Positions 1 to 64,000 of a stretch of DNA of 64,000 nucleotides are shown here, piece after piece; the stretch's first letter is position 1, and the number at the start of each line of letters is the position of its first letter. Below the pieces are notes generated by a model. It was not told the origin of the DNA, ran no database searches, and was given only the letters and a program-made list of their open reading frames with translations. Source of the stretch: Methanofollis tationis. GTDB lineage: Archaea > Halobacteriota > Methanomicrobia > Methanomicrobiales > Methanofollaceae. A program made the translations under genes and the position numbers. The stretch is from positions 1,995,104 through 2,059,103 of the forward strand of contig NZ_JABXWR010000001.1 of NCBI RefSeq assembly GCF_013377755.1, written 5' to 3'.

Positions 1-478
1 CATAGCGCCGCGCCGTCCGGTCGGTCTTGGGGTCGGCGCTGTAGATGCCGTCGACCGAGGTGCCGTTGATGATGAGGTCGGCCCCGACACTCTCGGCGAG
101 CACCGCCGATACTGCGTCGGTCGTCTGCCCGGGGGTGACGCCGCCCATGACGACGATCTTTCCTGACTCGCCGTACTCCCGCGCCTGCTGGTACGAGGTG
201 GCGATGCAGGGATATGCGGCATTGCCAAGGGCGTAGCAGAGGAGCGAGGCGTTGATCCTGGTGATCATGATCCCGATCTCGTCGGAGGCCGCCTCGTTGA
301 TCCCGAGCGAGCGGGCGACGCCGATATACCGCCGCGCCTCGCCGCCGCCGCCGACGACGACGAACACCTGCCCCCGCCTGGCCATCTGTTTCAAAACCTC
401 TGCATACTCGGGGATTGTGTGGGATTCAAGGGCTGGTACAAGTATTGAGCCGCCCAGAGAGAGTACGATCTTTTTCAT
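1..478 (-). CDS. pyrH: UMP kinase (uridylate kinase), 3' end outside window
   Basis: Phosphorylates UMP to UDP in pyrimidine nucleotide synthesis; cytosolic amino-acid-kinase fold. Read on the minus strand from ATG at 478, the protein begins MKKIVLSLGGSILVP, the nucleotide-binding Gly-rich start of archaeal UMP kinases. It continues with VFVVVGGGGEARRYI, a second Gly-rich loop, and a segment ending GADLIINGTSVDGIYSADPK near the left edge, typical of the family's UMP/ATP-binding part. About 159 of the usual roughly 225 residues are present; the C-terminus lies beyond base 1. It is divergent from the radical SAM gene at 581, with about 100 bp between the two starts. Identification by eye is strong; the missing C-terminus cannot be checked. 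Confidence 0.93.
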   Translation of the reverse strand, partial: MKKIVLSLGGSILVPALESHTIPEYAEVLKQMARRGQVFVVVGGGGEARRYIGVARSLGINEAASDEIGIMITRINASLLCYALGNAAYPCIATSYQQAREYGESGKIVVMGGVTPGQTTDAVSAVLAESVGADLIINGTSVDGIYSADPKTDRTARRY

Positions 479-504
479 GCTGATCCAACCTTATCCGTTT
501 GATA

Positions 505-575
505 ATGACTCACATATATCTTGTTGATACCTGCCGTCAATGCCAATACCTTTAACCTCTTCCCTGCCCCAGGCA
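505..575. promoter_or_regulatory. Divergent promoter region between pyrH and the radical SAM gene
   Basis: Two AT-rich boxes lie between the divergent genes. On the minus strand a GATATATG-type box near 511-520 sits about 35 bp ahead of the pyrH ATG. On the plus strand an AATACCTTTAAC stretch at about 545-556 sits about 30 bp ahead of the ATG at 581. Both distances fit archaeal TATA boxes giving leaderless or short-leader messages. Assigned by spacing and composition only. Confidence 0.4.
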
Positions 576-580
576 GGCAT

Positions 581-1591
581 ATGCATGAAGCGCACCAGTA
601 TGAGCGTATCGGGGACGGTACGGTGCGGTGCTCGCTCTGCGCCCACCGCTGCACGATCGCCGATGGAAAACACGGGATCTGCGGTGTGCGCATCAACCGC
701 GGCGGCACGCTCTACGCCGCCACCTTCGGAAAGGTCGTTTCCGAGGCGGTGGACCCCATCGAGAAAAAACCGCTCTTTCATTTCCTTCCCGGGACGCTCT
801 CCTACTCGCTCGGGAGCGTGGGCTGCAATTTCCGGTGCCAGCACTGCCAGAACTGGGAGATCTCGCAGGCCGGCCTTGAAGACCTCCCGCTGATGACGAT
901 CAACCCTGAAGAAGGGGTGGAACGGGCGCTCGCATCGAGGTCGGCCAGCATTGCCTGGACCTATAACGAACCGACGATCTGGCACGAGTACCCCCTCGAG
1001 ATGGGGAAGATCGCCAGAGCGCGGGGGCTCCAGACCGTCTATGTGACGAACGGGTATATCACCGAGGAGGCGCTTGCGGAACTCGCTCCCATGCTCGGCG
1101 CCTTCCGGGTCGATCTCAAGGCGTTTTCCGACGACTTTTACCGGAAGGTCTGCAGGGCCAGGCTTCAACCGGTGCTCGACGCCGCGGTCGCCGCGCACGA
1201 ACACCGGATGCATATCGAGACGGTCACGCTGGTGATCCCTGGCCTCAACGACTCTATGGAGGAGATGGAGGCGCTGATCAGGTGGGTGGTCGAGAACCTC
1301 GGCCCGGACACGCCGATGCACTTTACCCGTTTTCACCCGGATTACCATATGCGGGACCGGGAACCGACGCCGTTTGCCCTCCTCGAGCGGATCTACCGGC
1401 GTGCGCGCGAACTCGGCGCGCACTACCCCTATCTCGGCAATGTCCCGCCGGGGCCGTATGAGAACACCCTCTGCCCGTCCTGTGGGTCGCTTCTGATCGA
1501 GCGCTCCGGGTTTATGAGCAGGACAGTCGGGCTTTCGAAGGATCGATGCGGTTCCTGCGGGGAGAGGATACCCGGTGTCTTCCCGGCCTGA
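581..1591 (+). CDS. amrS: AmmeMemoRadiSam-system radical SAM enzyme
   Basis: Radical S-adenosylmethionine enzyme of the family that co-occurs with AMMECR1 and MEMO1 proteins; the substrate of the family is not settled. The CX3CX2C cluster motif CNFRCQHC is at residues 82-89, preceded by GTLSYSLGSVG, and a pyruvate-formate-lyase-activase-like body follows (WTYNEPTIWHEY, YVTNGYITEEAL, VDLKAF). Extra cysteine pairs flank it: CSLCAHRC near the N-terminus and CPSCGSLL/CGSCG at the C-terminus, as is usual in this family. I chose ATG 581 rather than the in-frame TTG at 521 because a TATA-like box lies about 30 bp upstream and family members start near here. The 3' end overlaps the next gene by 17 bp, so the two are probably co-translated. 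The partner genes are not in this window. Confidence 0.88.
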   Translation: MHEAHQYERIGDGTVRCSLCAHRCTIADGKHGICGVRINRGGTLYAATFGKVVSEAVDPIEKKPLFHFLPGTLSYSLGSVGCNFRCQHCQNWEISQAGLEDLPLMTINPEEGVERALASRSASIAWTYNEPTIWHEYPLEMGKIARARGLQTVYVTNGYITEEALAELAPMLGAFRVDLKAFSDDFYRKVCRARLQPVLDAAVAAHEHRMHIETVTLVIPGLNDSMEEMEALIRWVVENLGPDTPMHFTRFHPDYHMRDREPTPFALLERIYRRARELGAHYPYLGNVPPGPYENTLCPSCGSLLIERSGFMSRTVGLSKDRCGSCGERIPGVFPA

Positions 1592-2078
1592 GGGTCGTGC
1601 GCGATTTGTCGCCGACCGGATGCTCGGGACCCTGACCCGGTACCTCAGGCTGATGGGCTACGACACCCTCAGCGCGAACGCCCTCTCTCCGGGCAACCCG
1701 CGCGAGGATACGGTCCTCCTCTCGATCGCCGTCTCTGACGGGCGTATCCTCTTAACCCGCGACGCCGAACTGGCGCGGCGGGGCGGAGAGCGGGCGGTCT
1801 ATCTCGCTTCGGAGGATCCGACCGAACAGGTGCGCCATCTTGTGGCGATGGGTCTTGTCGTGCCGTCTCTGCGGTTCGACCGCTGCTCCCTCTGCAATAC
1901 GCCTCTTCGGCCGGCGAAAAAACGGGAGGTCGAGGGTGCGGATTATGCGCCGAAAGAGCGGCAGGGGCTCTCGTTTTACTGGTGTCCCCTCTGCCGCCGC
2001 CTCTACTGGGAGGGCTCGCATACGCGGCGCATCCGCCGGCAGATCCAGGACGCCGTCCCTGACCTCAGGGCTGATTGA
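1575..2078 (+). CDS. Mut7-C (DUF82) domain protein with zinc-ribbon tail
   Basis: 167 residues. Residues about 9-90 (FVADRMLGTLTRYLRLMGYD, LLSIAVSDGRILLTRD) match the Mut7-C/DUF82 fold, a PIN-like putative RNase domain. The C-terminal half has paired cysteines (CSLCNTPL and, about 30 residues on, CPLCRRLYW) forming a probable zinc ribbon, also typical of the family. Aspartates in the N-terminal VADRM and LLTRDAELA segments are the expected acidic positions. Translation starts at GTG 1575 inside the radical SAM gene; the next in-frame ATG (1620) would remove the conserved VADRM motif. The family is presumed to act on RNA, but no substrate can be named from the sequence. Its 3' end overlaps the convergent lipoprotein gene by 14 bp. 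Confidence 0.85.
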   Translation: MSSRPEGRARFVADRMLGTLTRYLRLMGYDTLSANALSPGNPREDTVLLSIAVSDGRILLTRDAELARRGGERAVYLASEDPTEQVRHLVAMGLVVPSLRFDRCSLCNTPLRPAKKREVEGADYAPKERQGLSFYWCPLCRRLYWEGSHTRRIRRQIQDAVPDLRAD

Positions 2079-2487
2079 AGATCACGCCGGTCTCGACCCG
2101 GTAGGCCCGCGCCGGGTCGGCGTTGCTGAGGGTGATATCAAAGATCTTTGTATCTCCGGGCATGAACCGTTCGATATACTGGTTTTTCGTGTCTGTGATC
2201 CTGTTCGCCTCCTCGTCGATGAGGGTGACCGTGATCACGACGCCCCGGCCCTCGATCGCTCCCTGGTTCTCCGCCTTGATCCGGGCGGTGAAGACGAATG
2301 GTCGGTCAGGACTGTAGCGGGGGGTGAGGGACGCAACCGTAACGACAATGTCGGGTTCTTCGCTGCCTGCCGGTGCCGGGGTGGCCGCGGTCGTCGGTGC
2401 CGGCGATCCTTCGGGCGGCGGGGCTGAGCACCCGGCCGCACAGGCAGCGGTCAGAATCAGGAGGAGGAGTATGGCTGTTCTGCGCAT
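2065..2487 (-). CDS. Small secreted lipoprotein of unknown function
   Basis: 140 residues. A hydrophobic signal peptide (RRTAILLLLILTAACAAGC) ends in a lipobox-like AAGC, giving a probable lipidated Cys at about residue 20. A Pro/Thr/Ala-rich linker follows to about residue 42. The mature part (IVVTVASLTPRYSPDRPFVF, then IERFMPGDTKIFDITL) looks like a small beta-sandwich of the FxLYD/CARDB kind found in archaeal envelope proteins. It probably faces outward, tethered to the membrane. Convergent with the Mut7-C gene, overlapping by 14 bp. No catalytic motif is visible; function unknown. Confidence 0.75.
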   Translation of the reverse strand: MRRTAILLLLILTAACAAGCSAPPPEGSPAPTTAATPAPAGSEEPDIVVTVASLTPRYSPDRPFVFTARIKAENQGAIEGRGVVITVTLIDEEANRITDTKNQYIERFMPGDTKIFDITLSNADPARAYRVETGVIFNQP

Positions 2488-2527
2488 ACATCTATTTCAT
2501 ATTTTCGATATATGAACGATATGATTT

Positions 2528-3202
2528 TTATTTCTGTGCCATTGCACTCCAGTAATCATATTCGTGCTTCCAACGTTCTTTGTTTGCGGTGACGAGCGTT
2601 TTCATCCTCTCTGCCATCTCCGCGTGGAACGCTTCCTGGTCCGGGTACGCCCTCCCCTCTGCGATCGCTGCGGCGAGGTCCTGCCCGAGCCTGAATGCCT
2701 GCGCCTCCGCAATAAAGAGCGCTTCAGCGTCGGCGCCGATATCGACGGCGACGGCGCCGACCGTGTCGGCCCCGAGCACCCTGAGCACGCCATTGAGGTA
2801 GTTCGCCACATCGCCTGCACCTGATCCGCCTGCGGTCGAGACTGCGCAGCCGTATTTTCCGACGAACCGCTGGCAGTGGATCGCATCTGCCATCCTGTCC
2901 AGCAGCACCTTCAACTGCGCGGTCACGTTGTTGATGTAATTTGGCGAGCCCAGGACGATCCCGTCGGCCGCGATCATTTTTCCGAGGGTCTCTTTATAGT
3001 CGTCCTTCTTCGGACACTCGCCCTGGTCGTAACAGAGCGTGCACCCCGTGCAGAACCTGATGTCGAGGGCCGCCGCGTCGATCCGCTCCACGCTGGCCCC
3101 GGCCTCCTGTGCTCCCCTGAGGACGGCGTCCAGAAGCGTGCCTGTCCTGCTCTCCCGCCCGCGCGGGCTTCCGTTGATCCCGACGATCTTCATCTCAATC
3201 AT
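2528..3202 (-). CDS. Iron-sulfur flavoprotein / NADPH-dependent FMN reductase family
   Basis: 224 residues with a flavodoxin-like fold. The N-terminal KIVGINGSPRG is the FMN-phosphate loop and GSPNYINNVTAQLKVLLDR the second flavin loop. The motif C51-x2-C54-x2-C57-x5-C63 (CTGCTLCYDQGEC) is the compact cysteine motif that binds a [4Fe-4S] cluster in archaeal iron-sulfur flavoproteins, which move electrons from ferredoxin to small acceptors such as O2, peroxide or quinones. The start is at 3202; MKIVGIN at 3193 is an equally possible start. It is a single gene with no evident operon partner. The redox partner is inferred from the family only. Confidence 0.86.
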   Translation of the reverse strand: MIEMKIVGINGSPRGRESRTGTLLDAVLRGAQEAGASVERIDAAALDIRFCTGCTLCYDQGECPKKDDYKETLGKMIAADGIVLGSPNYINNVTAQLKVLLDRMADAIHCQRFVGKYGCAVSTAGGSGAGDVANYLNGVLRVLGADTVGAVAVDIGADAEALFIAEAQAFRLGQDLAAAIAEGRAYPDQEAFHAEMAERMKTLVTANKERWKHEYDYWSAMAQK

Positions 3203-3595
3203 TGGGGGATGGCGCGGCCTGCCATTTTACATTTTTGCTCCCTGGTGATTCCGCCCATGGGGAGAGGGTCGAAAACCCCGGGGGGGTATGCCAGAGGAAG
3301 GGAGGAAACACTTCTCTCTATCAAAACCGTTTCCCGGGTTTTGTTGCTGTGGCGAACGGTCTGGTGGCCCTTTTTGCGGTATGCCGGTGTTCCTGCAATC
3401 GCCCGTGCATCCCTGGCTCCGGGGGGTACGGTCGGGGGAACTGCCAGGTCTGATCTGCATTATTATACCCGGTTCTGGATTTTATGCCTGAACTGTGCGT
3501 ATCTGCTGCGATTCCGGATATTTTGGTGTCATGCATGAGTATTTATACTGAGGGGACAAATGGTTGTTGCAGCATCCCACTGCATAGGTAGCGTA
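3203..3595. other. Intergenic region with promoter for the small zinc protein
   Basis: No convincing gene. A TATA-like box, AGTATTTATACTG, at about 3538-3550 lies about 45-55 bp ahead of the ATG at 3596 and is the likely promoter of the next gene. The rest (3203-3535) shows nothing I can assign; short open frames here lack codon structure. Confidence 0.5.
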
Positions 3596-3778
3596 ATGTA
3601 CGGCAACAGATTTGGTGGCCAGAGGGGTGGAGACAACTTCTCCCGCGGCCCCCGCGATATGCACAAGGCAGTCTGTTCTGACTGCGGTAAAGAATGTGAA
3701 GTGCCCTTCCAGCCGACTGAGGGGAGACCTGTCTATTGCCGGGAGTGCCTTCCCAAGCATAGGAAACCCAGGTACTAA
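3596..3778 (+). CDS. Small CxxC-x-CxxC zinc-binding protein
   Basis: 60 residues from ATG 3596 (MYGNRFGG). A Gly/Arg-rich N-terminus is followed by CSDCGKECEVPF, a short spacer and YCRECLPKH, the pattern of the small archaeal/bacterial 'CxxC-x17-CxxC' family, probably binding one zinc ion. The last residues are basic (KHRKPRY), so RNA or protein binding is plausible but not shown. The ORF extends to an ATG at 3560, but AGGT sits about 6 nt before ATG 3596 and the Gly-rich start matches the family. It is followed by a T-rich run just after the stop (3779-3790), a plausible archaeal terminator. Confidence 0.75.
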   Translation: MYGNRFGGQRGGDNFSRGPRDMHKAVCSDCGKECEVPFQPTEGRPVYCRECLPKHRKPRY

Positions 3779-4514
3779 TTTTTTTTCTTTTGTTATGCCC
3801 GAAGCCGGGCTTATTCTGTCTGTCCGTTTCCCGGAGTATATGCGTACGGCAATGTTTCCGGTTCTCCTCTGTTTCATGGTGGTGACTCCCGGCACCGGCA
3901 TCTCTTCACGCAAAGAACCAAAGCCCGGATCGAGTCCCGGTTAGCTTCGCAGAATTCGCGCCTGGGGCGTGAGCCTCTCCCGAAAAACCACGCGATCGTC
4001 CGGTATCGCACCCCGCATCTTGTCGTGTACGATCCTCTCCATCATCCAGATTCGCCGGTGGGATGGTTAGACGGGAGTATAGCCCCCCTCCACAATGGTG
4101 AAGAGTCCCTCTTTGAATCATCCGTAGCCTCCCTGCGTGTATGCTCCTCTGGGGCCTTTTTCCGCGCTGTTCCTTTATATCTGTAATTTATGCGCGGCAA
4201 AAAGGTTATTAATCGTTATTCAGACCTTTTAGTGCTATCAAAGCAGATGTTGATTCCTGTTCTGGCTAATATCCTCGATCTGTGGGTTCTGATGGTTTAT
4301 TTTTTATCTATATTTTTACTACTTAATGTGATTTTTAATACAATATTTATGATTAAATATGTATTAAAAATGGGCTTATATCTGGTTTTTAGATAGATTT
4401 TAGTAATAATTGCTCTATATCTATATTGAGGCTTATGGTTGCCTTATTTTAATATTATTTTTTTATAATTGATGATTATAATTTAGCATGAACTGTTAAA
4501 ATATCTAATTTACT
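3779..4514. other. Intergenic region upstream of mcr, no gene recognised
   Basis: The first part begins with an oligo-T run after the preceding stop (terminator-like). From about 4180 the DNA becomes strongly AT-rich. A 68-codon hydrophobic open frame (4190-4396) is probably a by-product of that composition. I see no RNA gene or repeat here. Confidence 0.5.
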
Positions 4515-4662
4515 TAGGAAATTTTATATGTGGCTTCCTGAAAACATCTAATGTCCCAATTCGGGGCTTGCAGGTAGTACGCTCCGGGATTTGTTCCGGT
4601 TAGCCGGCCTGAATCCTATGGGAACGTTTCTTCCTGCGCAAAGGGTAAAAGGATGAACTGAT
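4515..4662 (+). promoter_or_regulatory. mcr operon promoter, 5' leader and ribosome binding site
   Basis: An archaeal TATA box (AAATTTTATATG) at about 4519-4531 sits in AT-rich DNA. Initiation 25 bp downstream would give a leader of about 110 nt. The leader contains inverted pairs able to fold, such as CTCCGGGATTTGTTCCGG at about 4580-4597, followed by GTTAGCCGG. The ribosome site AAAGGATGAAC ends about 6 nt before ATG 4663. A structured leader of this length is notable for a very highly expressed operon. The transcription start is inferred from spacing. Confidence 0.6.
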
Positions 4663-5985
4663 ATGGCAGCATATTCAGAAACAATCGATCTCTATTCAGA
4701 TGATGGGAAGCTGCTGAAAAGCGGCGTCACCCTCGATAAGATCAGCCCGCTGGTGAACCCCGCGACCAGCAAGATCATCGACCTGACGAAGAGAACGATT
4801 AATGTAAACCTCGGGGGCATTCAGAATGCTCTCAAGACCGGAAAGCTTGGAAAGGGCAAGAGCAAGATCCGGGGCCGTGAACTCGACCTCGCCATCATGG
4901 AGAACAAGGACGCCATCGTCGCCAGGATCAAGGAGATGGTGCAGGTCGAGGAGGGTGACGATACCGAGATCCTCGAGTTCAACAATGGTCAGCTCCTGCT
5001 CGTTCAGGTTCCAAAGAAGCGCCTGATGAACGCCGCCACCTACGACGCGGCAATCACCGCCGTCGCCTCGGCGACCACCTATGCGATCGTTGACCAGTTC
5101 AACATCGACGCCTTCAACGCATCGACCGTCAAGGCCGCATGCTGGGGCGGCTACCCGCACACCATGGACATGGAAGGCGCACTCGTCTCCTCTATCCTGT
5201 CCATCCCGCAGAACAACGAAGGTATCGGCTTTGCCCTGCGCAACGTCCCGGTCAACCACGTTGTCATGATGACCGGCAGGAACTCTCTCCAGGGCGTCGC
5301 TCTCGCCTCGACCCTCGAGACCGCCGGTGAGTTCGAGATGGGCGCCGCCATCGGTGCCTTCGAGCGCTACCAGCTCCTCTCTTACGCCTACCAGGGCCTC
5401 AACGCCAACAACATGGTCTACGACCTTGTCAAGGCAAACGGCGAGACCGGCACCGTCGGCTCTGTCGTCCAGTCCCTGGTCGAGCGTGCGATCGAGGACA
5501 AGGTCATCCTGCCCGGCAAGAAGGGCGGCTACTTCCAGTTCTACGACACCAAGGACCCGATGCTCTGGAACGCCTATGTTGCAGCCGGCTCCCTCGCCGC
5601 CACCATCGTCAACTGTGGTGCCGGCCGGTTCGCCCAGGCTGTCTCCTCGACCCTGCTGTACTTCAACGACCTCATTGAGCACGAGACCGGCCTGCCCTCC
5701 TGCGACTTCGGCCGCATGATGGGTACCGCCGTCGGTTTCTCGTTCTTCAGCCACTCGATCTACGGTGGCGGCGGTCCGGGTATCTTCAACGGCAACCACG
5801 TCGTTACCAGGCACGCCAACGGCGTCGCCATCCCGTGTGTGGTCGCCGCCTGCGCCCTCGATGCCGGCACCCAGATGTTCACGCCCGAAGGCACCTCCAA
5901 GGTGATGGGCGAGACCTATGGCAAGATCGATGTGTTCAACAAGCCGATGGACCAGATCGCCAAGGGCGTTGATCTTATTGCCTGA
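4663..5985 (+). CDS. mcrB: Methyl-coenzyme M reductase I, beta subunit
   Basis: Beta subunit of the (alpha-beta-gamma)2 enzyme that makes methane from methyl-coenzyme M and coenzyme B; cytosolic. 440 residues, full length for McrB. The N-terminal SETIDLYSDDGKLLKSGV and the C-terminal SIYGGGGPGIFNGNHVVTRH region, which helps form the F430/coenzyme B channel, are both present and typical. AAGGATG upstream supports ATG 4663. First gene of the operon; its stop overlaps the start of mcrD. Codon use is strongly biased to C/G endings, as expected for a highly expressed gene. Confidence 0.98.
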   Translation: MAAYSETIDLYSDDGKLLKSGVTLDKISPLVNPATSKIIDLTKRTINVNLGGIQNALKTGKLGKGKSKIRGRELDLAIMENKDAIVARIKEMVQVEEGDDTEILEFNNGQLLLVQVPKKRLMNAATYDAAITAVASATTYAIVDQFNIDAFNASTVKAACWGGYPHTMDMEGALVSSILSIPQNNEGIGFALRNVPVNHVVMMTGRNSLQGVALASTLETAGEFEMGAAIGAFERYQLLSYAYQGLNANNMVYDLVKANGETGTVGSVVQSLVERAIEDKVILPGKKGGYFQFYDTKDPMLWNAYVAAGSLAATIVNCGAGRFAQAVSSTLLYFNDLIEHETGLPSCDFGRMMGTAVGFSFFSHSIYGGGGPGIFNGNHVVTRHANGVAIPCVVAACALDAGTQMFTPEGTSKVMGETYGKIDVFNKPMDQIAKGVDLIA

Positions 5986-6505
5986 TTCAGCCTTCCCCCA
6001 GTGCAGGATCGTTCCCCTGAGGCTTCTCTCGCCCACAACGGCAGAGCGGCTTCTCACCCGGATTGCAGGGATCCCGGGAGTCCGGCGGATCGTGCTTAAC
6101 GGTCCCGGCCTCCCGGCCACCGTCCCGTACGGCCCGGCGAGAGGCTCGGCCAACCCCAATACCAACAGGCGAACGATCCAGGTCTGCGGTGCCGCATTCG
6201 AGATGAAGATCCAGACTGGCACGGTCACCCTCGAAGTCGAGGACGAAGAGACGATCAGGGCGGTGAAGGCGCTCTGCGACGAGTTCTTCACCATGATGCC
6301 CTATCGCCTCCAGACCGGCCGGTTCATGAAGAGCAGTCCCACCATGGTGGACTATGCACGCTATGGGCCCAATGCCGATGGGCGTGTCATCGGACTCTCT
6401 GATCCCAGAAAACGGGACGGACCGATCATCATCCCGGCAGCGCAGAGCGGGGGAAGTCTGTCTGACAATATGCAGATGGAAAATACACCAGATTCATTCA
6501 ATTGA
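5978..6505 (+). CDS. mcrD: MCR operon protein D
   Basis: Accessory protein encoded in mcr operons and implicated in assembly or activation of MCR, not a subunit of the mature enzyme. The sequence matches McrD: FPQCRIVPLRLL at the start, then IPGVRRIVLNGPGLP and TVPYGPARG, and a C-terminal half around FEMKIQTGTVTLEVEDE. No ATG is available near the conserved N-terminus. TTG 5978 fits: it lies about 10 nt after AAGGGCG and overlaps the mcrB stop by 8 bp; TTG 5969 is an alternative. About 175 residues, with a slightly extended, disordered-looking tail (MQMENTPDSFN). The gap to mcrG is only 9 bp, leaving no room for mcrC. Confidence 0.93.
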   Translation: MPDSAFPQCRIVPLRLLSPTTAERLLTRIAGIPGVRRIVLNGPGLPATVPYGPARGSANPNTNRRTIQVCGAAFEMKIQTGTVTLEVEDEETIRAVKALCDEFFTMMPYRLQTGRFMKSSPTMVDYARYGPNADGRVIGLSDPRKRDGPIIIPAAQSGGSLSDNMQMENTPDSFN

Positions 6506-6514
6506 GGTGACAAA

Positions 6515-7279
6515 ATGGCATACACACCACAGTATGGTCCGGGTACCTCTGTCGTTGCCCAGAACCGGCGCAACCAGATGAACCCCACCTATGAACTCTC
6601 GAAACTTCGTTCAGTTACTGACGAGGACGTCGTCCTGGTTCTCGGCCACCGCGCCCCGGGCGCGGCCTACCCGACCGCCCACCCGCCCCTTGCCGAGCAG
6701 CAGGAGCCCGCGGACCCGATGCGCAAGCTGGTCAAGCCCACCGAGGGCGCAAAGGCCGGCGACCGCGTCCGCTACGTCCAGTTTGCCGACTCGATGTTCA
6801 ACGCCCCGTCCCAGCCGTACCAGCGCACCTACATGGAGTGCTACCGCTTCCGCGGCATCGACCCCGGCACCCTCTCCGGCCGTCAGATCGTCGAGTGCCG
6901 CGAGCGCGACCTCGACATGTACGCCAAGGACCTCATCGAGACCGAGGTCTTCGACCCGGCGACCGTCTCCTGCCGTGGTGCGACCGTGCACGGTCACTCC
7001 CTCCGTCTCGCAGAAGACGGCATGATGTTCGACGCTCTCCAGCGCTGTGTGCTCGGTGAGGACGGCATCGTCCGCTACGTCAAGGACCAGATCGGCGTTC
7101 CCCTCGACCGCCCGGTCGAGGTCGGCAAGCCCATGGACGCAGCGTGGCTCAAGGAGCACAGCACGATCTTCCACTCCCTTGCCGGGACTGCGCTCCGTGA
7201 AGACCCAGAATACATCGAGTACCTCCAGCGGATCCACTCGCTGAGGACCAAATACGGCTTCATGCCGAAGGAGGAGTGA
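6515..7279 (+). CDS. mcrG: Methyl-coenzyme M reductase I, gamma subunit
   Basis: Gamma subunit of MCR, 254 residues, full length. The start [19 protein letters not shown] and the segments [19 protein letters not shown] and [18 protein letters not shown] are characteristic. ATG 6515 is preceded by GAGGTG 4-9 nt upstream. Placed between mcrD and mcrA as in other methanogens; the mcrA start lies 5 bp after its stop. Expected to contact F430 and coenzyme M in the active-site cavity together with McrA and McrB. Confidence 0.98.
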
Positions 7280-7284
7280 ATACA

Positions 7285-8991
7285 ATGGCAAAGATTGAGA
7301 GATCCCAGAAGCTTTTCCTGAAAGCACTCAAGGAGAAGTTCCAGGGACAGGACGTCCAGTCCGAGAAGACCGAGTTCTACAAGTTCAACGGCGTCCGCCA
7401 GTCCCCGAGAAAACTTGAGTTCATGAAGGAGTCCCGCTCCATCGAGATGCAGCGCGGTATCTCCATGTACGACCCCGAGCGCTGCCACCTCGGCGGTATC
7501 CCGATGGGCCAGCGCCAGCTGATGACCTACGAGGTCTCCGGCACCGGCGTCTTTGTCGAGGGCGACGACCTGCACTTCGTCAACAACTCTGCGATGCAGC
7601 AGATGTGGGACGAGATCCGCCGGACCGTCATCGTCGGCATGGACATGGCCCACGCCACCCTGCAGAAGCGTCTGGGCAAGGAAGTCACCCCCGAGACGAT
7701 CAACGAGTACCTGCACATCCTCAACCACGCCATGCCCGGCGGTGCGGTTGTCCAGGAGCACATGGTCGAGACCCACCCGGCGCTCACCGACGACTGCTAC
7801 GTGAAGGTCTTCACCGGCGACGACGAACTCGCTGACGAGATCGACGCCCAGTACCTGATCAACATCGAGAAGCTCTTCCCGAAGAAGCAGGCCGAGGAGC
7901 TCAAGGCCGAGGTCGGCAAGTCGATGTTCCAGGCAATCCACATCCCGTCCATCGTTTCCCGCACCTGCGACGGTGGTACCACCTCCCGGTGGTCTGCAAT
8001 GCAGATCGGTATGTCCTTCATCGCCGCGTACCGCATGTGCGCCGGTGAAGCAGCAGTCGCCGACCTCTCCTACGCTGCAAAGCACGCCGGCGTCATCCAG
8101 ATGGGTTCCATCCTTCCGGCCCGCCGTGCACGCGGCCCGAACGAGCCCGGTGGCATCAAATTCGGCCACTTTGCCGACATGATCCAGGCCGACCGCAAGT
8201 ACCCCAACGACCCCGCAAGGGCGTCCCTTGAGATCGTCGGTGCAGGCACGATGCTCTTCGACCAGATCTGGCTCGGATCGTACATGTCCGGCGGTGTCGG
8301 TTTCACCCAGTATGCGACCGCCGCGTACACCGACAACATCCTCGATGAGTTCACCTACTATGGTATGGACTACATCAAGGACAAGTACAACGTCGACTGG
8401 CGGAACCCGTCCGCAGCAGACAGAGTCAAGCCGACCCAGGACGTCGTCAACGACATCGCCACCGAAGTCACGGTGAACGCGATGGAGCAGTACGAGCAGT
8501 TCCCGACCATGATGGAGGACCACTTCGGCGGGTCCCAGCGTGCCGGTGTCATCGCCGCCGCGTCCGGCCTTTCCGTCGGTATCGCTACCGGCAACTCGAA
8601 CGCCGGTCTCAACGGCTGGTACCTCTCCATGATCATCCACAAGGACGCATGGAGCCGTCTCGGCTTCTTCGGCTACGACCTGCAGGACCAGTGCGGTTCG
8701 GCAAACTCCCTCTCCATGGAGCCCGACCGCGGTCTGATGGGCGAACTGCGTGGTCCGAACTACCCGAACTACGCAATGAACGTCGGTCACCAGGGCGAGT
8801 ACGCCGCTATCGTTGGCAGCTCCCACTATGGCCGTGGCGATGCGTTCTCCCTCGAGCCCCTGATCAAGATCACCTTCGCGGACCCCTCGCTGAAGTTCGA
8901 CTTTGCCGAACCCAGGCGCGAGTTCGCCAAGGGCGCGATCAGAGAGTTCATGCCTGCGGGCGAGCGCTCCCTGATCATCCCGGCCCGGTAA
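7285..8991 (+). CDS. mcrA: Methyl-coenzyme M reductase I, alpha subunit
   Basis: Catalytic alpha subunit, 568 residues from ATG 7285 ([11 protein letters not shown]); GGAGG just upstream supports it over the in-frame GTG at 7276. The McrA signature [20 protein letters not shown] is intact. By alignment spacing to the characterised Methanothermobacter enzyme, the modified positions are present: His267 (N-methyl-His), Arg281 (5-methyl-Arg), Gln418 (2-methyl-Gln), Gly463 (thioglycine, in GYDLQDQC), Asp468 and Cys470 (S-methyl-Cys). Whether each is modified here is inferred. Last gene of the operon; a T-rich stretch after the stop (about 9006-9013) may end transcription. This is the standard marker gene for methanogens and supports a Methanomicrobiales host. 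Confidence 0.99.
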
Positions 8992-9840
8992 GGCAACCCT
9001 GCCTTACTTTTTTGCACGTCTCTCTGAAATGCGCTAAGCCAGTGAACGGTTTGCAGGTCCGGTTTTCTGTATGGGTGCGCCATTCATGCAGTTCGGTTTG
9101 TACTCCTTTTCACCAGAATAATTTCACCTCAATACTTTTTTTCTGCCGGCGCTTTCTGCACTGCCCCTCTCATGCCTGTGGCCGACCGGCATGTCGCTGT
9201 AATAATGGTGGCCTATCTCCTCCCTCCCTGTAATGGTCTCTTCTGATTGCGTCCCTGTGCCCATGGTCGCAGCGTCGTCGCTCTCGCCCTGCCGATGGTC
9301 TCAAACATCCGCAGGTTCGTTCTCGATGGGGTGGCCTCCCTGTGGTGATGGGGGCGATCGTCAGGGGACCGGCCGGTATCGTGGGGCCAGATTCCTTGGC
9401 GTGAGGTTGTGGCGTCTCCCCGTTCATCTCAGGATCTTCTGGCTCGCCGGCGGCTCAAGAGGGCCTTTCTGGCGAACGTCACCGTCATCCTGCCGGGGAT
9501 CTCCCTTGTGGGTTATGCGCTCCTGCTGTCGTTCTATCCCGGGCCTTTCCTCACATGGTCGGTCTGCTGTCTGGCGGGCCTCTCTGGTGGTGTGGCGCTC
9601 TCGCTCTCTGTCGGGGTTGATGCGCGCTTTGGCTCTCTGGTGCGGGTGATCCTGCGGGGGGGTCGGTGTTTTGATTTTTTTCTGCGCTTTTCCGGAGCGC
9701 TCATGGGGGGGGGGGTGGCGACTCTTGTGCGGTGCTGTATTTCGTGTTTTTTCCCTGTCAGGCCGGCTTTGAGACCGCATCAGGGAGCGCATGGGCTGGT
9801 CGGATGGTGGTGCGTCTCCTGTTCTCAGGTCCTCATGATG
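8992..9840. other. Intergenic region between mcrA and the rRNA promoters
   Basis: No gene I can support. The plus strand is G/T-rich from about 9240 to 9840. A GTG-started frame at 9409-9951 has several hydrophobic stretches but resembles no family I know and runs into the promoter cluster. A perfect 12-bp palindrome (AGGACCGGTCCT) occurs just downstream at about 9891-9902. The region may hold a decayed gene. Confidence 0.4.
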
Positions 9841-10445
9841 AAAGGGTATATATGTGTCAATGCCAGATTCTATTGGCACGCAACGGCGGCAGGACCGGTC
9901 CTGAACCGATCGGTCTTGAGATGTTTTATCGGGATCTGTCTCTTCCTTTAACGTCCCCTCCGTGGGTCGACTGCGAAGGTATATATCGTGAAAAGAACAA
10001 CATTGTTGCCTTGCACTATGCGGGCCCGACGACACCGGCGAGACCGGAATCGGGCCTGAGATTTCAGAGGGAACACGCGGGTGATGCCTTTCTTTAACGT
10101 CCCCTTCGGGGGTCGACTGCGAAGGTATATATCCTGCACCGTCCAAGATGGTTACCTCACACTGTCAGCAACGACCCTGACGGATTATCTCGCTCCCCTT
10201 CCGGGGTGCGAAGGTATATATCCTGCCGAGTCCTATGTTGCTGGCACACGAGTGACTGACTGCCGAACACTCCGGCGAGACCGGAATCGGCAGGGGGCGA
10301 TGTGTAATGGGGCGAAATCCCGGCAGCCGACCGGGACTGCAAGGGTTTATATCCTCGGAGCACAAATATCGTTCCCTCACGGGATGGCTGCACCGGGCCT
10401 CATACGCCTGATGCAGGGCGCTGCGAAGGGTTAATAACCTCGTGC
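9841..10445 (+). promoter_or_regulatory. Tandem promoter cluster of the rRNA operon
   Basis: At least six copies of an archaeal BRE+TATA element, consensus GCGAAGGTATATATC, all on the plus strand. They begin at about 9841 (AAAGGGTATATATG), 9973, 10119, 10208, 10339 (GCAAGGGTTTATATCC) and 10423 (GCGAAGGGTTAATAACC). Spacing is 85-150 bp. Copies two to four are each preceded by a short inverted pair such as CCCCTTCGGGG or CCCCTTCCGGGG. Multiple stacked promoters are known for rRNA operons of other archaea such as halophiles. Activity of each copy is inferred from sequence. Confidence 0.8.
9946..10133 (+). repeat. 42-bp direct repeat carrying an rRNA promoter (two copies)
   Basis: Bases 9946-9987 and 10092-10133 are 42-bp direct repeats with only two mismatches, each holding an inverted pair, GGTCGACTGCGAAGG and the TATA box. 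A second repeated segment (CCGGCGAGACCGGAATCGG) occurs at about 10039 and 10272. The promoter cluster therefore grew at least partly by duplication. Confidence 0.85.
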
Positions 10446-10475
10446 GTTCAATACTGTAATCCCACGAAATCACTC

Positions 10476-10573
10476 GGAAGCGACGAATGCGTTCGCTTCC
10501 ACACAAGGGACGCAGAGTTTGTTCTGCGTTTTGATGGAGAATCAAAATCACCGAAAAGGTCGGTGTTGATTCT
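10476..10573 (+). other. Hairpins in the rRNA leader
   Basis: Three consecutive stem-loops lie between the last promoter and 16S. The first is 10476-10500 (GGAAGCGA / TCGCTTCC). The second is 10510-10529 (ACGCAGA / TCTGCGT). The third is 10538-10573 (AGAATCAA / TTGATTCT, enclosing CACCGA / TCGGTG). They probably fold in the pre-rRNA; a role in antitermination or processing is possible but not shown. Confidence 0.65.
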
Positions 10574-10578
10574 GACGT

Positions 10579-10614
10579 TGGCATTGGCAATGCGGAAATC
10601 TGTTTAGTAACCGC
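10579..10614 (+). other. 16S pre-rRNA processing stem, 5' half (bulge-helix-bulge)
   Basis: Pairs with 12149-12184. The outer stem is TGGCATTGGCAAT with GTTGCCAATGCCA. The central 4-bp helix is GCGG (10592-10595) with CCGT (12165-12168). The inner stem runs TCTGTTTAGTAACCGC with GCGGTTACTGAACAGA. Three-nucleotide AAA bulges at 10596-10598 and 12169-12171 complete a canonical bulge-helix-bulge, the site cut by archaeal tRNA-splicing endonuclease. Confidence 0.9.
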
Positions 10615-10659
10615 TAATTCCTTTAGTTAAAACACAATCGATAGTGTGCCTACTTCAAA

Positions 10660-12127
<1,468 letters not shown>

Positions 12128-12148
12128 AATGAACTCGAGGGGATTGAT

Positions 12149-12184
12149 GCGGTTACTGAACAGACCGTAAAGTTGCCAATGCCA
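12149..12184 (+). other. 16S pre-rRNA processing stem, 3' half
   Basis: Complementary partner of 10579-10614 (see that entry), carrying the second AAA bulge at 12169-12171. It lies between the end of 16S and tRNA-Ala. Confidence 0.9.
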
Positions 12185-12197
12185 GCCAAGGGAAATC

Positions 12198-12269
12198 GGG
12201 CTCATAGATCAGTGGGAGATCGCCGCCTTTGCGAGGCGGAGGCCGGGGGTTCAAATCCCCCTGAGTCCA
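12198..12269 (+). tRNA. tRNA-Ala (anticodon TGC)
   Basis: Acceptor GGGCTCA pairs with TGAGTCC, followed by discriminator A. The anticodon loop TTTGCGA gives TGC, and the T arm reads GGGGGTTCAAATCCCCC. No encoded CCA. Position in the 16S-23S spacer is the usual one in Euryarchaeota. Confidence 0.96.
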
Positions 12270-12343
12270 TTTCAATGCACCTGGAGATGCGAATCTGCAG
12301 GGAAGGGCTGAAGGTCAGATACCCTGACCTGAGGAGGCCGTGT

Positions 12344-12382
12344 AAAGGTATGCACAACGGGCGTCAAATGGGTTCAGCGGAA
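12344..12382 (+). other. 23S pre-rRNA processing stem, 5' half (bulge-helix-bulge)
   Basis: Pairs with 15301-15339. The outer stem is AAAGGTATGCACAACGGG with CCCGCTGTGCATACCTTT (one mismatch). The central helix is CGTC (12362-12365) with GACG (15315-15318). The inner stem is TGGGTTCAGCGGAA with TTCCGTTGAACCCA. AAA bulges at 12366-12368 and 15319-15321 make a canonical bulge-helix-bulge. Confidence 0.9.
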
Positions 12383-15300
<2,918 letters not shown>

Positions 15301-15339
15301 TTCCGTTGAACCCAGACGAAACCCGCTGTGCATACCTTT
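15301..15339 (+). other. 23S pre-rRNA processing stem, 3' half
   Basis: Complementary partner of 12344-12382, with the second AAA bulge at 15319-15321. Confidence 0.9.
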
Positions 15340-15378
15340 AAAATCTATAATCGATAACATTATAGAGCATACACGGTC

Positions 15379-15450
15379 GCCAAGGTGGCGGAGTGGCTAC
15401 GCGGTTGACTGCAGATCAACTACATCCCGGTTCGATTCCGGGCCTTGGCT
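15379..15450 (+). tRNA. tRNA-Cys (anticodon GCA)
   Basis: Acceptor GCCAAGG pairs with CCTTGGC, with discriminator T as usual for Cys. The anticodon loop CTGCAGA gives GCA; the T arm is CCCGGTTCGATTCCGGG. It lies between 23S and 5S and ends only 1-2 nt before the 5S gene. Confidence 0.95.
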
Positions 15451-15451
15451 T

Positions 15452-15579
15452 TGGGTGATAGCGGCCATAGCAGTGGGGAAACACCTGGACTCATTCCGAA
15501 CCCAGCAGTTAAGCCCACTCACGTAACGCTCGGTACTGAGTTGCGGGAGCACTCGGGAACAGTGATACGCTGCTATCCC
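15452..15579 (+). rRNA. rrf: 5S ribosomal RNA
   Basis: Helix I is formed by GGGTGATAGC at the 5' end and GCTGCTATCCC at the 3' end. Conserved blocks GTGGGGAAACACCTGGAC, CATTCCGAACCCAGCAGTTA and CTCGGTACTG are present. About 128 nt. Last gene of the rRNA operon; T-rich DNA follows (about 15605-15630). Exact ends are uncertain by a few bases. Confidence 0.94.
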
Positions 15580-15725
15580 CTCTCTTATTATGAAAATGCA
15601 TTGAACATTCGTTTCTTCTCTCCTGATTTATCTGTCCTCCATAAAAGGCGGATGCGCCTGACTCTCATGTGTCAATAAAAAGGGAATCCATTCTCAGTCC
15701 TGCGCTGTATGGTCCTATTTTATCT

Positions 15726-18700
15726 TCACTCTATCCTGATCTTTGCCGTCTCCATGATCCCGACCGGGATCGGGGCCGGAAGTTCTGCGATGGCGTCGGG
15801 GGCGTCCGGCGCCTGCGCGTGGACCCGGATCGTGTAGTGACCGGCGGGCAGCGCCCTTATGTCCAGGGCGGCCGTCTGCGTTCTCTCTCCTGCGGATACC
15901 TGTGGCATGGTGTGGAAGTGGTTCCAGGTCCGGCCGCCGTCGTCCGCATAATAGAGGTGCTGCCCGGCGGTATCGCTGCCGGTGTAATTGACGGTCCACC
16001 CCACCTCGAGGAAGTCGGTGACCGGTCCTGAACCGACCCGCTGAAGGTCCCTGACCTCGAGGGCGGCGGCGTCAAGGCCGGTGATGTTCAGGTCGGGGAC
16101 GACCGTGATGAAGGTGTCGGGGAGTTCGAGGTTGTCGGAACCGCCGTTGAACGAGATGACCGAACCCGGTCCGAAGATGTTGATGTTCCCGCTCATGAGG
16201 GTTTTGAGGGTGTAGGTCGCCGTCCAGGTCTGGTGCAGCCTGACCGTGCCGATCTCGAAGTGGAGGATCCCGTCGTCCTCCCAGTCGTCGGTCCCGTTCT
16301 CGGTGTGGGGATGGACGATCACATGGCGCCCGGTCTCGTTGTCGATCCAGCTGCTGATGCAGGTCGAGAGACCGTCGATGTGCCGGTAGGCAAAGACCTC
16401 CCTGCCGGGTTTCCAGTCCTCGTTCACCCTGATGTCCTGGAAACTCAGGTCCATCATGGTGTCGACGCCGGCCTCGGTCTTGAGTTCGCCGGCGATCCGC
16501 CGGTAGATTGTCTGGAGTTCCGCGGTGTTTTTTGCCCAGGTATAGGCCGCCCCTGTGGATCTCGAGAGCGTTGTGAGGTCTTCTTCGACACGCGGATCGA
16601 GTTTTGAGATAAAACCGATGGTGTACACCCTGACCTTTTCGTCGTCTGAACCGCTGTTTGCATAGACCGACATGTTCTGGTTGGTGAACCGGCCGTCTGT
16701 AGAGATGGTACCTGCGATCTCGGCATTATAGGGGTATTCCCGGTACCATGTCGCACTCACCGCCGCGGTCCCCCTGGGCTCGGGGAGGTCGTGGTACCAC
16801 TCGTACTTTTCCGCGTTGAAGTCGTATGTTCCGACATAGCCGCTCCACGGATAGCCGGCAAATGTCTCGGGATATGCCTTGTGGTGGGATGAGAGATAGG
16901 GATCGTTGTCCGGGTAGCCGGGCCCGATGGCGAGGGGAGAGCCGTGGAGGTTCCAGTCCCCATCAGACATCAGGACCACCGCTTTGACCGCATCGCTTCT
17001 GCCTGTTGTCTTGAGCATCCGGATCGCTTCATAGAACCCTCTTCTCATGTTGGTCCCGCCATCAGGTTTCAGGGCGTTGATCGCCGAGACGATGCTGGCC
17101 TTATTTCCGGTCAGGTCCTGGTCGATCGTAGCGCTCCATGAGAAGGAGACCAGCCCGACCCTGTCGTTTTCAAGGTTCATCTGTTCGATGAAGTCGATTG
17201 CCGCTGTTTTTGCGGCGGCAAGGCGGGTCGGGCTGATGTCCGTGCCATCCATGCTCCCTGACCGGTCGATGACGAGCACCACGTCGACCGGGTCGGGCAG
17301 GAGCGCCCAGCCGTCGCCCTTGAGCGTGACGGTCACGTTCACGCTGCCGTTCACTGCGAGGGTCTCGGGATCGACGGCGGTCGAGATGGAGAGGTACGGG
17401 TAGTTCTTCCAGGTGAGAGGGACGGTCCGGGTGACGCCCTCCCAGGCGGCGGTCACGGTGCAGGCGCCGGTGGCCGTCGGGCTGTAGTCCGGATGATTTT
17501 TATCGGTGGTGAAGGCGCCCGGCCTGAAATAGACCGTGGCATACCCGTTAGCGTCGGTCGTGGCCTCTGCGGCGAGGAGCGCGGGGGCGGCGGTGGCGGC
17601 ATACCCTGTGGTGTTGATCTCCTGGATCGTGAAGGTGACCGTCTCGCCCGGCACCGGGTTGCCCTTGATGTCCATCACCTTCGCCCTGACGGCGGCGGTC
17701 TGGTCGGGTTTTACGTCCAGGCTCGGCATGGACTGCGGGCCTGCGGTGAGGACCATCTCCACCGGATCGGTGCTGATGAAGGAGAGGGTCGTCGAGCAGG
17801 TGACGTTCTGGTCATCGACCGCGGTTGCCGTGATGGTGACCGTGCCGGTGGTGTCCCTGGGGCCGTAGGTGATTGTGGCCATGCCGTTCGAGTTCGTGGT
17901 GACCGTCCGGTCCTCGCCGGGCAGGGCGGTGATCGCCAGGGACCGCCCTCCGGCCGGGTTGCCGTAGCGGTCTGTCAGGGTGTAGACGAGGGAGAACCTG
18001 CTCGCGCCGTCGGCCGGCACCCAGAGGTCAGGGGTGACCGCACAGTCGATCGAGGCCGGGGCGGCGTTTGCGAGCCCTGTTATGAGGATGTAGCGGTTTG
18101 CCACCATGCCCGGGAAGTCGGCGTAGATGATGTTCGTGCCGCTCTTCAGGTCGGCCTGGAAGGGTGCGTTCAGGTAGCCGGATGCGTTCACCTTGATGCG
18201 GGCATCGCTGGTGTAGGCGCTTCCGTCATGGATGCCGGCGGACCCGGTCGGTGACCCGATGAGGAAGCGGGCGGTCTCCGCGGTCCGGCGGGAGTCGACC
18301 GGGTTTCCGTACCGGTCTTCCAGTCTGATCGTGATGGGAGTGGTGGACCCCACGGTGATCTCGCTCTCATAGTCGAGGGAGGCGATCCGGTACGGGGTGG
18401 CGTGGTCGATCTCCACGGAACACGACGCTGCGACCTCTGCGGGCGTGCCGTCATCGTCATAGATGACCGTGGCGGTGATCACGGCCGTCCCGCTCTTTTT
18501 TCCGGCCGAAAACGATGCCTGTGCCCTGCCTGCCGCGTCGGTCTTGACTTGTGTTTTTTTCATCGAGCCCATTGCCGGATCGCAGGAGAAGAGGACGTTT
18601 ATCTTTTTTACGGGGAAGCCGGCGCTGTCGGTTATGATTGCCGTGATGGCCGAGGTCTCTGCACCGCCTGCCACCAGCCAGTCTGTGCCGGTGGTCATGG

Positions 18701-18785
18701 TGATCCTGGGGGGCTCGGAGGCCGCCGCCGCGGTGCAGAGCAGCAGCAGGCCGATGAGGAGGAGCCCGGTTTTCGGGGGTATCAT
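15726..18785 (-). CDS. Large secreted VWA-domain protein with Ig-like (Big-1) repeats
   Basis: 1019 residues. Residues 1-23 are a signal peptide (LLLIGLLLLCTAAAAS). Roughly residues 25-455 hold four invasin/Big-1-type Ig-like repeats, each with a D-x-x-G-x-P pattern (DSAGFPVKK, DRYGNPVDS, DRYGNPAGG, DIKGNPVPG) and an end like TTNSNGMATITYGP. A von Willebrand A domain spans about 490-760 with an intact metal site: DRSGSM near 505, Thr in GGTNMRRG near 576, and Asp in VLMSDGDW near 606. A C-terminal beta-sandwich (VNYTGSDTAGQHLYYADDGG) follows. No C-terminal membrane anchor or sorting signal is visible, so attachment to the S-layer must be indirect or it is released. Likely adhesion or surface binding; ligand unknown. 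Convergent with the rRNA operon, with about 145 bp between. Confidence 0.85.
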   Translation of the reverse strand: MIPPKTGLLLIGLLLLCTAAAASEPPRITMTTGTDWLVAGGAETSAITAIITDSAGFPVKKINVLFSCDPAMGSMKKTQVKTDAAGRAQASFSAGKKSGTAVITATVIYDDDGTPAEVAASCSVEIDHATPYRIASLDYESEITVGSTTPITIRLEDRYGNPVDSRRTAETARFLIGSPTGSAGIHDGSAYTSDARIKVNASGYLNAPFQADLKSGTNIIYADFPGMVANRYILITGLANAAPASIDCAVTPDLWVPADGASRFSLVYTLTDRYGNPAGGRSLAITALPGEDRTVTTNSNGMATITYGPRDTTGTVTITATAVDDQNVTCSTTLSFISTDPVEMVLTAGPQSMPSLDVKPDQTAAVRAKVMDIKGNPVPGETVTFTIQEINTTGYAATAAPALLAAEATTDANGYATVYFRPGAFTTDKNHPDYSPTATGACTVTAAWEGVTRTVPLTWKNYPYLSISTAVDPETLAVNGSVNVTVTLKGDGWALLPDPVDVVLVIDRSGSMDGTDISPTRLAAAKTAAIDFIEQMNLENDRVGLVSFSWSATIDQDLTGNKASIVSAINALKPDGGTNMRRGFYEAIRMLKTTGRSDAVKAVVLMSDGDWNLHGSPLAIGPGYPDNDPYLSSHHKAYPETFAGYPWSGYVGTYDFNAEKYEWYHDLPEPRGTAAVSATWYREYPYNAEIAGTISTDGRFTNQNMSVYANSGSDDEKVRVYTIGFISKLDPRVEEDLTTLSRSTGAAYTWAKNTAELQTIYRRIAGELKTEAGVDTMMDLSFQDIRVNEDWKPGREVFAYRHIDGLSTCISSWIDNETGRHVIVHPHTENGTDDWEDDGILHFEIGTVRLHQTWTATYTLKTLMSGNINIFGPGSVISFNGGSDNLELPDTFITVVPDLNITGLDAAALEVRDLQRVGSGPVTDFLEVGWTVNYTGSDTAGQHLYYADDGGRTWNHFHTMPQVSAGERTQTAALDIRALPAGHYTIRVHAQAPDAPDAIAELPAPIPVGIMETAKIRIE

Positions 18786-19441
18786 GGGGTGTCCTGGCCG
18801 GCATATGTCTGCTATAATATATAATTGTATTTGTATAATTGCCTGTGGTTTTTTCCCCTTGCGTTTTATTTCATTTTCGTCCTGGATTGAATCGGGGATT
18901 CCGGCTGGTAGGGATCACGGAATTGCTGCCGTGGGTGGGGGACGGTGCTGCGTTCCGGCCCGATCGGAGGGCATCTGGCCGGGCCCGTGGAGGGGGCTAT
19001 GGAGGCATTTTCTGACAATTCTGGCTAATTTACGCCGTTTTTCCCTGCCTCCCTGTGCCCTCACTGGCCCTGCCAGATGGCATTTGTCCCTGGCTTTCGC
19101 GGGAGGGCGTCCTGGGGCTGATGGAGTGGGGCTGTTTTTGGGTGGTTCTGGAAGGGGGGCCAGGAAATGGCACTTTTCAAAATGAGGCTCTTTCCGCCGA
19201 GATCGAGGGCGTGGGATTGGCAAATGGCGGCGAAATTGGGGAGATCCTGGAGGGTATCCACGTCGTGGTTCGGAGAGATCCGGTGCTGGATCATGGCTTG
19301 AAATGGGGGATTTTCTCAGTGCAATCCTTAAAATGGCGCAGAATGTTCTTTTGTTTTGGTGCGGGCGAGGGGGCGTTTTTTTGCGTTCCGTTGGGCTACA
19401 CTGGCGTGATCCTGATCTTCTTCGGGGTGGGTGGAGGGCGA
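18786..19441. other. Intergenic region, promoter of the VWA gene
   Basis: The stretch 18810-18840 is AT-rich (ATAATATATAATTG), about 30-45 bp ahead of the VWA gene start on the minus strand, and is its likely promoter. Between about 18880 and 19440 I find no recognisable gene. An open frame continues upstream of the exonuclease start but has no family likeness. Confidence 0.45.
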
Positions 19442-20053
19442 ATGCTCTATCCCGTCGGCGGTGGAGATCCCCCTGAGATGTCTGCCACCCCGCTCCTGGA
19501 CGGCACGGTCCTCGTCATCGATACCGAGACGACGGGGCGGTTCGTGAGCGGCCGGCCCCCTCCCCGCCTTGTCGAGGTGGCGTGGGTGCTCTGCGACGGG
19601 TGCGGTTCACTTCTTGCTGAGTGTGCGATGGTCGTTGTGCCGGCGGGGTTTTGTATCCCGCGGTCTGCGGTGGAGGTGCACGGGATCACGACGATGGAGG
19701 CCCGCCGGGAGGGGGTGGCGCTTCTGGATGCGCTGGCGGCCCTTGCGCATGCGGCGGCACGTGCTGACCTGGTGGTCGCTCACAATCTTGCCTATGACCG
19801 CCGGGTCATTGCCGGGGAGTGCGAGCTGGCGGGGTGTGCCGATCCGCTGGCGTCGCTTCCCGGATGGTGCACGATGGAGGGATCGGCTGCGTTCTGCGGG
19901 ATCAGGCGGGGGGGCGGGTATAAGTGGCCGACGCTCGCTGAACTCCATCAGGCGCTTTTCGGGTGCCCGTACGAGGGGGCGCACCGGGCGCTGGAGGATG
20001 CCCGGGCGTGTGCCCGGTGTTTTTTTGCGCTGGTGGAGAGGGGTGAGGGATGA
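19442..20053 (+). CDS. DnaQ-like DEDDh 3'-5' exonuclease
   Basis: About 203 residues. Exo I is VIDTETTGRF (Asp and Glu ligands), Exo II is VVAHNLAYDRRV, and Exo III is the terminal HRALEDARACARCF with His and Asp, so all DEDDh catalytic residues are present. Related to the epsilon proofreading subunit/RNase T group and free-standing archaeal exonucleases. I chose ATG 19442, preceded by GGTGGAGGGCG; ATG 19478 is an alternative. Upstream frame extension to 19055 has no likeness to the family. Substrate (DNA or RNA) cannot be decided. No cas-linked role is implied: it lies at the trailer end of the array. Confidence 0.8.
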   Translation: MLYPVGGGDPPEMSATPLLDGTVLVIDTETTGRFVSGRPPPRLVEVAWVLCDGCGSLLAECAMVVVPAGFCIPRSAVEVHGITTMEARREGVALLDALAALAHAAARADLVVAHNLAYDRRVIAGECELAGCADPLASLPGWCTMEGSAAFCGIRRGGGYKWPTLAELHQALFGCPYEGAHRALEDARACARCFFALVERGEG

Positions 20054-20078
20054 TAATACTCATAATCTCTGGCGGCAG

Positions 20079-20393
20079 ATGGGAGAGATTGAGCGGATGC
20101 CCGGTCAGGAGAGAAGAGGTATGATATTTAGGATGTACGAGGAGGACCTGGTCGAGGCGGGGTTCGACCTCGATGATAAGGAGTACACGGCCGCCATTGA
20201 GATGGACCATCTGCTTGTCATCGGTGCACCGGGTGAGATTGCCGTCCGGGTGATGAGAAAGGGCCGGGAGTACTCGGTGGAGATCCCGGATGAGGTTGTC
20301 TATCGGATTCAATTTGAGGATTCGACGTATGAACACCCGCTCCCTGCGTATATTGAGATCTCGGAGGGGAGGATCGGGTTGATTTTTCCGTGA
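20079..20393 (+). CDS. Small protein of unknown function
   Basis: 104 residues from ATG 20079; ATG 20121 (MIFRMYEEDLVEAGF) is a reasonable alternative. The sequence is acidic and well structured (FDLDDKEYTAAIEMDHLLVI, IAVRVMRKGREYSVEIPDEV, YIEISEGRIGLIF), with alternating beta-type patterns and no transmembrane segment. No family recognised. It begins 25 bp after the exonuclease stop on the same strand, so the two may be co-transcribed. Codon use matches the neighbours, which supports it being real. Confidence 0.6.
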   Translation: MGEIERMPGQERRGMIFRMYEEDLVEAGFDLDDKEYTAAIEMDHLLVIGAPGEIAVRVMRKGREYSVEIPDEVVYRIQFEDSTYEHPLPAYIEISEGRIGLIFP

Positions 20394-20480
20394 AGGTTTG
20401 TGCTGTCTTTTTGCCCGCTTGTCCCTGTCTGCTCTTTTCAGTTCATCACAGCCGCTTCATGCAGGTTGGTGACGATAGGG

Positions 20481-20511
20481 GCCCGCTCGCGGGCGTCTCT
20501 CCGGGAGACGC
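20481..20511. terminator. Back-to-back hairpins between the small gene and the array
   Basis: GCCCGC-TC-GCGGGC (20481-20494) is followed directly by GCGTCTC-TCCGG-GAGACGC (20493-20511). They lie after the gene ending at 20393 and beyond the distal end of the CRISPR transcript on the other strand. There is no strong T tract, so a terminator or mRNA-end stabilising role is tentative. Confidence 0.4.
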
Positions 20512-20646
20512 TAGGACGTATGATTATAGTCGCAGGGTTTTACGATACATCTGCCACCGTTCAGGGCGCTCCTTATTGGAGAGGGTTCTGGTAATAGGGG
20601 TGTTGTTCGAGTGGTTTTTTGAACACAACGGGTTTTTTGAACCCGC

Positions 20647-20799
20647 CTGTTCATCCCCACGTGAGTGGGGAACGATATCATGGTTACCTGTCGTATCCAT
20701 AGATTTGCTGGTTCATCCCCACCGTGTGGGGAACATATCTATACGTTTCTGATAACACATGAATCAATCGCGATTCATCTGCATGCGGGGAGGAACTCC
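20647..20799 (-). repeat. Three decayed CRISPR repeats at the trailer end
   Basis: Degenerate copies begin at about 20648, 20710 and 20772, spaced 62 bp and in register with the first good repeat at 20831. The first has GTGAGTGGGGAACG in place of the normal right half. The second has CACCGTGTGGGGAACAT. The third keeps only GATTCATC and GGAACTC. Decay at this end, against perfect repeats at the other, marks it as the oldest part of the array. Confidence 0.88.
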
Positions 20800-20830
20800 C
20801 GGTCATTCTCGTGCTGATCTTCGTCACGTT

Positions 20831-23800
20831 TGGTTCATCCCCACGCGAGTGGGGAACTCGCACCCGGCACGTACGGGATCAGGATCTCTTACGGCTCATC
20901 CCCACGCGAGTGGGGAACTCCCCTTCAACCGGCGTGCCGACAAATTCGCCCCCGGTTCATCCCCACGCGAGTGGGGAACTCTATAAAAGCTCGCGCTGAC
21001 GCGCCGAGCCTCACGGTTCATCCCCACGCGAGTGGGGAACTCCTTCTCTGCACCTTTCGATGCCTTAACAACATCGGTTCATCCCCACGCGAGTGGGGAA
21101 CTCAGGTGTTGTACCTATAACTAAGGGATAGTTGCCGGTTCATCCCCACGCGAGTGGGGAACTCATTTGATAATTGGATTACAACATATATTCCTTCGGT
21201 TCATCCCCACGCGAGTGGGGAACTCTCCTGAGACTCGGACCACCCAACGAGCGTGAACGGTTCATCCCCACGCGAGTGGGGAACTCGGGATATTAACCCT
21301 ACCGTCCGAGGATACTACCGGTTCATCCCCACGCGAGTGGGGAACTCCTCCCGGTGATCGTCGTCGTGATCCTGATCTCCGGTTCATCCCCACGCGAGTG
21401 GGGAACTCTCTGATGAGACTTTAACAGGCCGTCCTGCTACCGGTTCATCCCCACGCGAGTGGGGAACTCTAAATCACGGGTATTTTCGATTTTCCGCTCC
21501 GCGGTTCATCCCCACGCGAGTGGGGAACTCATCCCCTCCAGCCCCGATGATCATCTATCCGGCGGTTCATCCCCACGCGAGTGGGGAACTCTCTCCGCAT
21601 TCTGGACAGACGAACGAATACACCGGTTCATCCCCACGCGAGTGGGGAACTCTGAATTACAAGATCCTCCCCGCCGGTCTCGCCCGGTTCATCCCCACGC
21701 GAGTGGGGAACTCGACGCCAGCCCCGACGCCGACCGGATACGCCGCGGTTCATCCCCACGCGAGTGGGGAACTCAGATCGTTTGAGGCGTGCCGGATCTG
21801 GTTGTACGGTTCATCCCCACGCGAGTGGGGAACTCCGGCGAGACGGTGGTATCGTCCGTCACTGTTACGGTTCATCCCCACGCGAGTGGGGAACTCAGCA
21901 TAAAAACTATTTTTCTTGCCTCTGCTTACGGTTCATCCCCACGCGAGTGGGGAACTCTCACCGATGCCGGGCGCAACTATTTCGCCGCTCGGTTCATCCC
22001 CACGCGAGTGGGGAACTCGAAACCTGCGGGCGCAATGTGGTTTTGGTCTGCGGTTCATCCCCACGCGAGTGGGGAACTCGCATGAGGGCGTTGACCAGGT
22101 CGATATTGATCGGTTCATCCCCACGCGAGTGGGGAACTCCGTATGTTTCGTCCTATATGGCGTCCTTTGTGCGGTTCATCCCCACGCGAGTGGGGAACTC
22201 AGCTCGGCGGCGAGGATGATGAGATCCGGCTCCGGTTCATCCCCACGCGAGTGGGGAACTCCAGTCCTTCCTCCCAAAGAGCGCGTTAAATTGCGGTTCA
22301 TCCCCACGCGAGTGGGGAACTCCGCTTCAGTTTCGAGGTGACAGGCTCGCCGTACGGTTCATCCCCACGCGAGTGGGGAACTCAGGAGGCCCGAAGGGCC
22401 GGGCGGGGGTTATGCCGGTTCATCCCCACGCGAGTGGGGAACTCTGGAGACTATAAAGAATATGAATGTGCGGAATCGGTTCATCCCCACGCGAGTGGGG
22501 AACTCAAAAACTTGGCGTTTCGGTTCCAAATTATTACCGGTTCATCCCCACGCGAGTGGGGAACTCGCGTTATCCACAATCCGACAGCCGGGACCAGCCG
22601 GTTCATCCCCACGCGAGTGGGGAACTCAGCGTTGATCGAAATGTTGGATATACCAAACTCGGTTCATCCCCACGCGAGTGGGGAACTCTTCGCTAATAGC
22701 GCCGAGATTAATACAAGCGTCGGTTCATCCCCACGCGAGTGGGGAACTCGTCAAACTCGTAATATACCTCCTCTGTCTCACCGGTTCATCCCCACGCGAG
22801 TGGGGAACTCAACGTGAGGTATCCTATGACGATCTGATCACGCGGTTCATCCCCACGCGAGTGGGGAACTCCTCACCAGGGGGAACGAAAACAATCCGCG
22901 TACCGGTTCATCCCCACGCGAGTGGGGAACTCTTCGATATGGCGCGCGAGTTCGATCGGATGCGCCGGTTCATCCCCACGCGAGTGGGGAACTCGGGAAC
23001 TCCTCACGGCCGCGCGCCTGCCGCATCGGTTCATCCCCACGCGAGTGGGGAACTCTCAGAATACTCTTCGGCGAGCGCCGACGCGCGCGGTTCATCCCCA
23101 CGCGAGTGGGGAACTCTGACACGGAATCTGCCAAGGCTGGCATGGTTCCGGTTCATCCCCACGCGAGTGGGGAACTCATGATACATGAAAATCTCTTCGA
23201 CAATATCGCCGGTTCATCCCCACGCGAGTGGGGAACTCTATCTAATACGATTATGGCTGGACCATACAAACGGTTCATCCCCACGCGAGTGGGGAACTCC
23301 CTACGGCATTGACGGCGTGATGAGCGGTAACCGGTTCATCCCCACGCGAGTGGGGAACTCCCGACGTGCGACTGCGAATGCACCTTCGCCGACGGTTCAT
23401 CCCCACGCGAGTGGGGAACTCTCGCCCAGGGTTCGGTTGTCGATGGGTGCGTTCGGTTCATCCCCACGCGAGTGGGGAACTCCTCGCGATGATGAGGGGC
23501 GCCAACGTGGGCAGCGGTTCATCCCCACGCGAGTGGGGAACTCAACTCGTTTTTAATGCGGTGGTCTGGAAGAATCGGTTCATCCCCACGCGAGTGGGGA
23601 ACTCGAAGAGAAACGGTGTCACTGTCTATAGTAGTTCGGTTCATCCCCACGCGAGTGGGGAACTCCTACGAAGTCGGCGTCTCCACCGAAGACTCGCCGG
23701 TTCATCCCCACGCGAGTGGGGAACTCTCATACGATACTGATGCAGTAGGATATGAGAGCGGTTCATCCCCACGCGAGTGGGGAACTCGAGATCATGCTGA

Positions 23801-26800
23801 AGGTCGCCGTGGGCCTCGGCGGTTCATCCCCACGCGAGTGGGGAACTCACTGCCCGGGCATCTGTTAGTATGCCGGACCGCGGTTCATCCCCACGCGAGT
23901 GGGGAACTCGCCTACGGGCTGATCGTCTGGTGGGGGTGGACCGGTTCATCCCCACGCGAGTGGGGAACTCAGCAGGTCGGTGATGTTAGACAGGTCAATT
24001 GCCGGTTCATCCCCACGCGAGTGGGGAACTCGTTATCTTCCCGTTCAGTCTGACGGAGCAGATCGGTTCATCCCCACGCGAGTGGGGAACTCCCGATCAT
24101 ACCCGGTCTGATCGCCCCCTCTCCCGGTTCATCCCCACGCGAGTGGGGAACTCCCGCGCCACTCGGCGATGTTCTGGACCGCTGCCGGTTCATCCCCACG
24201 CGAGTGGGGAACTCGTATCGTTCTCCTGTACGGCTGCTGCGGTCTCGGTTCATCCCCACGCGAGTGGGGAACTCGCGACCTTCACTCCCTCCAGCCCGGA
24301 TACCGCCGGTTCATCCCCACGCGAGTGGGGAACTCAGGGAGACCCGCGAGACATCCGGCAGGGTGATCGGTTCATCCCCACGCGAGTGGGGAACTCGCCT
24401 CCTGAGCCGCCTGCATCGCCCAATTTGCGGTTCATCCCCACGCGAGTGGGGAACTCCACTTAAGGAGCAACTGATCGCCCCTGATCTCCGGTTCATCCCC
24501 ACGCGAGTGGGGAACTCGGGCTGGCTGAAATACGCATTCCTGAACTCTGCGGTTCATCCCCACGCGAGTGGGGAACTCCTGCTCTCGGGGTGGGTGTCGG
24601 GGCTCTCGGCCGGTTCATCCCCACGCGAGTGGGGAACTCAGCACGGTGCCTCAGCACGGTGCGGAGCGAGCCGGTTCATCCCCACGCGAGTGGGGAACTC
24701 GTGGCAACCTGCACGTAGGAGGTGGTATAGTTCGGTTCATCCCCACGCGAGTGGGGAACTCGATGGAGCGAATCGGTTGATACCGGCGGAGAACGGTTCA
24801 TCCCCACGCGAGTGGGGAACTCCCTAGATGCGTCCTTTACCATGTCTATTGTCACGGTTCATCCCCACGCGAGTGGGGAACTCAAGAACTCTCGGCGGGT
24901 TGTTTTGCCGCTCGCCGGTTCATCCCCACGCGAGTGGGGAACTCACGATGACGACGAATCAGCGCTTATTGTGGATCGGTTCATCCCCACGCGAGTGGGG
25001 AACTCGTCGTTCAGCCGGCGTGCTACAGCACATCCGGGCGGTTCATCCCCACGCGAGTGGGGAACTCAACAGTCTCAGGTGCTCCTCCGAAACACCGCCC
25101 GGTTCATCCCCACGCGAGTGGGGAACTCGAGGTATCTGTCGGTGTTTTCGTATTCGATGACGGTTCATCCCCACGCGAGTGGGGAACTCTGATTCATGGG
25201 TGCAATCTCGAGGAGCGTTGACGGTTCATCCCCACGCGAGTGGGGAACTCCCGAGAGACGACGACGCCGACTCTGTGTCTGCCGGTTCATCCCCACGCGA
25301 GTGGGGAACTCACCTGCGCCTGCGTCAAATCCTTGGCAGGCTCCGGTTCATCCCCACGCGAGTGGGGAACTCAAGATCACGTTCCCGGACACTTCCAATC
25401 TGACCGGTTCATCCCCACGCGAGTGGGGAACTCAGCACCTTGGCTACGATGAGGACGAATCTGCGCGGTTCATCCCCACGCGAGTGGGGAACTCGCATGC
25501 GGTCCAACATTTTCTGCCTGACCCGACGGTTCATCCCCACGCGAGTGGGGAACTCATGGCCATATTCGTGTGCTTCGTCATATAGGGCGGTTCATCCCCA
25601 CGCGAGTGGGGAACTCATCAACGTAGGTCGTTTTAGTGTCTATATGGGCGGTTCATCCCCACGCGAGTGGGGAACTCGGTATCACCACCAGGTTTCGCGG
25701 GCGGAGGAACGGTTCATCCCCACGCGAGTGGGGAACTCGTACGTCGACGTCATATTCCAGCGCACATGCCGGTTCATCCCCACGCGAGTGGGGAACTCGA
25801 CGCCGTTGTAATGTATAATGCGCCCTACGACGGTTCATCCCCACGCGAGTGGGGAACTCGGAAGAACGTTATAATATGTTTCTTCTTCTTCAGGTTCATC
25901 CCCACGCGAGTGGGGAACTCTTTGCGTGGTCATGGCCGCTCCTCCTCCTCATCGGTTCATCCCCACGCGAGTGGGGAACTCTCTGCTCGTTCCAGGGCGC
26001 AGGAAAGGTTGCCCGGTTCATCCCCACGCGAGTGGGGAACTCTCGACGAACCGGAACTCCGGCCGGACAATCCGCGGTTCATCCCCACGCGAGTGGGGAA
26101 CTCTTCTCTCGAGGTCATGTTCTCTCCTCCGTGGGCGGTTCATCCCCACGCGAGTGGGGAACTCTCGACCCGCAGGGGGCCCCATTCTCTCGAGGTCGGT
26201 TCATCCCCACGCGAGTGGGGAACTCGCCGAGCGGGGACGCCGCAAAGGCGATTCAGTCGGTTCATCCCCACGCGAGTGGGGAACTCATATCGGCGGTCTG
26301 AACGAATGCGATCCTGCGCGGTTCATCCCCACGCGAGTGGGGAACTCTGATTAGTCTAAGACCCTACCAAGAAGACGCCCGGTTCATCCCCACGCGAGTG
26401 GGGAACTCAAATCAACGAGTTCCGTTGTCTGTTCCCGGGTCGGTTCATCCCCACGCGAGTGGGGAACTCGGTGTGCTCCTGGTTGTGCTCAGATTCTCGG
26501 TGCGGTTCATCCCCACGCGAGTGGGGAACTCACAGGGCCGATTGATTGCAGTACTGTCCACGACGGTTCATCCCCACGCGAGTGGGGAACTCTTGGTCCA
26601 GCGTGAGAGGGCACAGCGTCCATGCGGTTCATCCCCACGCGAGTGGGGAACTCTTTGTCCTCTATCTCCTCATTTCGGAGTTTTGCGGTTCATCCCCACG
26701 CGAGTGGGGAACTCTCGGTCAGGATCGTTGTTGCTCGTCGAACACTCGGTTCATCCCCACGCGAGTGGGGAACTCCGCCTCCGCCGCATCCGCCGCCGCA

Positions 26801-29800
26801 AACAGCGCGGTTCATCCCCACGCGAGTGGGGAACTCAGATTCACGGGTGCAATTTCAAGGAGCGTTGACGGTTCATCCCCACGCGAGTGGGGAACTCTAG
26901 GGTGGGGTTTATAAGTCGGAGTATAACAGCGGTTCATCCCCACGCGAGTGGGGAACTCCCAGAGCGAGCGCAGAAACGCGTAGGATTCCTCGGTTCATCC
27001 CCACGCGAGTGGGGAACTCAATACCCTTCTCTGCAAGAAGAGTTTTAAGTTCGGTTCATCCCCACGCGAGTGGGGAACTCACCGAAAGAATCGCAAATTA
27101 GTCGAGCCTTTCCGGTTCATCCCCACGCGAGTGGGGAACTCTCCTACAAAAATACCGCCAATGTAAAAAGAGACGGTTCATCCCCACGCGAGTGGGGAAC
27201 TCTCCTCTTTCCGGTACGCCTCGCTCTCGATCCGCGGTTCATCCCCACGCGAGTGGGGAACTCCCTATGGAGGAATAAGCCTAAGTGCAGTTGTTCGGTT
27301 CATCCCCACGCGAGTGGGGAACTCAGACGGGGAGTTAGTCGGTATAATTCCAGTCTCGGTTCATCCCCACGCGAGTGGGGAACTCAATTGGACGGTTTTG
27401 GGTACTGGAAGTTCAGTCGGTTCATCCCCACGCGAGTGGGGAACTCCCAATCGCAAGAAATACGATAGTCTTAACGTCCGGTTCATCCCCACGCGAGTGG
27501 GGAACTCTTTTCAGAATCTCATCAGCCTTCTTCTCATTAAGGTTCATCCCCACGCGAGTGGGGAACTCGCGGGCTGAACGGTTACAACGGCGATCAGTGG
27601 CGGTTCATCCCCACGCGAGTGGGGAACTCCTACGCCCGCAGGGTTCATTCTGAGAGGGTTTCGGTTCATCCCCACGCGAGTGGGGAACTCAAAAGCATAA
27701 GCACGTCCATCTTACAATCTACTGGTTCATCCCCACGCGAGTGGGGAACTCACCTGCACCCCGCATTTTGAGCCTCGATTATCAGGTTCATCCCCACGCG
27801 AGTGGGGAACTCCTGGTACTGTCGCACTGTGGAGCATTATCCCCCGGTTCATCCCCACGCGAGTGGGGAACTCCCGAGGGAGACCGGACAACCCGCCAAG
27901 CGTAGCGGTTCATCCCCACGCGAGTGGGGAACTCCGTGATTCGGAAAACGCAAAACTTATCCTCACCGGTTCATCCCCACGCGAGTGGGGAACTCGTCTC
28001 GCCGGGAGACGTAATCACACTCGAACTCGGTTCATCCCCACGCGAGTGGGGAACTCATTTTCTGCCGGACCCTAGATGCGTCTTTCACCGGTTCATCCCC
28101 ACGCGAGTGGGGAACTCTTCTAATTGGCGGGCAGCACGACTTCATGGCTCGGTTCATCCCCACGCGAGTGGGGAACTCCGACCAATCTTCTGAATGCACC
28201 CGATCGTCGTCGGTTCATCCCCACGCGAGTGGGGAACTCTTCGGCCTGTTCAACCAACGCCTCCTGCATCTCGGTTCATCCCCACGCGAGTGGGGAACTC
28301 AGGAGGGCCATGTAGCGGTTGAACGCCGGGCTCGGTTCATCCCCACGCGAGTGGGGAACTCCCGGCCGCCGACGATCTTGTCGGTCCGCTCGTCGGTTCA
28401 TCCCCACGCGAGTGGGGAACTCATGTGTCGATTCGCCCACCACAGGTTTGGGTGCGGTTCATCCCCACGCGAGTGGGGAACTCTTTCTGAGATATGCAAG
28501 CGCCTTGAGGGTTGCCGGTTCATCCCCACGCGAGTGGGGAACTCGCCGGGATAGGCGATAGAGAGTACCCCGAGATCGGTTCATCCCCACGCGAGTGGGG
28601 AACTCGAGTTTTTCCAGCGGTTTTCAGCAGCTGCTTTCGGTTCATCCCCACGCGAGTGGGGAACTCCGTATTACTGCGGCAGAAGCCAATTCATACCTCG
28701 GTTCATCCCCACGCGAGTGGGGAACTCGATAACACCACCAGCTGGCGAGGGTTGAGGAACGGTTCATCCCCACGCGAGTGGGGAACTCGAGAGAGAGCAT
28801 GAGGTACCGCCCGTTGCCGTCGGTTCATCCCCACGCGAGTGGGGAACTCGCTGTTCCTATAATTACGGGATAATTGCCCTGCGGTTCATCCCCACGCGAG
28901 TGGGGAACTCGGCGTTATCCGTAACTCGCGTTCTATGAGGGCCGGTTCATCCCCACGCGAGTGGGGAACTCGGCAGATAGATCCGGCCGTCCGGCCCCAT
29001 GAGCGGTTCATCCCCACGCGAGTGGGGAACTCGTCTGGATTCAACCTCGGCGTTTCTGACCTTGGCCGGTTCATCCCCACGCGAGTGGGGAACTCCGTCG
29101 GGGTCACTGGCTAATCTTACGGCATATCGGTTCATCCCCACGCGAGTGGGGAACTCTTCATGAGCGTTTCCGAGCAGTGCGGTGACGACGGTTCATCCCC
29201 ACGCGAGTGGGGAACTCCATATGACGCCGGCACCGCGTATCCCGCGCGCAGGTTCATCCCCACGCGAGTGGGGAACTCAGTGGGTCCTCAGCCGCCTGCA
29301 TGCCCGCTCTCGGTTCATCCCCACGCGAGTGGGGAACTCAGCGGTGATACTGCCGAGGTTGTCTACCTCGACGGTTCATCCCCACGCGAGTGGGGAACTC
29401 GTTCCCAAGACCGACAAGGCAATCCTCGCCGTCGGTTCATCCCCACGCGAGTGGGGAACTCCTCAAGCATTGCCTCACATTTTGCCACAATTGCGGTTCA
29501 TCCCCACGCGAGTGGGGAACTCTGGTCGGCCTGTGTTTTTATGGCGATTGCGGCCGGTTCATCCCCACGCGAGTGGGGAACTCTGTTAGATGAGGTTGAA
29601 CGAGCGCCGATTCCTCGGTTCATCCCCACGCGAGTGGGGAACTCTGTGCCGGTCGAGTCGTAGAGGACGGTGCCGTTGGTTCATCCCCACGCGAGTGGGG
29701 AACTCGGCGCGTCTCCGGACCCATCGCCGCCGTTCGCCGGTTCATCCCCACGCGAGTGGGGAACTCGGAATCTTGGACGATTCGGGAGACGAAGAATTCG

Positions 29801-32800
29801 GTTCATCCCCACGCGAGTGGGGAACTCGGTACAGGAGTCGACGAACGTGACGTGATACCAGGTTCATCCCCACGCGAGTGGGGAACTCTCCCCGGGCGGC
29901 GGCCGCAGCATCCCCGCCCCCGGTTCATCCCCACGCGAGTGGGGAACTCGGAGTCTTCGTCGGCGATCCAGGAGTGGATGACGGTTCATCCCCACGCGAG
30001 TGGGGAACTCCGACCGTCAGGACCGAGGGTACCTACCTCACGCGGTTCATCCCCACGCGAGTGGGGAACTCATTGGAAGAGAATTAATAGTAGGTATGTT
30101 CGTCGGTTCATCCCCACGCGAGTGGGGAACTCGAATGAGAGGCTGTATTTCGAATTCTCGGCCTCGGTTCATCCCCACGCGAGTGGGGAACTCGGCGTGG
30201 TAGCGTGGGTGGCATCGGAGAACTCAGGTTCATCCCCACGCGAGTGGGGAACTCTGCAACGCAGTCCAATCCCCTACAATATATAGCGGTTCATCCCCAC
30301 GCGAGTGGGGAACTCGCAATCGAGGCCGCAAAGGCTCAGGTTGCCAGCGGTTCATCCCCACGCGAGTGGGGAACTCGCCTTCGATGGGAGTTTAGCGTTC
30401 TTCTCGGCCGGTTCATCCCCACGCGAGTGGGGAACTCTCTGCCGCAGTAATACGCCCTTTTTTATACCACGGTTCATCCCCACGCGAGTGGGGAACTCGT
30501 GTTTCCGCTATCGGTCGCAGTGTTCGGGGGCGGTTCATCCCCACGCGAGTGGGGAACTCATCTAAACCACCCTCTTTGTAGAGATATGCTTCGGTTCATC
30601 CCCACGCGAGTGGGGAACTCTAGAAAATAACATCTCTTCATCTCCTGTTTATCGGTTCATCCCCACGCGAGTGGGGAACTCAAAAGGGGGTTTTAGCGGG
30701 GAGATAATCGAGGCGGTTCATCCCCACGCGAGTGGGGAACTCTGGTTCCGTTGGTTATTACAGAATTTGTGGTTCGGTTCATCCCCACGCGAGTGGGGAA
30801 CTCCATTCGTCACTGAGGAGTGTTGTTGCCGATATCGGTTCATCCCCACGCGAGTGGGGAACTCCCTGGATTGTGCCCCGGTGGCGATCCTGGTCGCGGT
30901 TCATCCCCACGCGAGTGGGGAACTCTGATAAGATAGGATGAAGAATGGGTTAAGTCGCGGTTCATCCCCACGCGAGTGGGGAACTCTATGAATCCAATGC
31001 TACGGCGGGGTAGGGGAGCGGTTCATCCCCACGCGAGTGGGGAACTCATTAACCGTGATAGAGTCGCCAAGGTTGGCGACGGTTCATCCCCACGCGAGTG
31101 GGGAACTCACTATACCTATTCAGACGCAAAAACTCTAACGCGGTTCATCCCCACGCGAGTGGGGAACTCTGCCTGACGGGGTGATTGATAGGGTATTTTT
31201 CCGGTTCATCCCCACGCGAGTGGGGAACTCAGCGCCAACAAACACGATACCCTTGACGATATCGGTTCATCCCCACGCGAGTGGGGAACTCTTCTTTCAA
31301 ACTCATGTTCTCTCCTCCGTGGGCGGTTCATCCCCACGCGAGTGGGGAACTCATAGCGATCGACAGCGCAGCCTCCGCCCTCCTCGGTTCATCCCCACGC
31401 GAGTGGGGAACTCGCCTCGTTGGGGGGGCGGTTTTCTTCTTCTCGCGGTTCATCCCCACGCGAGTGGGGAACTCATCGTGAAATTCGGTTGTTTCCTACC
31501 GACTACCGGTTCATCCCCACGCGAGTGGGGAACTCTGTGGCCGTTTCTCAGTTCAGGCGAATAATTGCGGTTCATCCCCACGCGAGTGGGGAACTCGAAA
31601 TACAACCTATCACGCGCCTTAGAATCGGCGGTTCATCCCCACGCGAGTGGGGAACTCCCACCTCAGGCTCGAACGGCTGGCGGCCCTCTCGGTTCATCCC
31701 CACGCGAGTGGGGAACTCGAGGTTGAGGGAGAGGTGGTGATGGGGTCCGCCGGTTCATCCCCACGCGAGTGGGGAACTCTTAGGGGTAGGAGTATCGCCA
31801 TAAGCGATTTTCGGTTCATCCCCACGCGAGTGGGGAACTCATAGACATTAAATCAATAATCGTTTGTTTTTCCGGTTCATCCCCACGCGAGTGGGGAACT
31901 CAGTAGGAGTTTCTGTTGGAGTTACAGTCACAACGGTTCATCCCCACGCGAGTGGGGAACTCTAATATCATCTCTAATCGGCGTAAAAATTCTTCGGTTC
32001 ATCCCCACGCGAGTGGGGAACTCGCATTTGGGCGAAACGGAGGAAAAAACGGGAACGGTTCATCCCCACGCGAGTGGGGAACTCACAAGGCCGATTGATT
32101 GCACTAGTGTCCACGACGGTTCATCCCCACGCGAGTGGGGAACTCTGCTTGGACGCCGCTTTTGCGTACGCCGCTGCCGGTTCATCCCCACGCGAGTGGG
32201 GAACTCGAAGAATGGGACGAGGAGATTGGCGCCTAACCCGGTTCATCCCCACGCGAGTGGGGAACTCTCCCCACATTCTGGACAGATGAAGGAAAACGCC
32301 GGTTCATCCCCACGCGAGTGGGGAACTCCACCTGCACCCCGCGTTTTGAGCCTCGGATATCGGTTCATCCCCACGCGAGTGGGGAACTCATCCCGGCGCG
32401 CATCTCGGAGCCCGCCGTGCGCGGTTCATCCCCACGCGAGTGGGGAACTCCGAGTATGAGAGAGTCTATATCGAGCCTCTCCCGGTTCATCCCCACGCGA
32501 GTGGGGAACTCTCTGAGATACACCCGAATAGTCGAGATAGGATCGGTTCATCCCCACGCGAGTGGGGAACTCCCAGAGCGAGCGCAGAAACGCGTAGGAC
32601 TCCTCGGTTCATCCCCACGCGAGTGGGGAACTCGTGTTGTGGCACTGAATCCTCTATCGGCATCTCGGTTCATCCCCACGCGAGTGGGGAACTCTCAGGC
32701 TCAGGGTATGTGTTCGCATCCCATAGCGGTTCATCCCCACGCGAGTGGGGAACTCCTGACAGCGACAGGTTTATGTATAACAGTGTTCGGTTCATCCCCA

Positions 32801-35800
32801 CGCGAGTGGGGAACTCCGGGACGACGCGGAGCGCCGGCGGTACGGTTTCGGTTCATCCCCACGCGAGTGGGGAACTCTCACCGCGGCGGCCTTGCGGCTG
32901 GCCTGTGCCCGGTTCATCCCCACGCGAGTGGGGAACTCAGGGAATACGCAGAAAGAGTTTAGAGACCGTTCGGTTCATCCCCACGCGAGTGGGGAACTCT
33001 TAACGCCTTACTTAATTGGCAATGGAACAAACGGTTCATCCCCACGCGAGTGGGGAACTCTGTTTTTTCCCTCCTCACTGATCGAACGGGGTCGGTTCAT
33101 CCCCACGCGAGTGGGGAACTCGTGGATCCCCGGGAGCGGTCGGATGTGGTGAACGGTTCATCCCCACGCGAGTGGGGAACTCTCATACTGGGAGAACCGG
33201 ATCGAGAAAGGATTCGGTTCATCCCCACGCGAGTGGGGAACTCTGTCACCCTCACCACCGACCCGGCCATGCACGCGGTTCATCCCCACGCGAGTGGGGA
33301 ACTCTCGCTACCAGTTGGGACAACTCCCGTATCGCCCGGTTCATCCCCACGCGAGTGGGGAACTCTTTTTGGTATGTGCGATATGTATATATACCGACGG
33401 TTCATCCCCACGCGAGTGGGGAACTCATTACGCGTGCATTAAACACCCGTCCTGCCCTCGGTTCATCCCCACGCGAGTGGGGAACTCGACGATATCGTCG
33501 GGCTCGCGGCGCATACGCGCGGTTCATCCCCACGCGAGTGGGGAACTCGCGACAGAGACAGGGTCCAGCGAGGGGACGGCCGGTTCATCCCCACGCGAGT
33601 GGGGAACTCCGCGCACGATAGGTACCGACGCTGGTGATGCTCGGTTCATCCCCACGCGAGTGGGGAACTCGTGATATTCCCATCAGACGTCGAGGAATAT
33701 TACGGTTCATCCCCACGCGAGTGGGGAACTCAGCACCTTGGCTACGACGACGATGAATCGGCGCGGTTCATCCCCACGCGAGTGGGGAACTCGCCGAGGG
33801 TAAAGAGGCGGGTGCTCCCCTATTCGGTTCATCCCCACGCGAGTGGGGAACTCACGGTAGCGACCGTCAGGACCGAGTGTGCCCACGGTTCATCCCCACG
33901 CGAGTGGGGAACTCGACCATCACCGTTTCTCCGGCGTGGGCAGGTCCGGTTCATCCCCACGCGAGTGGGGAACTCTTCATAAAGTATCACCCCCACGAGT
34001 CTCCAGCCGGTTCATCCCCACGCGAGTGGGGAACTCCGGTATCCTCCGGTGCTATCGCCGCCCGGCTTGGGTTCATCCCCACGCGAGTGGGGAACTCTCG
34101 TTCTCCGATGACAGAACCGAGAATCTGGCCGGTTCATCCCCACGCGAGTGGGGAACTCGGTCGAGGCGGTTTTTCCCCGTTTGCTACCCATGGTTCATCC
34201 CCACGCGAGTGGGGAACTCGCTATATCGAGGACGTAGATGAGCTAAGATCCCGGTTCATCCCCACGCGAGTGGGGAACTCGCGGCAAGACCAGCCCAAGC
34301 AGAAACGTCAGACGGTTCATCCCCACGCGAGTGGGGAACTCGTGGATGTTTGGACACGGCGAAGTAAAAGCTACGGTTCATCCCCACGCGAGTGGGGAAC
34401 TCCTACTCCGCCTCCACCGAAGAGGCAGCATTATCGGTTCATCCCCACGCGAGTGGGGAACTCGACGTACTACAAGAGGATGCAGGAGGGCGGAGCGGTT
34501 CATCCCCACGCGAGTGGGGAACTCGTTTACTACGTTAACAAAGAATCTAATCCTAACGGTTCATCCCCACGCGAGTGGGGAACTCACGATCGCCACGGTC
34601 GCCGCCGGCCTCCCGACCGGTTCATCCCCACGCGAGTGGGGAACTCCTGCGAGAAATGATCCTCTTCTCTCCCCCCCCCGGTTCATCCCCACGCGAGTGG
34701 GGAACTCTATTATCAGGGGTGGTTCTGGATACGTTCGGCCGGTTCATCCCCACGCGAGTGGGGAACTCACCCTCTCCGCCGCCAGCGCCGGCGATCTCTA
34801 CGGTTCATCCCCACGCGAGTGGGGAACTCTGAGTATGGGCCTTAACTTATCGGCTCCGTTCCGGTTCATCCCCACGCGAGTGGGGAACTCGTTTCCGCCA
34901 TAATCGAGGATCATGCAGTTTTCGGTTCATCCCCACGCGAGTGGGGAACTCAATGGATACGAGAAACGGCGAAACGAATTAAACGGTTCATCCCCACGCG
35001 AGTGGGGAACTCTGATCCGGCGGGGATCGTCCTTCGGAGGTGATGGGTTCATCCCCACGCGAGTGGGGAACTCGTTCTTGTTTAAATGATGGATCTGCAA
35101 ATTCTCGGTTCATCCCCACGCGAGTGGGGAACTCATAACCCTCGCCATCCATGAGGCGGTAATGGCCGGTTCATCCCCACGCGAGTGGGGAACTCCCGGA
35201 AAAAAAATCAGGTGGAAGGTTATCGATCGGTTCATCCCCACGCGAGTGGGGAACTCGCCGACACGTATTTTGCGAACGTTTGCGGCGACGGTTCATCCCC
35301 ACGCGAGTGGGGAACTCTGCATTATCTCGCTCGAGGATGAGAGAGTCCACGGTTCATCCCCACGCGAGTGGGGAACTCAACCAGAAATGGATGAAGAATC
35401 AAAAGGATTTCGGTTCATCCCCACGCGAGTGGGGAACTCGGCGGTTTGAGTGGCCGAAAAACTCACTCAAACGGTTCATCCCCACGCGAGTGGGGAACTC
35501 TAAATATACCCATCCTGGCCGAGACACGCCCCCGGTTCATCCCCACGCGAGTGGGGAACTCTAGATATTGCGTCAGCCACCGCCGAGAGTGTGCGGTTCA
35601 TCCCCACGCGAGTGGGGAACTCCGTTTTGCGGCGCAGACGTCCCCGCAGTCTGCCGGTTCATCCCCACGCGAGTGGGGAACTCCGTTGATTACAACGTCG
35701 GGGTCACTGGCTAATCGGTTCATCCCCACGCGAGTGGGGAACTCGAGGTCAGCATCCCAGTAACCGCATCAATTACCGGTTCATCCCCACGCGAGTGGGG

Positions 35801-38800
35801 AACTCTTAATCTGTTTTTCATACGGCGACACGTAATTCGGTTCATCCCCACGCGAGTGGGGAACTCCATTTCGTTCAGGAACCCTCGCAGATCCGCATCG
35901 GTTCATCCCCACGCGAGTGGGGAACTCTGCTTCAGGTAGGCGATAACATCCGATTTAGGCGGTTCATCCCCACGCGAGTGGGGAACTCCATTATCGACCT
36001 CACCGTTACTGCCTCCTACCCGGTTCATCCCCACGCGAGTGGGGAACTCTAGAGTTTTTCGGGTCTAATCCGGTATTGGGACGGTTCATCCCCACGCGAG
36101 TGGGGAACTCTGCATTATCTCGCTCGAGGATGAGAGAGGCCACGGTTCATCCCCACGCGAGTGGGGAACTCTCCTGCGATTCGCTCCAGCCAACAAGCGT
36201 AAACGGTTCATCCCCACGCGAGTGGGGAACTCGAGGAATTCCGTTTTGCGACAGCGGCGGCAACCGGTTCATCCCCACGCGAGTGGGGAACTCGGCGTTC
36301 AGGCGGCGTGCTAAAACGCAGCCGCCGGTTCATCCCCACGCGAGTGGGGAACTCATCCCGAGAGTCCGTAACTTCTGCACGTTTTTCGGTTCATCCCCAC
36401 GCGAGTGGGGAACTCCTGCTCTCGGGGCGGGTGTCGGGGCTCTCGGCCGGTTCATCCCCACGCGAGTGGGGAACTCCCCGATATCCCGCAGTGCCTTCAG
36501 GTATCCCTCGGTTCATCCCCACGCGAGTGGGGAACTCGCTCCGCGGTGTCAAAGATCGCGCTGTTTACGACGGTTCATCCCCACGCGAGTGGGGAACTCG
36601 AGGCCGTATTCGAAGAGATGGGTTAGGAGGCCGGTTCATCCCCACGCGAGTGGGGAACTCGTATAACGCTCCCTACGACATGGGGGTGCTCTCGGTTCAT
36701 CCCCACGCGAGTGGGGAACTCTGCATTACTCGTCAGATTACGATCTGGAGGCTCGGTTCATCCCCACGCGAGTGGGGAACTCGGATTCTGGAGCGGCTAC
36801 AGGGGCGGCGCGATCGGTTCATCCCCACGCGAGTGGGGAACTCCGGCACAAGCACGTCGTCACCGTCAGTGGTAACGGTTCATCCCCACGCGAGTGGGGA
36901 ACTCGGAATCAGGAGCAAGTAAGGGTACTCCGCTATCGGTTCATCCCCACGCGAGTGGGGAACTCTCAGAGATCTCGTCAGCGTAGCCGAGCCTCGCCGG
37001 TTCATCCCCACGCGAGTGGGGAACTCCCCTTCCTTCTGTGTCGCTCCCTAAGGTCTCCCGGTTCATCCCCACGCGAGTGGGGAACTCTTGCTGATCGCGT
37101 TGTCGGCGTGATCCAGCGCCGGTTCATCCCCACGCGAGTGGGGAACTCATGGTGGTCGTTGGCATGTTAGCAACCTGGGCCGGTTCATCCCCACGCGAGT
37201 GGGGAACTCAGCAGACCCCGCAGATCCGAGATAGATGTTCCCGGTTCATCCCCACGCGAGTGGGGAACTCATATTCCACTTGGTGCTGGCAAAACGTACC
37301 GGCGGTTCATCCCCACGCGAGTGGGGAACTCGGCAATAGGAGGCACTCCTCGCGTGATTCTGGCGGTTCATCCCCACGCGAGTGGGGAACTCAAATTCGG
37401 CAAAATGCTCCGGGTCGCTCCCTTCGGTTCATCCCCACGCGAGTGGGGAACTCAGAAACCTGCTCGCCATCAAAGAGGATCTCACCGGTTCATCCCCACG
37501 CGAGTGGGGAACTCCCGGTTTTCCGTCCATCACTAATGAACTCGAACGGTTCATCCCCACGCGAGTGGGGAACTCGAGTGGTTAGAGGCTGCTGAGGATG
37601 ACTGCTCCGGTTCATCCCCACGCGAGTGGGGAACTCCTGAACTAGTGGTCGTCCACGGTCCTGTCTGGCGGTTCATCCCCACGCGAGTGGGGAACTCATG
37701 GTCGTCGTAGGCATGTTAGCCACCTGCGCCGGTTCATCCCCACGCGAGTGGGGAACTCCACCTACGAACTGAGACGTGAATCTTCTCTCTCGGTTCATCC
37801 CCACGCGAGTGGGGAACTCAGGCCGGCGCCTCGACTGACGAAATGCCCTACCGGTTCATCCCCACGCGAGTGGGGAACTCCAGCCACTGTATCTGACGCC
37901 CTAAGTGAGAAACGGTTCATCCCCACGCGAGTGGGGAACTCCTGAGGATACCTACCTCAAGGAACTGAATTCACGGTTCATCCCCACGCGAGTGGGGAAC
38001 TCGCTATATCCAGTCTGACCTCCGAGTTATTCGACGGTTCATCCCCACGCGAGTGGGGAACTCACCGTTGGAGTGGTATACTGTCCACGACGTATCGGTT
38101 CATCCCCACGCGAGTGGGGAACTCAAGAACTCTCTACGGGTGGTTTTCCCGTTCTCCGGTTCATCCCCACGCGAGTGGGGAACTCCGCATTTGGCGTCGT
38201 TGCACTGGCCGGGGCGGCGGTTCATCCCCACGCGAGTGGGGAACTCCATTATCGACCTCACCGTTACTACCGCCTACCCGGTTCATCCCCACGCGAGTGG
38301 GGAACTCTCAGCGCGCAGGGGGCCCCATTCTCTCGAGCTCGGTTCATCCCCACGCGAGTGGGGAACTCCGCCGCTTGAACGAGCGCTTCGGTGTTTGCGG
38401 CGGTTCATCCCCACGCGAGTGGGGAACTCGTACGAGAGTCGCGGTGAAACGCGGCAATGGGCGGTTCATCCCCACGCGAGTGGGGAACTCTCATAATGCC
38501 CCGCCCTCCTGCATCCTTCGTTCGGTTCATCCCCACGCGAGTGGGGAACTCCTCGTCCACCTCCAAGGACGGGTGGCAAGGGCCGGTTCATCCCCACGCG
38601 AGTGGGGAACTCCATTCCACTGCCACCTTGATCAGCACCTCATCCGGTTCATCCCCACGCGAGTGGGGAACTCGAGGTCGAGTTCGGAGAGGTTGCGCCG
38701 GATCTCGGTTCATCCCCACGCGAGTGGGGAACTCTCAGCCCAGAGCGTATAGATGAAGTCCAGGATCGGTTCATCCCCACGCGAGTGGGGAACTCGCGAT

Positions 38801-41800
38801 CGCGAGCTTGTTGAGCGCGAGCGTCGGCGGTTCATCCCCACGCGAGTGGGGAACTCTTGAACTGCACGATCGCAAAGTGGCACCAGTTCGGTTCATCCCC
38901 ACGCGAGTGGGGAACTCAGCATCTGCGCCTTGCAGAAGTCAAGGCCATCCGGTTCATCCCCACGCGAGTGGGGAACTCACTCGGATACCCTGTGCTGGGT
39001 GTGCTGGGGTCGGTTCATCCCCACGCGAGTGGGGAACTCAGGATGATGAGTTCCCCAGCCATTCAGCTCACCGGTTCATCCCCACGCGAGTGGGGAACTC
39101 ATGGGTAGCGAACGGAGAAAAACCACCTCGCCCGGTTCATCCCCACGCGAGTGGGGAACTCACTGTCTGGATCTCTCCGTCAGGTGCAGGCGTCGGTTCA
39201 TCCCCACGCGAGTGGGGAACTCTAGGGGCAGTGGCGTGTTCGGTGGTTCTGCTCCGGTTCATCCCCACGCGAGTGGGGAACTCCGCGGCTTCAACCCGAG
39301 GGAATACGCCTTCATCGGTTCATCCCCACGCGAGTGGGGAACTCCTCGTCTCCCAATCCTGACGCCTGGCGCATGGCGGTTCATCCCCACGCGAGTGGGG
39401 AACTCTGCAAAGGGGACGATATCTTCCGGGAATTCCTCGGTTCATCCCCACGCGAGTGGGGAACTCTCAGATATCTCGTCAGCGTAGCCGAGCATCGCCG
39501 GTTCATCCCCACGCGAGTGGGGAACTCCCATATTCGTATGTTTCGTTGTATAGGGTGTCCGGTTCATCCCCACGCGAGTGGGGAACTCAGGATGATGAGT
39601 TCCCCAGGCATTCAGCCCACCGGTTCATCCCCACGCGAGTGGGGAACTCCAGACCGATGACGGGAACCAGACACTCGTAGCCGGTTCATCCCCACGCGAG
39701 TGGGGAACTCGAAATCATCAGCGATGGCCGGAAAACTGGCGTCGGTTCATCCCCACGCGAGTGGGGAACTCTGCGTCAAAAACCGCTTCTGGACCGGCTC
39801 CGGCGGTTCATCCCCACGCGAGTGGGGAACTCTATAGGCGAGGTCGATAATACACTAGATATCGCGGTTCATCCCCACGCGAGTGGGGAACTCTTTCGAA
39901 AAATGTCGTCAGACGAAGTGGGTTTCCGGTTCATCCCCACGCGAGTGGGGAACTCAAGAACTCTCTGCGGGTTGTTTTGCCGTGTGCCGGTTCATCCCCA
40001 CGCGAGTGGGGAACTCTGGTGCGCTGATGTCTGATATGGATATGTCTGCGGTTCATCCCCACGCGAGTGGGGAACTCCGTGCGCCAGGTCCTCCGGGAGA
40101 GACAGGGGTCGGTTCATCCCCACGCGAGTGGGGAACTCCTAGTATAGGTCGTTATGGGTAATAAAGGTTTCGGTTCATCCCCACGCGAGTGGGGAACTCA
40201 ATGGTCGTCGTCGGCATGTTAGCAACCTGCGCGGTTCATCCCCACGCGAGTGGGGAACTCAGCAGTCTGAGCGCCAAAATGTCGTATCCCCACGGTTCAT
40301 CCCCACGCGAGTGGGGAACTCGGCCATAGTGATCAGGCCTCCGACCGGGCCGCCGGTTCATCCCCACGCGAGTGGGGAACTCAGCCACGAAGTCGTGCTG
40401 TCCGGCAATTAAAACGGTTCATCCCCACGCGAGTGGGGAACTCCTCCGGTGCGGCCGGAAGTGGGACGCGATCGCCCGGTTCATCCCCACGCGAGTGGGG
40501 AACTCCTCTCCCGGGCGCTGAAGAAGTATCTCGGGACCGGTTCATCCCCACGCGAGTGGGGAACTCCTGAAAACACGGTAGATATGGTCGAATAGGCGCG
40601 GTTCATCCCCACGCGAGTGGGGAACTCGCAGCACCCAAACAAGCGCCCTGCACGCGTATCGGTTCATCCCCACGCGAGTGGGGAACTCTACTGTTTACAC
40701 CGAGGACAGGCCCTCGGGTGCGGTTCATCCCCACGCGAGTGGGGAACTCGTGTGCAGGATGACGGCGGGGGATTCAAGCCCCGGTTCATCCCCACGCGAG
40801 TGGGGAACTCGCAGCACCCAAACAAGCGCCCTGCACGCGTATCGGTTCATCCCCACGCGAGTGGGGAACTCGCCATAGCAGGAGTTATTACGTCGAGAGC
40901 TCACGGTTCATCCCCACGCGAGTGGGGAACTCTGCCCCTGTCCTCGTACGTGCTGTAGTGCGCACGGTTCATCCCCACGCGAGTGGGGAACTCCCTGGGC
41001 GGCGTCTAACCTCCGGGCGGCTGGCCGGTTCATCCCCACGCGAGTGGGGAACTCGCACTGAAATGGGTATTCGTCCTGCTCCCCGGCGGTTCATCCCCAC
41101 GCGAGTGGGGAACTCCGCCGCTAACGCGGCTCTTGGGACCTATCTGCCGGTTCATCCCCACGCGAGTGGGGAACTCACCTCGCCAGATGAGGGTGGTAGC
41201 ACGGGCCGCGGTTCATCCCCACGCGAGTGGGGAACTCGGAAGACTGGTGTTTTCGTTGACGTTTCGGCTCGGTTCATCCCCACGCGAGTGGGGAACTCCG
41301 TGATCGGGAGGAGCTGCCCGGCTCGGAGGCCGGTTCATCCCCACGCGAGTGGGGAACTCGTGGCGGCGGCGAGGTCGGCAAAGTTCTGGTGCGGTTCATC
41401 CCCACGCGAGTGGGGAACTCCTATAGGGTCGAAGGTCAGCAGTCCCATGTTTCGGTTCATCCCCACGCGAGTGGGGAACTCGTGGCGATCGTCGGTGACG
41501 ATCAGCGCCCCCTCGGTTCATCCCCACGCGAGTGGGGAACTCTTCGCGGGTATCATCGACATGGTGAAGGGGATCGGTTCATCCCCACGCGAGTGGGGAA
41601 CTCAGCGACAGCGCCTCCGATAACGGTGTGCCGGACGGTTCATCCCCACGCGAGTGGGGAACTCCTAGACTATTCGGGTGTATCTCAGATATGCGGCGGT
41701 TCATCCCCACGCGAGTGGGGAACTCCCTAGACGAATCTTTGACCATGTCTATTGTCACGGTTCATCCCCACGCGAGTGGGGAACTCGCTCTGTGATTACC

Positions 41801-43190
41801 ACTGACTACGCCGTCAGTGGGTTCATCCCCACGCGAGTGGGGAACTCCCGCAGACTACGCGCCGGGTTATATAGACGGGCGGTTCATCCCCACGCGAGTG
41901 GGGAACTCAGCACCGATAGCGCTGAGACCGTAGATATCGACGGTTCATCCCCACGCGAGTGGGGAACTCTCGTTGAGTTTGACGCGCTTTGCGACCTGCA
42001 TCGGTTCATCCCCACGCGAGTGGGGAACTCTACTGGCGTTTGACCTCTTCGAGCGCGATGATCGGTTCATCCCCACGCGAGTGGGGAACTCACGTCACCG
42101 CTGCCGCCACATCCGGGGCGTATCGGTTCATCCCCACGCGAGTGGGGAACTCGTTGAGTCATTACAGCCGCCTCCCGTCATCGACGGTTCATCCCCACGC
42201 GAGTGGGGAACTCTTTCCGGTGCCGGGTGTGCGGGACGCTGCAGACCGGTTCATCCCCACGCGAGTGGGGAACTCATGTTGAGCACCCGGGAGAGGGCGG
42301 GGTCTTTCGGTTCATCCCCACGCGAGTGGGGAACTCATAGTGGTTGGAGAAGCGTGGGGGTGATAGAACGGTTCATCCCCACGCGAGTGGGGAACTCGGC
42401 TGAGAGAGTCTATATCGAGCCTGTCCCATCGGTTCATCCCCACGCGAGTGGGGAACTCCGGGCGGCGATAGCACCGGAGGATACCGCTTTCGGTTCATCC
42501 CCACGCGAGTGGGGAACTCTGGGACTCAGCGACCGGCAAAACGAAGAGATTCGGTTCATCCCCACGCGAGTGGGGAACTCTATGTATATGGAGCGTGGAT
42601 AGTATATATATTCGGTTCATCCCCACGCGAGTGGGGAACTCTGCGGTAATAACTGTAGAATCTACGTCGTGGACGGTTCATCCCCACGCGAGTGGGGAAC
42701 TCGCTGTATATCCACCTGCACCCCGAGTTTTGCGCGGTTCATCCCCACGCGAGTGGGGAACTCGTTCGTTTTCCGTCTGTGCATTTTCCATTTTTCGGTT
42801 CATCCCCACGCGAGTGGGGAACTCCGGGTGCCTCTACGCCTTCTCAAAAGTAGGCTCGGTTCATCCCCACGCGAGTGGGGAACTCCTCCTCGGCCTGCGC
42901 CGAGACTGACGAAATACCGGTTCATCCCCACGCGAGTGGGGAACTCGCCCCTGCCGCCGCCGAGGTCGTCACCCTCACCGGTTCATCCCCACGCGAGTGG
43001 GGAACTCATGAAAAAGATTTAGGGCCATCAGAAGATCCCCGGTTCATCCCCACGCGAGTGGGGAACTCTCGATTCAGATACCCCTGCACCTTCCCGATCT
43101 CGGTTCATCCCCACGCGAGTGGGGAACTCTGAGAGAATGCGAATACCTGCGGCGATCCTTCCGGTTCATCCCCACGCGAGTGGGGAACTC
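20831..43190 (-). CRISPR. Very long type I-E CRISPR array (about 367 repeats)
   Basis: The 29-bp repeat reads on the plus strand CGGTTCATCCCC...GTGGGGAACTC, and on the minus (transcribed) strand GAGTTCCCCACTCGCG followed by TGGGGATGAACCG. That strand matches the E. coli type I-E repeat and gives the 8-nt crRNA handle ATGAACCG. The period is 61 bp (32-33-bp spacers). From the first repeat at 20831 to the last at 43162-43190 I count 367 repeats and 366 spacers, extrapolated from spacing with checks along the array rather than counted one by one. Repeats are virtually invariant apart from the second one (T to C at about 20895) and about 13 changes at the first base. The array is transcribed leftward from the leader at 43191-43320, so the newest spacers are on the right. 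Confidence 0.99.
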
Positions 43191-43320
43191 TCTTCCAGTT
43201 ATCATCCCGAGAAAGAAATTTCTTTCTATGCTGCGCCAGGAACAGCCCCACACCATCGTGGTGCGAGAGCCCCCTGCCTGATGACAGAGGATGCGTGGGT
43301 GAAAAAGAGATAGACGCCCA
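43191..43320 (-). promoter_or_regulatory. CRISPR leader between cas2 and the newest repeat
   Basis: 130 bp separate the cas2 stop from the first leader-side repeat. A perfect 18-bp palindrome, AGAAAGAAATTTCTTTCT, lies at 43210-43227, 34 bp from the last spacer-repeat junction side and 20 bp from the repeat edge. A small hairpin (CACCA-TCG-TGGTG) is at about 43250-43262. An AT-rich GTGAAAAAGAGATAG stretch near 43300 could support a promoter. The leader should hold the array promoter and the site that directs integration. Confidence 0.8.
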
Positions 43321-44515
<1,195 letters not shown>

Positions 44516-44519
<4 letters not shown>

Positions 44520-45202
44520 ACCGGCCTGATGAGCAGCAGCCCGCAGCCGAAACTCTTCGCCGGCCCGATCCCGGCATACAGGGCCTGCTCAAACCGCTCG
44601 GGATCCGTCACCGTCAGCACACCGGTAAAATCGATGGTGCTGATCGAAACCCAGTGCTTCCCTTTCGGCTTCTTAAACCGGTGCTGCCGATATCCATCCG
44701 CCCGGACCATACCCTCTTCAACGGCAAACCCCGCCGCCTCAGACCTCGAAGACAACCAGGAAAACCCTTCCTTCTGGACAAGTATCTCCTGTGAGGGCAT
44801 GGCGTCGGATGGGCACCCGGACTGCTCCAGCAGCACTTTTGCATCCATCACCACATCGTGCCGGTGCTGCCTCCTCTCCTCGTCCCTCTTAGACCGTATG
44901 GGATTCGCTCTCAGGGAAAACCCGAAACGTTGCCCTGTCCTGAGCACCGGGTTGTACTCCTTCGACTCCACCGCCCAGATCCCGTCAAGATCCACCGGTT
45001 CTGCCGTTGACACTGCATAGATCACCGGTGACGCCTCCTGCATCTCCAGGCGGTAGATGAAATCGCGGTCCTTTCTCGACCCATCCGAAAAGATCCGCCA
45101 CACCATCCCGTGGACATCGTACGGATTCCGCACGCTCCGCCAGAAGGCTGGTGTTCGCTGGACGTCGTCCCGCAGGCGTATGCGGTAGATGGACCGCTTC
45201 AT
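44516..45202 (-). CDS. cas6e: Cas6e, crRNA-processing endoribonuclease
   Basis: Cleaves the array transcript within each repeat, leaving the 8-nt 5' handle, and stays bound to the 3' hairpin as part of Cascade. 228 residues from ATG 45202 (MKRSIYRIRLRDD). The probable catalytic His31 lies in NPYDVHGMVWRIF, equivalent to the Y-x-x-H-x-x-x-W region of E. coli Cas6e. The C-terminal Gly-rich loop GIGPAKSFGCGLLLI is typical. I reject the longer ORF start at 45262 because it adds 20 residues without likeness and overlaps cas5e, whereas 45202 gives an ATGA overlap with the cas5e stop. Confidence 0.96.
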
Positions 45203-45951
45203 CTGACCCCCTCCGGCACCTGCACCAGGGCCCCGTGTTCCTTGCGCTCCGTAAACTGCCACCGCCGCCGGTTCAGCGCAACATCGCGCCTCTGGACGGT
45301 CTGACTGCTCTCCACCGCAAAACCTGTATTCTCCTCATCTTCCCAGAAGAGCATTCCGCGCTCTTTACCGGCAATGGGGCTCATCATCCCTATATTCTGG
45401 AAAACTGCCGCCTCCATCGCCGCACGCAGGTTATCACCCCTGACGACCTGCGGCTGCAGCGGGAGCGCCACCGGGCAGGATCTCCGCCCCAGGTAAAGGG
45501 TGAATACCGGACTATTCAGCGCCTCCGCAAGTTCGGAGAGGAGATAGGGGGGATTTTCGGTCGCAGCCCGGATGCAGACCGTGTACAGTGCATCGCAGAA
45601 GTACTCCCGCGTCGAGAGGATCGTATTCAGGTCATCCCGGTGAATGCTCACCTCCTCCCGGCGGGTGGCAAACGGCCATGCCCGTTTCTTTGTTATCTCT
45701 GATGGCACCTGGGTGGTATGGTAGTCCCGGATCAGACTGCCCGGGGTATTCACCAGTACAGCCATTCGGTAACTCTCCTGCAGTTCTTTCAGATCTGCGG
45801 CATCCTCGCGGCGGATGCCCAGCGCTGCCGCCACCAGCCCGAAGATCGCCGACCTGGAGGGGTGACTCTCCGAAGGGCGATACTCTCCAACCGCCACACC
45901 GCCCCACGCGGCCATCGGGCCGAAGAGTCGGAACAGGAGATACTCAGGCAT
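45199..45951 (-). CDS. cas5e: Cas5e, Cascade backbone subunit
   Basis: 250 residues from ATG 45951 (MPEYLLFRLFGPMAAWGG). The start and the segment YRPSESHPSRSAIFGLVAAALGI are characteristic of Cas5e, which holds the 5' handle of crRNA at the Cse1 end of Cascade. Further matches are DYHTTQVPSEITKK and LYLGRRSCPVALPL. The start overlaps the cas7e stop by 8 bp; the longer frame to 45996 is unlikely. E. coli CasD is slightly shorter (about 224 residues). Confidence 0.96.
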   Translation of the reverse strand: MPEYLLFRLFGPMAAWGGVAVGEYRPSESHPSRSAIFGLVAAALGIRREDAADLKELQESYRMAVLVNTPGSLIRDYHTTQVPSEITKKRAWPFATRREEVSIHRDDLNTILSTREYFCDALYTVCIRAATENPPYLLSELAEALNSPVFTLYLGRRSCPVALPLQPQVVRGDNLRAAMEAAVFQNIGMMSPIAGKERGMLFWEDEENTGFAVESSQTVQRRDVALNRRRWQFTERKEHGALVQVPEGVR

Positions 45952-47080
45952 GGTCACCCGACACAAAGGTAAGGATCTCTTTGAGCGTACCCACACCCGC
46001 GGCAGCGTTCATCGTCATGGTATCCCTGGCGCACGCCCCGTAGGTCTTCTCCATATTCTCCCGCGTCTTCTCCAGGACATTCACTGCCGTCGTCAGGTAA
46101 TCCTCACCGCCGACGGGCTTGAGGAAGGCCACCGCGAGCGATCGCGGCTGCTGGCTCCCCCGCTCGGCAAGGATATAGGATGCATAGGCCCGCGAGGCAA
46201 AACTGTTCTGTTTCCCTTTTGGCCCAACCTTTGCCGCCGCCTCGGTGAGGGCAGCGATTGTCTTGTCAGCCAGTTCTGATTTCCCGCCCAGATTCTCCAC
46301 CAGAAGGTCGCGGTTGATGCAGAGGTACGCGTAATAGAGTCCGGCCGCAAACTCGGCCTGACCTACGTGCGCAGCACCGACATCCTCGATACCCCGGTTG
46401 AGGTCATCGACGGCGGTGAAGTAATCGTCCTCCACCGCCACACGGTGGACGGTGATCGCATGGGCCACCTGGACCGCCGCCTCACAGTTGAAAGAAGGCG
46501 ATGAAGCCAGCATCCTGCCGAACATGGCGATATCGACTGCCGAGTTCTCCTCCCGCAGAAGGGCGAGATCCTCATCTGATGGGTCTTTCCCGCTCTCGAC
46601 GAGGCGCGAGAGCAGTGCGTCGATCGCCGCAATCTCATCCGGGCTGAAATGAACCATCTGCTCGACACAGAGCGACTCTTTCTTCTTCTTCTCTGTGTTC
46701 TCCTCGTTTGAATCCTTGACAGATTTCAACTTTCCAAACTGAGCGGCGATCGCCTGGCCCCATTCCACTGCTTTCTTCTCCGCCACCCCTGTCCGCACCG
46801 GCGCCGCATCTCTCTCTTCAAGGACATCGGACAGTGCCTTTCCGCCTTTCATGGCAAGGTAGATGTTCCAGCCCATCTCTTTGGTGCGGATGCCAAGATG
46901 ATCGCCAAACGCTTCCTTAAATATCTCGGACGTGCGCCACGCCCGCTTCAGGCTCTGCGATGATACACGTAGTCTGCAGGCCCCGCCCATCATTGCGGTT
47001 TTCGGCCTGCCCAGGTCGTCACGGTTCAGGTTCGACGGGGGATACGATGCAAGCATATGTAACTGGATAAATTCTGCCAT
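45944..47080 (-). CDS. cas7e: Cas7e, Cascade crRNA-binding backbone subunit
   Basis: 378 residues. Six copies of this protein coat the spacer part of crRNA in type I-E Cascade. The start FIQLHMLASYPPSNLNRDD and RLRVSSQSLKRAWRTSEIF match CasC/Cse4. ELADKTIAALTEAA, GKQNSFASRAYASYIL and the C-terminal MNAAAGVGTLKEI fit as well. A Lys-rich insertion (NTEKKKKES) near residue 130 lies in the variable thumb/helical region. It starts 11 bp after cse2. Confidence 0.97.
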   Translation of the reverse strand: MAEFIQLHMLASYPPSNLNRDDLGRPKTAMMGGACRLRVSSQSLKRAWRTSEIFKEAFGDHLGIRTKEMGWNIYLAMKGGKALSDVLEERDAAPVRTGVAEKKAVEWGQAIAAQFGKLKSVKDSNEENTEKKKKESLCVEQMVHFSPDEIAAIDALLSRLVESGKDPSDEDLALLREENSAVDIAMFGRMLASSPSFNCEAAVQVAHAITVHRVAVEDDYFTAVDDLNRGIEDVGAAHVGQAEFAAGLYYAYLCINRDLLVENLGGKSELADKTIAALTEAAAKVGPKGKQNSFASRAYASYILAERGSQQPRSLAVAFLKPVGGEDYLTTAVNVLEKTRENMEKTYGACARDTMTMNAAAGVGTLKEILTFVSGDHA

Positions 47081-47091
47081 GTTTTTTCACC

Positions 47092-47601
47092 TCATTCTTT
47101 CTTCGGGATGTTCATGTAATACGACTCTGCCCACGCTCTTTTTGTCTTGGGGTCCCACCGGTACAGCCCCCACACCAGATCACGGATGTTCGCCTTCCGA
47201 TCGATCATTGTGACCAGCCGTTTCATCATCGGGAAGAGTTCAACATAGTCATAGTCCTCCACGCGGAGAAGCCGGCGGAACCGCGCCTCACTCACCCGTG
47301 CAGTTGCCCCCCCATCTTTCGGGTGGGCGAACTGTGCGGCAAGCCTGACCCCATCGGCGGATGTTTCAACATCTGCAAGGACTCCTGCAATCACAGCAAG
47401 TTTCTCGCGGTCCCATGTTGGCAACGCCGCCTTCAACCGGTAGTAGGCTGGAACAAAGGCCACCTCTGCCGGCGTCCGGCAGCGCCGCAACTCCGCCCGC
47501 TCCCCGCGGTGGGCCTTGATCTCTCTCCACCAGTTGAGGATCGCGTCCATAGGTTCGTCCTTATGGCCTGAATCCTGTACCGTATTCTCTGTCATTGTCA
47601 T
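47092..47601 (-). CDS. cse2: Cse2 (CasB, Cas11e), Cascade small subunit
   Basis: 169 residues, an all-helical basic protein present as a dimer along the belly of Cascade, where it steadies the displaced DNA strand. RAELRRCRTPAEVAFVPAYY and RFRRLLRVEDYDYVELFPMM correspond to the conserved basic segments of CasB. The start overlaps the cse1 stop by 4 bp. A short N-terminal extension (TENTVQDSGHKDEP) looks disordered. Confidence 0.94.
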   Translation of the reverse strand: MTMTENTVQDSGHKDEPMDAILNWWREIKAHRGERAELRRCRTPAEVAFVPAYYRLKAALPTWDREKLAVIAGVLADVETSADGVRLAAQFAHPKDGGATARVSEARFRRLLRVEDYDYVELFPMMKRLVTMIDRKANIRDLVWGLYRWDPKTKRAWAESYYMNIPKKE

Positions 47602-49235
47602 TTCTCACCCTTTACGGATTTTTTCGGTTCAGGGAGGTTAAGCGCCTTCCTGATCGCTTTGTTCGCCTTTGAAGCAGGGCTTTTCATCAACCCCCACGCC
47701 TTCATCACCCTCTGAGCATTGATCTCGTCGATCGAGTTGATCTGAGAATACTCCTCGAAGAGGGTGCGCCCCTCCTCCTGGAGGATGCCGAGCCATGCCT
47801 GCCGGAGTTCGAGGGTATCCCCGTTCCCAGCGAGGCATTCGGCGACCTTGTTGAGCAGATCGTAGAACCTCTCCTCGGTCGCCTGGAGGAAGCGGGCGTT
47901 GATGACCGAGAGGTCGCCCTTCACATCTGCGGGTTTGTCATAGAGGGCAATCTTCACGCACCACTGGACGTTCTTCGCCATCTCAGAGGCGGCCCGGATC
48001 ATCCCGGCCGCCGTCTCCTCAAACTCCGCCTTCCAGTCATCATCGACATGGACCATTGGCAGGGTGCCCTCGTACCAGCACCTGACCTTTTTGTTTTCCA
48101 TATCATAGCCAAAGGCCCATATCGACGGCCGCCGGCCGAGGTGCTCCCTGACCTGAGATCTCTCTGCACGCTCTGGGAAGAGGGCAACATTTTTTGCAAC
48201 CCGTCTCCCTTCATTCCGGTCGTTGATGACCAGGCCAAGCCAGTTCTGGTAGGTTATCCCACCGGGTTGGGGATGGACAGGCAGGTATTCGGTGCCTTTT
48301 TTATCTTTTGGATAATACGGGCTGAGGGGGTGGACCCACCCGTTGTACTTCATTCCGTAGGGTTTCGTCCAGAAGCCCGTGATGCACCGGTCTGTTTTTG
48401 CGCCGCAGAGATCGCAGACTCCAGGCCTGGCTCCCTCCAGATCGAGCAGGATGCGGCGCGGCATCCCCCAGAAGGCCTGGCAGGGGTGTGCATCCTCAGG
48501 CTCTGTACTATCCCCACCTTCACTTGTCTTCACTTTGCCCATCCAGGGGAAAAGCCGGTCGTCGTCAGCTGAGGGGTTTTCGTCCACCGGGTGAGTATAA
48601 TTGTTCAGATCAATGATGTTTGCCCATACCGTCTGCCAGAGCGTCTCACCAAGGACGAGGGTGGTCATCGGGCCACCCCCCCTGATCGAGGTCATGTGCC
48701 CGCGTCCACCGCTCGGCGCGTTCGTCTGGAGGGTGAACAGTGCCAGAGAGGCGCAGTGGGGACAGAGGGCGTCGATTGTCCCTCTCTTCTGGAACCAATC
48801 TGTGTTATCCTTGATCTTTTCTTTTTCTGGCATCCCGATGAGAAGACTATCGATCTGCCAGAGTCTGTCGCTCTCTATCCCTCTCTCCTGCATGAACAGA
48901 GGGCCGTCTCCTCCAATGGCAAATGCCCCGGTCAGGGGGGAGAAGGCGGCCTGCAGTTTATCCGGGAGTGGTGGGTTGACTAAATTTTTTCTCCATTCTC
49001 CTTTGTCCTCTGGTGGAATTGCAGTCTGGCAGAGTCCTATAAGGAACTGGACCAGCGCTCCATCGAAGTCAGGTCGAGGAGATGCTATTGATCTAACGAA
49101 GTTGCCGTCGTGCTGGTCGGTGATCTGCCAGGGGGCGATTGTTTCGGTTGTGCCGTCTTTACGGATGATCGGGATCCAGGGATCCTGGATCAGGTTGAGT
49201 GGAGGAATGGTACCCCTCCGAGTTTTTCTATACAT
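47598..49235 (-). CDS. cse1: Cse1 (Cas8e, CasA), Cascade large subunit
   Basis: 545 residues, the subunit that reads the PAM, opens target DNA and recruits Cas3. The start LNLIQDPWIPIIRKDGTTET is the classic CasA beginning. Two cysteine pairs, CPHC (near residue 165) and CDLC...C (near 280), suggest a zinc-bound domain as in some bacterial Cse1 proteins. The C-terminal four-helix bundle region is present (QINSIDEINAQRVMKAWGLM). Somewhat longer than the E. coli protein (about 502). It starts 52 bp after the cas3 stop; that gap is AT-rich and could hold a secondary promoter. Confidence 0.97.
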   Translation of the reverse strand: MYRKTRRGTIPPLNLIQDPWIPIIRKDGTTETIAPWQITDQHDGNFVRSIASPRPDFDGALVQFLIGLCQTAIPPEDKGEWRKNLVNPPLPDKLQAAFSPLTGAFAIGGDGPLFMQERGIESDRLWQIDSLLIGMPEKEKIKDNTDWFQKRGTIDALCPHCASLALFTLQTNAPSGGRGHMTSIRGGGPMTTLVLGETLWQTVWANIIDLNNYTHPVDENPSADDDRLFPWMGKVKTSEGGDSTEPEDAHPCQAFWGMPRRILLDLEGARPGVCDLCGAKTDRCITGFWTKPYGMKYNGWVHPLSPYYPKDKKGTEYLPVHPQPGGITYQNWLGLVINDRNEGRRVAKNVALFPERAERSQVREHLGRRPSIWAFGYDMENKKVRCWYEGTLPMVHVDDDWKAEFEETAAGMIRAASEMAKNVQWCVKIALYDKPADVKGDLSVINARFLQATEERFYDLLNKVAECLAGNGDTLELRQAWLGILQEEGRTLFEEYSQINSIDEINAQRVMKAWGLMKSPASKANKAIRKALNLPEPKKSVKGEK

Positions 49236-49287
49236 AGTTTTACCATTGATTTTCCTCTTAATACGCCATCACATAAATACTGATCGA

Positions 49288-51960
49288 TCATGGGGCCGTC
49301 CTCATCAGTCCAACTTCCTGATGATACCTCAGCATGACTTCTTTGCCTGAATGGTTCAATGTGGATCCCTCCCAGCCCTCTTCTGAAGAATGAAGGGGAA
49401 CAATCACGGCATTCTTACCCATGTCCGCCATCCGGCTCTTTGCCCTCTCCACCGCCCCGGCGAGCGGCTGGGCAAACGCTACCTCACTGGCGGCATAGGT
49501 CTCCCGCACGCTCACCTGGCTCAGTTCCCATGCAGCCCGGGGATCAGGTGCGTCAGCCCACGGCCAGACTTCTTTTCCATCCCACCGGGCAAGCCGCAGG
49601 GTGACTGTTGGTTCTCCAAGGCGGGTTGGCGTCCGGGCATCGCTCTGCCACTGGCCTTCGGTCATCGTATACCCCTTTTTGAGCTTGAGGGCACTTTCCG
49701 CTGCAAAAGAAGCGTCGGCATTATCCTTTCCCCGATTTTCTGCGGCAGCCTTCTGTAAGCCGTCAGGGATCACACCCTCACTCTCCGGTCCGAAGACAGA
49801 CTCGATGAGGATACGGGCATCGCGCGGCACAACAATCTCGCCTCTCTCCCCCAGGATCCCGGCCGTCAACCAGAGTCGAGCTGGATCGGGATACACCCAT
49901 GCCCCCCGAGGGAAGAGGTCAGAATACCATGTCGCACCTGGCTCTTCTGTCTGCAGCGGTGAGAGGACGATGAGCCGGGCCTCCCCGCGGGGGCCGCGAT
50001 CATGGCGATGGACCCTGCCTGCCCGCTGTATCAGAAGGTCAATTGGGGCGAGATCGCTCACCATCAGGTCGAAGTCGAGGTCCAGAGATTGTTCCACCAC
50101 CTGTGTTGCCACAAGGATCCTGCCTGCCCGAACTTCCGGCGTGCTGGCCTTTCCAAAAGTCCGGGTCACTGTCTCCTCAATCTCCAGACGGTCAGCGAGG
50201 GCGAACCTGGCATGGAACAGGCGGACTGTACCCGCCGGAAGCCTCTCCTTTAACCGGATATATGCTTCTACGGCGTCGTCCACCGTATTCCTGACCCAGC
50301 AGGCGCACCCGCCGTTCTGTGCCTCTTCGATGAGTGCTGCCTCCGCCTCATCCTCTGATGAGACGAGGCTGACTCCCACACGTTTCTCCCCAATGGCGGT
50401 GAGAGGGTGTTCGTCCGGCGGCCCGGCCAGCGAGAGGTGGGTGATCAGGGGATAGCCCCCTGATGTAAGTATCCCGATCGGCCACCCTGCCCCCCGTGCA
50501 AAACGCCTGGCCAGCTCTTCCCTCTGCCTCTGTGTCATCGTTGCCGAGAGCAGGATCGCACTCCCGCCTGATGCGGCATGGAACTCAAGGAGGACCTGCA
50601 AAAGTTTGTGCATATAGGAGTCGCAGGCATGCACCTCGTCCACGATGAGAATATTTCTGGCCAGACCGATCAACCTGAGCGACTGGTGATGCACCGGGAG
50701 GATGGAGAGAAGTGCCTGGTCGACCGTCCCGACGCCGACCTGTGCGAGCAGCGCTTTTTTCCGGTTGTCGGAGAGCCATGCTGTCCCGGGATTTCTCGAC
50801 CCGATTCTCTCATCAAGGAATGTCTGCATAACCCTCTGGAGCCGGCTGGCAGAATGGGCAAGGACCTGAGAGTACGAACGCTCCTCGAAGAGGGAATCTG
50901 ACGTTCTGTTGATCCGGGAGTACATGGCATTGGCAGTCGCCATCGTCGGCAAAGCAAAATAAATCCCTTCTCCGTCTCCCTGTGCCATCATCCGGTGAGC
51001 GAGGGTGATGGCCGCCTCAGTCTTGCCGCTCCCGGTGATATCCTCGATGACGAAGAGGTGGGGGCCGGTGCCGAGGGTGCAGGTGGCACAGTAGTGCTGG
51101 AGATCAGTCGGGGCATGTTCCGGAAAGATAGAGGGAAAAAGGATCTCCAGACCCTGTTCACTGGCAGGTCTGACCGGTATGATGCCTTTTTCCCTGACGG
51201 CCTTCTCGGCTCGTTTCAGTGAGACCTCCCAGTAAGCGGTGAGGGGTGTATGCTCCTGGGTGAACCTGAAATAGTCGCGGTCTGATCCGATCCAGTCGCA
51301 GAGTGTGCAGAACCCGGCAAGGAGCCATGAAAATTGAGGGACTCTCTTTGCAAGGTCGTCTTTGGCCAGGAGGGGCCAGGTACCGTCCACGAAGAAGAGA
51401 GAGGCGCAGTCTTGAACGAATGTCTCTGCCGCCTCGATATCTGCCGGGAGAAACGAACGTCTGAAATGGCTGAAGTCCCCTGCCGGTGGGGTGCCGTGGT
51501 GCCCACAGACGGCCTTGAGGAGGGGGAAGAGGACATCCTGCCACTCATCGCTATCGAAATCTCCATCCAGTCTGATCAGGTTTTTTTCAACCACGCTGTC
51601 CCAGAGTATCTCGTTCCAGAGTGCGAACCCCAGATCGCTGTGGTGTCCGGGTATGCAATCCCCTTCTATACCCTGGAGAGATGCTGATGCCCGGGAATTC
51701 TTCAACTGGAAGGCTGGCGTGGAGAACTTTCCAATATCGTGGGTGGCAAGCAGAAAACAGATGAGTGGGGTCAGCTGATCAGAGCTGACCTGCAGAACGC
51801 CTGCCATGCGCTCTCGCAGAAGTGCGTCGCGGCCCAGGATCACCGAACCGACAGCGGCTACGTCAAGGGCATGATAGGGCAGAAGGTGGGTGATCCGGGG
51901 TTCATTCTCTCTCGGGCTCTTGCCCCAGTACCGGAAATAGGGCGGGGGTGAGGAATCCAT
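49288..51960 (-). CDS. cas3: Cas3 helicase-nuclease
   Basis: 890 residues, degrades DNA flagged by Cascade. An N-terminal HD nuclease domain has H30 (LLPYHALDVA), H74-D75 (ATHDIGKFS), HH at 106-107 and HH at 154-155 (VCGHHGTPPAGD). The superfamily 2 helicase follows: Walker A ITGSGKTEAAI at about 308-318, DEVH at 441-444, SAT at 472-474, and motif VI QRAGRVHRH. A C-terminal domain completes the fold. All key motifs are intact, with no internal stop. First gene of the cas operon; a TATA-like box lies about 85-100 bp upstream. Confidence 0.98.
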   Translation of the reverse strand: MDSSPPPYFRYWGKSPRENEPRITHLLPYHALDVAAVGSVILGRDALLRERMAGVLQVSSDQLTPLICFLLATHDIGKFSTPAFQLKNSRASASLQGIEGDCIPGHHSDLGFALWNEILWDSVVEKNLIRLDGDFDSDEWQDVLFPLLKAVCGHHGTPPAGDFSHFRRSFLPADIEAAETFVQDCASLFFVDGTWPLLAKDDLAKRVPQFSWLLAGFCTLCDWIGSDRDYFRFTQEHTPLTAYWEVSLKRAEKAVREKGIIPVRPASEQGLEILFPSIFPEHAPTDLQHYCATCTLGTGPHLFVIEDITGSGKTEAAITLAHRMMAQGDGEGIYFALPTMATANAMYSRINRTSDSLFEERSYSQVLAHSASRLQRVMQTFLDERIGSRNPGTAWLSDNRKKALLAQVGVGTVDQALLSILPVHHQSLRLIGLARNILIVDEVHACDSYMHKLLQVLLEFHAASGGSAILLSATMTQRQREELARRFARGAGWPIGILTSGGYPLITHLSLAGPPDEHPLTAIGEKRVGVSLVSSEDEAEAALIEEAQNGGCACWVRNTVDDAVEAYIRLKERLPAGTVRLFHARFALADRLEIEETVTRTFGKASTPEVRAGRILVATQVVEQSLDLDFDLMVSDLAPIDLLIQRAGRVHRHDRGPRGEARLIVLSPLQTEEPGATWYSDLFPRGAWVYPDPARLWLTAGILGERGEIVVPRDARILIESVFGPESEGVIPDGLQKAAAENRGKDNADASFAAESALKLKKGYTMTEGQWQSDARTPTRLGEPTVTLRLARWDGKEVWPWADAPDPRAAWELSQVSVRETYAASEVAFAQPLAGAVERAKSRMADMGKNAVIVPLHSSEEGWEGSTLNHSGKEVMLRYHQEVGLMRTAP

Positions 51961-52043
51961 TCTATCATCTCGGGGGTGGAGACATCAGACAAAATAACGG
52001 GCTGTTTATTTTTGCGTTGGTATCTCTCTTGAATTATGGATTT

Positions 52044-52060
52044 GGCTTATATCCCATAAA
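52044..52060 (-). promoter_or_regulatory. Probable promoter of the cas operon
   Basis: On the minus strand TTTATGGGATATAAGCC (52060-52044) is a TATA-type element about 85-100 bp ahead of the cas3 ATG at 51960, in otherwise AT-rich DNA. All eight cas genes follow on the same strand with overlaps or short gaps, so one promoter could drive them. Assigned by composition and position. Confidence 0.45.
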
Positions 52061-52205
52061 CATTTCGGGTGCTGGGCGAAAGTAGCGACTGAAAAAGGAT
52101 AAAAAAAATTTTGAATAACCTTAGAGCCTGTCCAGAGGCTAAAACCTCTCACTCATCATGCTCTGCCTCACGCGCTCCCACCACCATTTACACTCCAACA
52201 CCTCT

Positions 52206-52505
52206 TTGCACCACTCTACACCCCCTTTTTGCACCCAAACAGACACATTATAATGCCTCAATCCAAAATTCCGCCCAAAACACCCCCATCATCCCCCTCA
52301 TGTGCACCTGTACACGGATCGCACACACACCCCCACCCACAGACCCCTACCGACCCGGTGAGGTGGGTGCCTCTATTCTGGTGCAATCTACTATTATAGG
52401 AGAGAGAGATCTCTCTCTTCTCTATAGAATATACAATCCGGGCTCCATCCTCTATCCCCGTCCCTTGCACATTTCCGGTGCAATCCCGGTACACATGGGG
52501 TGCAA
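52206..52505. repeat. Cluster of GGTGCAA / TTGCACC boxes between cas3 and a decayed gene
   Basis: The heptamer TTGCACC occurs at 52206-52212 and 52229-52235. Its reverse form GGTGCAA occurs at 52380-52386, 52477-52483 and 52499-52505. A related TTGCACA is at 52465-52471. Surrounding DNA (about 52140-52350) is unusually C-rich and G-poor on the plus strand. The clustering in an intergenic region between divergent transcription units suggests binding sites for an unknown regulator. No gene is supported in 52070-52576. Confidence 0.5.
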
Positions 52506-52576
52506 AAATGCAGAGATCGCCCCCGTCATCACCCCATCCAAAGGTTGAAATCGGCGGCGCCCAGAGGTAAGGAAAG

Positions 52577-52726
52577 ATGCAGCGCAGAACGGGCCACTCC
52601 GACACAGACGCCTCCTCCCCGGTCACAACTCCCTCCCCGGCCCTCATCTCCTGGAACACCACCCTCCGCTGCCCCCTCAAATGCGCCCACTGCTACGCCG
52701 ACGCCGGCGAAAACGAAGCCGAAGGC
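52577..52726 (+). pseudogene. Radical SAM gene remnant, N-terminal fragment only
   Basis: From ATG 52577 (after GGAAAG) about 50 residues are convincing. [20 protein letters not shown] holds the CX3CX2C cluster motif and the N-terminal signature of SPASM-type radical SAM proteins such as the AhbD-like heme-pathway group. The text after DAGENEAEG (about 52726) is nonsense in this frame, although it stays open to 53026. At that point the DNA becomes, on the other strand, a catalase gene. The rest of the SAM barrel is missing, so the fragment cannot be functional. Exact parent family not certain. Confidence 0.78.
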
Positions 52727-52906
52727 GCCCGACCCCTTGGCGTGCATCCGCCGCTCCGGGATCACTTCCCGGTCGAAGTGGGCGAGTTTCTCCTGGAACC
52801 AGACGTCCTGCATCAGCATCGGGCCCCGCGGCCCCGCCGTCATGGCGTTCTGGTTGTCCCCCACCGGTGCGCCGGCGGCGGTTGTCAGCTTCTTCTTGTT
52901 CTCCAT
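52720..52906 (-). pseudogene. Catalase gene remnant, N-terminal fragment only
   Basis: From ATG 52906 (minus strand; GGAGTG lies just ahead) the protein reads [20 protein letters not shown], then [32 protein letters not shown] and SGAFG. This is the unmistakable N-terminus of a clade-3-type heme catalase, including the active-site region up to the distal His of RRMHAKG. After about residue 62 the likeness ends abruptly at the junction with the radical SAM fragment. The heme-binding body and proximal Tyr are lost. The promoter side (52907-53000) looks intact, so a useless transcript may still be made. Confidence 0.88.
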
Positions 52907-53047
52907 AGGGCACTCCTTGATCTTCAGCGGGCGGGGCCGCGAGATGTATATGATGGAGACTATCCCCGGCGTAATTTAAACCTTGCCCGAAATCCTTCGG
53001 CCGGATCACAAATGTTTTTGCGCTAACAGGGAGGTATCTGGAGTATC

Positions 53048-53884
53048 ATGGTGAAGAGAAAGATCATCGAGATCGACGAGGAACGGTGCACCGGGTGCGG
53101 GCTCTGCATCCCCGACTGCCCCGAGGGGGCGCTCCAGGTCATCGATGGAAAAGCGCGGCTGGTGAGCGACCTCTTCTGCGACGGCCTCGGCGCCTGCATC
53201 GGGACCTGCCCGGAGGGAGCGATCTCGGTCGTTGAGCGGGAGGCCGGGCCGTACGACGAGCGGGCCGTGATGGCGAAGATCGTCCCGCAGGGGGAGGCGG
53301 TGATCAGGGCGCACCTCGAGCACCTCCTCGGCCACGGGGAGGAAGAACTCTACCGCCAGGCGGTCGGCTACCTGACCGAACGCGCCGTCCCGGTCCCCTC
53401 GCACAGGACTCCCGGCGCCCCGGCAGCCTGTCCGGGCTCTGCGGCGCGGACCCTTCCTGACACGGCCCCACAGGACCGCGGGGCGATGGCGTCTGAGCTG
53501 CGGCAATGGCCGATCCAGCTCTCCCTTGTCAACCCCGCGGCCGCGTACTTCGACGGCGCCGACCTCCTGGTCTCAGGCGACTGCGTCCCCTTTGCCTATG
53601 CCGGTTTCCACCGGGACTTCCTGCGGAACAGGGTCCTGCTCCTCTTCTGCCCGAAGCTGGACGCCGATATCGAGGGTTACGTCGCAAAACTCGCCGAGAT
53701 CTTCTCGCGGCACACGATCCGCTCGGTGACCGTCCTGCACATGGAGGTGCCCTGCTGCGGCGGGGTGCGCCATGTCGTGGACCGGGCCCTGCAGCGCTCG
53801 GGGAAAGCGGTCCCGGTCGAGGACCGGACGATCCTGATCACCGGGCGGGTTGCTGCCGGGGGCGAGGTGACCCGCCGGGGATGA
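53048..53884 (+). CDS. Ferredoxin-type 4Fe-4S protein
   Basis: 278 residues. The N-terminal 2x[4Fe-4S] domain has CTGCGLCIPDCPEGAL (residues about 14-29), a full cluster motif, and a second, looser motif CDGLGACIGTCPEGA. A variable linker (about 110-150) is followed by a conserved domain: LVNPAAAYFDGADLLVSGDC, NRVLLLFCPKLDADIEGYV and LHMEVPCCGGV, typical of a family found in methanogens and anaerobic bacteria whose role is unknown. It could hand electrons to an unidentified partner. GGGAGG lies about 12 nt ahead of ATG 53048. Single gene, apparently intact. Confidence 0.82.
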   Translation: MVKRKIIEIDEERCTGCGLCIPDCPEGALQVIDGKARLVSDLFCDGLGACIGTCPEGAISVVEREAGPYDERAVMAKIVPQGEAVIRAHLEHLLGHGEEELYRQAVGYLTERAVPVPSHRTPGAPAACPGSAARTLPDTAPQDRGAMASELRQWPIQLSLVNPAAAYFDGADLLVSGDCVPFAYAGFHRDFLRNRVLLLFCPKLDADIEGYVAKLAEIFSRHTIRSVTVLHMEVPCCGGVRHVVDRALQRSGKAVPVEDRTILITGRVAAGGEVTRRG

Positions 53885-53942
53885 CCTGAACCCTCAAATA
53901 CTCGCGGCGCAGCAGAGAGGATCATCCCGGGAGGGTGTGAAG

Positions 53943-54344
53943 ATGAAGAAAGGATTTATCGCAGATATCGAGACCGAGACGTTGAAGAATGCCAACTTCC
54001 GCCGGGTCCTCTATACCGGGCGGTTCAGCCAGCTCGTGCTGATGTGCCTTGAGCCCGGCGAAGAGATCGGCGAGGAGGTGCACGACGACGTCGACCAGTT
54101 CTTCCGGTTCGAGGAAGGCGAGGGTTCGGTCGTGATCGACGGCGTCGCCCACGCCGTTAAGGACGGCAGCGCCGTGATCGTCCCGAACGGGGCGCTGCAC
54201 AACGTCATAAATACCTCGAAGACCGCCAACCTCAAGCTCTACACGATCTACTCGCCACCCGAGCACCAGGACGGCGTCGTCCGCCGGACCCGTGCGGAGG
54301 CCATGGCGCAGGAAGAGCATTTCGACGGAAAGACGACCGAGTAG
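53943..54344 (+). CDS. Cupin-domain protein
   Basis: 133 residues. A single cupin barrel: VLMCLEPGEEIGEEVHDDVD carries motif 1 with the metal-binding His/Glu pattern, followed by FFRFEEGEGSVVIDG. GSAVIVPNGALHNVINTS is motif 2, containing the last His ligand. Such small cupins often act as isomerases, epimerases or ligand-binding proteins; no substrate can be named. ATG 53943 follows GGGAGGGTG; the GTG at 53937 is an alternative. It starts 58 bp after the ferredoxin-type gene and may be co-transcribed. Confidence 0.85.
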   Translation: MKKGFIADIETETLKNANFRRVLYTGRFSQLVLMCLEPGEEIGEEVHDDVDQFFRFEEGEGSVVIDGVAHAVKDGSAVIVPNGALHNVINTSKTANLKLYTIYSPPEHQDGVVRRTRAEAMAQEEHFDGKTTE

Positions 54345-54764
54345 GTCTGCCCGGATAGACTTAACCATCTTTTTTTCCATCCCGGCGCGTGTCGCTCCTT
54401 GAATCGTGCATCGACGACGGTTCACCCTCGAGCCCGTGCCGGTCGGCGCCGCACTCCGGGAGTGTTCAGGCCGGCCGGTGCCCGTGCCCCCTCCCCTTTT
54501 TTCCGCCCGGCCCGGGGGAGCGATCGGCCCCTCCTCTGGAGTATGCGCTATGTCAAATTATTTCGAGAATCTACCCCTAAAATAAAACAACATTCATAAA
54601 AACTCAGTATTATTGCCTTTAAAATTTCAATATAACTAAGAGAATTGCGATTAACTCCTCCCTGCCATCAGATACTCGCTCCCGACTGCCCTCTTCCCCT
54701 CGCTGTTCAGCCGTTTCCTTCCTGAACCCCTGCATTTAGAGGGTTTTTTGGATTTTCTCGAGAG
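54345..54764. other. Intergenic region left of the IS5-type transposase
   Basis: About 420 bp without a gene. The part near 54540-54660 is AT-rich. The IS left end must lie somewhere here, but I could not find a convincing inverted-repeat match to the right side. A weak candidate is ATTTCGA at about 54558-54566 against AATTTCGAA in the right flank. Confidence 0.4.
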
Positions 54765-55775
54765 CTATCGCTCGGCAGCTTGCGCTTTGAGGGTAAGAAG
54801 TTGCCTGAAGTTGAAATTCATGCAGGAGAAGATGTTCTTGACGTGCACTCTGGCAACCGTCGTGACCATGAGGTGGCCTGCATGGAACACCCGCTTGATC
54901 ACGGCAAACGGTCGTTCCACCAGCGATCGTGTTCTGCTGATGGCCTTGTTCCGCCGGTTCTCCTTGATGGAGAGGGGATGGTTGCGAACGGCCCGGTGCA
55001 TGGTCTTGTCCATAGATGCCTGCGGTTTCACCCCAAAATAGCCTTTATCGCGATAGACCGTCTCACCTTCCCGGGAGAGATCGATCCTGCTGTCATGGAG
55101 TGACGCCGTGGTGGTCTCAATCCGGCGGATCAGCTGACTGTCCTTGTCGAGCAGGATGTGAAGTTTGTACCCGAACTGTGACTTCGAGCCCTTCTTGGCC
55201 CAGGTGCCGTCGCGGCTGCGCCGCGTCTCTGCCTGATCTCCCCGGGGCGTGCCGGCAGGAGCATGCCCGGGATCGGCGGTGATGAACGTCGCGTCCTGCA
55301 TGACACCGCGTTTGATGGCGAGCCCTTGTACTTCGAGTTGCCGCTGGAACTCATCCCAGATCGCGGTATCCTTCCCGGTTTGCGCCAAGCGTTCCCGGAA
55401 CAGCCAGACCGTCGACCGATCCGGAATGGTTTCCGGATATCCCAGGAAGTGACGGAACGAGATCCGGTCGGTCGCCTGACGCTCCAGTTCGGGGTCAGAC
55501 AGGCCATACCACTGCTGAAGCACCAGCAGCCGGATCATCAGAACGACGTCATAGTTCGGACGGCCGCCTCGCCCCTCGGCGTTGGTGTAGAGGTCAGCAA
55601 GGAGAGGGCGGAAGGCATCCCAGTCGATCAGACCGCTGACCTCACCCAGCCGATCACCCAGAGCTGCAAGGCTGGCATATTCGTGGTGGATCGCGAAATT
55701 GGTAAACGTGCTCATGGGAAAAAGGTCGATCCGGGACTATAAAGTACTTTGGGTGAGGTGGGGTTGTTCGAAATT
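54720..55775 (-). mobile_element. IS5-type insertion sequence (ends approximate)
   Basis: One intact transposase gene defines the element. Terminal inverted repeats were not resolved, so the limits are set loosely from the transposase and the return of other features on the right (promoter of the gene at 55832). IS5 elements of this kind are usually 1.0-1.2 kb. Confidence 0.6.
54765..55715 (-). CDS. IS5-family transposase
   Basis: 316 residues, full length, no internal stop. The DDE residues are visible: Asp in MQDATFITADPGH, Asp in VYRDKGYFGVKP, and Glu in RTRSLVERPFAVIKRVF. The N-terminal part (FRPLLADLYTNAEGRGGRPN, VVLMIRLLVLQQWYGLSD, FRHFLGYPETIPDRSTVW) is typical of the IS5 group. The reading frame is intact, so the element may still move. 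It sits between the cupin gene and the giant beta-helix gene, on the opposite strand to both. Confidence 0.95.
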   Translation of the reverse strand: MSTFTNFAIHHEYASLAALGDRLGEVSGLIDWDAFRPLLADLYTNAEGRGGRPNYDVVLMIRLLVLQQWYGLSDPELERQATDRISFRHFLGYPETIPDRSTVWLFRERLAQTGKDTAIWDEFQRQLEVQGLAIKRGVMQDATFITADPGHAPAGTPRGDQAETRRSRDGTWAKKGSKSQFGYKLHILLDKDSQLIRRIETTTASLHDSRIDLSREGETVYRDKGYFGVKPQASMDKTMHRAVRNHPLSIKENRRNKAISRTRSLVERPFAVIKRVFHAGHLMVTTVARVHVKNIFSCMNFNFRQLLTLKAQAAER

Positions 55776-55831
55776 CTCCTAAATATTATGGATTAAATAA
55801 TCTCGCACAATCTCAGAGTTAGGTTATTGAA

Positions 55832-58800
55832 ATGGTTACAGCCCCCGGGGTGGAGAGAATTCTCCATCCAAGACTCCTTTTTGCGCTGATGGTGCTTATC
55901 TGCGCTCTGCTGATGGCACCAGCAGCTGCTGTGGTCCTTCCTGACAGGGTCGCCGTGAACGAATCGTACACTGACCAGACGCCCGACTACGGTTACCTGA
56001 ACTTCTCCAGCATCCAGGACGCCATAGACGGCGTGGCGACGGGCGGCGAGGTGTGGGTCCATAACGGCACATACCGCGAGGCCCTCGTGATCGACCGGAG
56101 CATGAGCGTCATGAGCGTCTCCGCACTGACGGCCCTTGACCAGAAGAGACCGGTCATCGACGTCCCCGGCGATGCGATCGGTGTCGAGATCACCGCAGGA
56201 AACGTCACCTTCAGCGGTTTTGAGGTCGCCAACGCCACCGAGATCGGCATCTTCGCCCATGGCGCCGATGCCGTCTCCATCGAGCACAACTACGTCTCTC
56301 TCCTCAACGAGACCAGCCCGTTCACCTGCGGCATTCTCGTCGAGGACGGCGCGGGGGCCTGCATAGGCGACAACGAGGTGCTTGTCATTGGAAACGGCCA
56401 TCAGATGGGTGTCACCCTCGAAGGGGCAACCGATGCCCGCGTCCGCGACAACCGCGTCCTGGCCGTCTCGCGGGACCCGGCGGTTGGGCCGGTCGGCGTG
56501 GGCGCCGTCAACCCGGTCCTTGCCGCCCTCGTTCCCGAGGATAACGAACCGCTCTCCACCATGGAGGCGGAGTACGTATCAATGGTGCCCGCCGGTGTCA
56601 CGGTCCTGGAGAGCGCCTCCGTTATCGTCGAGGGCAACCGGGTCCGGGCCCTGGGTCTCTGCGACGAGGTTGAAGGGGTATACGCCTCCGCCAACGCATG
56701 GGGTATCAGATCCTGCGATTCTGAGCGTGTGACGATCATCGAGAATGACGTCTCCGTCGTCGGGGTTGCAGCCAATGCAACCCGGACGGTCGGCATCCAC
56801 GGCGCCGGCGATCTCACCCTCATCGAAGGCAACACCGTCGAGATCTACACCGAATCCCGGGTTGTCCAGCCGGTCGGCATCCGCCTCGGCTATGCTGAGA
56901 AGGGGCGGGTCCTCAACAATACCGTCTCTGTGGAGGCAGAATGCGCCAGCACCGCCGGGAACGATGGGAGGATGAGGGCTTCAGGCATCACGGCCTTTGA
57001 CTCCTTCAAGGCCCAGGTCACCGGGAACGACATCTCCTCTACCCTCTTCGCCAGCGGGTCACCCGAAACCTGCCGCGTGGCGGTCGAGGGCATTTATATC
57101 GAGGAATGTGACGGGTGCCGGGTGAGCGAGAACATCGCCGTCGTGGAGAGTACGACAATCCGGGACCTGGCCCGCGACGGTGATGACTGCCTGCTCCGGG
57201 TGTTCGGCAGCGTAAACGGCATCGACGTCTATGCGAGCGACGAACCCGAGATCCTGGAGAATGTCGTCGAGACCTTCGGCGGCGTGCTCTCCTATGGCAG
57301 AGGGACGCCGGACGAACCCTTTGCAGGCATCGCCGGCGAACTCATGATGGCCGGCATCTCTGTCCGGAGTGACGGGGATGAACCCGTCCTGAGCCCGGTG
57401 GTCGACGGGAATGCGGTCTCTGTTTCGGCGCAGAGCATGACGCTTCTCGGGTCGCTCCCCGGCGTGCTCGGCTCCGCCCTTGCAGAGAACAGCGACCTCC
57501 AGGCCAGGTACGCCGCCATGGTGGCGGCGAAGGACAACCGGGCCTCTGCGCTCTCCGCCTTCGAGGAGGTTGAAGGTCTGGACGTCGCTGAGAGCAGCGC
57601 CCTTGCCTTCGAACCGCAGATCAACGAGGCGTGCCTCGCCCAGGTCCGCACGGTGACGGCCGGCATCGTCCTCGAAGGCGTCCTGGATCCAACGGTCTGC
57701 CGCAACACCGTCCCGGTATTCCTGAACACCGTCTCCCTTGTATCCAGCCGGCCGATCTCAGAAGAGGCGACGGCACTCTTTGAGGGCGCCAGGCCGCTCG
57801 GGCTCATCGAGCGGGCCTTTGCCGGCGAGCAGATGCAGCAGGCCGCCGTCCTCAGCCTCATCGACGAGAACGGCGATGCGTGGCAGAACCTCCCGGCAGA
57901 GGAGAGGGCGGCGATCACTGACGCCGTCATCGACGGCGACGCCGACGCCCTTGCACTCTATGCCGAAACCGACGGCCTCTTCCCCGCGGGATCCGGCGTG
58001 GACGAGATCATCGCCGGCTACGGGGAGGCCCTTGAGAGCGATGAACTGCTCGGGTTCCTGAACGCGACCCGGCTTGCAGCCGCGGTCCCGGTCTCGATGA
58101 ACTACGGCCTCCTCTACACCGCCGAAGGTGAGACGCAGGTCTATGAGAACACCTTCTCGGTCCTGACCACGAGCATCGGGATCGCCGTTGCCGAGAGCGA
58201 GGGCGCCGATGTCCCAGACGCCGCCGCCGGATCGGCCGGTCTCGTGACCTCCTTCGGCATCATCGGGACGAGCGATGCGGCCACGCTGGCGGAGAACACC
58301 ATAGAGGTGGGCACCAGCGGCATATACCTGAACATCGCCTCTGGCAGCGATATCGAGACCTCGGACGCAGCGGCCGGCACCGCCCACCTCTTCCTCGCGG
58401 CGGGGATCTGTGCAGACGGCGATGAGAGCCTGGTCCGGGGCAACGACATCACCGTCCTGCAGACCACGGAGGCGATGGCCGAGGCGGTCGCCCGGGTAAA
58501 GGGCCGGATGGCCCTCAGTGTTGCGGCCACAGCGGGCGTGGGCGTCGGCATCGTCCTTGACTCCGGCACGATCCTGAACGCGGAGACCTACGCCCCCGTT
58601 CCTCCCATGATGGACGATGTGTTCGGCGATGTCATCCAGGGCAACACGGTCTCGGTCACCGACGAGATCGCCGTCGCCTCGATCGCCGGGATGCTGCTCG
58701 CCCCGCCCCTTGACGGATCTTCCCATGCCCTCTCTGCGGCGGTCGGCGCCGCGGCGAGTTTCGGTATCGTCGCACCCGAGGCCAGCGTGCTGGACAACAC

Positions 58801-60034
58801 CGTCAGCACCATCGCAAGCCAGAACAGCATGGCCATTGCAGAGGTCACGGACCTCTCGGATCCTGTCACCCAGGCGGCGGCCTTTGACCTGCCCGGTGCC
58901 GGGGCTGCAAACCTGGGGATCGCCGTGTCCGGGGGTATCGTGACCCTGCGCTCATGCATCACGAACAACACCGTCTTCACGGCGGCGAACGCCGAAGAAA
59001 TTATCGAGGCGGCGACTGAGGAACTCCTCGAAGACGCCCGCTTCCTCGGCGTTGTCGGGGCGGTCGACGTCGGCATCGTCAGCCTGAACCCCTCGTACAT
59101 CGACGCGAACACCGTGGACGGCGAGGCATGGGCTGCCCTGGTGGGCATGTTCCAGGGCGACCGGGTGGACGGCGATATCCTGGGCATCGCCCTGGACCTC
59201 GGCATCCTCTCGGTGGGCGGCGACGCCACCTTCAACACCATCTACAACGGCTATGCAGGCTTCCCGTACTCCTATGAAGGGGAGGTCTTCGAGCCCTATG
59301 CCACCCACAACTGGTGGGGCGACGCGAGCGGCCCGTCGGGCAGCGGCCCCGGGACCGGGAGCCCGGTCTACGGCACCGCCCTCTACGAACCCTGGCTGAC
59401 CCGGCCGGCTGACGTCGTCCTCGAGACCGGGAAGTCCTATTTCGGGCTTGAGATCGGGTCGCCCTTCATCGGCGGCGACGGTTACCGCGCCGGGCTTGAG
59501 CCCGGATGGAACACCCTCTCGTTCCCGCTGGCGCTCGAGAACACCACCTGGCAGGCGGTCGCCGGCCTCGGCGACGGCCTCGATTACGCCGTCGCCTACT
59601 CCTGGGACGCGGCCACCCAGACCTGGGTCCAGGTGACCGATGCGAGCAGGATCAACCCGCTCGATGCGGTCTATATCAGAATGAACGACTACGACCGCCT
59701 GCCGGTCCAGATCAGCCCGGAGATCACGAGCCCGCCGACCCGCACCCTCGAGGCAGGGTGGAACCTGGTCGGCCCGGCCTATGCCCTGGTCGGCCTCCCT
59801 GAGCCGATCGGCCAGGCGTACTTCTGGTGGGGAGAGCCCTACGGGACGTCGGTCACGAATGCCCTGACCACCGTCGAGTACACGCCTGACGGCCGCGACG
59901 GATACGCCGTCGTCGTCTCCCCGTCGATCAACCCCGAGGCCTGGGTCTTCACCCGCGGGGACGATGCATCTCCTCGGGTGGCGACATTAACACCGCAATC
60001 CCTGGGTCTTCACCCGCGGGGACGATGCACCTGA
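55832..60034 (+). CDS. Giant secreted parallel beta-helix surface protein, C-terminus frameshifted
   Basis: 1400 residues as read. Residues about 14-36 are a signal peptide (LLFALMVLICALLMAPAAA). Residues about 50-1180 are right-handed beta-helix repeats (NosD/PbH1 type), with recurring turns such as IEGNTVEI, VSENIAVV, VQGNTVSV and LDNTVSTI. The HNWWGDASGPSGSGPGTGSP segment closes the helix, and a C-terminal beta domain (LEPGWNTLSFPLALENTT, LEAGWNLVGPAYALVGL) follows. The last 23 residues as read are out of frame: a 61-bp insertion (see 59940-60029) shifts translation to a stop at 60034. The restored frame would run to the stop at 60138-60140, 7 bp before the next gene. Likely an envelope or exopolysaccharide-binding protein; ligand unknown. 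A TATA-like AAATATTATGG lies near 55781. Confidence 0.85.
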   Translation: MVTAPGVERILHPRLLFALMVLICALLMAPAAAVVLPDRVAVNESYTDQTPDYGYLNFSSIQDAIDGVATGGEVWVHNGTYREALVIDRSMSVMSVSALTALDQKRPVIDVPGDAIGVEITAGNVTFSGFEVANATEIGIFAHGADAVSIEHNYVSLLNETSPFTCGILVEDGAGACIGDNEVLVIGNGHQMGVTLEGATDARVRDNRVLAVSRDPAVGPVGVGAVNPVLAALVPEDNEPLSTMEAEYVSMVPAGVTVLESASVIVEGNRVRALGLCDEVEGVYASANAWGIRSCDSERVTIIENDVSVVGVAANATRTVGIHGAGDLTLIEGNTVEIYTESRVVQPVGIRLGYAEKGRVLNNTVSVEAECASTAGNDGRMRASGITAFDSFKAQVTGNDISSTLFASGSPETCRVAVEGIYIEECDGCRVSENIAVVESTTIRDLARDGDDCLLRVFGSVNGIDVYASDEPEILENVVETFGGVLSYGRGTPDEPFAGIAGELMMAGISVRSDGDEPVLSPVVDGNAVSVSAQSMTLLGSLPGVLGSALAENSDLQARYAAMVAAKDNRASALSAFEEVEGLDVAESSALAFEPQINEACLAQVRTVTAGIVLEGVLDPTVCRNTVPVFLNTVSLVSSRPISEEATALFEGARPLGLIERAFAGEQMQQAAVLSLIDENGDAWQNLPAEERAAITDAVIDGDADALALYAETDGLFPAGSGVDEIIAGYGEALESDELLGFLNATRLAAAVPVSMNYGLLYTAEGETQVYENTFSVLTTSIGIAVAESEGADVPDAAAGSAGLVTSFGIIGTSDAATLAENTIEVGTSGIYLNIASGSDIETSDAAAGTAHLFLAAGICADGDESLVRGNDITVLQTTEAMAEAVARVKGRMALSVAATAGVGVGIVLDSGTILNAETYAPVPPMMDDVFGDVIQGNTVSVTDEIAVASIAGMLLAPPLDGSSHALSAAVGAAASFGIVAPEASVLDNTVSTIASQNSMAIAEVTDLSDPVTQAAAFDLPGAGAANLGIAVSGGIVTLRSCITNNTVFTAANAEEIIEAATEELLEDARFLGVVGAVDVGIVSLNPSYIDANTVDGEAWAALVGMFQGDRVDGDILGIALDLGILSVGGDATFNTIYNGYAGFPYSYEGEVFEPYATHNWWGDASGPSGSGPGTGSPVYGTALYEPWLTRPADVVLETGKSYFGLEIGSPFIGGDGYRAGLEPGWNTLSFPLALENTTWQAVAGLGDGLDYAVAYSWDAATQTWVQVTDASRINPLDAVYIRMNDYDRLPVQISPEITSPPTRTLEAGWNLVGPAYALVGLPEPIGQAYFWWGEPYGTSVTNALTTVEYTPDGRDGYAVVVSPSINPEAWVFTRGDDASPRVATLTPQSLGLHPRGRCT
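59940..60029 (+). repeat. 61-bp insertion: 28/29-bp direct repeat around 32/33 bp of new DNA
   Basis: Bases 59940-59968 and 60001-60029 are identical over 29 bp (begins CCTGGGTCTTCACCC, ends GGGGACGATGCA). They flank a unique 32-bp segment, 59969-60000. Removing 61 bp restores the beta-helix reading frame, so the ancestral state had one copy. The dimensions equal one repeat plus one spacer of the window's own CRISPR array. Confidence 0.9.
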
Positions 60035-60140
60035 TATGGACGCCACCTGCGGCTACTGGGTCTCCATGGAGAACCCCGCTACCCTTGCCGGGTTCTCCAC
60101 CACCCCTCTCCCCATGCCCGAATGGGCGTGGAACCTGTGA
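60001..60140 (+). pseudogene. Disconnected C-terminal coding remnant of the beta-helix protein
   Basis: From the second copy of the duplicated segment, the frame that matches the first copy reads WVFTRGDDAPDMDATCGYWV, then SMENPATLAGFSTTPLPMPE and WAWNL, ending at a stop at 60138-60140. This is a sensible ending for the upstream protein (CGYWV and TLAGF are common in such C-terminal domains), now one frame off. It contains no start of its own. Confidence 0.8.
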
Positions 60141-60147
60141 GGCAATC

Positions 60148-61251
60148 ATGACGCGAATACCAGCACACGCAATCATCGCGGCGCTCATCATCGCCGCAAG
60201 CCTCCTGGTCGCCCCGGCGCTCGCGAGCGAGGGCGCCCCGTCGACGATCCCCCATGCCTTCTACGGGCAGGTCTATGGCCCGGACGGCTCGAATGCGCCC
60301 GCCGGGTCGATCATCGTCGCATCGGTGGCGGGGAACGAGGCCGGGACGATCCTGGTCGCCCCGGCCGGAGCGTACGGGACGGCATACGGCGGCGGTGCAA
60401 AACTCGTCGTCTGGACGCCTGCCCTGCAGTCGGGCGAGAACATCACCTTCTATATCGACGGCGTGCGTGCGGCGGAGTCGGCGCTCTTTGAGAGCGGCGG
60501 CGTCACAAACCTGACCCTGACGGCGAGCGCGGCCCTGCCGAAGGAGCGCCCCGGCGAGAGCACGACGCGGCCGGTCAACGCCACCGGCGGCCAGTCCGTT
60601 ATCGTCGACGGCGGCGGAGCTTCGGCGGTCCTGACGACGACCGGGGACTTCCAGGGCGAGACAATCGTCTTCACCCTCTTTACGGCGGCGCCTGACGACC
60701 AGCCCGTCCCCCCGGGCACCCGTGACGTCGGCCGGTTTGCCGAGATCACGAGCACGATCGGGAATGACAACATCCAGAAGGTGATCGTGCGGGTCCACTA
60801 CACCGACGCCGACGTCGTCGGGATCGATGAGTCCTCCATCCGGCTCTACTGGTGGAGCACGACCGGCGCCTGGGAGCAGCTCCCCGGCGGCGTCGACACC
60901 GGCGCAAATGTCGCCTGGGGCGAGACCGACCACTTCTCGACCTTCGGCCTCTATGGCGCGGCCTCGAAACCGGCGCCCGGCGGCGGTGGGAGTGGAGGCG
61001 CGGTCCCGGTCGTCACGCCCACCTCTACGGTCACCCCGGTGGAGACGACCCCGGTGGAGGCGATCCCCACCCTGGCTGACGCCCCTGAGACCGGAGCGCC
61101 TCTGGCGGCCGTGACCGGGACAACCGGAGCCGCGGCGCCTGTGGAGGGTGAACCGGATGCAGGAGCGGCCGAACCCCTCCCGGTGACCGCGGTCGTACTC
61201 GTTGTCGTTGCGATCGCCGCGGCAGGGTTCCTGCTGCTCCGGCGGATCTAA
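60148..61251 (+). CDS. Membrane-anchored secreted surface protein
   Basis: 367 residues from ATG 60148 (MTRIPAHAIIAALIIAASLL); the longer frame from 60025 is out-of-frame text of the upstream gene. Signal peptide to about residue 29 (APALAS). An Ig-like region follows (HAFYGQVYGPDGSNAPAGS, VVWTPALQSGENITFYIDG), then a beta domain (KVIVRVHYTDADVVGIDESS, WEQLPGGVDTGANVAW) like those in archaeal S-layer-associated proteins. A Pro/Thr-rich stalk (about 285-330) and one C-terminal helix (VTAVVLVVVAIAAAGFLLL) with RRI form the membrane anchor. GAGG lies 6-9 nt ahead of the start, overlapping the ancestral stop of the beta-helix gene, so the pair was an operon. Function unknown. Confidence 0.85.
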   Translation: MTRIPAHAIIAALIIAASLLVAPALASEGAPSTIPHAFYGQVYGPDGSNAPAGSIIVASVAGNEAGTILVAPAGAYGTAYGGGAKLVVWTPALQSGENITFYIDGVRAAESALFESGGVTNLTLTASAALPKERPGESTTRPVNATGGQSVIVDGGGASAVLTTTGDFQGETIVFTLFTAAPDDQPVPPGTRDVGRFAEITSTIGNDNIQKVIVRVHYTDADVVGIDESSIRLYWWSTTGAWEQLPGGVDTGANVAWGETDHFSTFGLYGAASKPAPGGGGSGGAVPVVTPTSTVTPVETTPVEAIPTLADAPETGAPLAAVTGTTGAAAPVEGEPDAGAAEPLPVTAVVLVVVAIAAAGFLLLRRI

Positions 61252-61349
61252 TTTTTCTTTTTTTCCGGCGCGGAGTTTTTTGCGCCGGGGCTCCCGTACT
61301 TCGCTAAAATGGTTGAGACCGCCATCAGGAGATCAAACCATCAACTTCC

Positions 61350-61431
61350 CTTCGCGTATCTTCGCGACTTCGCGTGAGTTTTCCAGAAAAACAGGACAAA
61401 AAATCACGCGAAGAACGCGAAGAACGCGAAG
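61350..61431. repeat. Large inverted repeat (28-bp stem)
   Basis: Left arm 61350-61377 (CTTCGCGTATCTTCGCGACT onward) pairs with right arm 61404-61431, separated by a 26-nt loop rich in A. Each arm is itself built of CTTCGCG/CGCGAAG repeats. It lies about 100 bp after the surface-protein stop. It may stop transcription or be a REP/MITE-like element; no open frame is involved. Confidence 0.75.
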
Positions 61432-61597
61432 TCCGGTGTCCGGGTGCTGCTAACGCCGTTCGACGTCGTCGCGCGAGATATCGGATGTCAAAATGAGAGA
61501 AGTACTGGGCTCTCAGTCAAGGAACGTCAGGTTCACGGGGAATCATTGCGTTAAAACTCGCAATCTGAAGTTGAAAAGAAGAGATATTCAGAATAAA

Positions 61598-61670
61598 TGC
61601 TGCCATGGGGATTCGAACCCCAGTCGTCGGCGTGAAAGGCCGACATGATTGGCCACTACACTATGGCAGC
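61598..61670 (-). tRNA. tRNA-Glu (anticodon TTC)
   Basis: On the minus strand, acceptor GCTGCCA pairs with TGGCAGC plus discriminator A. The anticodon loop CTTTCAC gives TTC; the T arm is CTGGGGTTCGAATCCCCA-like. 73 nt, no intron, CCA not encoded. An AT-rich promoter-like stretch (ATATATAGTATAGC on the minus strand) lies just upstream at about 61676-61690. Confidence 0.95.
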
Positions 61671-61783
61671 AGAAATGCTATACTATATATCCGGATCCTG
61701 GTACTTAAACCTTCGGCCGGCGCCTGGCCGCTCTTATATGCCGGCCGCTCTCCCTCTCCCGGAAAAAGCGGGGTGCGCCGGCC

Positions 61784-62605
61784 TCATCGCCAGGTGACCC
61801 GCACCGGCTCCCGGCCGGGCACGCGGGGGAACCGGTACGCCGGGTAGCCCAGGGCCATCGCATACTGCGGCGCATGCCCCTCGGGCAGGGCGAGCGCCTC
61901 AAGAAGCGCCGGCGAGGCCGATGCCGCCATCTGGAAGAACCCGGCCCAGCAGGTTCCGAGGCCGAAGGACGGGGCGGCGACCTCAAGCCAGGCGAGGGCG
62001 ATGATGCTGTCGGTGTAGGCCATCGGGTCCTTCGCATCGGCGTGGGCGACGACCAGGTGCGGGGCGCCCCGGCAGATCTGGTCCACGCCCGCGTCCCAGG
62101 TCCGCACCAGCACCCCGAAGAGATCGGTCATCGGGTGGCCGGCCCGGCTCGCCTCCCGCATCCACGCGATCGCAAGCCCCGCGAGGCGGCGCACCTCTGC
62201 CGGGTCGTGGACGACGAGCCAGTGGACCGGCTGGCCGTTCATCCCGGAGGGTGCGAACCTCACCACGTCGAGCAGGGCCTCGACCGTCTCCCTATCCACG
62301 CTCTCCTCCCGGTACCGGCGGACCGTCCGGCGGGCCCGCAGGTAGGCCGCAAGGTCCGCGGGGGCGATCGCCGCCGACCCGCCGGGAAGATGCTGCGGCC
62401 CGCAGGCCGGGTACAGGGCCAAGACCGCCCCGGCCGGGCAGACGGCCTCGCAGTGGCCGCAACGGCTGCACACCGCCTCGCCGCCGGGGACGAGGCGCGG
62501 CAGATCGTCGGGCCCGTCCTGCGCGATGATCCCCATCGGGCAGATCTCCATGCAGATGCCGCAGCGCGTGCAGGCATCGCTGTCAACGGTGATCGGATGG
62601 TCCAT
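61784..62605 (-). CDS. Nitroreductase fused to a 2x[4Fe-4S] ferredoxin domain
   Basis: 273 residues. The N-terminal ferredoxin part has CTRCGICMEICPMGI (about 12-26) and CSRCGHCEAVCPAGA (about 46-60), two full cluster motifs. The C-terminal part is a nitroreductase/FMN fold: RRTVRRYREESVD (FMN-phosphate binding), VRFAPSGMNGQPVHW, and APSFGLGTCWAGFF. Such fusions are frequent in methanogens and anaerobes, presumably using reduced ferredoxin to reduce a small substrate; the substrate is unknown. ATG 62605 follows the ilvE stop by 48 bp on the same strand. Confidence 0.9.
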   Translation of the reverse strand: MDHPITVDSDACTRCGICMEICPMGIIAQDGPDDLPRLVPGGEAVCSRCGHCEAVCPAGAVLALYPACGPQHLPGGSAAIAPADLAAYLRARRTVRRYREESVDRETVEALLDVVRFAPSGMNGQPVHWLVVHDPAEVRRLAGLAIAWMREASRAGHPMTDLFGVLVRTWDAGVDQICRGAPHLVVAHADAKDPMAYTDSIIALAWLEVAAPSFGLGTCWAGFFQMAASASPALLEALALPEGHAPQYAMALGYPAYRFPRVPGREPVRVTWR

Positions 62606-62653
62606 GGGTGATCGAATGGCAATAATCGGATAAAAAAGGATGGGGGGAGAACC

Positions 62654-63520
62654 TCAGAAGATCGGGGTGCCTTCCTTTGCGGTCACCGCAGAGAACCCGG
62701 CCATCAGCTGCCTGGTGACCGGGCCCGGGTGGCCGTCGCCGACGATCCTGCCGTCGATCTTCGTGATCGGCGCCACCTCGGCGGCGGTGCCGGTGACGAA
62801 GATCTCGTCGGCCGTATAGAGGTCGAAGTAGCCGAGGTTCCGCTCCTCGACACCGATCCCGAGTGAGGCGGCGACCTCGAGCGCCACCTTCCTGGTCACG
62901 CCCCTGAGGTTGTTGAGGGTATGCGGGGTGGCGATGACGCCGTCCTTGACGACAAAGATGTTGTCCCCTGAGCCTTCGGCGACATAGCCGTGGGTGTCGA
63001 AGAAGATCGCCTCGTCCCCGCCCTTGTAGTTCGCCTCGATCTTCGCCAGGATGTTGTTTAAGTAGTTGAGGCTCTTCACGTTCGGCGGGAGGGCCTCGGC
63101 CGGGTTCCTCCGGACGGAGACGCTGACTGCGGTGAGCCCCTTCTCGTAGAGGTCGCCGTACATCGCCCCCCAGCTGGTGGCGATGATGAAGATCGTCGGC
63201 TTCGGGCACTTCCGCGGGTCGAGGCCCAGGTCTCCTTTGCCCCGAGTGACGACCGGCCTGATATAGGCGTCCTTTAAGTTGTTTCGCCGCAGGACCTCGA
63301 GGAGCGCTTCCTTGAACTCCTCCTTCGTGATCGGGACCTTCATGTCGATCGTCTTTGCCGAGTCGTAGAGCCGGTCGATGTGCTCGTCCAGCCTGAAGAC
63401 GCGGCCGTCATAGGCGCGGATCCCCTCAAAAACGCCGTCGCCGTAGAGAAGGCCGTGGTCGAAGACCGAGACCTTCGCCTCGCTCTCAGGGACGAACGCC
63501 CCGTCCAGGTAGATAATCAT
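62654..63520 (-). CDS. ilvE: Branched-chain amino acid aminotransferase
   Basis: PLP enzyme for the last step of Ile, Leu and Val synthesis. 288 residues from ATG 63520 ([20 protein letters not shown]). Motifs: [17 protein letters not shown], the PLP lysine region [16 protein letters not shown], and [20 protein letters not shown], the fold-type IV signature. The longer frame to 63592 lacks family likeness. A TATA-like box on the minus strand (AAAATACTATATC, about 63558-63546) is about 30 bp ahead, implying a nearly leaderless message. Confidence 0.95.
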
Positions 63521-63567
63521 AAAGAGAGTATTGGCGCAGGATTGATATAGTATTTTATGGTTCGGCT

Positions 63568-64000
63568 TCAGGAACCCGGCCCCTGTCTGCACGCCTGGAG
63601 AAAGCCGCGGAAAAAGTCGGCACTCGCCGCCGGGTGGAGGTGCGTGTAGCTTGCCAGGGTCTGTTCGGTCACCGCCCCGTCCAGCGCCCCCTTAATCCCG
63701 GTGCCGCGGGAGAGGGTGTAGGCAAACCTCGTCTCGGGCGCGAGCCGCACCTCTGAGTAATGGAACTCGTGGCCCCGGAACGCCCCCGCGCCGAAGGGGC
63801 ACGCACCCCCGGCCCGCCCCTCCACGTAACCGAGGGTGCGGTGGGCCGGCATCCCGGTCTCGCCTGAGAAGACCCCGCACATGGTGCAGGTCTCCTCCTC
63901 TTCCCGCCCCTGCCACCCGGCCCGCAGGACCAGCCGCTCGGTGAGATAGATGAGCCCGCCGCACTCGGCGTAGATGGGCACGCCGTTTTTCGAGGCCTCC
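63568..64000 (-). CDS. Cobyrinate / Ni-sirohydrochlorin a,c-diamide synthase family, 5' end outside window
   Basis: C-terminal glutamine-amidotransferase half of a CbiA/CobB/CfbB-type enzyme. The nucleophile Cys lies in [13 protein letters not shown], and the C-terminal region has [10 protein letters not shown] and SYTHLHPAA, both conserved in the family. In methanogens this family includes CfbB, which amidates Ni-sirohydrochlorin for coenzyme F430, the MCR cofactor, and CbiA for cobamides. The fragment alone does not decide between them, so no symbol is given. The frame is open to the window edge with no start needed. It ends 47 bp before the ilvE start. Confidence 0.85.

Follow-up and report, generated by a model that had tools for sequence, protein, structure and literature searches.

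The leader of a type I-E CRISPR array contains a perfect 18-bp palindrome, AGAAAGAAATTTCTTTCT, which comparison of related loci supports well as a copy of a conserved element in archaeal type I-E leaders. We lean slightly towards the view that this dyad is a candidate dimer-type protein-binding site marking the leader–repeat junction for Cas1-Cas2 without IHF; in these archaea, it may be what directs the spacer-inserting enzyme to its target.

The type I-E locus and its palindrome

The window—the whole 64,000-nucleotide stretch of DNA analyzed—codes for a complete type I-E set according to NCBIfam matches (cas3, cas8e, cse2, cas7e, cas5e, cas6e, cas1e, and cas2e), with all eight genes on the minus strand, running from cas3 (51960) to cas2 (43321). 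The array has a 29-bp repeat, 354 of its 366 spacers are 32 bp long, and its leader adjoins cas2, as is characteristic of type I-E. The features are listed below, with negative positions counted outward from the first repeat.

20831–43190, minus strand: type I-E CRISPR array, 367 repeats and 366 spacers
43162–43190, minus strand: first (leader-proximal) CRISPR repeat, GAGTTCCCCACTCGCGTGGGGATGAACCG
43191–43320, minus strand: leader, 130 bp from the cas2 stop to the first repeat; past -38 it is unconserved in near relatives (column identity ~0.3)
43191–43195, minus strand: junction element GAAGA touching the first repeat (-5 to -1), part of the archaeal junction motif ATAtAAgntGAAGA
43199–43202, minus strand: AT-rich ATAA box between dyad and repeat (-12 to -9), invariant in 19 aligned near leaders
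43210–43227, minus strand: perfect 18-bp palindrome, the dyad at -37 to -20, from sequence and conservation in relatives
43321–43617, minus strand: cas2e (TIGR01873, E 8.7e-34)
43605–44519, minus strand: cas1e (TIGR03638, E 1.8e-110), with Tyr137 at E. coli Cas1 position 132
44516–51960, minus strand: cas6e, cas5e, cas7e, cse2, cas8e (cse1), and cas3, in order away from the array (NCBIfam)

The array is very long, and 365 of the 366 spacers are distinct, with spacers 39 and 42 being identical. There are 14 variant repeats, 13 of which are altered at the last base; in E. coli, the last repeat base is described as deriving from the PAM (PMC10011333). Rfam gave no match between window positions 43000 and 43700, and the second Cas1 gene of the window genome has no arrays nearby (C1:24000–55000 examined).

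The original prediction placed a perfect 18-bp palindrome at 43210–43227, about 20 bp from the repeat; the sequence bears this out, and the gap is 19 bp (43191–43209). With up to three mismatches allowed, AGAAAGAAATTTCTTTCT has one match in the 64-kb window, the palindrome site itself (0.02 expected), and a perfect palindrome of at least 18 bp arises in a fraction of 0.00035 of 20,000 simulated 133-bp sequences with the dinucleotide make-up of the leader. The expected number of perfect palindromes of 18 bp or longer is 0.4 in 64 kb, and the window has two; conservation is a stronger argument against chance than these statistics. The other perfect 18-bp palindrome, AGAGAGAGATCTCTCTCT (52401–52418), lies ~440 bp upstream of cas3 and lacks GAA/TTC half-sites. 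One way to parse the leader 18-mer is as a pair of RGAA-N6-TTCY units that overlap with an offset of four bases (at -37 and -33); this would account for its length.

Conservation of the dyad in archaeal leaders

The original prediction proposed comparing related leaders to see whether the palindrome is present at the same distance from the repeat. It is not missing: the dyad is present in all eight cas2-adjacent near leaders (every locus that is not a duplicate, has a readable leader, and encodes a Cas1 of at least 79% identity), and in these, as in 11 leaders of other arrays, it lies at exactly -37 to -20 with 6–9 of 9 pairs formed. The inverted repeat and its distance are therefore kept, but perfect 18-bp symmetry is confined to the window; the near-relative consensus is RGAARGAA-nn-TYCYTTCY, and the window, with 9/9 pairs, is the extreme and sole perfect copy. 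Among seven of the cas2-adjacent leaders, which were gathered without using a motif, column identity is 0.88 at -38 to -20, 0.62 at -19 to -15, 0.75 at -14 to -1, and 0.31–0.37 further out, and across 15 rows it is 0.87 and 0.83 in the arms, 0.36 in the center, and 0.30–0.33 upstream. From these alignments, we take the conserved feature to be a pair of purine-rich half-sites flanking a free center, not the full 18-bp symmetry.

By its named relatives, the window genome belongs to Methanomicrobiales, a methanogen order of the archaea. Searching 232 genomes of this order with a pattern listed 61 places, 30 of which were checked (L153–L182); 14 are followed by at least one type I-E repeat (seven beside cas1e and seven not), and 16 are not. 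All seven leaders away from cas1e have the dyad at exactly -37 to -20, with the pattern having prescribed GGAA-N6-TTCC and left the outer GGAA at -37 and the 19-bp distance free. A second search, by the leader–repeat junction alone, led to 16 new-looking or unclear stretches being fetched, which comprise 10 true leaders, four array-internal stretches, and two that are not arrays. Four of these leaders (three new in genome G091 and one in G095) carry the dyad at -37 to -20 with 7–8 of 9 pairs; in L224 it is 3 bp closer to the repeat, L219, L220, L222, and L223 have 2–5 of 9 pairs at -37 to -20, partial at best, and L218 has no dyad. Of these 10, only the four with the dyad at -37 to -20 entered the 19-row alignment and covariation control; L226 (G095) is on both lists, and eight of the 11 non-adjacent near leaders come from the list of a pattern that itself fixes part of the dyad.

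Arrays with the dyad lie ~9–10 kb from cas1e in G071 and G122, 184 kb away in G091, ~1.05 Mb away in G086, and on another contig in G095, and they are also present in two genomes without a Cas1e over the cut-off (G058 and G079). G091 has four further dyad arrays besides the one beside cas1e, three of them 129–194 kb from it. On contig C1 of this genome there are no fewer than five type I-E arrays, with a single Cas1e above the cut-off; each of the five has the dyad, and the leaders upstream of it are largely unlike each other.

For archaeal type I-E leaders at large, we collected Cas1e loci from the order, the phylum, and named relatives, read the sequence from cas2 to the first repeat, and removed near-copies (90% over 60 bp), leaving 48 archaeal and 54 bacterial leaders. 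Thirteen loci were at first unanchored, of which L089, L138, L139, and L024 were rescued (L024 by hand) and nine were left out: the more distant archaeal I-E loci L119, L131, and L135, together with L062, L098, L114, L115, L141, and L143. An EM motif search outside the last 20 bp of the 48 archaeal leaders returned the palindromic GGAAnnaantTTCC, with a log-likelihood of 203 compared with 48.5 ± 2.9 for shuffled controls (20 sets, with a smaller number of restarts). It starts within three adjacent positions in 37/48 leaders (shuffled maximum, 8), and the similarity of its matrix to its own reverse complement is 0.94 (shuffled mean 0.67, maximum 0.84).

The GGAA-N6-TTCC motif starts at -40 to -37 in 38 of the 48 archaeal leaders—with AGAAAGAAATTTCT at -37 as the window row in the EM search—and the second G and its partner C are invariant in all 38. 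At 90% redundancy, the strict pattern at -40 to -36 is present in 32/48 archaeal leaders (0.29 expected) and 0/54 bacterial leaders, and at the strictest cut, 55%, in 9/18 and 0/26, respectively; a looser dyad pattern matches 37/48 archaeal leaders and one of the 54 bacterial leaders (L099). This form is missing from 10 (EM) or 11 (loose pattern) of the 48 archaeal leaders, some of which have other dyads. The EM junction motif, ATAtAAgntGAAGA, starts at -14 in 47/48, and the window has all the parts by which archaeal dyad leaders are defined: a dyad starting at -40 to -37, an ATAA-type box, and the fixed junction end.

Outside the closest relatives, GGAA-N6-TTCC is centered 2–5 bp further from the repeat, such that the dyad center lies between -28.5 and -33.5 depending on lineage, a range of about half a helical turn. 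A center-by-center symmetry profile without realignment had its top archaeal peak at -16 and only small peaks at -28.5 and -32.5, which are weak because the dyad shifts by 1–5 bp between lineages, and it was replaced by the EM search. Per-leader inverted-repeat scores reach p ≤ 0.05 in 11/48 archaeal and 5/54 bacterial leaders, and since these scores are weak by themselves, the argument rests on position and sequence and not on how strong a hairpin would be.

Two other kinds of symmetry were seen. Five leaders (L036, L038, L089, L136, and L138) belong to a separate archaeal Cas1e clade with ~48–59 bp between cas2 and the array, and their dyad has ATATA-containing arms and a short center at about -36 to -10, within the last 40 bp; the inner arm letters vary between members yet are mostly complementary. 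L127, a leader without the GGAA-N6-TTCC dyad, has a perfect 16-bp palindrome, TTCCATATATATGGAA, near the repeat at -18 to -3.

Bacterial leaders, HU/IHF proteins, and Cas1

The same EM search of the bacterial leaders found TcGGTAGAtTTTt (TcGGTAGA) near -56 in 47/54 and CAatggGtTAnAaGaAGT at the leader end, which, by their consensus, we take to be the anchor and the IHF-type core, respectively; an E. coli plasmid locus, included as a control, has TTGGTAGA at the same place as the bacterial leader motif. By pattern match, the GGTAGA upstream motif near -56 is found in none of the 48 archaeal leaders, including that of the window. GGTAGA near -56 is also missing from six bacterial I-E leaders that do not belong to the GGTAGA clade (two from Streptomyces and one each from Thermus, Bifidobacterium, Lactobacillus, and Deinococcus), and by eye these have no dyad. 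One locus counted among the bacteria, L097, is on a 3.3-kb contig in a Sumerlaeota MAG and codes for a Cas1e nearly identical to that of archaeal L125; this archaeal sequence under a bacterial MAG title is probably misbinned.

The expectation that IHF is lacking here, as in archaea generally, agrees with the absence of any PF00216 match in the window genome, which is 99% complete; as a control, PF00216 was found in 9/14 named genomes. It has no match in 230 of the 232 genomes of the order, many of which are incomplete, and two of the 135 good genomes have one; at the level of the phylum, 384 of 392 genomes have none. Seven of the eight phylum genomes with PF00216 are in one family, which is without Cas1e among the 34 carriers, and G150 is the only genome that combines a Cas1e above the cut-off with a PF00216 match, the latter on contig C128 of an assembly in 130 contigs. 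In family f23 (G289, G294, G312, G369, G508, G514, and G528), frames of ~240–260 aa each have two HU/IHF-type matches. The window genome has no match to MC1, and it has one Alba gene and two histone genes, with nothing linking either to the dyad.

We scanned the columns of Cas1e and Cas2e for those separating 37 dyad archaea from 46 GGTAGA bacteria, with at least 80% agreement in each group, and found no such column in Cas2 but two in Cas1, at E. coli positions 43 and 132. At the latter, 53/54 bacterial proteins have Arg (the exception being L097), as do 0/48 archaeal proteins, which have Tyr (39), Leu (5), Ser (3), or His (1); in the window Cas1, the residue is Tyr137. In the published integration complex of E. 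coli, Cas1 residues R131 and R132 presumably touch the upstream motif. Arg132 is also lacking in the six bacterial Cas1e proteins of other clades without GGTAGA near -56 and in three more distant archaeal Cas1e proteins. The correlation of Arg132 with leader type is, on these sequences, confounded with the Cas1e tree: the bacterial Cas1e proteins form one clade, and leader type thus tracks Cas1 lineage and host domain equally.

Readings of the dyad

The symmetry itself gives mixed signals. Across the 19 rows, sliding the partner by 1–3 columns lowers pairing from 86% to 42–69%, pairing is modestly high compared with re-dealt letters (31/500 as high), and 15 cells are changed on both sides versus 9.1 in re-dealt letters (6/500 as high). 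The covariation score is 0.207 versus 0.141 when re-dealt (5/500 as high), although a +1 slide equals it (0.209), and neither pairs with two-sided changes (364/500 as high) nor further pair types (484/500) are above re-dealt letters. Covariation is accordingly weak and suggestive only, with two of five measures clearly exceeding shuffles and relatedness inflating the control. The outer pair divides into A-T and G-C according to whether a leader is beside cas or distant, and this possibly reflects a single event. Fixed position and half-site sequence are the solid part of the case, with the symmetric changes again suggestive only.

Such changes, which occur in both arms at pairs 1 and 5, would be expected of an RNA hairpin, whether at the end of the cas mRNA or as a structure in a leader transcript, and some copies fold well: 4/200 shuffles do as well as the L166 distant-array copy, at -12.3 kcal/mol, and 9/200 as well as the window copy, at -5.7 kcal/mol for 25 nt. 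We nonetheless regard a hairpin as improbable. The L022 copy reaches just -1.5 kcal/mol (161/200 shuffles as good), the last 60 nt of the window leader fold no better than shuffles (84/200), and pairing in the core equals that of re-dealt letters (0.882 versus 0.868, p 0.29); a cas terminator is countered by retention of the dyad at arrays far from cas1e. It is also the letters that are conserved and not just the pairing, as with the second pair, G-C in 38/38 rows, and conserved half-site letters around a free center favor a DNA-binding dimer over an RNA hairpin. That the palindrome is a functionless accident within a purine/pyrimidine-rich run is scarcely credible; the two perfect palindromes in the window where 0.4 are expected, and the restriction of perfect symmetry to one of 19 near leaders, would suit it, but it is already contradicted by conservation, with position and half-sites kept in the 19 near leaders and in 38/48 archaeal leaders, far above shuffles.

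The main rival to a role in integration is that the dyad is an operator, at which a dimeric transcription factor controls transcription of the array (pre-crRNA) and which is not needed for integration; we consider this possible, if rather unlikely. Dimeric regulators typically have dyads whose half-sites are separated by roughly one turn of the helix, and the dyad here is kept both beside and far from cas1e, as expected of a promoter element. A palindrome loosely similar to it lies upstream of cas3 (AGAGAGAGATCTCTCTCT), but this lacks the half-sites, and the 18-mer recurs nowhere else in the window, even when three mismatches are allowed. Matches to AGAARGAANTTYCTTCT with up to two mismatches in its own genome give four rows, two of which are the leader site on both strands; the reversed control gives six, which leaves no sign of a regulon. 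The array promoter is reported to sit in archaeal leaders (PMC3491384, PMC3124441), and the 10-nt promoter spacing described at two Pyrococcus abyssi arrays would put a start set by the ATAA box near the junction (PMC3124441), whereas the spacing in Nanoarchaeum equitans, with TATA at -27, would put it inside the first repeat (PMC3491384). The choice of spacing, 27 nt as in N. equitans or 10 nt as in P. abyssi, decides whether the ATAA box could serve as a TATA box, and the latter weakens the argument that it cannot. The exchange of the dyad with the IHF/GGTAGA elements fits integration better than an operator.

The dyad, the ATAA box (-12 to -9), and the GAAGA end form a ~37-bp block beside the first repeat, for which we envisage a role in integration. 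A dimeric DNA-binding protein, either an archaeal host factor or subunits of Cas1-Cas2, would bind the dyad and anchor or bend the leader such that Cas1-Cas2 inserts spacers at the leader–repeat junction, and this system would replace IHF and the upstream GGTAGA anchor. At 20–37 bp from the junction, the site would probably reach the integrase only through a bend in the DNA or a protein that bridges the two, and the ATAA box, lying between dyad and junction, may be the flexible part. Because the dyad is largely inside the IHF interval, with no anchor visible beyond it and conservation ending at about -38 in the near relatives, a bending or bridging dimer would be favored, with direct binding of the dyad by Cas1-Cas2 as a close alternative. 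What is seen directly is the site with its symmetry, position, and conservation beside and far from cas1e, along with the lack of an HU/IHF match in the genome; that a dimer binds it, that the leader is bent or anchored, and that this serves integration are inferences. The shift of the center by about half a helical turn, together with the L224 offset, fits poorly with one rigid geometry. A more specific form of this proposal, which we put forward only tentatively, is that an archaeal substitute for IHF, a homodimer, folds the leader at the dyad, and Cas1-Cas2 with Tyr132 docks without a GGTAGA anchor.

In the type I-E leader of E. coli, Cas1-Cas2 is described at -1 to -4, IHF at -9 to -35, and upstream elements at -50 to -55, with a sharp bend bringing these back (PMC10011333). 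The archaeal system shares the Cas1e-Cas2e family, the operon order, and the repeat type, as well as an element in the last 40 bp that falls largely within the IHF interval (PMC10011333); unlike the E. coli type, the window genome has no HU/IHF match, no GGTAGA near -56, and no Cas1 Arg132, and these archaea instead have the GGAA-N6-TTCC-type dyad and the ATAA box. An inverted repeat in the leader is also common to type I-F, where it is reported to be contacted by Cas2 (R55, N56) in the course of integration (PMC12259127), although the I-F repeats act with IHF and belong to another subtype. The type I-D leader of Synechocystis (motifs II and III) likewise operates where no IHF homologue is reported, and a review relays the conjecture that the DNA is bent there by some other host factor (PMC10212523), but this too is another subtype, with a leader of 202–220 bp. 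The type I-A system of Sulfolobus is similarly archaeal; there, specific integration is reported to require further host factors, and Alba1 and Sso7 did not substitute for IHF in vitro (PMC5815122). It differs in needing a leader of at least 400 bp (PMC5815122), whereas conservation among the near relatives here spans ~38 bp. Among the papers listed, by titles and abstract openings, there is no description of a palindrome in archaeal type I-E leaders, although the leader-motif survey of Santiago-Frangos and colleagues (2021) may contain the motif.

How archaea, without a strong bender like IHF, direct spacer insertion to the leader end is a question raised by the work on type I-A (PMC5815122). 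A palindrome that is short, lies at a nearly constant distance, and is present at several arrays per genome makes this question directly testable, and one Cas1e family with the dyad in place of the bacterial elements provides a clear pair of contrasting leader types. If correct, the proposed homodimer would represent a host factor acting in archaeal spacer integration via a short defined site.

Follow-up and report, generated by a model that had tools for sequence, protein, structure and literature searches.

How did a short piece of unrelated DNA, bounded by two copies of host sequence, come to lie within a surface-protein gene of Methanofollis tationis? The question arose from a 64,000-nucleotide stretch of the genome, referred to here as the window (G000:C1:1995104-2059103), which forms part of a 2.2-Mb contig in a genome that is 99% complete. 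Methyl-coenzyme M reductase is encoded in this genome, which is therefore that of a methanogenic archaeon; the alpha gene of the enzyme is present in two copies (G000:C1:885316 and C1:2003363, the latter at about 8260-8661 of the window). A sequence-only reading of the window had described a 29-bp duplication around unrelated DNA in a beta-helix gene, had pointed to an intact Cas1e-Cas2e pair and an array of 61-bp period in the same window, and had read the insertion as a CRISPR spacer integrated off target. It had also proposed that relatives be compared at the locus, that the genome be scanned for like duplications and that a source of the insert be sought.

The duplication was found to be exact. 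The 29-bp sequence CCTGGGTCTTCACCCGCGGGGACGATGCA occurs at 59940-59968 and again at 60001-60029 (window coordinates), and the 32 bp between the copies (59969-60000) read TCTCCTCGGGTGGCGACATTAACACCGCAATC. The features of this locus, site 1, are as follows:

55832-60034, plus strand: gene for a predicted beta-helix surface protein, 1400 aa as it stands, apparently truncated by the insertion (Pfam Beta_helix, NosD)
59940-59968, plus strand: target-site duplication, copy 1, 29 bp (or 28 bp + 1); resembles the repeat, with crRNA sense on the plus strand; single copy in the relatives G002 and G016
59969-60000, plus strand: putative misplaced spacer, 32 bp, without a match elsewhere in the searches made
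60001-60029, plus strand: target-site duplication, copy 2, 29 bp, exact repeat of 59940-59968

Just upstream of the beta-helix gene lies an IS5-like transposase gene (54765-55715), named from its sequence.

We compared the locus with its counterparts in relatives. The closest congener, the sister species G002, aligned with the window as two pieces, 59201-59968 (93%) and 60001-60600 (96%), which overlapped by exactly 29 bp; in this alignment G002 carries one copy of the 29 bp without the insert. One copy without the insert was likewise found in G016, which belongs to another family of the same order. The 61 bp at site 1 are therefore a derived insertion. The base that abuts the first copy, 59939, is G in the window and T in both G002 and G016. 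It was considered as an integration scar and rejected, since sequences that diverge by 4-7% would be expected to differ at single bases anyway; it is probably an ordinary substitution.

When the 61 bp are removed, the beta-helix frame runs on to a TGA at 60138-60140, 7 bp ahead of the ATG at 60148, as the sequence-only reading had stated, and the uninterrupted frame of G002 stops at the equivalent position. The insertion causes a frameshift by which the final 36 residues are exchanged for 21, SPRVATLTPQSLGLHPRGRCT; the frame of G002 continues through ...GDDAPDMDATCGYWVYMENPATLAGFSTTPLPMPEWAWNL. The insertion is thus a C-terminal truncation of what is predicted to be a beta-helix/NosD-type surface protein, and the earlier wording “gene-disrupting” holds for this truncation but not for more than that.

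The window was confirmed to hold a complete type I-E system, with the adaptation genes 16 kb from site 1. The operon spans 43321-51960 on the minus strand, and both cas1e and cas2e are intact, the former with the expected Cas1 motifs. Its components, together with the array, are the following:

20647-43190, minus strand: type I-E CRISPR array with 368 repeats, whose crRNA-sense sequence is GAGTTCCCCACTCGCGTGGGGATGAACCG; degenerate repeat at the left end
43191-43320, minus strand: leader region separating cas2 from the array; its end next to the first repeat reads ...GATAACTGGAAGA (assigned from position and orientation)
43321-43617, minus strand: cas2e (Pfam Cas_Cas2CT1978, E 8.8e-35)
43605-44519, minus strand: cas1e (Pfam Cas_Cas1, E 5.6e-12), with an 18-letter motif and DIAD, which, as in E. 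coli Cas1, would contain the catalytic residues E, H and D
44516-45262, minus strand: cas6e (Pfam CRISPR_assoc, E 4.2e-48)
45199-45996, minus strand: cas5e (Pfam Cas_Cas5d, E 4e-43)
45944-47080, minus strand: cas7e (Pfam Cas_CT1975, E 1.1e-94)
47092-47601, minus strand: probable cse2/cas11e, assigned by gene order and position, with no Pfam match
47598-49235, minus strand: cse1/cas8e (Pfam CRISPR_Cse1, E 3.1e-112)
49288-51960, minus strand: cas3 (Pfam Cas3_HD, Cas3-like_C_2)

Within the array, 354 of the 367 spacers (96%) are 32 bp long, so that one unit measures 29 + 32 = 61 bp, the very geometry of the insertion at site 1 and of the second site described below. Thirteen repeats deviate from the array consensus at the last base only (crRNA sense), which suggests that this base derives from the prespacer and that the duplication made at the array is one of 28 bp plus 1; the last repeat base comes from the prespacer in E. 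coli. Both off-array sites, by contrast, show 29 identical bases, which would be explained either by a coincidental match of one base at both sites or by a stagger of 29 bp.

In order to find comparable structures, the whole genome (2.25 Mb) was scanned for exact direct repeats whose length was 18 bp or more and whose spacing was 20-140 bp. Outside the type I-E array 43 such repeats were obtained, most of them low-complexity tandem repeats or parts of a second CRISPR array (G000:C1:18428-18905) with the 36-bp repeat GTTGCAGAAGGGTTCCACGAAAAAAAGGATTGCAAC; a second, distant Cas1 is encoded at C1:35396-35830. The 29/32/61 geometry occurred outside the array at exactly two places, site 1 and the following:

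G000:C1:1952202-1952291 (L112:11802-11891), outside the window: site 2, a 29/32/61 insertion with the duplication CGAACCCCCCCTCCGGGTGGGGGGTGGAC around the insert ACCCCCTGCCCTGGGATAACCTGAAAATAATT

A relaxed scan of the genome returned no further site of this geometry, only low-complexity or coding repeats. No off-target duplication of 36 bp, the repeat length of the second array, was found. Site 2 lies about 103 kb from site 1, between what read from the sequence as divergent frames. In G002 the duplicated stretch of this site, too, is present once, and in the more distant G007 the whole stretch is absent. The duplications of the two sites are unrelated to each other in sequence, as are the inserts, and their lengths are identical; what the sites share is therefore a ruler and not a sequence. 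The same 29/32 ruler applied to two unrelated sequences points to an enzyme that measures both lengths, and to our knowledge Cas1-Cas2 is the only enzyme known to do so.

G002 serves as a natural control, as both of its sites are empty and neither type I-E repeats nor Cas1e were found in its genome, where the only Cas1 is a distant one of another system (28% identity). Close relatives of Cas1e (76-92%) were present in five congeners. One of these carriers of type I-E, G005, showed no 29/32/61 site in the 400 kb that were scanned.

If the inserts are misplaced spacers, they would be expected to stem from invading DNA, or from a plasmid or chromosome, with a PAM beside the source sequence. Insert 1 occurs once in its own genome and insert 2 is equally unique, the next best places matching at 23/32 and 22/32 positions, respectively. 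Neither insert was thus copied from the host genome, which answers one half of the search that had been proposed; the other half, a virus or plasmid that carries the sequence beside a PAM, gave no candidate. A search of 232 class genomes that tolerated up to 3 mismatches gave no match to insert 1, and insert 2 had none among 12 genomes of the genus. In IMG/VR neither insert was matched by exact cores or by patterns degenerate at third (wobble) positions, and the best matches in phages and plasmids (22 bp at 95%, E 0.3 or worse) were at chance level. A 21-mer match in an unrelated bacterial MAG of the genome collection was set aside, as its identity stops short of the full 32-mer and lies at chance level. 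Insert 1 is also unlike every spacer of the resident array. A PAM could not be derived, as the array gave no phage match and none of its spacers matched the host genome at up to 5 mismatches. Spacers without a known match are usual in archaea, and the missing source therefore neither supports nor refutes a spacer origin.

We then asked whether the two targets resemble the place at which the array itself would receive spacers. The register was set by the ends of the duplications, with only the strand chosen, and the reference consisted of the last 4 leader bases (-4 to -1) and the 29-bp repeat. Site 1 matched this reference at 15/33 positions and site 2 at 18/33 (13/29 and 15/29 for the repeat alone). 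The joint probability of such matches, given first for the summed matches and then for the 12 positions at which both sites match the reference, was 8.5e-5 and 5e-6 against random places in the genome, 1.2e-4 and 1e-5 against GC-matched places, and 6e-4 and 4e-5 against shuffled references. Three leader lengths (4, 6 and 10) were tried in the joint test, with P at most 2.1e-4 in all, and no neighbouring register outscored that of the duplication ends. Site 1 by itself resembles the repeat weakly (P about 0.03, GC-matched). Taken jointly, the two targets resemble the native leader end and repeat, with a joint P of about 1e-4 to 1e-5. The “mild” likeness to the repeat noted earlier is real but was understated, being stronger once the exact register is used, the leader end is counted and the two sites are scored jointly. 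Both sites have AG at leader positions -3/-2, and an inverted repeat is present near the centre of site 2, less clearly at site 1. In E. coli the binding site of Cas1-Cas2 comprises leader positions -1 to -4, and in vitro Cas1-Cas2 alone integrates outside the array, specificity being conferred by IHF (PMC10011333).

A repeat-length duplication, a spacer-length insert, an empty site in a relative, resident machinery and a leader-repeat-like target were thus all found, and we consider it highly probable (roughly 0.9) that both 61-bp insertions arose by off-target full-site integration by Cas1e-Cas2e. The reading proposed from the letters of the window is in this respect borne out by the empty sites, the non-host inserts, the second site, the lack of type I-E in G002 and the resemblance of the targets. 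According to this proposal, type I-E Cas1-Cas2 would place a processed prespacer of 32-33 bp not in the array but at a chromosomal site that looks like the leader end followed by the repeat. The two 3′ ends of the prespacer would attack opposite strands about 28-29 bp apart, and repair of the gaps would copy the intervening 28-29 bp, leaving a repeat-spacer-repeat structure. At site 1 this would throw the beta-helix gene out of frame, and an independent event of the same kind would have taken place in the divergent intergenic region about 103 kb away.

Duplication around foreign DNA is also the general signature of transposition, and a transposase gene (the IS5-like one) lies in the window. 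The insertions might accordingly be very small mobile elements or their remnants, for which a transposase or another recombinase would have generated the long target-site duplication. We regard this as very unlikely: the inserts share no sequence and have no terminal inverted repeats discernible by eye, yet are equal in length, each is unique in the genome, and we know of no IS that makes 29-bp duplications around a 32-bp insert. A slightly less probable explanation is replication slippage or error-prone repair, in which a duplication would be formed with templated or random filler. Direct repeats with filler do arise at repaired breaks, and the genome holds other repeats of the ABA type with different geometry, such as two 34-bp copies that lie 9 bp apart (C1:246676). 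Here, however, the filler is not templated by the genome (best non-self matches as given above), and slippage or repair would have had to arrive twice, independently, at exactly 29 and 32 bp, the lengths of the CRISPR unit, and at targets that resemble the repeat in that register. Least probable of all is an artefact of assembly or sequencing, for both insertions, known here from the assembled sequence, are unique and lie within a single 2.2-Mb contig in a genome that is nearly complete, neither insert has a second copy as a source of misassembly, and each insertion is exactly one CRISPR unit long yet contains no native CRISPR repeat.

Most of what is known of off-target integration by Cas1-Cas2 comes from overexpression in E. 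coli and from in vitro work. Nivala, Shipman and Church (2018, Nat Microbiol, doi 10.1038/s41564-017-0097-z) reportedly described it for the E. coli type I-E Cas1-Cas2, together with putative natural examples from Yersinia pestis and Sulfolobus islandicus. The integration described there reportedly shares with our sites a repeat-length duplication, a spacer-length insert, a position outside the array and leader-repeat-like targets. The expectation that a natural gene-disrupting case in an archaeon would be new therefore holds only in part, since natural off-target integration had already been proposed, including in an archaeon. The present events differ from that work in that they are natural, involve a type I-E system in a methanogen and number two in one genome, in that neither site is occupied in a sister species lacking the system, and in that one event truncates a gene. 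As a kind, off-target integration is known, and cases with clean before-and-after evidence are rare; what is new here is the methanogen type I-E system, the two events per genome, the empty sites in a system-free sister species and the truncated gene. Passages of PMC9456107 and PMC11788318 cite Nivala et al. 2018 for integration outside arrays. In Streptococcus thermophilus, ectopic spacer acquisition takes place inside CRISPR arrays (PMC7999890); there, as in our proposal, the adaptation machinery picks a wrong target, but that target lies within the array, whereas here it is ordinary chromosomal DNA.

Compared with a canonical type I-E unit of the same genome, both sites have the same 29 + 32 bp but the duplicated stretch is host sequence, matching the repeat at the 13 or 15 of 29 positions reported above, and there has been no growth beyond one unit. 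With a single unit per site and duplicated stretches in which 14-16 of the 29 bases depart from the native repeat, the two sites are probably not working CRISPR loci.

Two natural events within one genome, with empty sites in a sister species that lacks the system, indicate that off-target integration occurs in nature and can alter a gene, and they bear on how new CRISPR loci start. The target rules of such integration can be read from the sites, and genome comparison becomes a means of measuring the rate at which an archaeal integrase acts in this way and the targets that it prefers. We would tentatively go further and suggest, as a possibility that we hold to be rather doubtful, that in archaeal type I-E systems, where no IHF is expected, spacer misplacement may be frequent enough to act as a recurrent natural mutagen, altering genes and seeding mini-CRISPR loci at hairpin-bearing, leader-repeat-like sites.

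Two minor observations concern the type I-E repeats and spacers themselves. On the viral contig IMGVR_UViG_3300025308_000004 (L150:1740-1764) a lone type I-E repeat, GTGTTCCCCACTCGCGTGGGGATGAACCG, was noted with no second copy beside it, and within the resident array the spacer ATACGCGTGCAGGGCGCTTGTTTGGGTGCTGC is present twice.
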